DNA of 64,000 nucleotides from Acholoe squamosa (Eukaryota > Annelida > Polychaeta > Phyllodocida > Polynoidae): NCBI GenBank assembly GCA_949317995.1, contig OX439047.1, forward strand, positions 46,873,505 to 46,937,504, written 5' to 3'. Each line of letters begins with the position of its first letter. The first letter of the stretch is position 1. The notes under the pieces were generated by a model, which saw nothing but the letters and a program-made list of their open reading frames with translations, ran no database searches and was not told the origin of the DNA. Shown here piece after piece: positions 1-64,000 of this stretch. The translations under genes and the position numbers were made by a program.

Positions 1-148
1 ACACCAATTTTAATATGGGGTAATTATCCCGTGAAATAGGGTGGGTAGAGAGTATAGCGAATGGGTGGCCTATCCCTATGGCTTAATGCCAAAACTCTTA
101 GGAATAATTTATATTAAACTACACATTGTTAGGTTTAATATTCAATTA

Positions 149-183
149 TTTCACAGAGTGGCACATAAGCCAGGGGTAGCTAT
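149..183. repeat. Left inverted terminal repeat of the DIRS-like element
   Basis: The reverse complement matches 5156-5190 at 32 of 35 positions, sharing the block TGCCACTCTGTGAAA. Similarity stops on both sides. It lies outside the recombinase end of the element. Confidence 0.75.
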
Positions 184-652
184 TTTGTCTCGTTCGATAA
201 TCTAACTCAGGGCAGATATCCTAACTGAAGGACCACAAGTCATAGATTTATATTAAGTAGTCAGGTTTTATTTACACTTTATAATTTGTCTGCTTAAGCA
301 GAGTAGGTATACATGTACAATGTCATGTTTGTATGGCTGATGATCATAATTGCTTTGTACATTTTTATGTAGATTTCATGTATAGTCTTTAATCTATGTT
401 TGTGAACACAGTGTTTCCACTGTTAACGTCTCTCCCCCCCCCCTCTTCATGAAGAGAGGTGGTTGGGGCCACCTTTGCTGGTGGTTCCCCCACTTTTCTA
501 TGTACATGCTAATTGGCATGTGTCTGAGAAGGATGTTAAGATGTCCATGTTTAGCTTAACATGTGTGTGTGTCTAGCACTAGAGTGTATGAATATAATTA
601 TTTGTATTCTGGGATAAATATCTCGATAAAATATATTTTGATATGTATGGTT

Positions 653-728
653 AAGACTCTGGTTGCTAAGACCACCACTTTCTAGGAATAATGAGTGTGT
701 ACTGTCTGGTTGGTGGTCTAAGAGTCTG
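653..728. repeat. Imperfect hairpin just downstream of the recombinase stop
   Basis: AGACTCT and AGACCACCA on the left pair with TGGTGGTCT and AGAGTCT on the right, around a loop of about 30 bases. It overlaps the recombinase stop codon (718-720) and lies in the 3' region of the element. It may be part of the terminal structures these elements use for circular replication, but that is only inference. Confidence 0.5.
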
Positions 729-1645
729 TTTCACAGTTCATGATGGCAGTTATAAAGTTAGTCTCATGTGTGCTGTCCTCTTTGTCTTCCAGTAGAGGTC
801 TGTTGTAGAACCTTGCAAATGTATTGGTTCTTTCCCATTCTGCTGAGCTGAGTGTGTCATTTATTGGTACATTTAGTTTTGTGGAGTATTTGATCCTGAT
901 GATATCATCTGATAGTCTGAGGTTAGTTCTTAGTAGGGCATAGGCTCTGTATTCTCTGACCTGTTGCTAGCATTAAGAGTAGTAGCGTTCTCCTTGTTAG
1001 CTTCTCCAGATCTAGCTCCTCTATGTCGCCCCACTGTGCCAGTTTGTGTAATACTGGCGCTGGGTCCCATATGTATTCGTAAGGTTCCTGTGGTGGATTT
1101 AGGGCTTTTGCCCCTTTTACGAGTTTTTGTGTCAGTGCAGGTTCCCCTAACGGTCTGCCTTCTATGTAGATGAAGCAGGACATCAGGGACCTGGTAGGGG
1201 CTACTGATGAGTGTCTCACCCCACTGTTGGAGATCTCTGTTAGGAAATCTACACATTGGTGTATTGTGGGATGGGTGACGCTGACGTTTTTGCTGGTGTG
1301 TTTTAGCCACTTCCTTGTGGCTGTTGCATAGCTGGCTATTGTAGATTTTGACCATGAACCCATGAGGAGCTCCCAGGATGTCTTGGATATTCCAATATTG
1401 TCACCCCAGATGGTTTCCATGGGGGGCTTGTCATTTATAGGGGCAGGTAGGAGTCTCATCCTGTTGGCCATGAGAAAGGTTTTCTTCTGGTCCCCTGGCC
1501 ACTGCAGCGTTGATGTGTTGACCCTTAGGGTCCATCTGTTCTTGAAGGTGGGCAGTCTCTTGAGGTTGGGGTACCAGGGATGTGTCTTCCACTCCGATAC
1601 GAGTAGCAGCCCTCTGGGTCTGTCTTCCTTCAGTATCCTGACCAA
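718..1645 (-). pseudogene. DIRS tyrosine recombinase, frameshifted and internally deleted
   Basis: The N-terminal part (to about 923) has the core-binding-like region GSWSKSTIASYATATRKW and then LATGQRIQSL, whose Arg is the first catalytic residue. The frame shifts near 930-950. The continuation reads through a beta-strand region to SAEWERTNTFARFYNRPL, which resembles the family C-terminus with the nucleophilic Tyr, and stops at 718. Between the strand region and SAEWER, around 833-850, the block that normally carries the His-x-x-Arg box is missing. The start overlaps the RNase H frame by 16 bases. The protein would have cut and joined circular element DNA; this copy cannot. Confidence 0.85.
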
Positions 1646-2244
1646 GTTATAGAGAATGCATCAGTTCCATATGCACTTGGGTAGTGGTGTAGAGATACAA
1701 AGTGTTTGCATATTGCATTGGAGGGTGAGGCAAATATGTAAGTGTCAGGTTTTGGGAACTTTTTGAATATTTTCTGTTGGCTTTCAGGGCTCAGTGTCCA
1801 TTCTCCTGCCGTGGAGAAGGCTTTTGAGGCTCTGTCTGCCTTAACATTGTCCTCTGAGGGAATGTATGTGGTTTTGAATGTTATATTCATTTCCCAGGCC
1901 AATCTAAATACACTTTCAGTGGCTTTTTTGCAGGAGATGTATTGGCTGGATCCTCCTTTGTTGAGGCAGCTGATGGCTGTTGTGTTGTCTATGAACATTT
2001 GCGTGTGTTTTCCAGTTAGGGATTTTTTTAAATGTAGTAGTGCCCTGTGGACTGCTAGGATTTCTTTTATGTTTATGTGGAGGGGTTCTATCTCTCCACA
2101 CCATTCTTCCTCATATTCAGAGTATGTTTCCAGGATGTAGGCACCCCACCCTGTATCTGAGGAGTCTGATTTTAGTGTTATCTGTGGGCACTTTTCTGTG
2201 TACGTTTTCTTCAAGAGTGGCAGGTACTGTAGGTTTTCTCTCAA
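1630..2244 (-). pseudogene. RNase H domain of the DIRS-like element
   Basis: A 204-residue open stretch with all four expected acidic residues in order: Asp in LKSDSSDTGWGAY, Glu in IKEILAVHRALL, Asp in MFIDNTTAISCLN, and Asp in NVKADRASK. This fits the retroelement RNase H fold that degrades RNA in RNA:DNA hybrids during reverse transcription. It follows the reverse transcriptase after a frameshift near 2245-2255 and overlaps the recombinase frame at its end. The individual domain looks intact even though the polyprotein is broken. Confidence 0.87.
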
Positions 2245-2252
2245 GGTTGGTT

Positions 2253-3361
2253 TTATAAACCCTCTGAGAGGGATGATTTATCCTGTGTTTTGTTTAAGGC
2301 CTGGTCTTTTGCAATGATGAGCTTTTTGGTAAGTACTGTTGCTCTGTCATTTCCTGGTTCTGTGACTGCTAGGGCTCCTAGAACCTGTGAGAATTTTCTT
2401 ATGGTACATATTTGTACCTTAAGGATATCCTCCACTTTTTGTGAGATATCAGCCTGTTTTTTGTTTGGTATCATGAGCGTTAGTGTGGGTGACTGCAGTG
2501 TGAAACTCAGGTACTCAGTTGTTTGTGTTGGTTCTAAGACTGATTTGTCAAAGTTAATTGTAAAGCTGAGCTGTTCTGACTTCTTTTTTGTCTGCATAAT
2601 TAGCGTGTCGTCTATGTAAAAGACAAGGTTTTGTTCTCAGGTGTGCCATGAGTGCTTTCATGATTTTTGTAAAGATTCTAGAACCTCGGGAGTAGCCATT
2701 GGGGAGGCAGGTGAATCTGTATCTCTTGCCATGGTGTATTAGTTGTAGGAGGTCCCTGTCCCTTAATTTTACCGGTAGTGAAAAGTAGCCCTGGGTTATG
2801 TCTATGCTGGTTAGGTAGCTGTCTTTTTGTACCATATTCATAACTACTGACAGGTGGTCCATCTTGAAATGCTTATATGATGTGTATTCATTTAAGCTTG
2901 ACAAGTTTAGTATGGGCCTGTATGTTCCATTAGATTTTTCTTTTAGGAACATGTGTGAAACAAAGGCTCCTGGCGATGGAAAGGCAGGTTCTATTATGCC
3001 TTGTGATAGCAGTTTTTCAAGTTGTTCAGTCATAATACTGTCTTTCACTGGGTCCAAACATCTGGACATCAGGTTGTCTCACCTGAGTAGGCAGGGAGCA
3101 GAGGCTTACGGGTAGGCCCTTTACCATGTCCAATACCCATCCGTCTGATGTGTATTGTGACCATTGTGTCTGCTTCCCTGCCCAGGCCACCTGCCTGGAA
3201 AGTGGGACTTGTGTGTGTAGGAGGTAGGTGAACTTACTTTTGCTTTTAATGCCTGTTGTTGGTGCTGCCTCCATTGCACTGACATTTGTCTTGCTTGTTT
3301 TTGTGTTGTTTGCTGTTGTTGTATTGGCCTCCTTTGGTGTGCTGTTTCTTCTTCTCATCAT
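2253..3361 (-). pseudogene. Reverse transcriptase of the DIRS-like element, frameshifted
   Basis: The first open piece (3361-3026) ends with SDGWVLDMVKGLPV, the usual lead-in of DIRS/Pao-type polymerases. The second (3069-2554) has GIIEPAFPSPGAFVSHMFLK, then RPILNLSSLNEY, then TSIDITQGYFSLPV with the first catalytic Asp. A frameshift near 2640 moves the YIDDTLI box (two catalytic Asp) into a third frame, which runs to 2253. So at least two frame changes separate motifs that must lie in one polypeptide. The function would be copying element RNA into DNA. Order and motifs leave little doubt about the family. Confidence 0.9.
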
Positions 3362-5135
3362 ATTTTCCTTGGTGGATGTTGTTTCTGCCTGCTGTTGGTT
3401 GTTTTGGTGGTACTTATTTTGATGCTGTTGGTGCCCTTGCTGTTGACCCCCTGGGCTGGGCCCTTGCTGGAGTTTCCCTGGTTAGTAGGCTTCCTTTTGT
3501 CTTTGGGTGTGATGAAGACTTCTTTGAAGGTGTCATGTAGCTTACTGCGTGTGGTGACTTCCTCTTTTAGGTTGTCACCCATTAGGTTTTGGAAACCTTG
3601 GTTATTGTTATCTTTGGCCAGGTGTCAGGTGGGGCCTGCAACTGTGTTCTTAAGGAGTGACCTCCTCATGTTATTGAGTCTCCAGGAGGTTTTGGCAATC
3701 AGGGTTAGGGAGTCACATATTTTTATTGCCATTTCCTTTGGGGTCTGTGTTTTTGCATCCAAACTGTTGAGTGCTGATATCAGTGGTCTGGCTGCAAATT
3801 GGAGGGCCCATTGCATGGACTTATAGGGTGCATCCGTGTTCACAGTCTGCTGCTTGTATTTGGGGTCCTTAGCTTCCAGCTCGTCAAGGATCTCTTGGTT
3901 TATTCTCGTCTTGTGGAGGCTGTCCATGTTGTCTGGTCTGGGGTATTTCCCATACAGCATTGCTGTGTCTGTCTTTCCCAGGGGTGCCTTGTATGTGTCG
4001 CTGATCAGTGTTTTTACATTGGCCCTTACAGGACCTGTAGTTTTGACCATGGGCTTCTCTTTATGTATCTTTACTGCTGTGAGTCCAGCACTTCCCCCTC
4101 CTCCAGCTCCCCTCTGTCCTTGTCCTGAGTGGGCAGGGCTGGTCTATTGGCAGGGGCATCATTTCGGCTCTGTGTGCCACCAGGTGGCAGTTGAGTGCCT
4201 CCAGGTGGTGTGGTGCCAGCCCTGGTGTTGTATGCTGTGGAGGCGGGTTCTGGGCAGGTAAGGTCCTCCTGTGTGTGGCCGTGTGTCCCGCGTCCACTCT
4301 GTATCTGGGGTGCAGGTAGTATTCCATGTCTGCCTCAGGTGATATGGGATGTACTGTCCTCCTTGGCCCTCCCACCTGTAGGTTGCTGTAGTGTGGGGCC
4401 GGATAGCCATTTTGTCTGTGGTAGAAGGTGATGTCCCTGTAATCCTGGAGTGGCATCCTTGGGTAGTGGTCCCCAAATGTAGGTCACCTCACCTTGTAGG
4501 CTACCCTGCCTCTAGGGACATCTGGCTCCGATGAGTCGGGTGTGTACCTGGTGTACCCCGCTCTGGTGTGGTGGGGTTGGTGCTGTGTGAGGTGTAGATG
4601 CCTGGGCCATTCCATTGTATGTTTTCTGCTGCTGCTCCCACCTCCATCTCAGCTGGTGGAGTATCTTCGGTCAGGTCACACTTCCTGTGGCCATCACACC
4701 TGTGGCTCACATTAGCAGTCCATGGGGCCCTGCAGTGGCTGCAGTAGGGGCATCTCCCTGCCCTACTCCTTGAGTATTTGTATGTGATTCTCATCCAGAC
4801 CTGACCTGCCAGTGTTAGGTTTCTGGTTGTATAAATTCCTCAGATATTGAGTCAAGTTGTTGTGTTGAGATGTCACCCTGTTGTTGGTCGTGCTTGGATG
4901 CACACATGGTGTGTGGAAGCGTTTTATGGCCTCCAGTCACTTTGAAGCTGGTCCCCTTAGTTGTAGGGTTGTATAGGGCTAGTTGCCATAGTCCCACCCA
5001 ACCCCGGGGCCCAGCTGTGTAGGTTCCGTTGAGGCCGCCTTGTATGGCTGGCCTCCTGCAAGCTTTGTGCCATGGAGGGGGAAGGAGCCTAGCTCCTACC
5101 TCCCTTGCGGTCGCTGTAAGAAGGACCACCTCCAA
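3358..5135 (-). pseudogene. Gag-like region of the DIRS-like element, multiply frameshifted
   Basis: Four or more open pieces in different frames (5135-4815, 4794-4501, 4456-4061, 4050-3625, 3582-3358). The second has a Cys/His cluster, CPYCSHC then SHRCDGHRKCD, that could bind zinc. The third is Pro/His-rich and probably a linker. The fourth has SLHKTRINQEILDELEAKDP and a helical tail, similar in style to DIRS gag-like proteins, and the fifth continues with NLMGDNLKEEV before a Gln/Asn/Lys-rich stretch. The likely role was binding element RNA and packaging. Assignment rests mainly on position before the reverse transcriptase. Confidence 0.65.
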
Positions 5136-5155
5136 GTGAGGCCCTGCTATATACC

Positions 5156-5190
5156 ATAGCTACCACTGGCTTAAATGCCACTCTGTGAAA
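5156..5190. repeat. Right inverted terminal repeat of the DIRS-like element
   Basis: Partner of 149-183 in inverted orientation. It lies just upstream of the first gag-like frame and marks the 5' end of the element on the minus strand. Confidence 0.75.
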
Positions 5191-5198
5191 GAATGCAT

Positions 5199-8100
5199 TT
5201 TTCATGTTACCACAAATCATATATGTCTCTAGATCTAGGCACCTTGGGGGAAGAACTGAATAAATGCCTCACACGCCTCGTTAATGTTGAATAGAAGTGG
5301 GGATATGAATATGGCCATTGATATTAATTCTTATGGATGTGATGTGTGTTATACGCTTTGTGTACGTAGAGCGTATGAAAGGCAAAGTACTCAATTGTGT
5401 AGGTTGATAAAAGTGTGGACAGTGAAGTGTATAGTACCAGTATGCACATGAAAACACATGAAATCAACTTCTAGCTTCCCATTCCACACCAAGAATGTCT
5501 ACACTGAAAGGTTTAGGATTTTGCTTAGTTTTCAGGCAGGACTAACGATCTTATTTTTTCTCAGTGCTTACACGCTGCTTCTATGATGTCTCTCTTCCCC
5601 CCTCTCTAGTCCATCCCCCTGCTTTCATTATACTTCCTTCTTTTAAACATTACATCGATTTACCTCCTACCCTTGATGCAAATGATTCTCATCTTTAACA
5701 CAGCCATGCCCTGCTATCCCCATTCTCTTCCATGTAGCAGGAACCATAAATAAATGCCACAGACCCAGTTTGCTCCAATCAGAATTTACGGCCGCTGTCA
5801 GTTGTGGCCAAGCAGGCATTTACACACCTTTAAGGTCAAAGTCAAGCCCATTCTCCTCAACAAATGGTGTTTAAATGCCAGGGACGTGCCCCTTGATCCA
5901 GTGGAGATTGCAATTCTAGATTTATGTATTCAAATCTTCAACCCTACCTAGCAAAGTTGTCTTAATAATTGAGTTATATACCATGTTAAAATTAGAATAA
6001 TCGGAATATTGACAATTTCAGTTGTTGAAAATATTAGCGCTGATGTCACATGAAGGTAAGGGCTTGTTGCCTTTTTACCTGGAGGTAACAAAAGGCTCTG
6101 AGCTGCACTTCTGCTTAAACTACAAATATATTCCATAAACTGTCTACTCACTCTGACTCGAGGCATTGGACAAAAGACTAGCTGCGATGGGTTAACGATA
6201 TGATGATACATATATATAGAGAGTGGCCCTAGAATAATTAGGAAATGTAGATCTCTCATCTTACATTATATTGCACAATAGCTACATGCACTGCTCTACT
6301 TATTATGATATTTATTTGATATACATCGTGAGCTTGCATTTCCTTGTGTCGATGTGTTACACATATCAGCCTTTGACTGTGTATTTTTTGCTGACATCTT
6401 CACTTTCTCCTCCTTAGAAATGCTAGACGTGGAATAACCTGATCTTACAACCCGAGAATAAATAGGTTAGTATCAGATATTTCCAGACTAAATTCCAGAT
6501 GTAAAATGCCGTTCTTGTAATTAAACTGTTAATTCTGACCAGAAGCAAGCTACCTAGACAATTGCAAGCAAGGCTAACCCGTAGCACATTAGCACTGGCA
6601 TGTGGGGTCATTCCTATTTGCCGAGGTAGCACAGGTGGGCCGAGAAATAAGATAGCATGCAATTGTGGCTACTTTACTGTTTCTGAAGTAGCTGCATTGA
6701 TTATTACTATAATTCATTCATGCTTCTGCACCTACCTCACATCGACTTTTGCCTTCATGAAGAAAGTCCATGGTATTCTTTGTGTAATGTGTGTTGTCTT
6801 TTGCAAACAGTGGTTTAGATGTGACATATTTGGGGATAGTCAATTTACATCGCCTGTACCTAGTGTGTATGGTACAGTCGATAACAGTGTCCCATACAAT
6901 CACTGGGGGCTAGGGAAGTCACTGAGTTTGAGGTATAAACATCCTAGTCTTGACCAGTAAGGTGGGCCAATATGTAAAGTAATGCCTTATTTTGTTTGTG
7001 TATACCTCTTATAGTTTCATATACTTAACTATATAATTGTTGTAGCCTCAAAGGAGTCCCAGTTATCATAATCCTGGATCCAAGTTGGCTATCTTTGGAC
7101 TGCGTGGTGTGCTGTGGTGCATATTTGTTTGCATTTCTCACCAGGTTGGCCAGATGGAGACACTTGATTTACACTAGTAGTGACCTCTAGGGATGGGAAT
7201 TGAATTTGTTTGCCCACTGCTAACCACCCTATCTCATGTTCAGTGAAGTGTGAAGGCAGTACTAGACCAGTCTGAGGAAAGGGCTAATGCTAGCTGAATC
7301 TCAGCTCCAGAGATTGAAACCACAGCAAAGTGACAAAGGATAGGTTGTGACCAGGGAACATTTTACAAATGGATATGTAACAGAGTTTCATTCAACTGAC
7401 AGGCAACAATGTAAGTTAATTTACAATGTAAAGTGTCTATACTTGAACATAGGACATTACTTAAACCTCCTAGTTCCTCATACTGCCTAAAATGATGACT
7501 TGTTTTTCAACCCCACTGGATTGAGTGGGATCTGTTACCAGCCAAGTCATACCCACTAGACTTGGCTGGCCTGCTAGCTAATTTGGGGATTGTCCATGAC
7601 TACCGCAGCCTACTATGTACTAGAGACCCTACCTTGTCTTTGCTCTAGACAGGAACAACAGGCATAGGTTAACTAGATCTATAGGTTGGTTTACATGTGG
7701 CCCCCTTCACTACAATCATCAGAGAGTGGTTAGCTACGTGCAGACTCTCCATACACGCTGACATTGAGTACCTTCACCATGCGGAAATGTACATTCTATA
7801 TTTATCCTTCATAGGAGACGGAACCCTATGGTCTCATATTCAGAATAGGACTATAGGACATGTTTGCTGTGTGGGTATTTGTTGGAAATAAGTGAGATAT
7901 AGCCTCCTTACCCAAGGTTAACTTGACCAAAGGGTCAGTCAAGTACACTGATTTGTTTGCCAGCAGGTGTTTATAATTAGAAACAATGCAACAATTTTGA
8001 GTTACCCTAATGGGCTGGCAAAGGGCATTTAGTTGCCGATGCCACTCAGCCATGACAAGATTGAAGTGTAAATGGCTTATAATTGTCAAAAAGATGATGA

Positions 8101-8698
8101 GATCTCATCCCCTAAACACAATGCACTGGTGCAAAGCCGAATACAAACTTACAAAAATTTAACAATGCTGCACCAGTAGGAATCGAGTCCTTTTATAAAT
8201 AAATCAATTTTCAGTTTCTATATTATAGATTTTTTATCTATGCCAAGACCTTTAATCATCTCACTGTATGCATCCCTATATTGCACTTGGAGGACAATTT
8301 AATCCCCATGGTGTTCAAATATTCATAAGATCGAGCATTCCATATTGCAATTATACAGCATCAATGTCATATTTTTTTCTAATGCAATTTGCAGTAGCAT
8401 TACCTTCCTGTTAATAGATGACTATCGGCCTTCATAAAAGGTCCCAGTACCTCCTCTAATGACTTCCCGCTTCCCATTTATAAACTACGGCAGTGCAGTG
8501 AAATATCAATATGATTATACTTTTTTGTCGTTATGCCATTTAAACGGCCCCTTCCCTCTTCGATGTTCTCAATGCCTGAGGAGGCAACTGTCCTAAATTA
8601 TAAATGAGCTACCCTTTTCACAGTGACCTAATTGTGTACAGCCGATATTTAATTAATTTGATGGAGAGCAATAGTGACCTAATTGTCCATTTTAGTAT
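5199..8698. other. Intergenic, no gene seen
   Basis: AT-rich sequence. Open frames of up to about 130 codons occur on both strands but show no family motif, domain or exon-like boundary. Positions 8270-8580 are a diverged direct repeat of 13158-13460. Confidence 0.6.
8270..8580 (+). repeat. Diverged dispersed repeat, copy 1 of 2
   Basis: Shares an ordered series of words with 13158-13460 in the same orientation: a block around AATATTCATAAGA versus AGTATTCATGAGG, then CAGCATCAATGTCA versus GAGCATCAATGCCA, then GAAATATCAATAT versus GAAATACCGATAT, and finally GTTCTCAAT. Family unknown, non-coding in appearance. Confidence 0.6.
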
Positions 8699-9040
8699 GG
8701 GGTATCCTTTCAGCCTGTCAACACAGGAACGCGGTGTTTCGCATCAATGTCGCGGCAGTTTGCGTGAAACTGCCGCGACATTGACGCAAAACACCACGTT
8801 CCTGCATTGGCAGGCAATAGCCCGTTTAAGCGCCGGGGTCTCAAATAAACGCCGGTCTCGAATAAGCGCCGGGGGTAGAGGGGTACTAAAATTGATCTTA
8901 ACCACTAAAAACAGTATTCAAATAAACGCCTGTCTTATTTAAGTGCCGGGGGTACAGTGGGGTTGAAATCAATGAGCGCTTAAACGGGTCATTACGGTAC
9001 CCCAAACTTGTGCCGCTAGTAATGCTGCCACCTAGTGGCG
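8699..9040. mobile_element. Hairpin MITE-like element with a nested insertion
   Basis: A strong palindrome is centred near 8764: CGCGGCAGTTT faces AAACTGCCGCG, with arms extending out to CCTGTCAA and TTGGCAGG. The right arm resumes after a nested element at about 8989 and ends in ATGCTGCCACCTAGTGGCG. The same arm words appear in the hairpin at 15726-15922, so both belong to one non-autonomous family. The left outer arm of this copy is truncated. Confidence 0.72.
8821..8988. mobile_element. Small nested TIR element of AAGCGCCGGGG repeats
   Basis: Bounded by inverted 13-mers, CCCGTTTAAGCGC at 8821-8833 and its reverse complement at 8976-8988. The interior repeats AAATAAACGCCGG and AATAAGCGCCGGGG several times. 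It interrupts the right arm of the surrounding hairpin element. No clear target duplication was found. I recall similar 'ataaacgcc' repeats from other marine invertebrate genomes. Confidence 0.68.
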
Positions 9041-9855
9041 TAGTTCGAATTACATGAATACATTTGGATTGCTATGCATAATGAGGGAATGTGAGGATGT
9101 GTGAAACTATGTGCATAATTCAGTTGGCAGTCAAATATGTATATGTGAGAAATTTCTGTGAGGTATGTGTGAAATTCTGAAGTCCACTTTTCAGGTCATC
9201 TTTTATACTAACCTTTAGAATAATATGATAGGTTTATGATTATTTCGGTTGGAATTTAACCTAAGAATGATGATATACCTCCCCCCAATATGAATAGATC
9301 AGAGCAATTTATCCTCAGAAAAGGAAGCCCAATCCATGTGGTCATCTACTTGCGCAATTCACACTAACTGATAGAGTATGTGCATCCTTCACTGTCACAA
9401 ATACAATGTCACCATCAAGCACAGGTCCCTACGGAGATTAGATACGATGTAACACAGCTCCAATGTCCCACTACATCAATGTACCTTTGATTGGACAATG
9501 TGGTCAAAATGTCATAGATTGTCAAAAAGTCACAATTTCACAAACATGTTTTGAAACAGCATCCATACTTAGGCAATGCGGCACCTGGTCTGTTGTGACG
9601 CCATAGGCTGCATCAGAGAAGCTTTTCCTTTTCCCTGTAGCAGTTCACGAGTATGCCAGGATGTTTTTACTCGATATAAAGGATAACAAATGAAGCCATC
9701 ATGAAAATGAGGTCATATTTTCTATTTAACACTGATCGTGTCATTATTGAATCAGTAGAGAGGACACATAGATAGGGGAAGTGATATTAAAATCAACACA
9801 CAAAAAGTATCATGTAGATTTCAGATAAACATTCGTGAGCAATAAGTTAACCTTT
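9041..9855. other. Intergenic, nothing recognised
   Basis: AT-rich, no open frame of note and no strong repeat between the two TIR elements. Confidence 0.55.
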
Positions 9856-10609
9856 GGAGGTTAATTCAAAAGATCCTGGGATTTCTAACCCTGCGATCTT
9901 AGTGTAGGCACATAACATAAGACCTGGCCAGTCTACCCTATCTAATGCAGTGGTTGCAGGCCTGCCAGGAATAGCAAGTCCTGAGATCACTTTACTATTC
10001 CTTTTTCAGAACTAAGATCACTGCGATCTTAGTGAAAGAATTGCATAGTGGTTTAACCTGAGTACAAGAGCACTTACAGGGAACACTCCTGATGGAAAGA
10101 GTGAATAGCCTACTGCATACATATAGGGGGGAGGAAGGACGTTTGCTGAGTGTCATTGAGGGCTCTTAGGGCTACTCATTCGTTAAGTGCACTGTAAGGT
10201 AATTCTTCCCTTCTCTCTCTTTGTCCTAGGGCGGCACAATGCTTCTAATAGGCAAGCATAAATCATACATTCATGAGAACAACTCTTGCATACTGTACGG
10301 GGTAAAGTGCACCCTGTGCTCTTTTGTTAGCCCATATGGGGACGGGGAACGATGGTATAAACACTGTTGTGAAGAAGAGTGACTCCACAGCTATTCCTTT
10401 ATTTTGGGACTCTTACCCCTGTGCCCAGTCAGTACTTCTTGGAATAGTGTAGGAGGGCTGAGGCTAAGATCGATGCGATCTTAGTGCGATCTTAGTGCTG
10501 GCTAGGAAAAGTGAACGCAGTCTAATCTTATGATCGCTTAATAGGATAAGGCAGAATAATTCCTAAGATCACTGAGGTTGCGATCCCAGGATCTTTTGAA
10601 TTAACCTCC
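9856..10609 (-). mobile_element. 745-bp TIR family, copy 1 (reverse orientation)
   Basis: Ends are inverted repeats beginning GGAGGTTAATTCAAAAGATC, followed by inner repeats of the type AAGATCACTGCGATCTTA. The whole 754 bp aligns in reverse orientation with 21957-22702 and with 52705-54690 after removal of the insertion there. Shared interior words include CCCATATGGGGACGGGGAAC and AGTGCTCTTGTACTCAGG-like segments. No protein is encoded, so it is a non-autonomous DNA transposon. The superfamily is not determined because flanking duplications are unclear. Confidence 0.85.
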
Positions 10610-13157
10610 TGCCAAGGTAGCAAGGTGAGGACATTTCCATTCTGAGTTACCATTATACCAATTATAATAGTTCAATATTTTTCTCAATGTTGTTTTGATT
10701 TTTTGTCAAGGTTCTTCTGAAACCATGAAATGGAATCAAGCTGTTAAGGATGTTTACGTTTTAACCGGGAAATGGTGCTAAATCAAAGTTCAGAATTTGG
10801 ATATAGATGTAAAATGCATTCAATTTTGACAGTTCTTTTCACACTCATGCATTCCCATAGAATTACAGACATCCTTTTTAGAGGACTTCAAGATGTACTT
10901 GCAAACCTCAATGACAGAATTAGGCCACCCACTCCCTTTCTTAAATTTTCATCTCTTGTATTGAATAACATCTTAACCTCTATTGCCAAATTGATGGCTG
11001 CCTTGACCTGTCTGTTACCTTTATTGGTCCTTGTGTTTTACTAGAACTCTAAACTCATACTATTATTGTACTGGGCTTATTTGTGTTCATCCTTTGCACC
11101 TTAGTTGAACTCAATTACTTATATAGGCCTACTCGTAAACTGTTAAGCCGAGTTGAATGTTCATAGACTATAGGGTTTAACTACCCAATTATCTACCTCG
11201 TTTTTGATTCATAATTATAAACAGTTTATCATCGGCAGGCACTGTACTGTTCATATCAAAAGTATGTTTCACCCTGTCAGATGATGAGATTTTTCATATA
11301 TTATTTCTTTCTTTTTTTTTCTTATCAGCAGACATCATTTCCAAGTCTAATAACACTAGGGCTGGCCTAGGCATCCCTGCGATCAATCAAACGTCTCTTA
11401 TACCCCTCCCTCTATCTACAGATTGCCTGCAGAGGGCTTGCCGCTTGGTCCTGAAGAGGGACTTCATACGGCCCATTAGTAGTCACACAGGCCTCAGCAG
11501 TGAGCACGACGCACAGCCAGCAGTTTAATGAGCCAAGCTAGAGATCGACAACAAGCCACGATTAGGCTAACGAAGAGTTGTTGTCAGCTGGTTGTGTTGC
11601 ATGAGAGTGGTGAAAATGAAGATATGGTGTAAATAGGGTTTTAAGCCAAGTAGTTTATCATAATTATTGACGCAATCTGCCATGGTTCTAAATGATGCAG
11701 GGGGATTGCTGTTGCTGGAGATGAGAAATATGGCTGTATCAACCCCCTAGGGCCGTATTCAACACACAGATGGGGACACACGATGTCTGTCCCTGCTCCG
11801 TTCTGTGCATTGATCAAATTTCGAGTTGTACTTTCATGCAGTTTCCTCTGGTTATTCACAAGAGGGAGTGGGACACCTAATCGATGCATCATGCTGATTC
11901 CTAATGAGCATGACTAATAACTCTATGATGCCTTATAGCATTGATGTATCTACCAGGAGGGAATGTTCACTAAAAGAGCCTTGAAGTGTTACACTTATAC
12001 AGGACAGAAATATGAAAATGAGAAGGTCATCAAGATAAGTAGACCATGTCAAATATTGTCGTTAATTCTGATCATCATATATTCAACTGCTGACAGTGAG
12101 GCCCTGGCGGGTCGCCTGTGCTCTGATACTGATTAATAGAATGGCCGATCACCAAAGTTCGTTTTATTAAAATCTATCAATAACCCGACTTTACAGTTGT
12201 CCTTTCTGAGAATACCTTTGTAGTCTGATCAAAGTATATCTATTTTATTCTCACATATAGGAAGTTCTCATTGGATCATTTCTCAAAGTAATTGCAGTTT
12301 CAATTCTTTTGAGTCGTCTTTGAACTTGTTCTTCCTTTGGCCATGAGCCTTTCACTAATTGTAATGCCATTGAGCTGCTCTGTGATCTCTGTGTCTGGAG
12401 CTTCTCTGGTTAGATTTACTGAAAGTAATGAGCTGTCTTTCATGTGGAATCACATTATGGCCATAGTCGTCAATGGGGTCAGAATCTCTTTTACATACGC
12501 TGAAGGGTTCGTGTTAACGGATTTTCAAATGTCCCTGAAGAGTGATTTTTTTTTCCTTCTGCTCACTATGCGGCAGTTGCTCCTTTATTCTCTGTGTCAT
12601 TAAACAACTAACCCTTCAAGGGTTAGGCCTATATAATATCATTATTCCCCTTGTCTTTGATGATAAGTGTATAAATGCTGCGTTTTTATATCCGTTGTTT
12701 TTTCTGCTCATATTTATAGGGAATTACTATAACAGGCTTAATCCAAATGTAAAGCCATGTGAAGGGAAGAGGTGAACGCCTTCTTAGGAAGAATCATTTT
12801 GGGTAAACACATGCAAACCATGTTTATTCCTGTATGGCAAGTCCCGTTTTGGTTTCTTTTTTCATGGTTCAGAATAGTTTCAACTAAATGACCCTCCATT
12901 GACCATTCAAAGACACGATATGATGTCCTTTTTTCAAGTTCGCACATATATATTTGTTATTGAGATACTATGTTGTATGTCACCTATTGTCAATATTAAG
13001 TATACTTAGAAGGGATCAGCCACCCCCCCCCCACCCACCCCAAAAATATAAAATAAAAGGCTCGCATGGTGCACTATGGAACCCTTAGTGTTGACGCAAT
13101 ACACATTCCATTTTTGTCAGCACTAGATTGTAGCAGTAAACCTGCATCTATTCTATG
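10610..13157. other. Intergenic, no gene seen
   Basis: Short open frames (10772-11044 and 12337-12603, forward) are hydrophobic by base composition and match no family. No RNA gene or strong repeat was recognised. A C-rich tract lies at 13022-13042. Confidence 0.55.
13022..13042. repeat. C-rich low-complexity tract
   Basis: A run of C followed by CACCCACCCC and then A-rich sequence. Confidence 0.8.
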
Positions 13158-13460
13158 TTGTTCTTGGGATATAATTTATCCCCCACAGTGTTTAAGTATT
13201 CATGAGGCCAGCCATTCCTTATAACAATTATAGAGCATCAATGCCAGGCCTTTTTAAAGTGCAATTCACAATAACATTACCAATCACTTTATTGCCACCC
13301 GTTACCCTTCCAAAAAGGCTGTATGGAATCTTGTCACTTCCGATCCCGGTGCATTGAAATACCGATATATACATGTACATAAAAAGATTTTAGTTTTCTT
13401 TCTTATGCTGTTTGAAACTTCTCCCTCTCCCCTTGTTGTTCTCAATAATCTTTGGTTATT
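13158..13460 (+). repeat. Diverged dispersed repeat, copy 2 of 2
   Basis: Partner of 8270-8580, same orientation and same order of shared blocks, about 4.9 kb away. It indicates an old local duplication or an unnamed interspersed repeat. Confidence 0.6.
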
Positions 13461-14682
13461 TTATAGGCTATAACCACAGAAAGGCAGGATAATTGTCAGC
13501 TAGTACTTATTTGGATATGATATTTAGTGAAAAGGGGTTGGATGGCTGCAGTCCCGATACACATCAAATGTTATAATGGCATGAAGTAAGAAGAATATCA
13601 ATTCACTTATACTCTTTATGATTGTTGGATTCGTTGTTCTGACCAAGTCATTTCCCTTGTTGAGCAAATTAGCCGGTATGTATACATAACTAATACTGCT
13701 AGAGGTCTTGTCCCACAGAAGCGAAATTTATTGTGATAGAGTTATTGCATGCAGCATGGCAAAATTTCAGCAATATACAGTGAATTCCTCTCCATGAAAC
13801 ATGATAGAAGTGGGGGGGGGGAGAAGAACCTAGATTATTAACTTCAACCTCGAATCCAACTATAGAAAAGATATTAATTTTGTTTTCTATTTGTTTTCTT
13901 CGTTTAGCAGCATTAAGAGTATGTAGTTAGTTTGTTGTTCGTCGCCCTCTAGGTCCTAACTATGCTAACTATGTCCCGCCTCCTCCCTGATTAACTAAGT
14001 GTTCTGCCGGGTCTTATCATTATCCATACATCAGACTTTTCAATCATCCCATTTTTACCATGAGTCGAGCGAATTTCACCCAAAGACATCCACTGTAATG
14101 CATAGGAAAGTTGATTTGTCCCGTAGGAATAACAGGTGATATGATGATATTGTTACTGGAATTGCTATAGTGATAAACTGATTAGAAAGCGAACTACAGT
14201 TGATTGTAGATATCTGAGCTGCTCCAAAATCCCTCTGACAGCTACAATCCCTAACTAAAGCACTCTCTCCACTTCGAACTTTTGGTGGAGAAGTGTTCTC
14301 ATCTAGTGTTTGACAGTCACACTACAGAAATCTATTGCCCTAAACAGAGATTCCCTAATCATGGGATGAATGCGTAAATCAGTGAATAGAGGTGGTGGGG
14401 ATCCAGCAATGGTATTTCATTTCCTGACTTTCCTGACGGAGGATTTCATGGGTGTTTGATTTCTGCAAGTAAAAACAGTACCCTATTACCATATACATGT
14501 ATGACTCTGGGAGGACCCTGGTTATTTTCCCTAGTTAAGAAACAGGTCAACCAGGGAAACTTCTGTGCGTAAATGAATATATTTGGAGTAGCAAAGAACA
14601 ACAATGGAATACTGAAGAATAATACTTCAACTTTCACTGCCATTAGATCGTGGCATCATACAAAGGTCATGTGATTAAAAAC
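13461..14682. other. Intergenic, nothing recognised
   Basis: Includes a short G run near 13813. No coding or structural signal that I can support. Confidence 0.5.
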
Positions 14683-14824
14683 ATATGGTGTAGAAAATAG
14701 TCGACTTATGGTATGAGGTCGGAAATATGTGAATCTACCCTAATGTCCAGAGATATATGATGTAGAAAATAATCGACTTATGGTATGAGGTCGGAAATAT
14801 GTGAATCTACCCTATATTGTCCAG
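14683..14824 (+). repeat. Two-copy tandem repeat, unit about 71 bp
   Basis: Both units contain GTAGAAAATA, TCGACTTATGGTATGAGG and AATATGTGAATCTACCCTA, with few differences, so the duplication is recent compared with its surroundings. Confidence 0.85.
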
Positions 14825-15725
14825 ACTGAAAGCTGAATAAAAGGTTCCACACTTATGTTATGTTCCATTTCTCCTTTCTCAGTGTGAATTTCCATCCATG
14901 CCAGCCAATGCCTTATACAAATAAGTATATTTCTTTTGAAATAGCTTAAAACCATCCAGGACTTGTATGTTTCCTGCACTTTAATCAAGTTACGAATCTG
15001 TCTTACACCCTTGTCATTAAATATTTGTAAAGAGAATCATAATTATAGTTTATGATTGTTAAACACGGTGGCATGTGTCTGGCTCCTTGCCTGTCATGAT
15101 AAAAGTAAAATTACTCCTATTGTGTTAGACGCAGTAACCGTCAGGTGCACTATAAAATGTTATGCTGATAACTACACTTGTGTATTTTATGGACAGAGGA
15201 CTCTTAGGACTTGTGAAATCTTAAGTCTATTCCGTAAAAGTGATACATGTTTAAGGGGTTATACTTGAAATTCGCCAACAAATACTTTGCAAATGGAATG
15301 TTCATTTATCATGACAAAATATAGGATGTGAAGGACAGATAGAAGGAGGAGGATGTGAAGGAGAGTGTCGTAGCCTCAATACTTCAGCAAAGGACTGATG
15401 CAGCTCCTTTGAACTAACTAAGACATATGCAGCTACTCTTTGTACTGGGCTCGTTCCAATAACCTTAATATGCTGGAATCGAATTTGCATGTCAATATAT
15501 TAGCATTCATTTGTGATACAAAGAACAAATGTCCTAACAATAACCCTAACCAATCCTATAGAAAGCATATTTACTTGATTTAATGATGTGAGATAAGAGC
15601 TGCCGCTACGGGCATAATTCTATTTTGTACCCTGCATGCCTCTTTCATTGATTTTCACAAATACATTACTGTCAAACAGAAACATAAAAGCGGTCAATGA
15701 TGTGTTTCCTTGCCCAAATGCCAGG
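14825..15725. other. Intergenic, nothing recognised
   Basis: No supported gene. Short open frames on both strands lack motifs. Confidence 0.5.
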
Positions 15726-15922
15726 GCTCCACTAGGCGTCACGGGGTGGCAGCATCACAGGTGGCACAGGTTTTCAGTGGATTGGGGTACCCTTTCTGTC
15801 TGTCAATGCCGGACATTGACGCGAAACGCTGAGTTCCTGCATTGACAGACAGAAAGGATACTCCAATTCAAGGAAAACCTGTGCCGCCTGTGATGCTGCC
15901 ACCCCGTGCCGCCTAGTGGAGC
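15726..15922. mobile_element. Hairpin MITE-like element (same family as 8699-9040)
   Basis: Nearly perfect palindrome with arms of about 85 bp (15726-15810 and 15838-15922) around a short centre. Outer ends are GCTCCACTAGGCG and CGCCTAGTGGAGC. It shares GATGCTGCCACC, TGTCAATGC and ACATTGACGC with the 8.7 kb element. Non-coding, and would fold into a long stem as single-stranded DNA or RNA. Confidence 0.85.
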
Positions 15923-16059
15923 TTGGGCTTATAAATAGCAAATCATGATATTACTGTGACCTGACTGTTTCCTTCCATACAAGCTCCATATCCCTTTAAT
16001 TATTTCAGAATTGTGATATTCTTCCCTTCCCATTCCTCTTTGTCACAAGTACAATACTA

Positions 16060-16364
16060 CACTGTAAAAACAGTGTTTAGGGATTGAACACCAGTGTTTA
16101 AGACTTAAACACTTGTTTAAACACTTATTTGTCCCACTTTTCTAAACGCTTCTTTTGTGCTAAACGTGTTTAATTTTAAATGCGTTTAACTACAAAGTGT
16201 TTAACCAAGTGTTTAAATGCTAAACACTTAAAAACTTCAGTGTTTAGATGTTTAAGTACAAGTGTGCAAAAGCTAAACACCTAAACACTTCAAGTGTTTA
16301 GGTGTTTAAATGCGGGTGTTGAGAAAATTTGGTGTGTATCTTAAAACACCTTTTTTGCAAACTG
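16060..16364. mobile_element. TGTTTA/TAAACA-rich element with a CACTGTAAAAA end
   Basis: The left end reads TA then CACTGTAAAAACAGTGTTTAG. The interior is built from alternating GTGTTTAAA and TTTAAACAC words that pair with one another. The right end, near AAAACACCTTTTTTGCA, resembles the reverse complement of the left end of the 53141-54380 element but has decayed. Non-autonomous DNA transposon of the same terminal type. Confidence 0.65.
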
Positions 16365-19026
16365 TCCACCTGAAGAGTGAGATTAAGGAAGCTGAGTAAT
16401 GAGATGATTATAGATAGTCACAGGCAAATTACATCTCATACATAGGTATACATTGAATGATCAGCAGTGACAAGTATGAATCATATTCTTACATTAGTGA
16501 TACATCGTGAACACTTCTGCTTTTTAGACTGTTCATCCATGTATTGTTCAGTTCCTGTACATTATCACTAAATTTCATTAGCCCAAGCTACATATGGACC
16601 CTGTACTTACGCATAGAAATAGTAAAAGTCAACCTTAATAACCTAGAAGGAGGAGCACCGGAGGCAGTTCCTCCACCACCTGATCCTACTGGCTTCCTAT
16701 TGTAGCCTTTAATCAGATGGCATGAGACTGGAGCTGGGGGAGGCAGCCAGATCCAGGCCACACCGGGCCAACAGTGGAGCCTTGCTAGAAGGTGGGCAAG
16801 TTGGCTGAGGATCAACATTTGCTGTTAGATGCTTGCCCTAGCCACGCCCCATCCCCGCCCACTAAACACGCTAAAACCTTCATCCTGTGCTACACTGTAG
16901 AGTACGTACTGTCGCACCATGGTCAACCGTGTGTGCTCAATATGGGGTCGGTTTTTGTATATGAAGCAGAATAATTACACCTTCTTATAAGGAAAGATAT
17001 GAAAGTTTCAAGCACAATGAGACACCTGGACCTTTACCAGCGATATATTTATTTGGTAGGAGGCGCTGCATTGTTTCTGAAATGATTAAAATTAATCGTC
17101 CTCAATAATGTCTAATCCTACAGATGGTCATTTTTAAATCAATTACCGCTAAGCTCAACTTATAAGCCACGTCCACATATAAGCTGCACCCTGAATTGTC
17201 ACCTTTGCTGTAATTTGCAGCTTGTGCCAGATAGGCGTGCCAATCCTTACTTTAGTCTATTATCTATATAGGTAAATCCCCACGTATCATAAGCTGTATC
17301 CTGAGTTGATGAGTTTGCTATCAGCCGCTGCAGCCAGCACCTGAAGTGGCTCATAAGTCATGGTTAATACATAGGGATTTACGGTTGTAGAGTGTATGAC
17401 ATGTACAGCTGAGCTGGCAGTGTTAATTGCTAAACAAGTATACGTATGAAAGAATGTAAATAAGGCAAATTGCATATCAACATTTTTAACTCTCCTGCTC
17501 CGAGGGCGAAGGCAGAGGAGCAAGACCTTTGAGTCGGTAACGACAATGATAACCAAGGCATGATGCTACCACCATAAAATAACACGACATAGAGTTGGTA
17601 TAGTAGGTATCCACATACCGAGGCTGCTGCAGCTTCATCCCAACTATAAACACACCCCACAGTGATCAGGAAGCCTCTCACTGAGAGCTGATCTAGGAGA
17701 CACCCAGCTCATCTGCCGAGTTGGTGTTTCATCCTGCCAAACACTGAGGCATGAGGTGGATCCATTATTCAAACTATCTTTACTACAGCTCACTCACACA
17801 CAGAACTGCCCACCAGTTCTAGCACCCCCATGCCACACATACATTGTATTATAAGGCACACATTTTCATATGTGGTAGATAAACGCCGAGTTGGCCACTG
17901 TAGTCACTATATCAACAATAGTCTCATATGGGATAATTACAATTGATACCAGAAGCAATAGGTCTTGCATAATAGCGTCTGCAAGTACCCACGTTTGACT
18001 TGATTTAATCATGACCAACTAGCCTTTTTGTCAGAAATCCAAATCCTTGAATTTGGATTCTGAATATTTAGATTTTTCTCGAATAAAACAAAATCGGCTC
18101 TAGGCTTAGATAGAGAAAATTTATAAAGCACATGCGAAAACATAACGGAAACAAGCTGGCTGACTTCTCCTAGCCATTAGTCACCAAAGAAATCTCATGA
18201 AAGACATGCACACGAGCAGACGTCTTTGGATGAACCTACCCTAATTTCAGGTAGTAGAAAATCCTCAAATTCAAAGGCAAATTCGTAAACGCCGACGAGC
18301 GCCTGCAAGCTGAATCCAACTCACCAATCCTATTTTCCCTTTTTGAGTGAAGCTGGAAACTAGGGACCATGACGGATGGGAATTCGAGGAGCTATTGAGA
18401 CATGAAGTCTCATCCTTAATTTGGTAACTGAGCTAGGTCAAACATATATACATTGCTTGTATGCAATTGCATTCATAGCAAGGGGATTGTTACCAGCTAC
18501 GTTCGTACCTATAATATTGTGTACCTTCACGCAGGGAGCTACAATAGGTAGAATGGCATCTGAAACTTATGGCATGGGTTCTACAATCACTACCTTAATA
18601 CTTTGTATCCAATGTGCGGCTTATGCACAAAGATAAGCCCTTTCTTGGCTTGAACATGGTGCACCTAAAATCAGGCGCTTGAACAGGGCTTAAAATTGGG
18701 CCTAACTACATGCGCTTTATATCTTCTCATCCAACGCAAGGTGCGCCTTATATGTGAGGTATTGAATACAATAGTTACCATCACTCTCCCGGGTAGTGAC
18801 TCCTAACCTCGTCTCTGCCCAAACCTACCGGACTACTTTCCTTATGTCACATGCTAAGCAACACATACGGCACTCGCTTTCACAGCAGATATGGCTATAT
18901 TAGACTGTAATTGGCTTGGAGATCACTACCGTGGCAGACAATCTGTCAAAAGTTTGTTTCGTTTCTCTCTTGACTATGGAAGGCCATCCCCGTCATTAAA
19001 CAACCAACCGTATGACAATTAAACTG
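16365..19026. other. Intergenic, no gene seen
   Basis: Scattered open frames under 90 codons, none with recognisable motifs or splice-consistent extension. No strong repeat found. Confidence 0.5.
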
Positions 19027-19350
19027 GGACAAATTGCATCCCTCCTCCAATCATCTCTCTCCCTTCCTTCCCACAATTTGTGCAAATTTGTGGCATGCAA
19101 ATAGGTCCACCACACTATTAGCCTATCATAAACCTCCTCTCATACACCTGCCAGGGCGCCACATTTGACTCTGTGCTTTGTATTGTTGACAGCCAGAGTC
19201 TAAGGGCCAGATCTACATCATTTTTTTTACAGAAATTTGATGAATCATTCTAGATCTATTCCACGTTAGCTTTTGTAGGCCTACGGGCATGCGGTCTCCC
19301 TAGTCCCGGGAGCATCAGCGGCCAAGAGACCGGGCGAGTACCAGTAGGCC
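19027..19350 (+). repeat. Large inverted repeat, left arm
   Basis: Reverse complement of 20057-20380 over about 324 bp with few differences. Shared words include GGACAAATTGCATCC, GACTCTGTGCTTTGTATTGT and GGGCATGCGGTCTCCCTAGT. The arms are separated by 706 bp. Confidence 0.9.
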
Positions 19351-20056
19351 TAGTTACTAAGTTGGTTTTAGGGCGTAGAATGCTGTCAAAAAGTCGCGGA
19401 AATGCGTTTTTGTTTCCTCTGACCATAGGTTTGGCAGTATTGATGTCAAAGTGTTTACCGGTACTTCTATTTATATTTTGCATCAATATAATCTTACCCG
19501 TACATCCATCTGACCCTGCCCGTCTAACACCTACATCTATCAGACCCTCCCACTTTAATACCAGTAGGCCTACATCCATTGAACACTCCCCGCCTAACCC
19601 GAACATCCACCCAACACTTCCTGCCTAACCCGAACATCCACCCAACAAGAATCGATTCAAGAGTTAAGGGGAGGGGGACATAAGAAAATCAGACCCCTCC
19701 TGATCTGCAGGCTGGGACTGGATCAGGCTGATGGGAGTCTAAAAAAATTTGGAGCTTCTAAGGGAGTGATCATCATCTAACAACTTAGTGACGAAAATCA
19801 TGCGCAAATGTGCCCTTTTAATAATAAATGCGCAAGGTTTTCCACTGAAAGTGAAAACAGGTGAAATTATTTTGACCCCCCATCAGAGGGGTTGAAAAAT
19901 TCTACCTGGGGGGGCTGGTGGGTTTGAGGGGCGCGTAAAAAATTCAGACACCTTCTGAGGGGGGCTAAAAAGATTTGACAACTCTTGAGGGGGGGACTAA
20001 AAAAATATACCCTCTTTTTAGCAAAAAAGCCAGTGCGCAACTATAGATCAAAGAGG
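19351..20056. other. Spacer of the large inverted repeat
   Basis: Holds degenerate tandem copies of a CCTAACCCGAACATCCACCC-type unit around 19500-19650 and G-rich plus A-rich decayed repeats (GGGGGGCTAAAAA) around 19860-20010. No coding region recognised. Confidence 0.6.
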
Positions 20057-20380
20057 GGCCTACTGGTACTCGCCCGGTCTCTTGGCTGCCAATGCTCCTG
20101 GGACTAGGGAGACCGCATGCCCATAGGCCTACAAAAGTTTACATGGAATAGATCTAGAATGATTCATCAAATTTCTGTAAACAAAATTATGTAGATCTAG
20201 CCCTTAGACTCTGGCTGTCAACAATACAAAGCACAGAGTCAAATGTGGCGCCCTGGCAGGTGTCTGAGAGGAGGTGTATGATAGGCTAATAGTGTGGTGG
20301 ACGTATTTGCATGCCACAAATTTGCACAAATTGTGGGAAGGAAGGGAGAGAGATGATTGGAGGAGGGATGCAATTTGTCC
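20057..20380 (-). repeat. Large inverted repeat, right arm
   Basis: Partner of 19027-19350. Similarity ends sharply at GGCCTACTGG on the inner side and at GGATGCAATTTGTCC on the outer side. Confidence 0.9.
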
Positions 20381-21662
20381 TAGTTGCTTACAGTTCGTGT
20401 ACATGTGCGTTCTGTTTACTATATGCCGCACAGCTTTGTCAACTGCATACACCGCAAAATATAGTCCTCCCGAGACGCCACACTTAGATCGGTTATCTTT
20501 AGCCTTTGAATTCAATGTTTTCTTTAACTCATCTTTTTCTTCATCGTTTCAAATGATATCTGACATCATTTATTTAGATATCAATTCCCATGCATAATGG
20601 ACAGATTTGGTCCCTAGTCCAGTGATGAGGAAGGTTCGCTCAGAGATACAGTGAGTGCCCGGCGCAAAATATCTGCCGACCGCAGATTGAGTTACCATAT
20701 CAGCTGTTGCATCTGTTGGAGAACCACTGTGCAGATTGTATAGATGGGGGCTTCCAAACAGCATGTTTAGGCCACTGAACATGCAATGTTGCACTTTCAA
20801 GGTCTCACTTGTATACGAGGGAGTATCGAATTGCCATAATGTAATTCAGGAGTAGCCTATAATCATAGGAGCTCGGCAGTTCCTACAGCTGTAGCATTGT
20901 ATTGCTGACCCTTTTTGCTATGAAACAAAACTTTGGTATAACTCTTTTGAGGAAATTCAGGAGATTTTGATTCATAAAATATTATTTTCTCTTTTCAATT
21001 ATCATATTTTACGATAATATTGTAGGATACTACATATTATTAAAAAAGTATACAGGATACGTATTTCGGCGAAATCTCATAATGGGCGTATTATTTGGTT
21101 GAATTGGGTGTCAACATCATTTTGAGTCGTGTCTGAGATGTATTATGGTGTTTCCAAAGATTCTAAGATGGACTTTCTGTATGGGGATGAAGGAGCTTTT
21201 TGTGAATGTTTCATGTCGCAGAACCCATTGAGTCCTGTTCATGGGCTTAACACTAGGTGGTGTCCTCATCCAAATAGGATTAGTATGAATGGATGTTCTC
21301 TAAACGATGGAGGGTGGCACTGTCGCAGTCGAGCTGCCTAAATGTGGTATCGATAAGGAGGAAGGCAAGGGCATTATCTCTAAACGATGTCTTTTGAATC
21401 AAAGACGACCTACCAACGATAAAATAGCTGAGCATCCAGACATGCAATTTTGGTGAATTGCTGTTTAACTGACCCAACATGATAGAAGGGCTAGATATAC
21501 ATCAAATATTTAAATTGACATAATCTGTCATCGTTAATATCAAACAGCAGCGAAAAGGGTACGCCTCAAGGTTAGGGAATGTCATCTAAGTGTGTTAGGG
21601 GTGATCGGAGAGGAATGTGAGGCACTCCATGGTAGCAGTGGGTTCCATTCCCATACGGCTGT
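20381..21662. other. Intergenic, no gene seen
   Basis: A stretch near 21200-21290 (CAGAACCCATTGAGTCCTG onward) resembles segments near 24390, 31090 and 32780, so it may be a fragment of the duplicated unit described next. Confidence 0.5.
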
Positions 21663-21956
21663 TCTGGGGTCCTCTCTTCCTTCAGCAGAAAGAGCTATCA
21701 TGTCAGGAGGAGGTGGGCAGTTCAGAGGATCAGTCTAATCAAACAACAACTGACCCCTTGATCCATCAAGTCTCCTGTAGAACCCACGAGTGCCTTCCAC
21801 TCAGGGCTCAGACACAGCTCACTGACTGCAGTGTCCTCTTCATGTGGTTGTTGATACACTCAGCAGGGCATGTGCTATGTGTCAAAATGGATGAGTCAAT
21901 GCACATATGTATAGGGAAATCTACTTGGGGATGACCGGTTTCTATACCTGCAGTCT

Positions 21957-22702
21957 AGAGCTTAATTCAAAACATCCTGGGATCACGACCCCAGCGATCT
22001 TAGGAATAAATCAGCCTTATCCTATTAAGCGATCTTAAGAGTTGACTGGGTTCACATATCCTAGCCAGCACTAAGATCGCATCGATCTTAGCCTCAGCCC
22101 TCCTACACTATTCCAAAAAGAACTGATTAGGCACAGGGGTAAGAGTCCCAAAATAAAGGAATAGCTGTGGAGTCACTCTTCTTCACAAGAGTGCTTATAC
22201 CATCGTTCCCCGTCCCCATATGGGCTAACAAAAGAGCACAGGGTGCAGTTGACCCCCGTACAGTATTCAAGAGTTGTTCCCATGAATGTATGATTTATGC
22301 TTGCCTATTAGAAGCATTGTGCCCTCCCCCAGGACAAAGAGAGAGAAGTAAAGAATTACCTTACAGTGCACTTAACGCATAAGTAGCCCTAAGAGCCCTC
22401 AAGGACACTCAGCAAACGTCCTCCCTCCCTTCTTTATGTATGCAGCAGGCTATTCACTCTTTCGATCAGGAGTGTTCCCTGTAAGTGCTCTTGTACTCAG
22501 GTGAAACCACTATGCATTTCTTTCACTAAGATCACAGTGATCTTAGTGGTGGAAATGGAATAGTGAAGTGATCCCAAGACTAGCTATTCTGGACAGGCCT
22601 GCAACCACTGCATAACATAGGGTAGACCAGTCAGGTCTTATGATATGTGCCTACACTAAGATCGCTGGGGTCAGGATCCCAGGATGTTTTGAATTAAGCT
22701 CC
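21957..22702 (+). mobile_element. 745-bp TIR family, copy 2
   Basis: Ends GAGCTTAATTCAAAACATCC and its inverse. It aligns end to end with copy 3 in the same orientation and with copy 1 in reverse. Unit B of the duplication has no such element at the equivalent place (near 29580), so this insertion probably came after the duplication. Confidence 0.87.
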
Positions 22703-25499
22703 AGATCTAAATCAGCATCATTCAAAGAGTTCTCTCCAACCTGGAACCACATTGAGATATTATATGAATAATGATACACACATGTGTGCTCAGGCTGGAT
22801 GCATTTGAAATTTGGATTTGATCTTAGAAGAGACTTACACTATAATCCATACATTTACCATATCCTAAACAAATTGGGTATATCTGACACAGTCAACATC
22901 CTGCCAGGTAGTTGAGAACAATGATTAGTTCAAAGTTTTGGTCGGGCATACTAGTTGTACCCTACCCTGAGATTTATTTCACCAGACCTTACCCAACATA
23001 GGGTAGTTTTTGATATAGAAGTATACCACTTTGGTCAGGGCACTACGATCACCTCTCCCATTGGTGAGTCTTATATTTACCAAAAATGGATACTATATGC
23101 AGAGTGTGAAATAACATGTGTAAGAGATTTTAAGCCCGCTACAGCATCTTTTAACCATGAGTTATTTCCAAATGATACTAATGTTTCAAGTCACATTCTA
23201 TCTGCTTCTTTCTCTTTTCTGATTTCGGCCAAAGTATGTTGGTCGAAATTGTCTCAATCTCCGTAAATTTGTAATAATGTCTGCATCCCTAATGCTTACT
23301 GGCATTTGCTGGTTTTTCTCTGCCTACCAGCAAAAACGAATGAAAGGCAAAATTGATGTGTGAATATGTTACCAAAAAGCCATTACCAGTAAACAAAAAG
23401 AGATTGCCAAAGTGTTTACACGCGAATCCATCAATTTCCAGACTAATGGCAAGTTATTGATTTTTCTTATTGTTAGTGTGAAATATTCAATGTAATTTGT
23501 TTGGCTCTCATGCAAATCTATGCCGTTAGATTTACGACAATTCTGCAGAGTCATAAAATGCTCCAAAAAGTCATTTCTACATATTTCACTTGTCCTCAAT
23601 TTCAATCAATACCCTGATGTAAAACAACTAAAACGTCATCGCCATTCTTAATTTTCTCCCTACTCTTTCATCAGCATCAAGAGCAATAATTGTGTCAGTC
23701 TTCCAAAGTCATCTATTGGCCCATGAGATGATCTTATATCTATTCCTAACATAAAATGACATTAATCTATTAGGTTAATCAACTTCTCATTTCTTAATAT
23801 AGTATCCATTTGCCATTCTCATTTATCGACTTCAAGAATTTTCTAGGTAGTGCATTATCCATTCTCTAGCCTCCTCTTCCAGGAACTGTCTGTGTCTGTG
23901 AAGAGGCTTCAATTAGACAGCCCATCTAAGGCTTCCTTGGGTGGCAGGCAGGTGGGTTCTCTGATCAATATAATGCTGAGCAATAAAAGGGCTTAAAGGA
24001 AATGTTATTCATATCAGTGTATGTTCTGACTATATTGCGATATGTGCAATAGTGAAGAATGAAGATGTGTGCTATGAGTAAGGGTCTATCCATGCATATC
24101 AGTTATGTTTTATACACGAGGTATTACGGTAATAGTGCCACCTATTTATTAATCCTCCATCACTCCTCGACATTGTAGAAATTTGAGACACCTTTCAAAT
24201 AGCTCAAAGCGAAATCTTACTGAATTCATCAGTGTGTCTGACTATAGATATGGGAAGGATTATGGGATTTCTACACTTTGATGGCTCAGCCTTCTCTTAG
24301 AGTATAAGAGAGTATGAGATTGGTTTTGGTGCTGTGACATTGGCCCAGATGTGCCTCTTATAGCTGTGGGGATTACAGAGGGCGTCTTATGTTGTGGAAC
24401 CCATTTTGTCCTGTGCATAGGATTAATATTGGAAGGTCCCTGATCCAGACAGGATGGGCCAGGATTAGTAAGGATGAATATTTAAAAAATAAATGAAAAG
24501 GCAGCATTGCTGAAGGTGTGGAAGGTAAGAGAATGCATGTGTTAGGTCTATTAAACAGTGTGTGAAATGAGGATGTAACCTATTTTTCTGGTATTCTAAT
24601 TTTCTGTCTCTAAGTTGTTTACAGGGGCGGTGAGGTCCCTTAAGCATAATAGCCATGTCTTCCAAGTAATGGTGTTCTGTGGGAGGAGCTTTCTTGATGT
24701 GTGTTATTGTTTACCAAGATTATTGACTTGAGATAATATAAAGTTCGAAGCTCATTTTGTTTGAACTACATACAACTACAAGTCTGGGTGTCAACGGTTG
24801 GTAGGAGTTGCAGATAAAAGAAACATTATAACCATTTCCTATGACTAATGAAATTCAAATACCCCAAAAGCAGGACCGGTGTAGCATTAATTTAAACCAA
24901 AATCAGATGAAAATCCAAAGCCAGTTTCTTTTTGTTAGAATGACATTTAGTTATAGAGTGGCACTGCATCCAGTTGCTGGCCCATGTTATAAGGTATAAG
25001 AAGAGGGGAAAGGCTTAGTGTTGTTGCTTGGGAGTAATGGTGTTGTGATGGTGTCAGAGAGATTGGGTCATTTAGTATGTTGCCCTAATGGTGTTTGACA
25101 TTATACAACGAGGTCTGCAGGGAGTGATAAGAACTGAATGTGGGTGTTAGATTGTGATTTAGTGAACGTATCTAATTTGTCATGCGTAGGTCCAGTAGGA
25201 CAGAAGGGATGGGACAGAAAATGCAAAATGAATATTGCCTTTTGTAAGGATTTTGTCCTATACATCTTGTCCTGTATAGTCTGGTGGTGGAACATGGATT
25301 TTTAGCCTGACCCCAAATTCTCTGATATACTTTTTTTTCTCTGTTGATTATTCATCTATGGGGTCTCTGTGACCACATCCACAATGATGTTTTCATGGCA
25401 AGTTTGGGAAAATTGTGAGGTCTGACAACCCAACTTGCTGGGTAATGGGTAGGCCTTGGATGATGATGAAATGGATGGTGGAAAACATCCTGAACGGTC

Positions 25500-25805
25500 C
25501 TTTTTTCTGATGTATACGGATGTTAGGTTTTCAGACGTTGTGTACTCAGAGATTGGATACTCTGACATTGGATAGACCTGTGCTCGGATGTTGGGTTCTC
25601 GGATGTTGGGTTCTCGGATGTTGGGTTCTCGGATATTGGGTTCTCGGATGTTGGGTAGGCCTCGGACATTGATACTCAGACGTTGGTTACATGGACATTG
25701 GGTAGAGATGTTCTTGGATGTTGGGTACACAGAGGTTGGGTAGGCATGTATTCGGATGTTGGGGACTCAGACATTGGCCTGGCATATATCAGTACTCGGA
25801 TGTTT
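25500..25805. repeat. 15-bp minisatellite (TTCTCGGATGTTGGG)
   Basis: Four near-perfect head-to-tail copies at about 25580-25655, with degenerate copies on both sides. Because 15 is a multiple of three, the reverse strand stays open and would read repeated Asn-Ile-Arg-Glu-Pro. That is a by-product and not a gene. Confidence 0.88.
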
Positions 25806-26939
25806 GATTAGAGTGAGACTAATAATAAATTTCAAATGGCCTATATTCCTCATGGCCTAACATCGGGTGGCCAAAATTCCACAGGGCTGACTATCAAGGG
25901 GCCCATCTCCCCTGGGACTACGTTCTTCTTACCCTTCATGCCAGTGAAGTTTGCTTTATATTTGATTAGGTGTAATAATGATCGCAGTATAAAGGAAGCT
26001 GCTAGAAATGGGAGAGCAACGGCTCCAGTTGTGTCTACATTTTAAACCACATACTACATTACCACCAACAAAGGTAGTACTGCTTGTGAGTAATAAGAAA
26101 CAACATGTAGACCTAAATGTGCAAGACCTGATAGCTCAGAAAGACAAATTGCCCTCTTAGCTAGTTGTCAGAGGCATTGAATCTGTCTCTGTTGAACTCA
26201 AATTCAGGTTTTGTCATCAGAAGGAGAGACGTGGAAGTAGCCAGGTGGCAAAGGTGTCACCAATTCAAAAATGACTGGTTATGGATAACAATGCCAGTGT
26301 ACAGCACAATATGTTTCCATCATAACATGGTACCACAGCATGGGAAGGTCCAAAGTTATAAGGTACTTAAGTCAAGCAAATCCTCCCTTAGCCTGATTAG
26401 AATTACAAATGCTTCCCTGAATTCCCAAACAGGCATCTTATATTGTATTGGTGTGAATCAATGCCATACAGGGACTGATCTAGCAAACTATTATAAAGCC
26501 TCTGTGGGCCACCAGAACTAAAAAAGAAACTGCCCCCAAAAATAATGCCAATGAACTTCAATAGGTTTCAGTCAACTAAATGAGCAGTATCAGAGAGATC
26601 TCAATGGTTACTGAAAGTGTTGCTCTTGCCCTAGAAGGTGTTCTGAAAATTATAAGATGATCTTGTGACAGCTCACAAGCCTGCAAATCTAAGAGATGCA
26701 GTTGTCAATATACCTTGTACCACATTCTGTGTCTGTCGAGGATAATAAAAGGAACAGCTTCAACTTTATATTAGTGATAAGGATGAAAAAGGTGCTGATG
26801 AAAAATGTTAGAGTCTGATGACCACAGGGCATCCAAAATGATTGTATGTAAAACGTGATCAATTATTTAGCCACAGATGAATGGCCATACAATATGTACA
26901 TACCATGCCCTCAACCTAGAACCACTACTTTAGTTACTA

Positions 26940-27813
26940 GTATGTCACCTGTGGGGTCCCTCAGAGCTCCATCTTGGGTTCATTATTATTCTTAGCCTTC
27001 ATTAATCATATTGATAAAGAGCTCAATTGTCAAGTTAGTATTTATACAGATGATGCTGTTATGTATGTATCCGATAATTCCCCAGATATTGCAGTGGAAA
27101 GACTACAGACTAACATACAAAAACTTGTAACATGGACCCAGCTTAATCACCTCACAATTTTGGTACGAAAGAGTCATTAAAGAAAGTAAAGTCTGTCACT
27201 AAAATGAGAATGGGTAATGAGGAGTTGGAAAATGTAGAGTCTTTTAAATATCTGGGTATTACTCTGGACAGACAGTTGAAATATGATCTATACATTGAAG
27301 AAGTTAAGCAAAAGATTGGATATGTTGGCAAGAATGAGGAAGTACAGAACAAACCCTACTGCTCTACAAAACCAATATTCTTCCATCTTTTGACTATGGT
27401 GACATTTTATATGATGGTAGCTTCCAAGCTCCCCTACCCAAACTGCAAAGACTCCAAAACAGAGCTCTAAAGATTTGCTTAAAGTTACCCCCATTGACAT
27501 CAACTTCCATTACACAGACTAGCAAAAGTAGATTACCTGAGTGACAGGAGACACCTTTACCTCCTACAGTTTGGTCATAAAAAATATCAAACTTAGAAAA
27601 CCTGCAACCCATCGCTAGAGCTACTAGGTTGAACAACGGCCCCCTGCTAAAATATGTTCATGCTAATAAGGCGATTGCAAAAAGAAGTGTGGAGTATAAG
27701 GTGGAGGTGGCTTGGAACAAGTTACCTCCTGATAAGAGATCCATTGTAGAATATGACTCCTTTTGTATTGATCAAAAAAAGATGCTGGCACAAAAAAGGT
27801 TCAACTATGAATA
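26940..27813 (+). pseudogene. LINE reverse-transcriptase fragment (C-terminal half)
   Basis: Begins with VTCGVPQSSILGSLLFLAF, equivalent to the GVPQGSILGPLLF box, then SIYTDDAVMYVSDN, the catalytic box with YTDD in place of YADD. After a frameshift comes ESFKYLGITLDRQLKYDLYI, and near 27700 KVEVAWNKLPPDKRSI, the usual LINE C-terminus, ending about 27813. Several frame breaks separate the pieces. The 5' half, including the endonuclease, is absent. It sits inside the 25277-28861 element as a later insertion or captured piece. The clade cannot be fixed; it is of the general CR1/jockey style. Confidence 0.85.
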
Positions 27814-28289
27814 ACATTCTCGGTATTGGTACATTGTATTCTCTTAGTGAATAATTGTTGATTGCCTAAAATTGTAACCCTTGGATAAAATAACTAGTCA
27901 GTTCAGGAATATATTATATTACATAAAAGATTGTGAACACTACCACTAGTCATTTTTTTGTCCGCCCCTCTCAACCATTGATCTTATATGTACTGAGATT
28001 TTCTATATGCATGATAATGTTACCCTCACATACCCTAATGATCTGTAAACACCAAAGTGTCAAGCTGAAAAGCCAAATAAGCATCATGCTTCTCTCAATT
28101 GATAATTGAAATATTGTCAAACAAAGGCCCTAACTGGAGCCAAGTGAAAAGAGGACCGTAGGAACAATACCCTGTGCCTTCAGTTTAAATAAACTGAATT
28201 TTAAAAAAAAAATGTGGGTCTTTAACTTGATTTGAAACAGGAATAATAAAATTTCAATACATCTCTAGCATTACCAAGGATACCACTCA

Positions 28290-28640
28290 TTAATTTTCAA
28301 TTCAAAATGGCTGCCATTTACATTGTTCTAAATGGCCTGAATGGATTCCGGCACCTCAGAAATGTTCATTTTTTGTGAGGTAGAACTCATTAGTAATTCA
28401 AATTGGCTGCAATATACTTGGTTCTAAATTGCATGAATGGTATCCTGGGCTTCAGATATGTGCTCTAAATACTCTATCTTGTGTGTCTATGTTGATTTGA
28501 AGCGTAGATATTCATTTTTCGACATTTTATAGCATTTTCCAAGGTAGAATTCATGAATAATTTAAAATGGCTGCCACATACAGGGTTCTAAATGATATGA
28601 ATGGATTGCTGGACTTCAGAAATACACTTTTAGTACTTTA
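28290..28640 (+). repeat. Degenerate tandem repeats around AATGGCTGCCA
   Basis: Three diverged copies begin near 28300, 28395 and 28560, each with ATGGCTGC, GTTCTAAAT and ATGAATGG in order and a TCAGAAAT or TCAGATAT tail. They lie inside the 3.6-kb element. Confidence 0.6.
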
Positions 28641-29289
28641 TTTGTGTTTCTATGATGATTAGAAGCAGAGATATACACTTTTCAAGATTTTGATTGAATC
28701 TTGGTGGCCATCTTGAATATCTCAATTTCCCCAAATCCACCATGAACACATCATTGTGGATGTGGTCACACAGACCCCATGGATGAATAATCAACAGAGA
28801 AAAAAAAGTATATCAGAGAATTTGGGGTCAGGCTAAAAATCCATGTTCCACCACCAGACTAGTAAGGACTCTTCAAGAATAAACACACAATTTCTCTTTA
28901 CTGCTTGAAAATTCAGTGACTTGAAAAGGTATTTGAAAAACAAAACAATTATTTCCTGAAGACTTGTAGCAGATATTAGGGTAATACAGGCATAAAAGTT
29001 ATTTGCTGTTCTATAATAGTTATGCTGAATAAAATTACAGCCAAGGGTAGGAAAAGGTGAATTTCCTGATTCAACTCCCCCATTCCCCAATGTGTCAAAC
29101 GTTATGTTTCCACCTTAGGTGAATATGTACCAAAAGTCTATGTCATATCTAACACAATCAGAGAGGATCATATTCATGAAAGAAAAATCAATGAATGCGC
29201 AACAATTGGACGTGTTGACAATTAAATGTTCCTGTTGTCTAGGTTAAAGAAAACAAATCAGTAGAAGATTCTACTAGATCATTTCCCTC

Positions 29290-32200
29290 TTAGATACTAT
29301 CTTCCTTCAGCAGGAATGGTGTCAGGAGGAGGTGGGCAATGAAGAGGATCAGTCTATACAAAGAATGACTGGCCCCTTGATCCATCAAGACTCCTGTAGA
29401 ACCCCTGCATACTCACTAGTGCCTTCCACTCAGAACCAAGACACAGCTCACTGACTGCAGTGTCCTCTTTGGGATTTATGACACACTCTACAGGGCAAGT
29501 GGTATATGCCACATTGGGTGTGTCAAAGCACATATTTATAAGGCCGTCAACTGGGGGATGACTGGGTTCTATACCTCCAGGTTAATCTAAACTAGTATCA
29601 TCCAAAGAGTTCCCACAGAGGTTTCCAGCCTGTAACTGTATTTAGATATAATATTAATATGGTTACACACACGAGGGGCTTCAGCGAGGGTGCATTTGAC
29701 ATTTGGATTTGATTTCATGATGTTGCCTACAGTATATATGCAAGGTGACATCTACCTAAATATTTTCCCTATACTTGCAATATTTCACACGAAATGACAA
29801 ATTATATTTGGAACAGTCAAAATATTGTACAGTAGTTGAGAATAGATCTCGGTGAAAAGGTGTGATCTTACGTGGATCTATATCTTTTGCTACCATTTAT
29901 TTTGATTGTGTATTAGACAGAGCGAAGAACAAACTGCTTTATAGTTGTTTATCATCTCACCAAATCTGGTTTTACCCTCAAAGAATAGATCCTCATATGG
30001 ATACAGACTTTTTCGAGACTATCTTAGTTGTTGGGTCTCACTTTTACCAACTGGAGATATTCTGTGCATCTTAATGGCGGAAATTACAATAATCTGTAAG
30101 GTGATTTTAAGTCTTTTACTTCGGCTCAATGATCGGCATCTTTTAAAAGTAACTTTATTCCCAAAAGGTGGTAAGAATAAGACATAAATTGCTCTAAAAG
30201 GTTCTTACTACATATTTATCTCACTTGTTCTCAGCTTCAGTTGATATCCCTATGGTAAAAGTCTAAAATGTCATCACTATCTTTGATCTTCCTCCTAATC
30301 TTTCATCAGTATTAGCTTTGACAGTAACGATCGCGTCAGTCTCCCAAAACCATACACCTTGCTAGAGTGCATACACTGCATGGGCCAAATACTTTCTGTG
30401 TGATCTATGTAAATGACATGAATCATTATCCATTCCTAACATAAAATTACACTGATCTATAGAAAAAGACAATTTCTCTTTTCCAGTGTCCCCACATGAT
30501 GTCCATTGTCATTCTTATTCATTCAGTCTTGGAGACTGAGGTGGTGTATGATAAATTCTCTAGCGTCCTCTTCCAGGAACCCTTTATGAGGAGGCTTAAA
30601 TTAGACACCCTCCTGACTCTTAGTTCTCCTTGCGTCCATGGTGGGCGGATTCTCTAATCAATATAGTGGTGATCTACTATATCATAGTATGTTAATAGGG
30701 AGGCATACATATAAGCATTACCTGTACCCAGAGTGGGTATACTTCCTGTGGTAGGATTATACAAATGAAGCAATATAGACCAGGTTAAGCTGCCAGTGCA
30801 AGACTCACCAATCACCAAAGAGGTAAATCAGTATCAAAATACCACAGAAGTTCTAAGTTAATTTTGCCAATGTCCTTCACTGCTCATTGTTCTAGAAACT
30901 GGGTGGTATACTTTAGAAACACTTTATAGAGGTTATATAGGCCACAGGGAAATCTAACTGAATTCATCTCTGTGTCCGACTCAAGAAATGAGAAGGGTAA
31001 TAACTTCTAAAGAACCATCAGATATAGGGTTGTAGCCTTATATTGCTTATCTGTCCCCTAGTGTATGAGATTATTTTTGGTGGTATGATTATGGCCAATT
31101 TGTTCTGTGCATAGGATTACCACAGGAAGGTCCCTAATCCAGACAGGATGGGGCAATAAAGAGCAATGTTGACGGCAGTGGGATGAGGATGTATGTATGT
31201 GTAGGGGACCAGAAATCCCTGTGCCCGGTAGATTGACCCTAACGGGCCAGTTACCTGGTAATCACTGCTCCCCTAGTGTGTATCATACGGATCCAGGAGG
31301 GTCTTGCAAAAAGTAAACGAGGAAGCATGTCCATAAAAATTTTCAGAGAGTGCTGAGGAATAGGTGCATGGCCTAACTCGTTTTCATAGTATTGACAAAG
31401 AAACTATAGCAGAATCAATGGAAAACTCTTTTGGAGATGTAGAAAAACGTGCACGTTTTCTCTAAAGATTATCCACACAATTATTTAGCAAGAGAAAAAA
31501 CGTGCACGTTTTCTTTCTTGGTTCTTGTTTCATTTTTTTCAAGACCCTCCAGGTGTAGTTGGAAGGGGGAATTTCCTGAACATTGTGTATCTAGCTGTTC
31601 AAGTCGGATCAAAAGCACCCTGTATTGCCATAGTACAGCCTATATTACATAGTTCGTTCAAAGATTTTGTACAAATACAGATTACCAAGATTATTGAATT
31701 TGGATGAAAAGGTCACACATCATTCTATTCTATGTTCATGTACATACGTCTGCATATCAAAAATCTAGATAGGTACTTTGCTGATAAAATGAAAGACCAT
31801 TTCATTTTGACTAATTCAGATTCTCAAAAAGCAGTAGCAGTGAGCACAAAAGGATAACCAAAGGGAACCCCAAACCCAGTTTTTTTTCTAATATTGGTTA
31901 TAGAGCAGCATTTTGTGCAGTTGCTGGCCCAGTTTTGAGGTTGGGGAAAGGCTTAATGTTATGGCCTGGGGTAATGGTGTGGAGATGGTGTCAGAGAGAT
32001 TGGGTCATTCAGTATGGAGACCTAAAGGTGTTTGACCTTATTTGATGAGGTCTGCAGGGAGCGATAAGAACGCCAATGTAGGGCCAGAATTTGATTGAGT
32101 GAAAGTGTCTAATGTGTCATGTGTAGGTCCATGGTTTAGTAGTGGGGACATTGATTGGACAGAGAATTGGATTTGAATATTGCCTTTGTTATGATTTTGT

Positions 32201-32440
32201 ACTTTACGTCTTTTTCGCTACTTGATGTTGTTGTGAAAGTTCATTGGCCATTGATATAGCAAGTTTTTTCCCAGTATAGCCAACCCCAATGATTTTGTTC
32301 ATTTATAGGAGGGACTGTTCAGGATAAGGTATAAACAAACTATTTCTCCTTACTGTGTGTAAATTAAGTGACTTGAGAAGGGATTTGCACAACATAAGAA
32401 GTATTTCCTAAACACTTATAGGACATGTAAGACATATAAT
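29290..32440 (+). repeat. Old tandem duplication, unit B
   Basis: The second unit, lacking both the 745-bp TIR element and the 3.6-kb inverted-end element of unit A. It contains its own unmatched stretch at about 31170-31680, which includes two copies of a palindrome. No coding gene recognised. Confidence 0.75.
31444..31512. repeat. Two copies of a 16-bp perfect palindrome
   Basis: AAAACGTGCACGTTTT occurs at 31444-31459 and 31497-31512, 53 bp apart, each within a slightly longer GAAAA...TTTTCT context. ACGTGCACGT contains two inverted ACGTG cores. Confidence 0.85.
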
Positions 32441-33084
32441 GGGTTATATGGCAAAGGGCATTAGATATAGATGTTATAAAGAAACAACTCCATCTGAAGC
32501 GGAATACATTTGGATGTCTCTACCATATGCATCCTTAAGTTAGACCTCAGTAGTCTGCCCATAAACACTGCACCTAAAGGAGTTTTGTATTTCAAATCCG
32601 TTTGTTTATTGAAATATTTGTTTATGTATTTGTAATAGCTAGAGGCTGGTAGATCCCATGTATGTTGCTCCATTGAGGGATGGACTATCAAGGCTTGACT
32701 ATAATCGTGTATACATGTTAATATAGATGTTGCACATTATATATGTGATTGTTTAACTTTGGAGCTTGCACTGTGTTCGGTTTATGGGATTTACACCAGA
32801 GGTGCCCTTAACCCAAACAGGTTGGAACAGGATTAGTGTGGATGAATATTTAACAGCACTATGTTGAGGGAGCCAGATATTAGGGCATATATAAGGCAAA
32901 GGAGGTAGGAGAAGTACACAATAACTGGCAATAGTTAGACAGACATTCTGGGATACCATAGAGTAGTTAAGTTGAACTTGAATCTGACCAGGGTGAATCA
33001 TAGTAATATTGTCTACAATTGCTTCCAAGGGTATAAAGAATGCAGAATCTCCAAGAATAGTCTCCCCCAGTCCCTTGCATGACA
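32441..33084. other. Intergenic, no gene seen
   Basis: A segment near 32780-32870 resembles part of the duplicated unit (AACAGGTTGGAACAGGATTAG compared with CAGGATGGGCCAGGATTAG near 24450). No coding region recognised. Confidence 0.5.
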
Positions 33085-33235
33085 CTATTTATCCATCAAG
33101 ACTCCTGTAGAACCCCTGCAGAGACTCACGAGTGCCTTCCACTCAGGGCTCAGACACAGCTCACTGACTGCAGTGTCCTCTTCATGTGATTGATGATACA
33201 CTCAGCAGGGCACATGGTATGTGCCACGAAGGAGA
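33085..33235 (+). repeat. Third, partial copy of the duplicated unit
   Basis: Matches 21760-21895 and 29375-29520 in ATCCATCAAGACTCCTGTAG, GAGTGCCTTCCACTCAGG and CTCACTGACTGCAGTGTCCT, then diverges. Confidence 0.8.
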
Positions 33236-33370
33236 ATTTGACCCCCTAAGAGAATTTCTAATAACTGATGACACTCTGGTATACCTTCATATCAGGAGAT
33301 ATGTCAGTCCATGGACAAAAATCAAATTTTGTATTGACTTTGTAAAATTCAAAGCATTCTATTTGACCCT

Positions 33371-34187
33371 AAAGGCCAAATCCCACAACGTGAAAATGGT
33401 CGGGAAATCGTTGTGAAATAGGATATGTGGGTGCTTAGCCGATATCGGGGTGGTAATATTGTCTAGGGAAGACCTATAAAGGCTAAGAATCCCTGTCAAA
33501 GTGCTGGTATTTAGGGAGTATAGTACATCAAAAGTTTTTGATATTTTCTTCACAAAGGGCTTGAAATCTCTGTGATAGACTCAAAATCCCTGTGATTTAG
33601 AGGAATACAACAGTTTCTAGGAAATCAGAAGAGGTGTGTCTTTGATAAATCAGGAGCCAAGTTCCACATATTACAGTCATAATGGGGTTCTGCTTGTAAT
33701 TTATGCAAGCTACATTTGTTTATGCTATGCAGGAGACCATTGCAAAGCACAGAAAATAGTCAGAGACAACTGTGATTTTAATATCAAATACTCTATCTCT
33801 GTGAATCATTCTAGCAACTCATCTGTGCAGTAATGAAAATCACAGAGATTCCCCTGCTACTATCAGCTATAGTCGGATTTGGAGTGGTAAGAAGTGCAGT
33901 GAGTACCCTTGTGATTTAGGAAATTGGCAAGAGTCCAATGTTGCCGATATCTAGAATCACAGACATTTCAGAACCATTTTTCACGTAGTGGGATTTGGCC
34001 TTTTGTTAAGAAAATATCAAAAAAAATTGATGTACTATACTTCCTAAATACCAGCACTTTGACAGGGATTCTTAGCCTCTATTGGTCTTCCCTAGACGAT
34101 ATTACCACCCCAATATCGGCTAAGCACCCACATATCCTATTTCACAACAATGTCCTGACCATTTTCACGTTGTGGGATTTGGCCTTA
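33371..34187. repeat. Inverted repeat with about 180-bp arms
   Basis: Arms 33371-33550 and 34010-34187 share AAGGCCAAATCCCACAACGT, TATGTGGGTGCTTAGCCGAT and GTCAAAGTGCTGGTATTTAG in opposite orientation. The spacer is about 460 bp. The right arm is bounded on both sides by TGGGATTTGGCC. Open frames over both arms encode the same peptide only because of the repeat. Confidence 0.88.
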
Positions 34188-37100
34188 ATATAAAAGTCTG
34201 AGTCATATACCATGGCTCCACTAGCTGACTAGCGGCACTATAGATTTCTAAGAATTGTAAAAATAAAACACTACCCTTCTGCGTTATTTTATAGATATGA
34301 TTCACCATTGTTGAAAGCAGTATAAATACTAATAGTTAGCATTCTGAGATGTGAGACTGAATATTTCACTCGATTGACCTACTGCTAAGTGGCTATCTAT
34401 GACCCCCTTTGTTCTACGCTATTACCACACTCAGTGTTTCATCCTAGTAAACGAGGAAGAATTATTATTGGTTCTGTGATGGACAATATAGGCATTGTCG
34501 GGATCATATGGTTTATGTAGTCTTTTTATATGAGAGTTTCCCGACATTCAAAAGTTCACACATGGTAGTTGACAACACAAAGGTACAAAGAAAACATTAT
34601 TCACTGTGCGACCGTATACATCACTGTGATCTATAACCTTACTATGTACCATGCTGATTATAGACTGATAAAAAAATGTATGGACTTGTATCTGTAACTG
34701 AGACCTATACAGAGTTCACGTGAAATCAAAACAAGGTAACAAGGAAAATTGAATCCAGAAAACTATTATTACGATGTGTTAAAGTGTTGCATCAGTTTAC
34801 AAATATGTAATATTTATGATCCGGGGTCTAAATTTGTTCTAAAGAGTCAAAAGAAATAGAGAGCCAAATGGCGAACATGACATATCATTCAGATAGAAAT
34901 CAATTGGGAAACAGTATATCATTGTAAGGTAACAAAAGCCAATTGAGGACAAGTGAGGAATGGTAATATATTATGAAAAAGAATATTGTATGCAATGACA
35001 ATGACTCTAACCAAGACATAATTCATCCTGCATTCACCCAAAATATTTAATGTGGCATAGATTCCTGCCTTAGAATAGTCACCAGTTAAGTTAAGGGGAA
35101 GGGATTTTCAATTACCTTTAGATTAAGTATGCTGATATAAAGGTTTAATATTCGGAATATAATTTAAATACCAATCAAGGGGAGAGTCAGACTATGGTAC
35201 ATCCATAGGACCACAGTCTGATGCAAGATGATTCAAGTGGTAAAATGAGGAGCGTCATGAAGGTGTAAATGGCCCACTAGGAGGAAGACAGCCCGAACAT
35301 GGAGGTGTTACTCGTGATGATCAGGACACGGGAGGAAAGACGCCTTGCGTGCCCCGTACCCATCCATACATGCTCGTAGGTGATTGGTAACTTTGCTCAT
35401 TGGTCTTCAAAGCAGGGGGAATCCGTTTACAGCCTTTGCAGTGTGTGAAGGTACATGGTTGTGTGATGTTGGGACATGGCATGTCAGACGGATTTATCAC
35501 CTCCCTAGCAACAGCAGCAGCCACCACAGCATCCTTTTATCACCACACAGCACCACAGGAGAGGCTACCAACATAGGCTGCTGGCAAATATGGCACCTTT
35601 TCTATATATCACTGTCACGTCTGTATCTAGAGGCAACTGGTATCCGAATACTCATAATTTTCAGGATTTCTTGCTTTGATATGGAGCTCAGATTAGCTGC
35701 GGTTGAGTAGCCTTTATTTTCACATGGCTAAATTAAGCATGAGATGGTCTGTGATTCCATCTATATTTTCAGGGAATTAAACTTCCCTTTTGATCTCAAT
35801 CTAAATCAAATGACATAAGGTCAGATTCCACCTATGCTGGAACAAGTTGTCAAAACTACTTAAATTGTATAATTATCATGTGATCAATTAAATTGGTGTG
35901 CCATGGCGGTGCTGCATGATTTCACACCACCCAGTATAAACAAAAAGAAAGAGAAAATAAATAACGAAAAGAAAAGCGATATTGCTGCATTAACATGTGA
36001 GAGAATTCATCGTTTCAGAAATATGAAGTGCATTATAGAGGGCAATGAATGTCCTGCTTCAAATGAAAAAAAAATATGAACTGCATGTATAGATACTAAG
36101 GTTTGGTGAAATCTTATAATTGATTCGCAACTTCGGATCATATAAAAACAGTTGCTTGTTGAGAATATTATGCCGCTCTCTTACTATACAGTAAATGGAA
36201 AGTATTCATACACTATTCATAAATGAATAGCTTTTATCTCCTAGGGGTTGCTAGTGAAACCAAAACAAAAAGAGTAAACACTTAAACAGGACTCAACCAT
36301 TGGATGTGCTCCGGAACGGCAACACCCAGCAGTAATTTCCGTATAGTGCACTGTCCCCATTATAAGTATAGCAAGGAGTGAAGTCCCTGGAAAGGGACTT
36401 ATAAATACAGTACCCCTACCCCATACCCTTTCCCAATCCTCGCCCTCTCCTGGGTCTGACTGATGGTCGATATTCAGACGTATAAGGAAAGGGGATTACT
36501 GAGCTATGGCTGCGTTCGAATGACGCTCCCTAAATGTATTCGCTAGGCCGCCCACTCCTGCACCGTGGGATTTCAAATTCTGCTTTCTGTCAATAATGAA
36601 GTGATGAATAGAGAGAACTGTGTCTGTGGCTAGAACCTGAGCATCAGCCTCAATAAGGGATCTAGGGAGCCAGGTAGGCCTCTGTTAAATTTGATTTTAG
36701 CTCATCTGAAATATATTGCTTTGGTTGCGGTCGGTACAGTGCCCATGGGAATTGATATACATGTGGTTTCCTAGACACTGAATACACCATACTGATTGTG
36801 ATATACTGCAATGCCTCTTGGAGGGGGTGGTCACACTCAAACCAAGATAAGATTAGTACAATTGGCTTCACGTGTAAAGCAGCTAAAATAGATAAAGTGA
36901 TACCTCTTAAATGATAACAATAGCATACCCTCCGTGAATACTCTCGGGGAATGTAACATTATCCCAACTCATCAACAGAAAATGCAGCAGTCAAGAGTAA
37001 AGAAGTGACACATTTGATGCCTCAAAGTCCCACATCCACGCCAAGTTGAAAGATATGACTCTATAACAGTGATATCTTAAAACGTTAACAAGTTTGGTTC

Positions 37101-37937
37101 AGCTTATCATTATAGTAAGTTTCATTGTAAAAATCAAATAACGAACCTCATGTTTTAAAGTTCCAAATATAAATTGATATGAGGTATATATAATCAAATA
37201 TCATAGGTAGTTAGCGAGGTAAATCAAGCACCCCAATCTAAAGAATAGACCTGTATGACACTTCCTTGGCTTTGATCTTACAAATGACTGGCCGTTTTTC
37301 CTCTAAACACGAATAGCTAGATAATAAAGGGAAACGAGATCTCGTAACCCTGTATAGGTGTTCCAAAGTACACACAAAATAATATAATCATGCCTGAATT
37401 GGTGCATGTAATACCCCTATATTGTGATGGAGTAGAAAATCATGATCCCAGAATTTTTCTGGCGTGCTCGATCTAGAGTAACGCCACCTTCAGGTGCGAT
37501 AGGGAGGGAAAATGGTGAGGTAACACCTCAAAACTCCCCCCTGGCGTTAGAATGAGGAAGTAAGTGAGGCTGTGAGGCTGTAGCCTGTCACAATGACTTA
37601 CTCTTCCTCGGGTTAAGCATAATACGGCTGCATGAAGGACATTGAAATACACATTTTTCTATGTATCTCATATGTTAACTAGGAGACGTGGCGATGTGAG
37701 TTACTGGGTGAAATTCCTATCAAAATAATATGTTATGGAGTCATCTCTCTTTTAAGTTTTGAAAAGTGTTTTTCTTTATTATCATTTCGGTTATGGCTTT
37801 TTATTAATTGTTCAAAAAGATATGGAGTATGATATATGTTGTTCAATAAACGTAATCAAGGAAGACGTGAAATTCTCCGTGTTCTTATTTATGACTATCT
37901 TGGAATGACTACCGACCCAGGTAGCAAGGATACATTG
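34188..37937. other. Intergenic, no gene seen
   Basis: Long AT-rich stretch with no supported gene, RNA or mobile element. Open frames near 35384-35710 (forward) and 36662-36871 (reverse) have no recognisable motif. Confidence 0.5.
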
Positions 37938-37984
37938 GGCCAATGTCGGCTTATATTCGGCCAATGTCGGCTTATATTCGGCCA
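37938..37984 (+). repeat. 21-bp direct repeat, two full copies
   Basis: The unit GGCCAATGTCGGCTTATATT plus C occurs twice head to tail, followed by the start of a third (GGCCA). Confidence 0.88.
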
Positions 37985-39569
37985 AGCATGGACAAGCATG
38001 GCCCAATGCTCCATTGCTGATTGGGGAGTGTGTGATTGACGCGCCTGCATATTGTGGAGGTCAGTTCCTTCAAAATCCATCAGGGGGAGTAACTGCTTCA
38101 AGAAAACACCGTGAAGCTGCAGTCACTGACTGTGCAGTGTAGGAACAAACTGCAGACAGAGATGTATAAATAGACGATATGATCAGCTTTTCAATTACAA
38201 TAGATTTGGTATACCATTCACTGCATTCAAAGTACCAGTAGATCTACCAGTAATTCTGAAAAAAAAAGCTGCAGCTTAGTGCCATGCAGAATTTTCTTCT
38301 TTTTTTCAAAACAGACTAGTGTAGCTCACAGCGCCTGCAAATTGAATCTCTCCAAAACGTGGTAGGTGATTGTACCTAATGGCCTTTGACTGCTTTGCAG
38401 GGTCACTCCACACAATCTATAAATAAGTAGGTGGAATTTTGTAGAGTGGCCGTAGCAGTGGCAGGAGTAGTGCCCAAAAATATTCGCTATTTAATCAGTA
38501 TAGACAGCTCTTATAACGATATAAGCTGATCGATCGTACGCTGTTTTGATATAACCTCCAGGGTGGTGGAACGTAGGGAATAGAGATGTCACAGACTCAG
38601 ACAGAGGGTTAATGTCTCTAAATACCACTCTTTAAGTATCATTGAGAATTAATGGTGAAAACGACGCAGTAAACCCACTAAAAATGATCAAAATCCACTA
38701 AATAAAAAGCACTTTTAGATCTAAGTGCCTGCTATACGTTGGTAACATAATTTGCTCCTTCATAAGCCTGAGCAAGGTGTCTGATCAACCTAATGGGAGG
38801 TGAAGACTGGTAAGGCACATGCTTTGACATGGTTTTCAGTCAATTGGGGGAGCGGGGGCAGGGTTAAGGTCATGACTTAAAACCTCATGAATTGTGTTTC
38901 TTTTTTACCTATAGATCTACTCGAGCACTTTCTCTACCAATACCATTCCATGTATACTGTTGATATAAGAATCAGAATGTTATTCCACCGAGGTATGCAT
39001 GTAGTATATGTAGTATGTCAAGGGGTAGACATGTGCCTGCTCAGTCAGTCTTCATGAATAGGCATAATTTCCCACTTGTTCTCAATAAAATATCTGACAA
39101 TGTTAACAATAGACATGCTAACAACCGTTATACTTCTTACTGTAACTGGAATGGTCAAAGGTGTGTCTCAAGCTTTAATAAATTTGTTTACAGTGAAGTG
39201 ACCAATACCTCTGTGTTGGTCAGCGACTATGTTAATCATGTTATGGAAACATGTCTGTGACAAGTGTTGATGGCTCTGTAGGCAATGTCACCTGGGATGA
39301 ATCCAAGTTCCCCCCGAATTTTTTCATTAACAAAACCAAGATGGATATTGTCATGAAAAAGTATGTTTTATAGGCTTACCTTTAACTGTAAGAGACAGAA
39401 AAACGACACTGTTCTCTCAGGGCTGGGTAGCAATGAAGATTTTGATCAATTGAGGAAGACGTCATGTTGACATTACTTCCTATGAATGGTTATGCTATAG
39501 CTCTGCACAGTTTCAGGATTGCAGAGATCACTGCAACGTACTCATTCCATAATCCCAGGAAGATTTCTA
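37985..39569. other. Intergenic, nothing recognised
   Basis: No coding or structural signal that I can support. Confidence 0.5.
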
Positions 39570-39856
39570 CACTGAAAACATGGAAGATCCGAAACTAGTC
39601 AGCCGTGACCACTTTAGGTCAACAAGTTGATGATAACTAAAACTACAACTTTAGGTAGTCAAACTGATGACTTTGAGTCGTCAGGATGACAATACTGACA
39701 GTACAGATTCATCATATTGACAACTCAGCTCGTCAGGATGATGACCTAAAGTCGTCATTTTGACTACCTAAAGTTGTAGTTTTAGGTATCATCAACTTGA
39801 GGACCTAAAGTGGTCACCGCTGTCTATATAGTTTCGGGTCTTCAATGTTTTCAGTG
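39570..39856. mobile_element. Palindromic MITE with TA-flanked CACTG ends
   Basis: The ends are CACTGAAAACAT and ATGTTTTCAGTG, each flanked by TA (39568-39569 and 39857-39858). Almost the whole 287 bp is palindromic: CTACCTAAAGTTGTAGTTTT on the right pairs with the left arm near 39640, and GACCTAAAGTGGTCAC pairs with the arm near 39610. No coding capacity. Confidence 0.85.
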
Positions 39857-39858
39857 TA

Positions 39859-42195
39859 ATGTTAGGACATAGGAGTAACATCAGATTTGTTCCACAGTAT
39901 TCTTACACCAAACATGCCTACAGGACACACTATTTAGAGTTAGCATCCGTTGCCTATTACTGGAAGATTTATTAACCCCTAGGTGCCCAAGCGTGCTTTA
40001 AAGCGCGGTTTTGGGCTCAAATGGGGCTTAAATAAATGTATATTGAAGGAAACTATCATCTACTGGTCCAATCTGCAAAGTTAGACCCTCTATAGAACAA
40101 CCATGACCTCCCCATCACAATACAGCCATCCATTTTTCTCTATCACCATTATACCTAACACAGGGAGTCAAAATTTGAAAATGATTCATTAGAGGGCCAC
40201 CCTCCAGGGGGCTAAGACCAGACATGACACAATTATTACGCTAGATCATATACATCCAATGTCCCATACTCCCATTAGATTCTAAAAGAAATGTTCATAT
40301 CCATAGAGATGATCCATGCATTGTTACTAGCACATTATGTCTCCTGAGTGGTAGTACACATATATATGCAGAATTGAATGAGGCCTCAGAATTACAGGTA
40401 TTATGGATAGGGGGGGGGTCTATATAATACACAAGAGAGGCCAAATGCTACCAATGACAACAAATGGAATGTTTTGGTAACTAAACCTGACCAATAAATT
40501 TCATGTCCTTAACTGAAAGTCTTCACTGAGTTATGAGTATTCAGGAAATGCAATACAGAGCCAATATCAAAAGATAAGATCAAAATAACACATGGGCTTA
40601 TCAACAAAGTAATATAATTGTGAAATAATGTAAAATCTTCAAATAATTCTGGGCACCAAAAGGTTAAGTGAATTGTAATGAAAAACCACATGGCTTCAGC
40701 CATGGCCTTGGTACCACATTATATCAGAATATGATTGAGCATTATGATATTCAGAAAGTACTCTTTATAAGAAAGGCATAAGGATTCAGTAGTGTGCAAT
40801 ACTAGCGTGGTGGTTGTAATTATTCTTTAAAAGATGGGTTACCAATGTTTGCAGTTGGCTGGCGACCTGACTCTATTTTGGGGACATCATAGAGGCAGGC
40901 TATGTCTAAGAAGCTACCAGTCAAGCATCCCCTGCTTTAGCCCTTACTCACAAGAGGGCACCCTAACGCTCCAATGGTCAACCTGTCTCCCCTATACAGA
41001 TGTTTGGATATAGTCTGTGATTGGGGAATAGAAATACTCCCATCTAGTGGAGTTCAAGTGTACTTCTCCCCATGATCTGGGGAAAATGTCATCAGACATG
41101 GCCAGCGGGTATTATGCCCTCAAATTCCTCTGGGGACCAGCATAATTTCTGCGACAACACGACCATATAGATTTTTAAAAGCAGACAAGATGTTGATATA
41201 TCAAAAGACTTTTTGTTGCACTTGGTATTTTGAAGTTTCTTTCAAAAGGGGGTCAACGATACCCTTTCGGAATTTACTGAAAAATACATAGGGTACAAAA
41301 TGTGTCTGAACATGAGAGATCTCCTTTAATACAAGGGTCAAGATCAGTCAAAAGCTATGTACAAATGGTTTAATCTAGGCAGGCCTATAATAGAAGGCAG
41401 GGGATATCATAGTCCCAGAGGCCTGCAACACTAAGGCACTTTTTCCTATCTACAGAACTTCTACTTGACTGAGAACCTCTATGCATAATGCAGTCCATAA
41501 GACAAGGGCATGGAGGTGCATGGTAATGCCATCTGTCTCCATGTAATGAAGATACTGAGATTATAGACTGTGGGTTAGCATACAATATTTTGGTATTTTC
41601 ACTGACCCACACACAAGGTGTCTAACCTCTCCAGTAGAAAAATTCAAGATAGTGGGTGTCTATTTTGATATTCAATAACAAATGCAAATTTAACAATAAA
41701 ATAGAATTCACTACCATTCATTGATAGTATTTACAAACCTTAGTGATCTATTCTTCATGAAAACAAAATGACACAGATGCATCAAATATCTTAAGTGTTG
41801 GTAGTACTTCTTGGTAGTGATTAATTCTGGTACCAAAATTGTTGCTTGCCCCATCTAGTGGAATATCCTAGAATAATTATGTATGTCAAACCATCATATG
41901 TCAAGTGTCTTTGCCATGGCCATGACCCTAGTCTGCTCACAGATGACATGGCATTTTTAGGCATGTCAAATCATATGAGCATTACTGTGTGCTACAGTTG
42001 TCATAGTGACATATGTGCACATGTCCCAATGTCATGTGCTCTCTGTGTGAAATCAAGTTGACATGGGTACACATGTCACTTTGTCAGGAAGACTTTTTTC
42101 AGTGTAGAACTACACTGTTCTCTTAGGGCTGGGTATCATTGTAGCCAGTCTTATTATAGAGTGAGCCTGTGAGCTCAGGAGACTATTTCTTAATA
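39859..42195. other. Intergenic, no gene seen
   Basis: ACACTGTTCTCTCAGGGCTGGGTA just left of the MITE (near 39409) recurs with small changes at about 42112, suggesting another small repeat family. No gene recognised. Confidence 0.5.
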
Positions 42196-42421
42196 CACTA
42201 CGACTGCTGTCCCTTAAATTGTAGTGAGAACCTAATAACTTGGCCTTAACAGCACCATGAACTATTAGTCCCTAATGTCTGCACCAGTACGACTGCCCTA
42301 CTAAAATTATGTAATTACTGCATAGCTGCTAATCGTAGTGAGCAGTCGTAGGGCAGTTCCTACGATAGCCTGGCTCATTCTTGGCATTTTTAAATTGTAG
42401 TGGCTGTGTGCAGTCGTAGTA
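42196..42421. repeat. Small inverted-repeat element with ACTACGACTGC ends
   Basis: ACTACGACTGC near 42198 is the inverse of GCAGTCGTAGT at 42410-42420. Inner TACGACTGCCCTAC and GCAGTCGTAGGGCAG also pair. MITE-like, no coding content. Confidence 0.6.
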
Positions 42422-42539
42422 CATTGAGAAATGGCCTCCTGGTACTCCACCACAAATTTAAAAGCTTTTGACAATGAAGACCCTACTTGTACACAGGTGA
42501 TCAATCCTTCTCTTAGAGACGCTTGCATAATATCAAGAT

Positions 42540-43170
42540 ATTTCTAATGTTAAGACAAATCATAACTTTGGAACTGTTACAAAATCTAGTTTAGTATTGT
42601 CAATATACAGATCAGGCTTTAAATTATCGATATTCTTGAAAGGTGGGGTGAAGTATGTACATTTTGTCTTTTCTATGTTTAAACTTAGCTTATTCTCCTT
42701 GCACCACCTGCTGAACAGGTCCAAATCCCTCTGTATCTTTCTATTGATATCTTCCAAACTATCGCTAGAATAATATATAACAGTATCATCTGCATATAGC
42801 CAGACTGTACTATGTTCAAAAATATTTACCATATCATTTACGTACAGTGAAAATAATGTCAGCCCTAATACTGAAACTTGTAGGACACCTCCTGTCATGC
42901 TAGCATCATCAGAAATGTGACTATTGGCCTTTGTACATTGGGATCTATTTTCGAGATAATTTGACATTAATTCTAAGAAATTCCCTGAAACCTCATATTT
43001 TTTTTCAATTTTTGAGCCAAAATTAAGTGATCCACAGTATCAAATGCTTTGGAAAAATCTGCATATACAGCTGCTGTTAATAACCCCTTATTTCTATTAA
43101 TTAGGATATCATCAGTAAATTTAGATACAGTGTCTATGGTAGATCTCCCATGTTTTCAACCAAGATGCTA
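42540..43170 (-). pseudogene. LINE reverse-transcriptase fragment, truncated at both ends
   Basis: Reading from 43170 downwards, a GRST-like box, then ADFSKAFDTVDHLI with the first catalytic Asp in a shifted frame, then from 42967 a 135-residue open frame with TGGVLQVSVLGLTLFSLYVN, VWLYADDTVIYYSSD (YADD box) and a KTK-containing stretch. It breaks off after the thumb region and lacks the endonuclease. It is related to, but clearly different from, the LINE at 44.6-50 kb. Confidence 0.85.
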
Positions 43171-43365
43171 TGTTCTTTGAGGTGTTTTCCAGTTTTTTTT
43201 ATAGTATTCCATGACTGTGCAGTTTTGCATTATGATACTGTCGTCTTCAAGCTGTAACGCCCCTGTTTGTATCATGTATGTTGCTATGGTATCTAGGCAA
43301 AATAGATATATGCTAATCTAATTTTTTATATTGATATTTCATGAACCTTGTATGTACACATAAGG

Positions 43366-43570
43366 GACTCGTTCTACAATGTTACATTCCTGTTTGTATA
43401 TTATATATTAGAAGCCCATTTCAACTTGTATAATGGTGTATAGAATATATGTTTGGGTGGCATATTGGGATTCGTTCCACAGCGTTACATCTCAATGCCA
43501 ATATCATATATATAGCTTACATAATTCAATTTGTATATGTGTACCTTCTAACCCTAGGTATCATGTTCTA
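43366..43570. repeat. Degenerate tandem repeat, period about 103 bp
   Basis: GGGACTCGTTCTACAATGTT near 43366 and GGGATTCGTTCCACAGCGTT near 43469 start two diverged units that both continue with an AT-rich middle and a TTCAACTTGTATA or TTCAATTTGTATA tail. Confidence 0.55.
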
Positions 43571-43809
43571 CACCTGTTTAATAACACATTCAAGGCTCTT
43601 TAGAACAAACTTAAGACAGCTGCTGTTGGAACGTCATTGTGTCTCATATCATAGCGTCCATCTGAAATCATATAAAGTGAGATGGTCAAACTGAAACAGA
43701 GAAGATTTAATAAACCTTGCATCCAGGGCTCTGCATCCACCGTTAGGTTAAAACATGAACCCTCCTACATTAAACATGCCCTTTACCACATGGTGGGACG
43801 ATACTTCGT

Positions 43810-44275
43810 TTAGTCTATTTTACCGCATCCAGGGATAGGGTGCCTCCCGTAGGTTGTTTTGATGTGCTGCTTTAGGATCCTAGTCCACGCCTTTTTCAGG
43901 TCCTCTCCATGGTGCAGTCCATCCTATAGCTTTTCATATTTGTTCTTCCTAACTCCATGGTGATAGTTATATATAGGGCGAGCAATCCAAGGTGTGAGCA
44001 GTCTAACTTTATTGTTCATTTTGAATATTTCATCGTTCACTCGCCATATTGCTCTGTCTAGCATCTGCTGGTGGAACCAATAGCCATTGATGCAGGTTAT
44101 AGTATATCCATGCCTACAAGTGTGCAGACATAGATGATGGTATTTGGGAACTTTTGCCTTAAGTGTCCAACGTGCTTGTCAAATTCATTAATCAGGCATT
44201 CATATATGGGTGATTCTTCCCAAAGGTCCCACTTTTGTTTTTTTAGGTCATTTTGGATATATGCGGCTCTAGAAT
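43810..44275 (-). pseudogene. SGNH/GDSL-hydrolase-like relic, probably a retrotransposon ORF1 piece
   Basis: The reverse strand reads SPIYECLINEFDKHVGHLRQ and FPNTIIYVCTLVG, then after a frameshift WRVNDEIFKMNNKVRLLTPW. An in-frame stop follows, then DGLHHGEDLKKAWTRILKQH, ending at 43810. The order (helix, central strand, Asn-containing helix, DxxH near the C-terminus) is that of SGNH hydrolases. Such esterase-like domains occur in ORF1 of CR1-type LINEs. Its placement upstream of the reverse-transcriptase fragment at 42.5-43.2 kb would suit one broken element. The N-terminal Ser motif is not visible. Confidence 0.6.
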
Positions 44276-44682
44276 AAAAACTATCTACCTATTTTATTTT
44301 TTTGAACAAATTTAAACTTTATTTGGTCTAGTAGTACATACATCATGTAAACATAGGCATGCTGTGTATTTGTTGGTATGTATTAGAATTTAGCGTATAT
44401 ATATATTTGCCTAAGTACATACGTTGATATATTACATGATTACCCATTTTATAAGGTAATTCATTTAATAATAACACGACCAAACAGTTAATGACCAGAT
44501 CGTCATTTCAGAAATGTTGTTATGATCTGACCATATAAATCAAAACCGGTATTCATACAAATTATAAGATATAATAACAATAATTTTGAAACAATTTGGG
44601 GCACTTTTAGTCTACTTTAAATATAGAATAATAATAATTACCCCTCCCTAGTCTCATAAATGATTTTTTACAGCATGCACCT

Positions 44683-44968
44683 ATACAGTCCAATACTAGA
44701 TAACGTTATGCAAGCTTTGACAAAGTCGATGTAGACCATCATAAGTAGTCTGAAATAGACCGTTACTATTGCACTTTAAGGATTAGGTTTAACTCAGTCA
44801 TTTTTTGGTACAGTATGTACAATATATACAGTTCAATAAAAGATAATGTTAAGCAAGCTTTGACAAGGTCGACGTAGTCCATCACAAGTAGTCTTAAATA
44901 GACCGTTACTATTGCACTTTAGGGATTAGGTTTAACTCAGACATTTCTAGCTACAGTATGTATAATTA
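44683..44968 (-). repeat. 143-bp tandem repeat in the LINE 3' region
   Basis: Two head-to-tail units begin ATACAGTCCAATA and ATACAGTTCAATA. Both contain GCAAGCTTTGACAA, TAGACCGTTACTATTGCACT and ATTAGGTTTAACTCAG. They lie directly after the ORF2 stop and are probably 3' UTR. Confidence 0.85.
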
Positions 44969-44982
44969 TTTTACGATATATT

Positions 44983-47900
44983 TTATATATTGATAGATTC
45001 TATCATACATTTCTTTGATAAGGCTTTAAATTTGTCTTTGTCTCTAATATTTCTGATATCAGGCTCTAGATTATTCCACGCTTGGGCACATAGACATTCA
45101 GGAGATTTTGTGTAAGCTGTACAATTAATTTTCATATAATTTAATATCGGAGCACTTGAAAATCTTGTCGTTCTAACAGTAGGTTTAATATACTCTTCCT
45201 TTGTGGATCTCTTATAGGCTAACATTTTTATATGATGTAGTCTCCTAGCTTCAAGTTTCGGGCTCCTTGTATCCCTATGTACAAGATCTGTTGGGGTTAG
45301 TACATGTACATCTAGACAGGTTTTTAAACATTTATTTTGCAATCTTTGCAATACTTGTAACAAATCAGCATTAGCTCCATTATATAAAATATCACATTGG
45401 TATTATATGCATTTTGTACATTCTTATTCTTGCTGCAGTTGATAGATATTTTCTTGTTTTATACAAAATTAATGATTTGTACCGAACACTCTTGATGACA
45501 TTTCTCATATGCATATTAAAATTCATTTCTTGGTCAAGGGTAACCCCTAAGTATTTGTATGATTGAACATTCATTAACGTTTTACCATTAAGGACAATCT
45601 TAGGTTTTTGTATTTTCTTCAATTTGATTGCTGAAGCAAAGGTCATTATTTTCGTCTTGTTTTCATTCATTGTAAGTTTGTTGGCTGAAGACCAGAGAGA
45701 GAAGGAATTAAGTGCAATAGTCAACTGATTTGTTAAGGTGTCTAAGTTTTTACCGGATACATACAGTACAGAGTCATCTGCGTATAGCAAGGTTTTATGC
45801 ACATCATTATCAGAAATGCAATCATTAATATACAACAAAAAGAACAAAGGACCCAATATTGAGCCCTGTGGTACGCCACATGTTAGACTTGCTTTATCTG
45901 AACGTATATGGTTGGCTATAGCACATTGCTGTCTCCTTGATAAATAATTCTCAATTAAGGTTAAATTTCTATTTCTGACTCCGTATTGTTCTAATTTCTT
46001 TAATAATATTAAATGATTTACCGAATCAAATGCTTTTTTTATATCAATAAAGGCAGCCATTGTTATATTACCTTCATTTCTATTTTTTAATACATCATCA
46101 ACTAATACTGAGATAGAATCTAGTGTAGATTTACTTTTCTGGTATCCACCTTGGTTTTTCGATAAAATATCATATCTTTCTAAATGGTCACTTAGTTTGT
46201 TATGTATAAGTCTTTCTAGGATTTTTCCCGGTACCGGTAGAACACTTATCGGTCTAAGGTTAGAGACATTGGATGGGTCCCCTCCTTTGGGGAGAGGAGT
46301 CACCGTAGCAATTTTCCAACTATCAGGGATTTGGCCTGTATTCGTAATCAAATTAATGATTTTTATAAATTTTTGAGGGAACTTTAACATAGTTTTTTTA
46401 AATATATCTGTAGATAAATAGTCAATAGCAGATGACTTGGATATGTCTATGTCAGATAAGCATTTCATAATTTCATCATCTGTAAAGATCATCTCTGGCA
46501 TATCCACCTCACATCTCGTGCCCTTAAAATTAAATATGGTTTGATGTTGTTCCGCCAGCCTAGGACCAATTTCTGCGAAAAAAATTATTTATATAAGTAG
46601 AGGTATCATTAATTGTAATTACTTGGCCGTTTTCGTCAGTTAACATGATTGACTTGCTGCTAGTTTTATTTGAAGGTAAAATATCCTTAATAGTACTCCA
46701 AAATTTCTTAGAATCTTTCTTAAATACTTCAGATAGGTTGGAATAATATGTGTAGAGGCAAGGAGAAAGGGTGCTCCATGCTAAAAGTCAACTTTAAAAT
46801 TCAAATCATTAGCTTTACAGTGATACATAGCATGAGAAGATACTCCTGTTAGTTTTGGAGGAATGGCTTGCTAGATATGGGTAGGTGTGACCATTTCAAG
46901 AATGTTAATAAGCTCTATGTCTAATTGGTCATGAGATATATAGCTAATTAGCATAATGTATGCTAATTAGCTAAATTCGTATAAATTTTTATTCTTTTGC
47001 CCATAACTTTTGATCTAGAAATGGTATTTTCATTCTGTTTTCGCCATAGTAAACCTTGTGGGATGTTCCTTCAAATGGAATCATTGATTTTCCTATTTAG
47101 AATGAAAATCATGTTTCCATGGCAACAGAAATCAACAAAAATGCCTATTTTGGCCCAAAAACATTCTTTTTACATGCCAAATTTGGAACCTTTCCACCCA
47201 AAATAGAACGTTTTGTCAAAAACCATTGAATTCTCCATAAAAAAGTAGCCTATAACAGTTTTAGTCATATTTTTCCTATTCTAGTCCATAGTGGTGCCCC
47301 CTGGTGGCTAAATCTGGTACTAAATCCCGCAGTAACTGTCCTTTCTGCTTGCTGGCTCACATATGTTTCCTTAGCCAATTCAATGTCTCTATTAACTTGG
47401 TTTCGACTCTCTCTAGCTCTATGCCATGATATGATATCCATATTTTTCCTGGCTAACTTTATTAATGCATTTTTGTCGTTGATCTTTTCAAGTAGCTCAT
47501 TAGACATCCATGGGCTAGGTTTGTCTACCACCTTAAAGCTTTTTACCGGACATTGCAGGTCTAACATTCTTTTTATCATATTTTCTAATATAGTCCAGCA
47601 AACATTTGGGTCGTTTGATTCATTAAAATGGTCCTAATTACAATTTTCTAAGTCTAGATAAAAATTTTCTATATTAAGTTTGTTGTATGATCTTCCAAAA
47701 AATGTTCTAAAATTTTTCTTTGTGTGTATTTGGGCTTTTTGGATATGTACCGGTAGGTGGTCCGATAGGTGTATGTTCAATGCACCGCGAGAGGTAATGG
47801 AATCACAGTTTGAGAAGATCAAGTCTATACACGTGTTGGTACCTGATGTGGTTGTGACCTCGTTAACAAGTTGTACTAAGTTAAAATGATCAAAGGTTTC

Positions 47901-48479
47901 TATAAGTAGTTGTTTGTCTGGGGTATTAGTTAGTACATTTACATTGAAATCCCCTAGAATAAAAATATCATATCTATCCAAGTTGTCTATTTGTAGTAGT
48001 AAAGCTCGCATTGTGTTACAGAATTCCATAAGGTTTCCCAAAGGTGGTCTAAAGACATTACATACTATACATTTTTTATTTGCACCTTTGGCTGATAGTA
48101 ACCATTGAACTTCTATATTTTCATTAGATCTGTTTAAGGCTTTGAACCTGTCTACTGAACATGATAGACTTTCATTAACATATGCACAGAGTCCACCTCC
48201 TCTATATATACTGATACGGTCTTGACGAAAGAGATTATACCTTGGGAAGCTATACAAGTTACTACAATCCATTTCGTTCAACCAGGTCTCAGAAAATAAT
48301 ATAATATCAATGAAATTGTTATTCAGCTCCTCTTTGATTTTTGTAAATTTATTTCTTACACTCCTGGCATTCATATGTATTATTGAGAAACCTTTCCTGA
48401 ATTTATTTTTTAAAGACATGTTGTATCTGGTAAGTACATATAAGCTTGATATAGTCAACATGCTGCATAATGTATACAT
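44983..48479 (-). pseudogene. LINE ORF2: endonuclease plus reverse transcriptase, disrupted
   Basis: The endonuclease part (48479-47634) keeps its active-site residues: Asn37 in HMNARS, Glu64 in SETW, Asp177 and Asn179 in GDFNVN, Asp219 in CIDLIFSN, and Ser239-Asp240-His241. A TAG at 47634-47636 interrupts it, after which the same frame continues to about 47361. A 609-bp insertion follows (46752-47360). The polymerase part has FIDIKKAFDSVNH, GVPQGSILGPLFF and LLYADDSVLYV, all in a 371-residue open frame (46507-45392). Frameshifts lie near 46580 (T run) and near 45393. The C-terminal piece ends at 44983. It would nick the target and prime reverse transcription there. Met21 of the first piece is an alternative start. 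Confidence 0.92.
46752..47360. mobile_element. 609-bp insertion inside LINE ORF2
   Basis: LINE coding sequence stops at AKETY and resumes at TYYSNLSE. ATATGT is present on both sides (46746-46751 and 47361-47366), consistent with a target duplication of 6 bp or slightly more. The ends GTAGAGGCAAGGAGAAAGG and the inverse of CCTTTCTGCTTGCTGGCTCAC are imperfectly inverted. AT-rich interior with no protein. Probably a small non-autonomous DNA transposon. Confidence 0.72.
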
Positions 48480-48688
48480 GTATGATCATTCTACTGGTGC
48501 ATGCTACATCAATCCAGGTCATTGTAAACCACGTGTTATAAAAATATACATACCCCCCCCCCTCCACAGGCTTACAGCTCTTCTGGCTACCTATGGTGAT
48601 CAGTATATGAGTCGGCAGTTAAAATTTCAAGGACTATGGTTTTATATCAATTAGGAACTTAGCTATATAATATACAAGAAGATATTTA

Positions 48689-49198
48689 TTAATTTTCATC
48701 TGGATTTCCATGTACTCTGGTTAGTTGCGCACGGATTTTTTGAAGGATTTGTCCCATCAGATTCTCCCCTTTAACATTTCCTGTCGTACATTGGTTTGCT
48801 TGCCCGAAGTGCATTTTCACTCCCCATATAGGGTTGAAGCTGGCCTCATACAAGTTTTTGTCTCCAGTAGAGATAAGATAGTCCCTCATATATGGTGTGG
48901 AGAATTTCTGCTCGTTGATCTCTTGCATGACAGTGGTAGCCATCTTGTTCCATTCTGCTGTGGGTCTGATTTTCCTTGCTCCGTACATTATTTGTACCGG
49001 GTCTTCTAGCTTCTTTAAGGATGTTACTAGGTTGTACTGGCCACAAGCTTGGGCCTTGGTCACTTGATAAGCCTGCTCGGAGCTGTTGTATTCCACTCCT
49101 CTATATGATACTTGGCAATGGAAAAGATTAGACAGTTTGTGATGGTGTGACTTGAACATTAGACCGTCTGGTGTTTCGGCTTCATTGGCTTTTTGCAT
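48689..49198 (-). CDS. NADAR-superfamily (YbiA/DUF1768-like) protein encoded within the LINE
   Basis: 169 residues, uninterrupted. Family features in order: LSNLFHC, then EYNSSEQAYQVTKAQA (the SEQxYQxxKA signature), then MYGARKIRPTAEWNK, then KFSTPYMRDYLISTGDKNLYEAS, then IWGVKMHFG, and finally ENLMGQILQKIR. This covers the whole single-domain fold at its usual length. NADAR proteins are known to cleave N-glycosidic bonds: YbiA-type enzymes on riboflavin precursors, and DarT1-associated NADAR proteins on ADP-ribosylated guanosine in DNA. It starts two bases after the ORF1 stop, in another frame, suggesting coupled re-initiation. Role in the element unknown; reversal of ADP-ribosylation is inference. 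Confidence 0.88.
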   Translation of the reverse strand: MQKANEAETPDGLMFKSHHHKLSNLFHCQVSYRGVEYNSSEQAYQVTKAQACGQYNLVTSLKKLEDPVQIMYGARKIRPTAEWNKMATTVMQEINEQKFSTPYMRDYLISTGDKNLYEASFNPIWGVKMHFGQANQCTTGNVKGENLMGQILQKIRAQLTRVHGNPDEN

Positions 49199-49200
49199 GT

Positions 49201-50004
49201 TCAGGTCTTGGTATGGTAGCTGGTGAAGTTGACTGTGTTCGTAGGGTTCTTATCTATTATAATTTTACGTTGCCTCAACTGAGTATTGTACCCCTGTCGT
49301 TTCGCCAGGTAGTGCATGGCACGTAGATCATTGAATTCTCTTTGCTCCACCTCTCCGAGTTCATCCCCAATAGACACATATTTATATAGAAACTTGCCTT
49401 TTAAGTTCTTGAGGAGTCTCATCAGTTTCGCCTTGGTATATACATTATTGAACACAATTTCAATCGGTCGATAGTTCTTCTTATTTACATCGTGGGCGCC
49501 GCCATCTTGGTTTCGTGTGACGGGTGTTCCTGCGCGACTACAACTTTGTACGCTTTCGATGCCAAAATCCGCGCGCACATCTAGGCCTTTTACCACCACA
49601 ATTTTCCTCTTGATGTCTTCATCTATTTTCTCAAATCTTTGTGCATGCTTTAATAGCAGGTCTGTTTGCGCTTGGATATTTTGTGTGTGTGCCGTCATGG
49701 CGTCACCCGTTTCTTTGACAGTGGTGGATACAGAATTTAATGTTCCTTCTGTGGAAGTTAGCCTGGTTGTTAATCCGTCCAAGGTTGTGTTAATGGTGGT
49801 GGAGGTCTTATTTAAGGTATCAATAGAGTCCTTGAACCCATCGAGACTAGTTTTCATCTCAAGTTGAAGTTCCTCCACTGTTTTGACTCTCCTGTCAATA
49901 GAGTTGACGGCGGCGATGACATCCTTCAAAGTGGCTTCCGGTGAGAGCATTTCAATTTCTTTTCCTCTCCTCCTGGTTTGAAGCTTGTCTTTAGCGTTTG
50001 ACAT
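49201..50004 (-). CDS. LINE ORF1: coiled coil plus RRM-like RNA-binding protein
   Basis: 267 residues, intact. Residues about 20-135 are heptad-rich (IDRRVKTVEELQLEMKTS, then repeated LxxLTTRLTSTEGTLNSV-type segments), a long trimeric-style coiled coil. From about 135 comes an RRM-like part: KRKIVVVKGLD, then RPIEIVFNNVYTKAKLMRLL, then KGKFLYKYVSIGDEL and a basic tail QLRQRKIIIDKN. This resembles ORF1 proteins of LINEs that coat element RNA and chaperone its annealing. ORF1 ends in TGA, followed by AC and the ATG of the NADAR frame. It is on the same strand as ORF2 and in the expected position. Confidence 0.82.
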   Translation of the reverse strand: MSNAKDKLQTRRRGKEIEMLSPEATLKDVIAAVNSIDRRVKTVEELQLEMKTSLDGFKDSIDTLNKTSTTINTTLDGLTTRLTSTEGTLNSVSTTVKETGDAMTAHTQNIQAQTDLLLKHAQRFEKIDEDIKRKIVVVKGLDVRADFGIESVQSCSRAGTPVTRNQDGGAHDVNKKNYRPIEIVFNNVYTKAKLMRLLKNLKGKFLYKYVSIGDELGEVEQREFNDLRAMHYLAKRQGYNTQLRQRKIIIDKNPTNTVNFTSYHTKT

Positions 50005-50010
50005 CCTGTA

Positions 50011-52472
50011 TGTATTTGGTTGGAGCTTTTATGAAGTAGTATGTCAAGTTTGACAACGTTCCTATATATATATCCTAGTAGATTTGTAGAAATTCTACAG
50101 TCCAGTTTTCAACCGCTCAATCTTGTACCTATTCATCCTATTTCTGGCCTCATTTGAAAGAAAACACTTGGGGCTTCAGAAAACGGGCAAATTTGCATAT
50201 GTCGGACCACTATTTTTTTTAGATATGTCAGGTCAAAGTTGAAAAATGGCTCAAAGTTGCCTTTTTTTCAATTTCCATCTCATTAGAGGCCCTATAGCAT
50301 CTATCCAAGCAGTAAGGGACCAGATAATTGCATTCTATCCAACATTCCAATGTAGTTTAGAGGTGATATGTCTCATAAATCTTTTACCCTATTGGTTCTT
50401 ATAACCTGAAAACACCGTTGTTAAGGTGTGTGATGAATCGTTTTTGGCAGTAGATGAGTTATAAGTATATTATGCCTAGGCTTGTTATTTATCACAAGCA
50501 AAGTGGTCCTTATAGGGTATTTTTAGGTAAAATATTTTTCCCCTACATACCACCCGGTGTGCACAATACACATTCAAGTAATTTTCAAGTCAATATCACT
50601 GACACTCCTTAAATCAAGATTTTCTCATATGCAGCCTATATTAATCATTTTTGGATTATCTTATCCACCCTACAGTGTATATCTTTTGGTGAAGTATTAT
50701 TTTTAAAAAAAAGAAATGAAGTCTCTACATGTCTTGGTTGGCCCAAACCAGACTCATTTGCCTGTGTTAAGGTGCGTGATGAAACCAGTACTGGTCCCAT
50801 ACCAACACTGTTCTGCCCGAAGCCATTTACATTTGTGGTTTATATGATAGAATGATGCTTTGGCTTTTATTCTAATCACTCTGTGTGTACACCCTACCAT
50901 TTTAGAGGCCCCCAGGTTAAGACAAACAGGTTTTTGGACCACACATCACTCTTTTGGCCCTTCAGCGACCGATTTTAGGTATATTATTCACTAGTTTTTT
51001 TGTAGACATACATCCTCTAAGTATTTCTCAGTGATTTAGTGTGAAACATCGCTGCTTACTTTGGTTATAATGGTACAGTGGCCATAATATTGCCTTGTGT
51101 GGTTGATTCATCACGCACCTTAATGAAAAAATAGATGTACGAGGCACATTTTGCTCCCTCTTATGCGGATTCCCATGCTGTCATCATTGGAGGGTGCCTT
51201 GATATGATATAGATATTTGCTGTATTTTGCCATTGCACACATTTTTAACCATCAATTATTCACATTTAATATATACCCTTATTTTAGTGTTTTAAGAGAC
51301 AAAAGGAGGATGGGACTCCCATGTCCGATGTTATTTTCCTAGTGCCAGGGAAGACCCTAGATGGGTAGATATTCTATAATTCCTGATTTTAATCAATAGC
51401 CCAGAATGTTTGGTACCTGTGTATGTAATACCATTATGATATGAAAGCTTCAGGTGCCTGTATGAGGTAAATTACTTTGTGGTAGTGTGTGTTAAGGTGC
51501 ACGATGAATCCCGCCTCCGCAGGGGTGTCATTTTTGAGACTAAACCATACAGAAAATATACAAAAGAAGTGATAAATGATGATTGTTACAAGAATTTTAC
51601 ATATTGAAGATGTAATATATTGATTTTCATGTTTAGCCTACAGGTTTTGAGCCAATAACACCAAAGTTGAGATTGTGTGCAAAAATTTTTGAAAAATCTC
51701 AATCTCCAATATACAAGATATTGAATAATTTCCGAAGTTTTCAAACCTCAGTTCTACTTTTTTGTAAACACATACTAGGGTGTTGCAGTAGATAGGACAT
51801 GGAATCTAGTAAGGATAGGACGATCTTTGAAGGTGAAGTGTGTAAAATAAAGTATCGTTAGGGTGTTTGATGAATCAATTGTGTGATTTTACGGCAAGTG
51901 CAATAAAAACTGACCTCCTGGGAGTTAAAGACTTGAATGTACCTTTTCATAGAGCCAAGATAATTATAGGGCTATCAATAAAATAAAATCTTATAATGCA
52001 ATGCTGAGTTTGTCTTCCTGACCCCCTGAGACCCAAAGGTGGGAGCTTTGGGAATTATATGTCCCTCTCACACTCCCAGTCAAAAGTATAGTACTTTTTT
52101 CCGTGGCTGTCAAACCGTTTGTGTCTGTGCAATATTTCTCCATGTACCATTCGGCATTCCTAGCCACTCTCTCTATGTTGGTGCCGCCGTCTGGGTGAAT
52201 AAGGACATTCCCCACAGTGGTATGCATCGTGTAATTCATCTAGGCCTTTACCCCTAGAGTCCATAAAAAAGACAGTGCAATGAGCTGGGGGTATGACCCC
52301 CCTTCATGCCATATATCCAATAGCTTGTATCCAAGGCATCATACGGTCAAACTTCACTAGGTTTTCTCTGGTTATCAAACGAAAGGATCCTTTCCTGTAT
52401 GAAATGAGGGAAAATAATTATGCGCATTATATATTTCAAATTGAAGCTTTGAGAAATTTATCTAAAATCTTC
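50011..52472. other. Intergenic with five spaced TTAAGGTGCGTGATGAATC motifs
   Basis: No gene. A motif close to TTAAGGTGCGTGATGAATC occurs at about 50421, 50767, 51104-51122 (inverted), 51492 and 51858, spaced roughly 340-380 bp apart. The sequence between them does not obviously repeat. Confidence 0.75.
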
Positions 52473-52495
52473 AAAAAAAAAAAAAAAAAAAAAAA
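52473..52495. repeat. Poly(A) tract
   Basis: 23 consecutive A, followed by GGTCGGCC. It could be a retrotransposon tail, but no element could be defined beside it. Confidence 0.85.
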
Positions 52496-53140
52496 GGTCG
52501 GCCACTTTTGGCTGAGGTCGGTCGGGTGACCGGAAACCTTTGTGGTGTTAGCAAAGTTGCAAATGGTGTGTTTGATGGCGTAATATATGATTGTTTGAGG
52601 AGAAACAAAGCAGCACTTATACACGAAAGAAAACAAATTATAGTATTCGATATTTTAGCATTGTCTGAATTTCTAACAAAATAACTCCGTCTAGGCTAGC
52701 ACCAGGAGGTTAATTCAAAACATCCTGGGATCGCAACCTCAGCGATCTTAGGAATTATTCTACCTTATCCTATTAAGCAATCTTAAGATTAGACTGCATT
52801 CACATTTCCTAGCCAGCGCTAAGATCACATTGATCTTAGCCTCAGCCCTCCTACACTATTCCAAGAAGTACTGACTGGGCACAGGGGTAAGAGTCCCAAA
52901 ATAAAGAAACAGCTGTGGAGCCACTCTTCTTCACCACAGTGTTTATATCATTGTTCCCCGTCCCCATATGGGCTTACAAAAGAGCACAGGGTGCAGTTGA
53001 CCCCCGTACAGTATTCAAGAGTTGTTCCCATGAATGTATGATTTATGCTTGCCTATTAGAAGCATTGTGCCCTCCCCCCAGGACAAAGAGAGAGAAGGGA
53101 AGAATTACCTTACAGTGCACTTAGCGCAGGAGTAGGCCTA

Positions 53141-54380
53141 CACTGCAAAAAAGGTGTGTGTTTATACATACCACATTGTCTACATGGTGTGTGATTCCTA
53201 CACATCTATGATATTCAAACACTTACAGCTAAACACCATCAGATTCTACACACCTACTTCTCACACACCTAAACACTTACACACCATAGTGTTAAGGTGT
53301 TTGAGTTTAAACACATCCAGTCTCTATGTGTTTAGTCTTAAACATGTATTTGAAAGATAAACATCAGGTGTTTAGCCATTTAATAAGAATCATAAGCAGA
53401 TAATATAACTATAATATGTATGAAATGAGTAAAAGGATAGTATCCTCGCTTTTATAGTTGTATATCACCCAGTTTCCTGATGACTCAGTAGTTTTTTGAG
53501 TTTTTGTTTTGCCTGTTTGTTGTTTTTTTACCTAAGGGGCATGATGCATGGGAGGAGGGGTTATAGGGAGGTATGGGTGGCCTACCCCTCCTCCCATGTC
53601 CAAGCCTCCAGGGACCACCCCCACCTCCCTACCCACTCTTCCTACCTCTCCTTATGTGTACAAGCCTCTATGGACGGTCCCTACCTCCCTACCCACTCCT
53701 GCTACCTCTTCCCGCGTGTACAAGCCTCCAGGGACCCTCCCTACCCACTCCTCCTACCTCTTCTCAAGTGTACAAGCCTCCAGGGACCACCCCTACCTCC
53801 ATACCCACTCCTCCTACCTCTTCTCATATGTACAAGCCTCCAGGGACCACCCCTACCTTACTACCAACTCCTCCTGCCTCTTTTACACTTTTACTCCTAT
53901 CTGTATAGTGTGTATTATTTCTATCTTGCAGTTTTACCATGGAAAATGAATATGGCGGTATCCAGCTACAGTAATAGAGATTAAAATGATGTAAAGATGA
54001 TGAAAAATAAATGGTGGAAATAATAAAAATGAAATGATTCAGCCATAGCCCCCCTCCCACCCTGGTGAACAACCCTATGGCCCAAAGCTAGTGCCTCCCC
54101 AAGCTAAACACCATGCATCTAAACACCTCCTGAAGCTAACCACTATGTATCTAAACACCTCCTAAAACTACACACTATGTATCTAAACACCTCCTAAAGC
54201 TAAACACTACCAATCTAAACATTTACTCATGCTGCACACCTTAAAGCTAAACACCTATCAAAACTAAACACTTGTTAAATCAAACGCCTGATAGCTAAAC
54301 ATGTTTAAACGCCTTTAGCCAAAAAATGTGTTTAGATCCTAAACACTGGTGTTTGGTTGCTAAACACCAAATTAACAGTG
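53141..54380. mobile_element. 1,240-bp element with CACTG...CAGTG ends and TA duplication
   Basis: Starts CACTGCAAAAAAGGTGTGTG and ends CACCAAATTAACAGTG. TA flanks both sides (53139-53140 and 54381-54382), while the uninterrupted sister copies read straight through this point with a single TA. The interior has TAAACACC and GTGTTTAA words on both sides and a 60-bp minisatellite in the middle. No transposase. It resembles the 16060 element in composition and the 39570 element in its ends. Confidence 0.87.
53575..53885 (+). repeat. 60-bp minisatellite, about five units
   Basis: Units centre on GTACAAGCCTCCAGGGACCA and CCTACCCACTCCTCCTACCT. One unit is shortened to about 51 bp. Unit length divisible by three keeps all three forward frames open (Pro/Ser/Thr-rich), so these frames are not evidence of a gene. 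Confidence 0.92.
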
Positions 54381-54690
54381 TAAGAGCGCTCAAGGGCACT
54401 CAGCAAACGTCCTCCCTCCCCTCTATATGTATGCAACAGGCTATTCACTTCGATCAGGAGTGTTCCCTGTAAGTGCTCTTGTACTCAGGTGAAACCACTA
54501 TGCAATTCTTTCACTAAGATTGCAGTGATCTTAGTGCTGGAAAAGGAATAGTGAAGTGATCCCAGGACTTGCTATTCCTGAGAGGCCTACAACCACTGCA
54601 TTACATAGGGTAGACTGGCCAGGTCTTATGATATGTGCCTACACTAAGATCGCTGGGTTTGCGATCCCAGGATGTTTTGAATTAAGCTCC

Positions 54691-55976
54691 TGGAGCTCCT
54701 ACACACTGCAAAGCAGTCATTCTCCAACTTCAACTTTGAACAGCCTTCAGGAAAGCCTACAGGGCGCACCTAGATTGATATCTTTGTCAAACTATTACTG
54801 TTCTATATGTTTCTATCTTCACGTATAAGGAACGTTCCTAAATGTTATGTTACACCGTGCAGTTTATAGGTGAGGTACAACGGCAGTACAGTCATGGGTT
54901 AAGAAACATCCAAATGTGTCTTGTCACAATTATAAGTGTGCATATAACCGAGCCTGTTTGTTTCTATGAGGGAAATCAATTGCTAGATATTGCCATGCTC
55001 TCTATTTAGACATTAAATAAATAATTGAAGCTTTAAGTGGTCCTTTATAATAAACAGATCCTATTGTTATAAACTTGGCACCTTTTCAACATTTTAAACA
55101 AGGCGCATTTAGCTGTAGACAAGGGGTACACTCTAAATAGAATAGAGGTGTTATTAAAAGAGAAACTTAAGATATGTATTAAAGGATTACAGCCCTGCAA
55201 TCATTCAGATCGGATCTCAAGTTTCTGAGCTCTTACTGATGGCTACCTATCATTCATGATTTAACCCATCACTTACTAGGACTGACTGCCAAGATTATTT
55301 AGATTTGAATAGTCAGGGGACACTGAATCCAAACGGATGGAGGGCAGCAGTTTCAATTTTATGACATGCCCATATCCCCTGTGTTACTTAATAATCACAG
55401 AACCTCTGCCAATTGAAGGAATTCTCTACATCTATCTCATTTTTAGCCATGGCCCATATCCCTTTAGAAATCCCCGCTTCACAATGTCAAATTCAGTGGT
55501 CCAGACCTATAAATAACAGAATGTACTACTCAATAAAACTGAATAATATATAAAGAAACAATTAGCACTGGCGTCTTTATACCTCTAACATACTGCATTG
55601 AACGTGACTACGACTACAATTATTGTCTCCTAACGGAAACGGGATTAGTGTCAGGATTGGACCAATTGATCACTGTGTTTATACAACCCCCACTAGTCTT
55701 GTTGACATCAGGCCCTGGAGCCAACACCTTAAGGAGCGAGACATTCTGAGCTGCTCTCACCTAACAACGGAGCTGATGCTGACCAGGTACAATTAGCTCG
55801 GCCTAAACTACACCAGTTTTCAGGCAGTATTCCCACATCTTTGGGAAGGTTCTATTTTGTTCCTCTGACTGGGATATTTCACAAGGTGAATATGTGGTAA
55901 CTCTGAATAAGGAGGGCAAATGAGTGAGTTAGAAGGAGCTACTCACATATAGCCAACACTAAGATAATCAGTGACT
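54691..55976. other. Upstream region of the WSC-lectin gene
   Basis: No further exon recognised. No TATA box or other promoter element can be placed with confidence, and the transcription start may lie further upstream in a non-coding exon. Confidence 0.45.
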
Positions 55977-58900
55977 ATGAATGAGGCATACTTCAGGTGG
56001 GTCTGTCTCACCTGGCTTTTATGTGAAGGTAAGTTAAAGATCCATTTGAACGTTTTATCAAACATGGAAAATATAACTCCATATCAAACAAGTCATACAG
56101 ATTCATTTATTGAGACATCTGTAACATGATGTGAATCATCCATCTGATTCCTGTAATATATACAACACTTTATATCATTGTCAAAAACACCACTTTAATG
56201 GCAATTTATAAAAGCAGGTGGATAGTGTAGCACTGTAATTACTTTTGCATGTTTGTTGTATATCATTTGTGTATGACAGTTAGCAGAATTGAAAATCTCC
56301 CCATGCAATGTAATTTTTTGCCAATACCATATCAATCAATCAAATCACACTATAGTTAATCACACAAAATTGCATCTCTTCTCATAAATCAGTATTAGGT
56401 CATTTCCATTATACAAAGATGACAAACCAAGGTATAATTTGATACTATGCTATTTCATCATATTAAAATCCTCTCATCTTCCTCATCTCCAGTGGCCATG
56501 GGTGGAGACTACCACCACATGCACCTGGGCTGTTATCGTACACCAGAGCCTGGAACCACAACTGATGGCCTTAAGTACCATTACGCCACACTGGAGTTGG
56601 GTACCTGTGCCGCAGGTTGTAACAGGGAGGGATACCCCTACATGTCCCTCCAGAAGGGCAAGCACTGTCTCTGTGTTTCAGAGTATGGGCAGGGAGGACT
56701 TACATTCGGCTCAGGTAGGACTGGGAATAAGACAGCGTTGCATCACTGTTTAAGTCTCAGCAGGGACTGATTGGGTTAAATGGAGGGATTTCTACTATTA
56801 CATGTACCAAAATGGTTTTATGAATGTTTCATCATGGGATACAAACTGCTGAGTAAATATAATGGAACTACCGATAGACACAGGGAATTGGTATTCAAGA
56901 AAGACACCAGAGGTCAGCAGTAATATTTAAAGAATCATGCAGAATCTCATTTTGTTTTTCTCTAGTCAGGATTAATATCGTACTAAAATGTTCTCTTTTT
57001 CCAGCATGCACAGAGACGTGTCACACAGACAAAACCTTCTCGTGTGGAGGGGACCAAACTGAGAATGTCTACTATGCCGTCAACACAGGTCAACTTTATA
57101 TGTACACCTTTTACTCTTTGAAATGGGAATTTAAGACCTAGAGGTCGTTTCACAACATTTAGCTACATTTTTAATAAAAAACGGTCCTTTATATATTTGC
57201 AAATATGGAGGTTTGTATTTCAAACGTTGGGTCCAATTTTGAATTTGGAGGGGTATAGGGCAGGTGGATTGGTCAAACGCGCTGAAATGGCCTCCAGGCC
57301 AGACTTCCTTAATATGAACTACATCCCATCTCCTTTAATGTATTGTGAATCTGGCACTTAGCACATTTAGATTACAAAAATACTTACAAAGTCACACTTT
57401 TCCCAACTTCAATCGTCAGAAATTGTCCAAAGTGTGATGAGCGGTAGACATTCTTGGTATTTGAACAGTCAGTGTGATATAGATTTCAAACTGCTAGATG
57501 GAGAAGGTTTAATACCCTGACTTTCACCCTCACCTTACCATGACAGAGCGGCAGTTGGTTAACGAGAGGATTGAGATACTGAAGGTGACCAAAATGAACT
57601 TCCTCCAGGCCAGGAAGGAATGTATTCGGATGGATGGGGACTTGGTAACCCTTAAGGATATCTTCCAGATGGAGGACATTGTGTCCACCGTTAACCAATC
57701 AGAACATGCGTAAGGATCAACTTCCAATCTCTCGTTGTTTTTTTTTTTTTTTTTTTTTTTTTTTTCATTTCAACCTTTCTACAATGCATGTGGATAGCAA
57801 TTTGAATCCTTTATACACATCCTTGTAGAATCCTGTGCTGCATCCATTATTCTTCAGGAACAAGTTGAACATCATGTTGACCTTTAGGGCAATGTTTCGG
57901 TCATTGTCAACTAGACGTATGTGAAAAAGATTTTTTATAATAGATGATGAATTATATCCTCTCTTGATACATTGCTGAAAGAATTATATTCCTAAATTGG
58001 CAATAGTTTAAGGTAAACAGTTCGTGCATGGTCAATCTGTTCTGATTTATTCCAGGAAACCCTTCTGGATAGGTCTATCTAGAGTTTCATGGCAGAGTTT
58101 CAGACGCTGGACAGTTCCCAATGTGGTCGGCTTGGACCCCTCCGGTATGTGCTTTAGGATCGTATTTATATGTATTTGATATTATACTCAAAACGCAGCT
58201 TTAAACTCCGTTATGGTTTCCAAACCATATATGAGGGGTTAATCTTCCGGGTTGAATTTCGCCATTGAGTAATTCACTCTGTTTAGAATAGTGTTTCATG
58301 CACCTGTTGTCAAGATCAGCTTGCGACACAAGGAACACTTCCTAAACTGATATTTTATCTCAAATTTTACTTTGATATCCAAATAATAGGTCACTTTTAA
58401 TTTTCAGTAGAGAGATCTATATTAGGATTGTTATTCACTGGGGAACAATTTTTCTTATGTCTTATATTATCTCTGTGACAATTAGATAGCAGTATGTTCT
58501 GGGCCCCTGGACACCCCATACAAGACAACCACTGTACCCTGTTGGACCCTGGCACCCTGAGGTGGCAGAGTGCTCCATGTCACCAGAGTCACCCCTTCAT
58601 GTGCCACCAGGTGCCGCCACCACCAACACGTCAGTATTAACGTCATATTATGTCACATAATTAACTATAATACAATTTAATTAGAAATGTGACATGAATG
58701 TCATATTTTCAATGTATACGATGTTGAATCTGCTTACACTCAGTTACAGCATATATGTGGATCAACATGGTAAAGGTATGCCCGCGAGGGGGTGCGGGGG
58801 TGTACCTTTTACCGTGTTGATCCGCATATGTCAAGATTCTAGGTTTTGTTACTTTCTTAACCACAGAAGAAATAAATAATAACCTAGTGAATCGTCTGAA

Positions 58901-59506
58901 AGAAACAGCTCAAAGAGGATGTTCCATGTCTCTTCCTGCACAGAGCCTCCTGTACTAGTCACTGACCCACCTACAACCACCCTGGACCCTTTTTCTGGGG
59001 TGGAGCTGGAGGACCCTACATGGGCAGCCAACAAGTACACCATCCTCTGGGTCATCTTACCCCTCTTCATCTTCTGCTACGGTGGCTCCTGTGTGGCCTA
59101 TACCTCTTACAAAGCCTACAAAGGCTGTAAGAAATCAAAACGCAAGTTTGCAACTCGAAGGTACCCCCGACCCAAGGAACCACTGCAGGTGAAAAGCCCA
59201 GAACCAACCAAAACTCGCCCCATCACGCCACGTGACATCACAGTGAATGAAGACGAGACTGCCCCGCCACCATATTGTAAGACGCCCGTTGATGTGGTTC
59301 CACCGCCCAGGAAGCGCACAGCAGGGAAGGTAGAACGGAAGAAGGAAGAGCGGAAAAAGAATGCAGCCCCAGAAGTAGAGAAGAAACCAGAAGATGATTG
59401 TGAGATTGACTTCACTAAGCTGTCAATTGCTGATATCTTGTACATCCGGGCTATGCTGGGTATGAACGCCACCCGCACCAAGAAGAGGAAGATTCTAACA
59501 GCTTAA
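55977..59506 (+). CDS. WSC plus C-type-lectin type I membrane protein, seven exons
   Basis: Exons 55977-56028, 56493-56714, 57005-57088, 57547-57709, 58056-58144, 58486-58629 and 58944-59506 join in frame to 438 residues; every junction is AG/GT. Intron phases are 1,1,1,2,1,1, typical of shuffled extracellular modules. Residues 1-18 form a signal peptide. Residues 24-119 are a WSC domain with eight Cys (31, 56, 60, 76, 78, 93, 97, 105). Residues about 120-245 are a C-type lectin domain with Cys145, 220, 235 and 243, but no EPN/QPD or WND motif, so calcium-dependent sugar binding is doubtful. A Pro/Thr stalk (246-265), a membrane segment (about 284-304) and a Lys-rich cytoplasmic tail follow. 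It is likely a cell-surface receptor or adhesion protein. WSC and lectin domains also co-occur in polycystin-1. The first exon is the least certain. Confidence 0.87.
57738..57765. repeat. Poly(T) tract in intron 4
   Basis: 28 consecutive T about 30 bases after the exon 4 donor. On the minus strand it could be the tail of a retroposed sequence. Confidence 0.85.
58750..58830. repeat. 81-bp imperfect palindrome in intron 6
   Basis: CATATATGTGGATCAACATG on the left pairs with the inverse of CGTGTTGATCCGCATATG on the right, and GGTAAAGGTATGCCC with GGGTGTACCTTTTACC, around a G-rich centre. A tiny MITE or folded RNA element. Confidence 0.8.
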
Positions 59507-62500
59507 AATCAAAAGCTATGTGGAAATATGATGACACTTTTAAAACAATCTATAACAATATTCGTCTGTGTGTATCATATTCACTAAACTAAGAAGACAA
59601 AATAGCTTAAGCAGAGGTGTTGGAAGAGATATAAATGTTCTTGACATATAAGTTGTACAATGGAGGTATTGAAGATACCCCTCAATGGTTCTATGGGGGG
59701 AAAATTGGTAGTTGAACCGCTAGCTGTATAGTTATGAAAATCTGCCTGTGTGTGCATAATCATTTTTTTTTTCAATTAGAGATGGATATCTAAGAAACTA
59801 GATTAGATCCAGTTGGGCAATTCTATATGTTACAGGGTACCTATCAGGATATCAGCATAGAATATGTAAAATCATTCAGTAGGTTAAATGTGAGAAAAAT
59901 CCTGACGCACTGGTACATATAATAAAGCCTACATAACTAATTCACATTGATACCCATGTGATAGTACCAACGGATGGTCACTTCTAGACTTGAATTGTGT
60001 TTTTTTTTAAATAATTTTCATAGTAGACGTTTCATGAACCTCTTAGCTTGTTCTGCCAATTTCATTTCCAAAATGTATCTTATGGTCGAAAATCATAGAA
60101 GGTTTGCATATGACGAATTTGGAGGTATTCCAGCCCCTACTCTTCGAATTTTAGTTTCCCACTCTATTTTTTTGGCTCAAAGTGTCAGGCTGGATGAGAT
60201 CTTTGTGTTACATATGGGTTTTGATGGTTCCATATGAATATTTTGGGCTCCAGGGGGCTAAAATGGGCCCAAAATTTTCTGGGCGAAATTGTGTCTGGGC
60301 GAATGACATTTAGGGGCCTAAGTTACAAGCCATGTTGGGGGCTTCATTTCCTACAGAAACAATCATCATACCTCCATGAAAATCTCAGGTCCAGACTATT
60401 TTGACCTGTAGATTAGGAAAATCACATTATCATTTATGTCAGATGTGTCCTTGTTATCATAAAAGAAGCATACTTATAAGAATTATTTTTCATGATTCTG
60501 GGCACATGTCTGGGCGAATGACATGTGAGGCCCCATATGCACACTTTCTATGATTTGTGACCTTATTTCAAGAGACTGCATCACCACTGAGACTTGGTGG
60601 AATGTCCAATACCTTCGCATTGTATGCTTGAATTTGTCTCTTTGAATTCAAAACATGAAACTGTGAGATTCTTTATTGCCGGAATCGTGTTCTTTGGCTA
60701 GAGGTCCTATGCCTTTGTATTCTTATAAACGTTTTATTACTGGCCGTTACGAACTAATCTTACTTGTTTATATCCAAGGAAAGGGAGACTTTTCTTTCAC
60801 AAATACCTATATCATTTCATCTGTACCAATACCATATATTCACACAGCCCATCACGTTTAGGTTGAGGCAAAAAGAACTATTTTCTCTTGTCGTATAGAA
60901 AACATATCATGTCACATAAAATACTTAGGTCTACAAGGAGGAATAGCTAAGGTCCTAGGCTGGTATGTAATCAGACATGTCAGCAGGTCCCTCAAACAGT
61001 CTCCATACATTATCAAATTGTGATACATATGTAATAGTGCATGCTTAATGAATTATTCCTCTCCACGCTCTTATGGATTGCTTATTATTCATTAAATCAT
61101 TGTGGTTACAAAGTATAACATTTCGTGTTCTCAATTTATCTCACAAGTAGCTCTTAACTCCTGGCCTGTGAATATTGTGTCTGCTAGATTCTTCCAAGAA
61201 ACAAACGCCATATTTCCCCAATATGGTCCAGGCAGAATTTTAGATACATTACGGTCAGAGAAATATAAGTATAATATTATGAAATTATTAGAAGAGGTTG
61301 GTTTGCTGGCTATGAAAATATGTTAGCCAGCTCAAATAACACACGACACGGCCACTGGCATTCAATTAGTTGGTGTGTTGAACACAATTCCTCATTGCAC
61401 TGCCTCTGACATAGATCTAAATCGAATTGCGTACCGAATGGCAACAAGAGACAGTCATGAAGTATTCATGACCGACCACTTACCATTACATCTCTGGTTA
61501 GGTTAGAGCTTCCTAGGCAACCATGCAGACTCACATAGTCTTAGTATCACTTGGTGCCCTGTAATGAAAGGTGTCAATATACTTATTTATAAAAGAATAA
61601 GCCGGCCATGTACATGAATTCTGTGGGAAATAGTCTTGTTTATCATATTCTTATAAAGGGTGAGATCAAAGGACAATTGATTTTGTCATTTTAAAGAGGC
61701 CATGCCAGGGCACTTTGCCTATCAATATTAATTATTTTTTCTGTGTGGCTATAAAGTACCGCAGGCCAACACGCCATACAGGCCCACACTGACCACTGGA
61801 GTGTGTTGCTCATATTGTAAAAAGAGCTGTGAGTATGTGCCCTCTTTTCTAAACAAGTCGTGCACTGCTTCACCTAAGTACTTGCACTCACCACATCAGT
61901 CTGAAAAGTCACCTGCCATGTCACACACTCTATAGTTAATTATACTGACTGACTTCTCCCAACTAGGTACCTACTCAAATCCCCCTTTTTTAGCACTGTA
62001 CTTGAATGACCACTTGTGAGCAACAAAAGGGACAAGGTATAGCTACATGAAAAGAAAGGACTGGAAATGAGGGCATTTTAAGCCAGCTCTTCCTTTTACT
62101 ATAGGAGCAACACCCTCCTGTGGGCTGGGTGCAGAGCCATACCATGTCTACACCGAAACCTGCTGGCACTCTCAGTGCCTAGTGGCCGCTATTGCTATAT
62201 GGCACTGATATCATGCTATTTGGATCTGCAAAAAGTGGCTGGAAGTGGCTTGAGCCTCAAACCACCCATTTTGTTCTATTTTTAAAAAGATTTCTCACTG
62301 CAACTACTGTTCAGTTGTATTTATAGGTTTTGACAAGAATAGATATTTTAGATACCCAGTAGTAGAAATTTCTGTCATATCCCAATATTTATCAGTTTTT
62401 ATACACAAAGGTTTGAGACTACAGGTGCTCAAATCAAAACAACCCAAAAGCAAGATGGTGGCCAACAGTTCCTCAAGGCCATTCTTGACTGAGTCCAAGC

Positions 62501-63144
62501 AACTGTTACTCTTTTAGATCTTAAAATCAAACAAACATTTCTTAGCTAGGGCGAGATAACTATCATGAAAGTAGCCTCTTAAGATTAAAATATTGTCTGG
62601 ACATCTCTAAAGCACCAAACTTGAATGTCAACAAAGGGATTTTTTATGTACTGACGTACGGGGGTCGCGCAGTACGTGAACACAGCGCTTTCTGAATCCA
62701 GGCGCTGTGAGACACGGACATATACCATGTCCCTCCCAATATCTTGTCATTTTGTGACGTCATGAGTAGTAAGGGGTGGTTATGTGAGTCTAATATATTC
62801 TAAACATGACGCATTCACATTGAAAATAGATTCACTAATATAGGCATTACATATGGAACACAAGTCTTTGAATCTAATTTGGCATGAGGGCATAAAGATC
62901 TCCAGCTATATGGGGCATCTACACTTGTAGGGATAGGGGTACCTAAGTCTAAGAGTTGTTAGGGCGTCTGATGGGGCTTCTACACCCACCTCGCTGATGC
63001 CCTGAACGCTTGAAAGACCTAAAAGGTGTTCCCTTTTGGTCCAACAATTGCCTGCGGGATCGCCTGTGAGACCTCCACAAGGACCTGCATGGGCATCCCG
63101 GTGGACATCCATATGGGTTGTAGAATGAGTATATTAAGCTAATA
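59507..63144. other. 3' flank and intergenic sequence
   Basis: AATAAA at 59921-59926 is a possible polyadenylation signal for the lectin gene. TGTCTGGGCGAATGACAT occurs near 60293 and again near 60509, a short direct repeat. No other gene, RNA or element recognised. Confidence 0.5.
59921..59926 (+). promoter_or_regulatory. Candidate polyadenylation signal AATAAA
   Basis: Canonical hexamer 415 bases after the stop codon of the WSC-lectin gene. Such hexamers occur by chance in AT-rich DNA, so this is only a candidate. Confidence 0.35.
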
Positions 63145-63232
63145 GATGTTGTATATCTGGGCCCTAGGGCTGTATATGCTGCGCGGCTCGGGTATATACA
63201 GCATATACAGCCCGTGGGCCCCGATATCCATC
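63145..63232. repeat. Palindrome of about 35-bp arms
   Basis: GGGCTGTATATGCTG on the left faces CAGCATATACAGCCC on the right, with outer ATATCTGGGCCC and GGGCCCCGATAT. Loop of about 17 bases. Confidence 0.82.
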
Positions 63233-63354
63233 ACCTAATAGGTTTATACCACCATTTCCTCCATTTTGTATTAATTTCTTACCTGATATCCACAGAATAC
63301 AGCCAGGAGAAGATATTTTGTAAGTGCAAGCAATACGGCCCGGGTCTGCTCTGC

Positions 63355-64000
63355 GCGAAGCCATTGTTTTTGTTCCTTGCTGGGAGAGGTACCGCCGTGT
63401 TCACACTCACTTTTCGTATGGAATCCAACCATGACATGTTATAATATCAAAGTCCCAAGAAGTATTCGATCCATAGACGAGGAATGCATGCTAATTTTCT
63501 CCATTTTCTTCGATATAAATAAGAATCCATTGATTTTCCCAATGTACGCGAGTCGCGGTCCGGCCATTCCCACCCGCCTCCTTGTTTGGCGAAAGTGTGT
63601 CAGTGGCCCGGATGTAGATATAGGTCATCTGCTCGTCGTATGAGGAAGATGCAGAAAATTTCGGACCGGTTTGGAAAATCAATGGATTCTTATTATTTTG
63701 AATATATCGGACATATCAAGCATGGAGTACTCATCTAGGATGTCTAAGGATATGTATGTTTTAATTTGAAGACTTGTCATGGTTGGATTCCATATGAAAA
63801 GTGAGTGTGAACATGGCGGTACCTCTCCCGGCAAGGAACAAAAACAATGGCTTCATGCAGAGTGGCCACCGGCCGCGACTCACGTACGATGGAAAAATCA
63901 ATGGATTCTTATTTATATCGAAGAAAATGGAGAAAATTAGCACGCATCCCTTTTCTATGGATCGAAAACTTCTTGGGATTTCGATATTATAACATGACAA
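63355..64000. repeat. Inverted pair of roughly 200-bp repeat units, running off the window
   Basis: A unit at 63357-63560 (GAAGCCATTGTTTTTGTTCC, AATCCAACCATGACATGTTA, TTTTCTCCATTTTCTTCGAT, then a CGCGAGTCGCGG region) recurs in reverse at 63775-64000, but circularly permuted: its end precedes its start. This is expected if both are pieces of a tandem array that flips orientation. Open frames here only reflect the repeat. Confidence 0.8.

Follow-up and report, generated by a model that had tools for sequence, protein, structure and literature searches.

The LINE copy in the window

The 64,000-nucleotide stretch of DNA that was analysed, referred to below as the window, carries on its minus strand a LINE copy in which the open reading frames (ORFs) follow one another in the order ORF1 (50004-49201), NADAR ORF (49198-48689), endonuclease ORF (48485-47634) and reverse transcriptase (RT) ORF (46588-45392). 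The element and its parts, from the 5' to the 3' side, are as follows.

~44294-50125, minus strand: LINE copy with an A-rich 3' tail; 5' boundary and 3' end set by other copies
50126..50133, no strand: target-site repeat AATAGGTA, 5' side
49201..50004, minus strand: ORF1 part, coiled coil then RRM-CTD; 51 nt short, its early end resulting from a 1-nt frameshift at ~49255
48689..49198, minus strand: NADAR domain (C-terminal in ORF1p in the family), with E41, K48 and E118 at the catalytic positions
48451..48688, minus strand: spacer from ORF1-NADAR to ORF2
47634..48450, minus strand: ORF2 endonuclease domain (Exo_endo_phos_2, 8.1e-9), closing at an in-frame TAG at 47634
46765..47310, no strand: stretch interrupting ORF2 in the window copy; bounds approximate, set by eye from the sequence
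45392..46588, minus strand: ORF2 reverse transcriptase (RVT_1, 2e-36; against PDB, L1 ORF2 61 bits and R2 52 bits)
44983..45402, minus strand: ORF2 C-terminal part, in another frame (change at ~45.4 kb)
44682..44966, minus strand: tandem pair of 143-nt units within the 3' UTR
44286..44293, no strand: target-site repeat AATAGGTA, 3' side

An endonuclease together with an RT, target-site repeats, an A-rich tail and the occurrence of 5' truncated copies mark the element as a LINE. Of 29 other copies, 27 have the same 5' boundary, with unrelated sequence upstream of it (L031 and L055 start later), and the 3' end was fixed from four other copies. Relative to the family start, CAAGATGGCGGC, the window copy begins with CAAGAT and then lacks 13 nt. 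The 8-mer AATAGGTA abuts both ends of the window copy; about 0.04 exact 8-mers would arise by chance over the sequence compared, and the placement of the repeat at both predicted ends makes chance still less likely. The window copy is the one clear case of such a repeat, there being a 12-nt near-match near the two ends of L030 and none, by the same search, in L029, L043 and L046. The 143-nt unit of the 3' UTR aligns in more than one register in three of four other copies, and scans for tRNAs and Rfam families at the gathering threshold gave no match. The family start CAAGATGGCGGC lies at ~1391 in the fetched loci L029, L030 and L046 and at ~1388 in L043, which has three extra bases before it; it looks like a YY1 site such as human L1 has at its 5' end.

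The preliminary description of this DNA reported an open NADAR ORF between ORF1 and the endonuclease-RT ORF2, two bases from the ORF1 stop, in a copy whose ORF2 had decayed, and the sequence agrees with it on each of these points. The ORF1 open frame spans 49201-50028 on the minus strand, and the NADAR ORF (48689-49249, minus strand) has its first ATG at 49198, two bases past the ORF1 TGA (49201-49203). ORF2 is closed by the TAG at 47634, interrupted at ~46.8-47.3 kb and changes frame at ~45.4 kb. Within its LINE family, this copy is a decayed one that carries frameshifts, and no special reason is needed for the NADAR frame having stayed open in it while ORF2 decayed.

A single ORF1 protein

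The separateness of the NADAR ORF is peculiar to the window copy. Thirty copies of ORF1 plus NADAR were fetched and aligned, one of which (L028) is the window copy itself, and by comparison with the 29 others the window copy has lost 51 nt within ORF1 and, near 49255, a single nucleotide; these losses make ORF1 end early and give NADAR the look of a separate gene. In 28 of the 29, the last part of ORF1 is in frame with the beginning of NADAR (26 without a stop between them, L050 and L056 with one each), the sole exception, L036, having its own frameshift at the junction; in 16 of the 29 a single open frame (453-456 aa) leads from the ORF1 Met to the end of NADAR. The family is predicted to encode one protein made up of a coiled coil, an RRM-CTD and NADAR. 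A separate NADAR gene between ORF1 and ORF2 is rejected on the strength of the shared frame in 28 of the 29 other copies. The first proposal, that of a LINE with its own NADAR enzyme, holds in that the domain occurs family-wide and in the same place, and fails in that the domain forms the C-terminal part of ORF1p and has no gene of its own.

With regard to the rest of this protein, a profile built from the RRM-CTDs of eight LINE ORF1s finds L1 ORF1p in all four of its top PDB matches, at weak E-values of 0.017-0.034, and a profile of the whole of ORF1 finds coiled-coil matches only. ORF1p of the L1 type is known to trimerise and to coat the RNA of its own element.

NADAR as a trait of the family

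In the genome searched (1.48 Gb, 63 contigs), the best 40 of 268 candidates for the DNA of ORF1 plus NADAR, the window copy included, all reach the NADAR end, 9 of them beginning inside ORF1; identity to the window copy is 86-94% for the others. Among the best 40 of 525 candidates for the endonuclease, 24 adjoin a scored ORF1-NADAR match (on the same contig at a distance of <2.5 kb, regardless of strand). The ~1 kb upstream of the other 16 holds a whole NADAR in three cases and a partial one, cut from the 5' side, in seven, and the remaining six copies are cut within the spacer. None of the 40 scored endonuclease copies has ORF1 joined directly to the endonuclease without NADAR. NADAR is a trait of this family, found in the same place across its copies as the preliminary description would have it, and the finding that was to count against it, copies that lack NADAR for reasons other than 5' truncation, did not appear among the 40.

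These copies also dispose of the notion that the window NADAR is a host fragment caught by a single copy. Its look of a separate ORF in the window is all that speaks for such a capture, to which we give practically no credence and which is rejected here: every one of the best 40 of 268 ORF1-NADAR matches reaches the NADAR end, none of the 40 scored endonuclease copies has ORF1 joined to the endonuclease in its absence, and the stand-alone NADAR loci of this genome (L008 and L009) group with a Bacillus NADAR and not with the window family.

At the protein level, stops are absent from 60 of the 63 sequences that score highest against the window NADAR (at least 85% identical, self included), in a list whose ranking by score favours intact copies. 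Stops become commoner further down, and some are common to one young subfamily. This subfamily (L107-L112, of which L107-L110 are at least 99.1% alike) has stops in both the coiled coil and NADAR; its members multiplied despite them, and presumably moved in trans or by duplication.

Other LINE families with NADAR

The family in the window, W, has company in the same genome. A first look with the Pfam NADAR model turned up 3224 candidates; the best 150 were scored, and all of these lie above the cut-off. Of 20 loci fetched, 18 stand in a LINE-type ORF1 or ORF2 context, as judged from reading their ORFs, and the two without such a context are L008 and L009. Six NADAR-LINE families were read in protein detail with their downstream RT. 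In families A, C-F and W and in the loci L083, L089 and L094, as read from the alignment, NADAR follows a coiled coil and an RRM-CTD and starts shortly past the end of the CTD (L094 is frameshifted); family B has only a coiled-coil-like stretch before NADAR.

The RTs that follow these ORF1s differ in their affinities. That of family A (L018, L074) is of the L1 type, with 233 bits against human L1 ORF2 and 71 against R2. The corresponding scores are 66 and 69 bits for family B, 49 and 54 for family D, which shows no preference for L1, and 61 and 52 for W, which has no marked preference for L1 and on these scores is not assigned to the L1/Tx1 group. The RTs of families C, E and F are 43-56% identical to one another and to that of D; the W RT is 32-35% identical to those of C-F, and it may, by its motifs, be CR1/L2/Jockey-like.

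A search with the family C ORF1 part minus NADAR gave 125 matches among the 133 scored of 1615 candidates. Of the 36 best, 25 adjoin a scored NADAR match; the linkage covers these 25 of 36, and members without NADAR may exist. Two weak ORF1 matches outside the scored NADAR list were fetched in looking for such relatives, and both have NADAR at the same junction.

Some of these elements carry further frames or domains. In families C-E (L013, L015, L020, L076 and L077), ORFs lie between ORF1 and ORF2 with weak matches to GDSL/SGNH hydrolases; four of the five ORFs scanned gave matches at E 4.5e-5 to 0.14, all below the cut-off, and L013:2440-3237 had no such match at 0.001. In family B (L026) the part that lies C-terminal to NADAR gives a weak esterase-like match (0.0018).

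Fold and active site of the domain

The assignment of the domain to NADAR, originally made by reading the translation, is borne out by the Pfam model PF08719, which matches the window NADAR at 6.1e-23 (82.3 bits against a cut-off of 35.1). PHROG 1017 matches at 4.3e-31, and the NCBIfam model TIGR02464, which describes a riboflavin-intermediate N-glycosidase, passes narrowly (75.8 against 73.7). PDB entry 8bau is found at 9.8e-5 with the single sequence and at 3.8e-24 with a seven-row profile. An AlphaFold model, computed from an alignment with 15 viral relatives, has a pLDDT of 92.4, and its only PDB matches at E <=0.001 are 8bau (an ADP-ribose-bound NADAR, TM 0.81) and YbiA, 2b3w (TM 0.69), the next having an E of 1.8; its fold matches in BFVD include nidovirus replicases.

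Residues E41, K48 and E118 correspond, in the alignments, to E43, K50 and E125 of the Phytophthora nicotianae NADAR (the 8bau chain index is higher by 2), whose catalytic roles are given in passages of PMC11543638. Among the LINE NADARs surveyed, both E41 and E118 are present in 67 of 67 rows (66 distinct, the window copy being in twice), and position 48 is Lys in 60 and Arg in 7; rows with a NADAR domain of <130 aa were left out, which in the window family applies to L037 and L047, with frameshifts in NADAR. A Lys-to-Arg NADAR still acts in vitro, according to the same source. The active-site residues are common to the window NADAR and families A-E despite agreement at 21-28% of positions. 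The D-x-x-W-G motif is more variable: its Asp is replaced by Asn or His in W and its kin and its Trp is replaced in families C-F. The DarT1-associated NADAR (BC4488) differs in having Asp for the last-strand Glu and a DarT partner; the window NADAR has Glu at 118.

The narrow pass of TIGR02464 and this YbiA-type Glu would be in keeping with small-molecule substrates (damaged nucleotides, N-glycosides of the riboflavin-intermediate kind, or ADP-ribose signals); NADAR would then serve for sanitising these or for quenching a signal. Soluble ADP-ribose derivatives have been proposed as targets of phage NADARs in passages of PMC9503650. Against this reading, those passages propose macromolecular targets where the NADAR belongs to a eukaryotic RNA virus, and the attachment of the LINE domain to a protein presumed to coat RNA favours a substrate bound in nucleic acid; we consider small molecules an unlikely answer.

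Selection on the domain

Constraint on NADAR is of the same order as that on its neighbours. The codon-model omega for 16 uninterrupted copies (picked for their frame from the 29 other copies) is 0.129 for the coiled coil, 0.138 for the RRM-CTD and 0.144 for NADAR, and that of the endonuclease is 0.139 in 18 copies. Parsimony counts for NADAR give 29.5 nonsynonymous and 79.5 synonymous changes on internal branches, a ratio of 0.09, and a ratio of 0.14 on terminal branches; the same count gives 1.18 and 2.25 in the two shifted frames. Third positions account for 151 of 220 changes. NADAR is under purifying selection like the RRM-CTD and the endonuclease, its dN/dS of ~0.14 falling below the value of 1 against which it was to be judged. 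Several terminal branches are shorter than 0.01 substitutions per site, which points to recent movement of the family.

A domain that is fused and conserved like the other parts of ORF1p could be a folding or oligomerisation part of that protein, with an enzymatic role unneeded. We find this improbable in view of an active site that the window NADAR and families A-E have in common at the level of agreement given above.

Origin of the LINE NADARs

A single clade of LINE NADARs is not rejected by the AU test (p 0.359 with 34 rows, 0.246 with 36 rows and 0.395 with 34 rows and family A out); the NADAR tree is compatible with such a clade and does not decide the matter. The shared junction suggests an old common architecture, in which either ORF1 was swapped between LINE lineages or the fusion predates them. 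The tree, the deep branches of which are weak, gives no sign that the LINE NADARs descend from the stand-alone L008 and L009. The L008 NADAR shares 56% identity with a NADAR from a B. velezensis plasmid, and L008 and L009, which group with a Bacillus NADAR, may have come by transfer from bacteria. Searches of viral and genome collections for relatives of the window NADAR, and of viral contigs for ORF1, found none; phage records hold four weak relatives of the RT.

Relation to known systems

The presence of NADAR in the ORF1 of LINEs is already in print, and the principle is known: passages of PMC12477816 report NADAR, seemingly in the ORF1 proteins of several Tx1 LINE families of Crassostrea gigas, and their authors likewise suggest a role in processing of element RNA. 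Those elements resemble the window family in having NADAR in ORF1. For LINEs, the passages mention it in passing, from a Repbase query, and for Tx1 families only; the window RT has no marked L1 preference. The Gypsy elements of the brown alga Ectocarpus reported there are also retrotransposons with their own NADAR, but they are LTR elements with NADAR fused to Pol, and the same passages suggest bacterial acquisition of that NADAR as possible. The NADARs of P. nicotianae (8bau) and E. coli (YbiA, 2b3w) share the fold and the catalytic Glu/Lys/Glu and have no fusion of the ORF1 type. Those in polyproteins of invertebrate RNA viruses, described in passages of PMC9503650, likewise belong to an RNA-based parasite, one without retrotransposition. 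The literature search, which covered sources other than subscription papers and preprints, found no other report of NADAR in transposons. Within the reach of that search, it is new that such fusions occur in LINEs that fall outside the L1 group and that they are abundant in a single genome; the test for selection, the survey of active-site residues and the junction common to the families are new as well.

What NADAR may do for the element

All NADARs tested in one study removed ADP-ribose from guanosine in RNA (PMC11833690), and NADARs strip ADP-ribose from guanine in both DNA and RNA (PMC11543638, PMC11125620, PMC11833690), as passages of these reports state. By analogy with this published biochemistry, the counter-defence or template-cleaning role first suggested for the window NADAR would be reasonable. 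The reading that we prefer, with a probability of roughly 45%, is that NADAR on ORF1p hydrolyses guanine ADP-ribose of the element's nucleic acid, so that the RT stays unblocked. Because ORF1p appears to be of the coiled coil plus RRM-CTD type, many ORF1p, each with a NADAR, would be expected on each element RNA: trimers, by analogy with L1, would coat that RNA and many NADAR units would thus sit on every element RNP. There they could remove ADP-ribose from guanine in the element RNA, and also in cDNA or target DNA during reverse transcription, and the RT would be spared a block by host or environmental guanine ADP-ribosylation.

The fused frame, purifying selection, the kept catalytic positions and the fold of an ADP-ribose-bound NADAR all argue for de-ADP-ribosylation. 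Guanine-DNA ADP-ribosylating activity occurs in six edible clams, according to passages of PMC11209040. On the other side, a search of the animal's own genome for DarT (PF14487), the sole guanine-targeting transferase searched for, gave no match, which leaves the source of the substrate unproved; the D-x-x-W-G motif has lost its Asp in W and its kin and its Trp in families C-F; YbiA-type NADARs are able to use small molecules; and the young copies L107-L112 have a broken NADAR, which makes an intact one dispensable in cis for a given copy, though their coiled coil is broken too.

The genome also has 37 PARP-domain matches, which are pieces and hence represent fewer genes; they can be counted in favour of hydrolysis too. 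Together with the ADP-ribose-bound fold and with other ORF1p domains that look nucleic-acid-related, they would also suit a NADAR that acts as a reader: bound to ADP-ribose or poly-ADP-ribose, it would tether the RNP to DNA breaks or condensates marked by PARPs, with catalysis secondary. Both catalytic Glu residues are invariant in 67 of 67 rows, which goes beyond what binding seems to need, and we rate such a reader as quite unlikely.

If hydrolysis of guanine ADP-ribose is combined with the shared junction, a wider and more tentative scenario emerges, unlikely as a whole, in which the coiled coil, RRM-CTD and NADAR were fused once, long ago, are now found in LINEs with differing ORF2s, and act as a counter-defence that clears guanine ADP-ribose from element RNA and cDNA. 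The counter-defence reading, if true, implies that hosts use ADP-ribosylation of retrotransposon nucleic acid to restrict these elements. An active domain would mean that a large group of retrotransposons has an ADP-ribose-removing enzyme on its RNP; it would point to nucleic-acid ADP-ribosylation as a form of retrotransposon restriction, and could account for part of the abundance of NADAR in invertebrate genomes.

Elsewhere in the window

Three further features were noted in the window. A retroelement at 923-4500 combines an RT with parts that resemble RNase H and a tyrosine recombinase; we take it to be DIRS/Ngaro-like. A fragment of another LINE RT, 38% identical to that of the LINE described here, lies at 42560-43039, and a WSC-domain match (1.8e-9) at 56438-56767 is probably part of a host gene.
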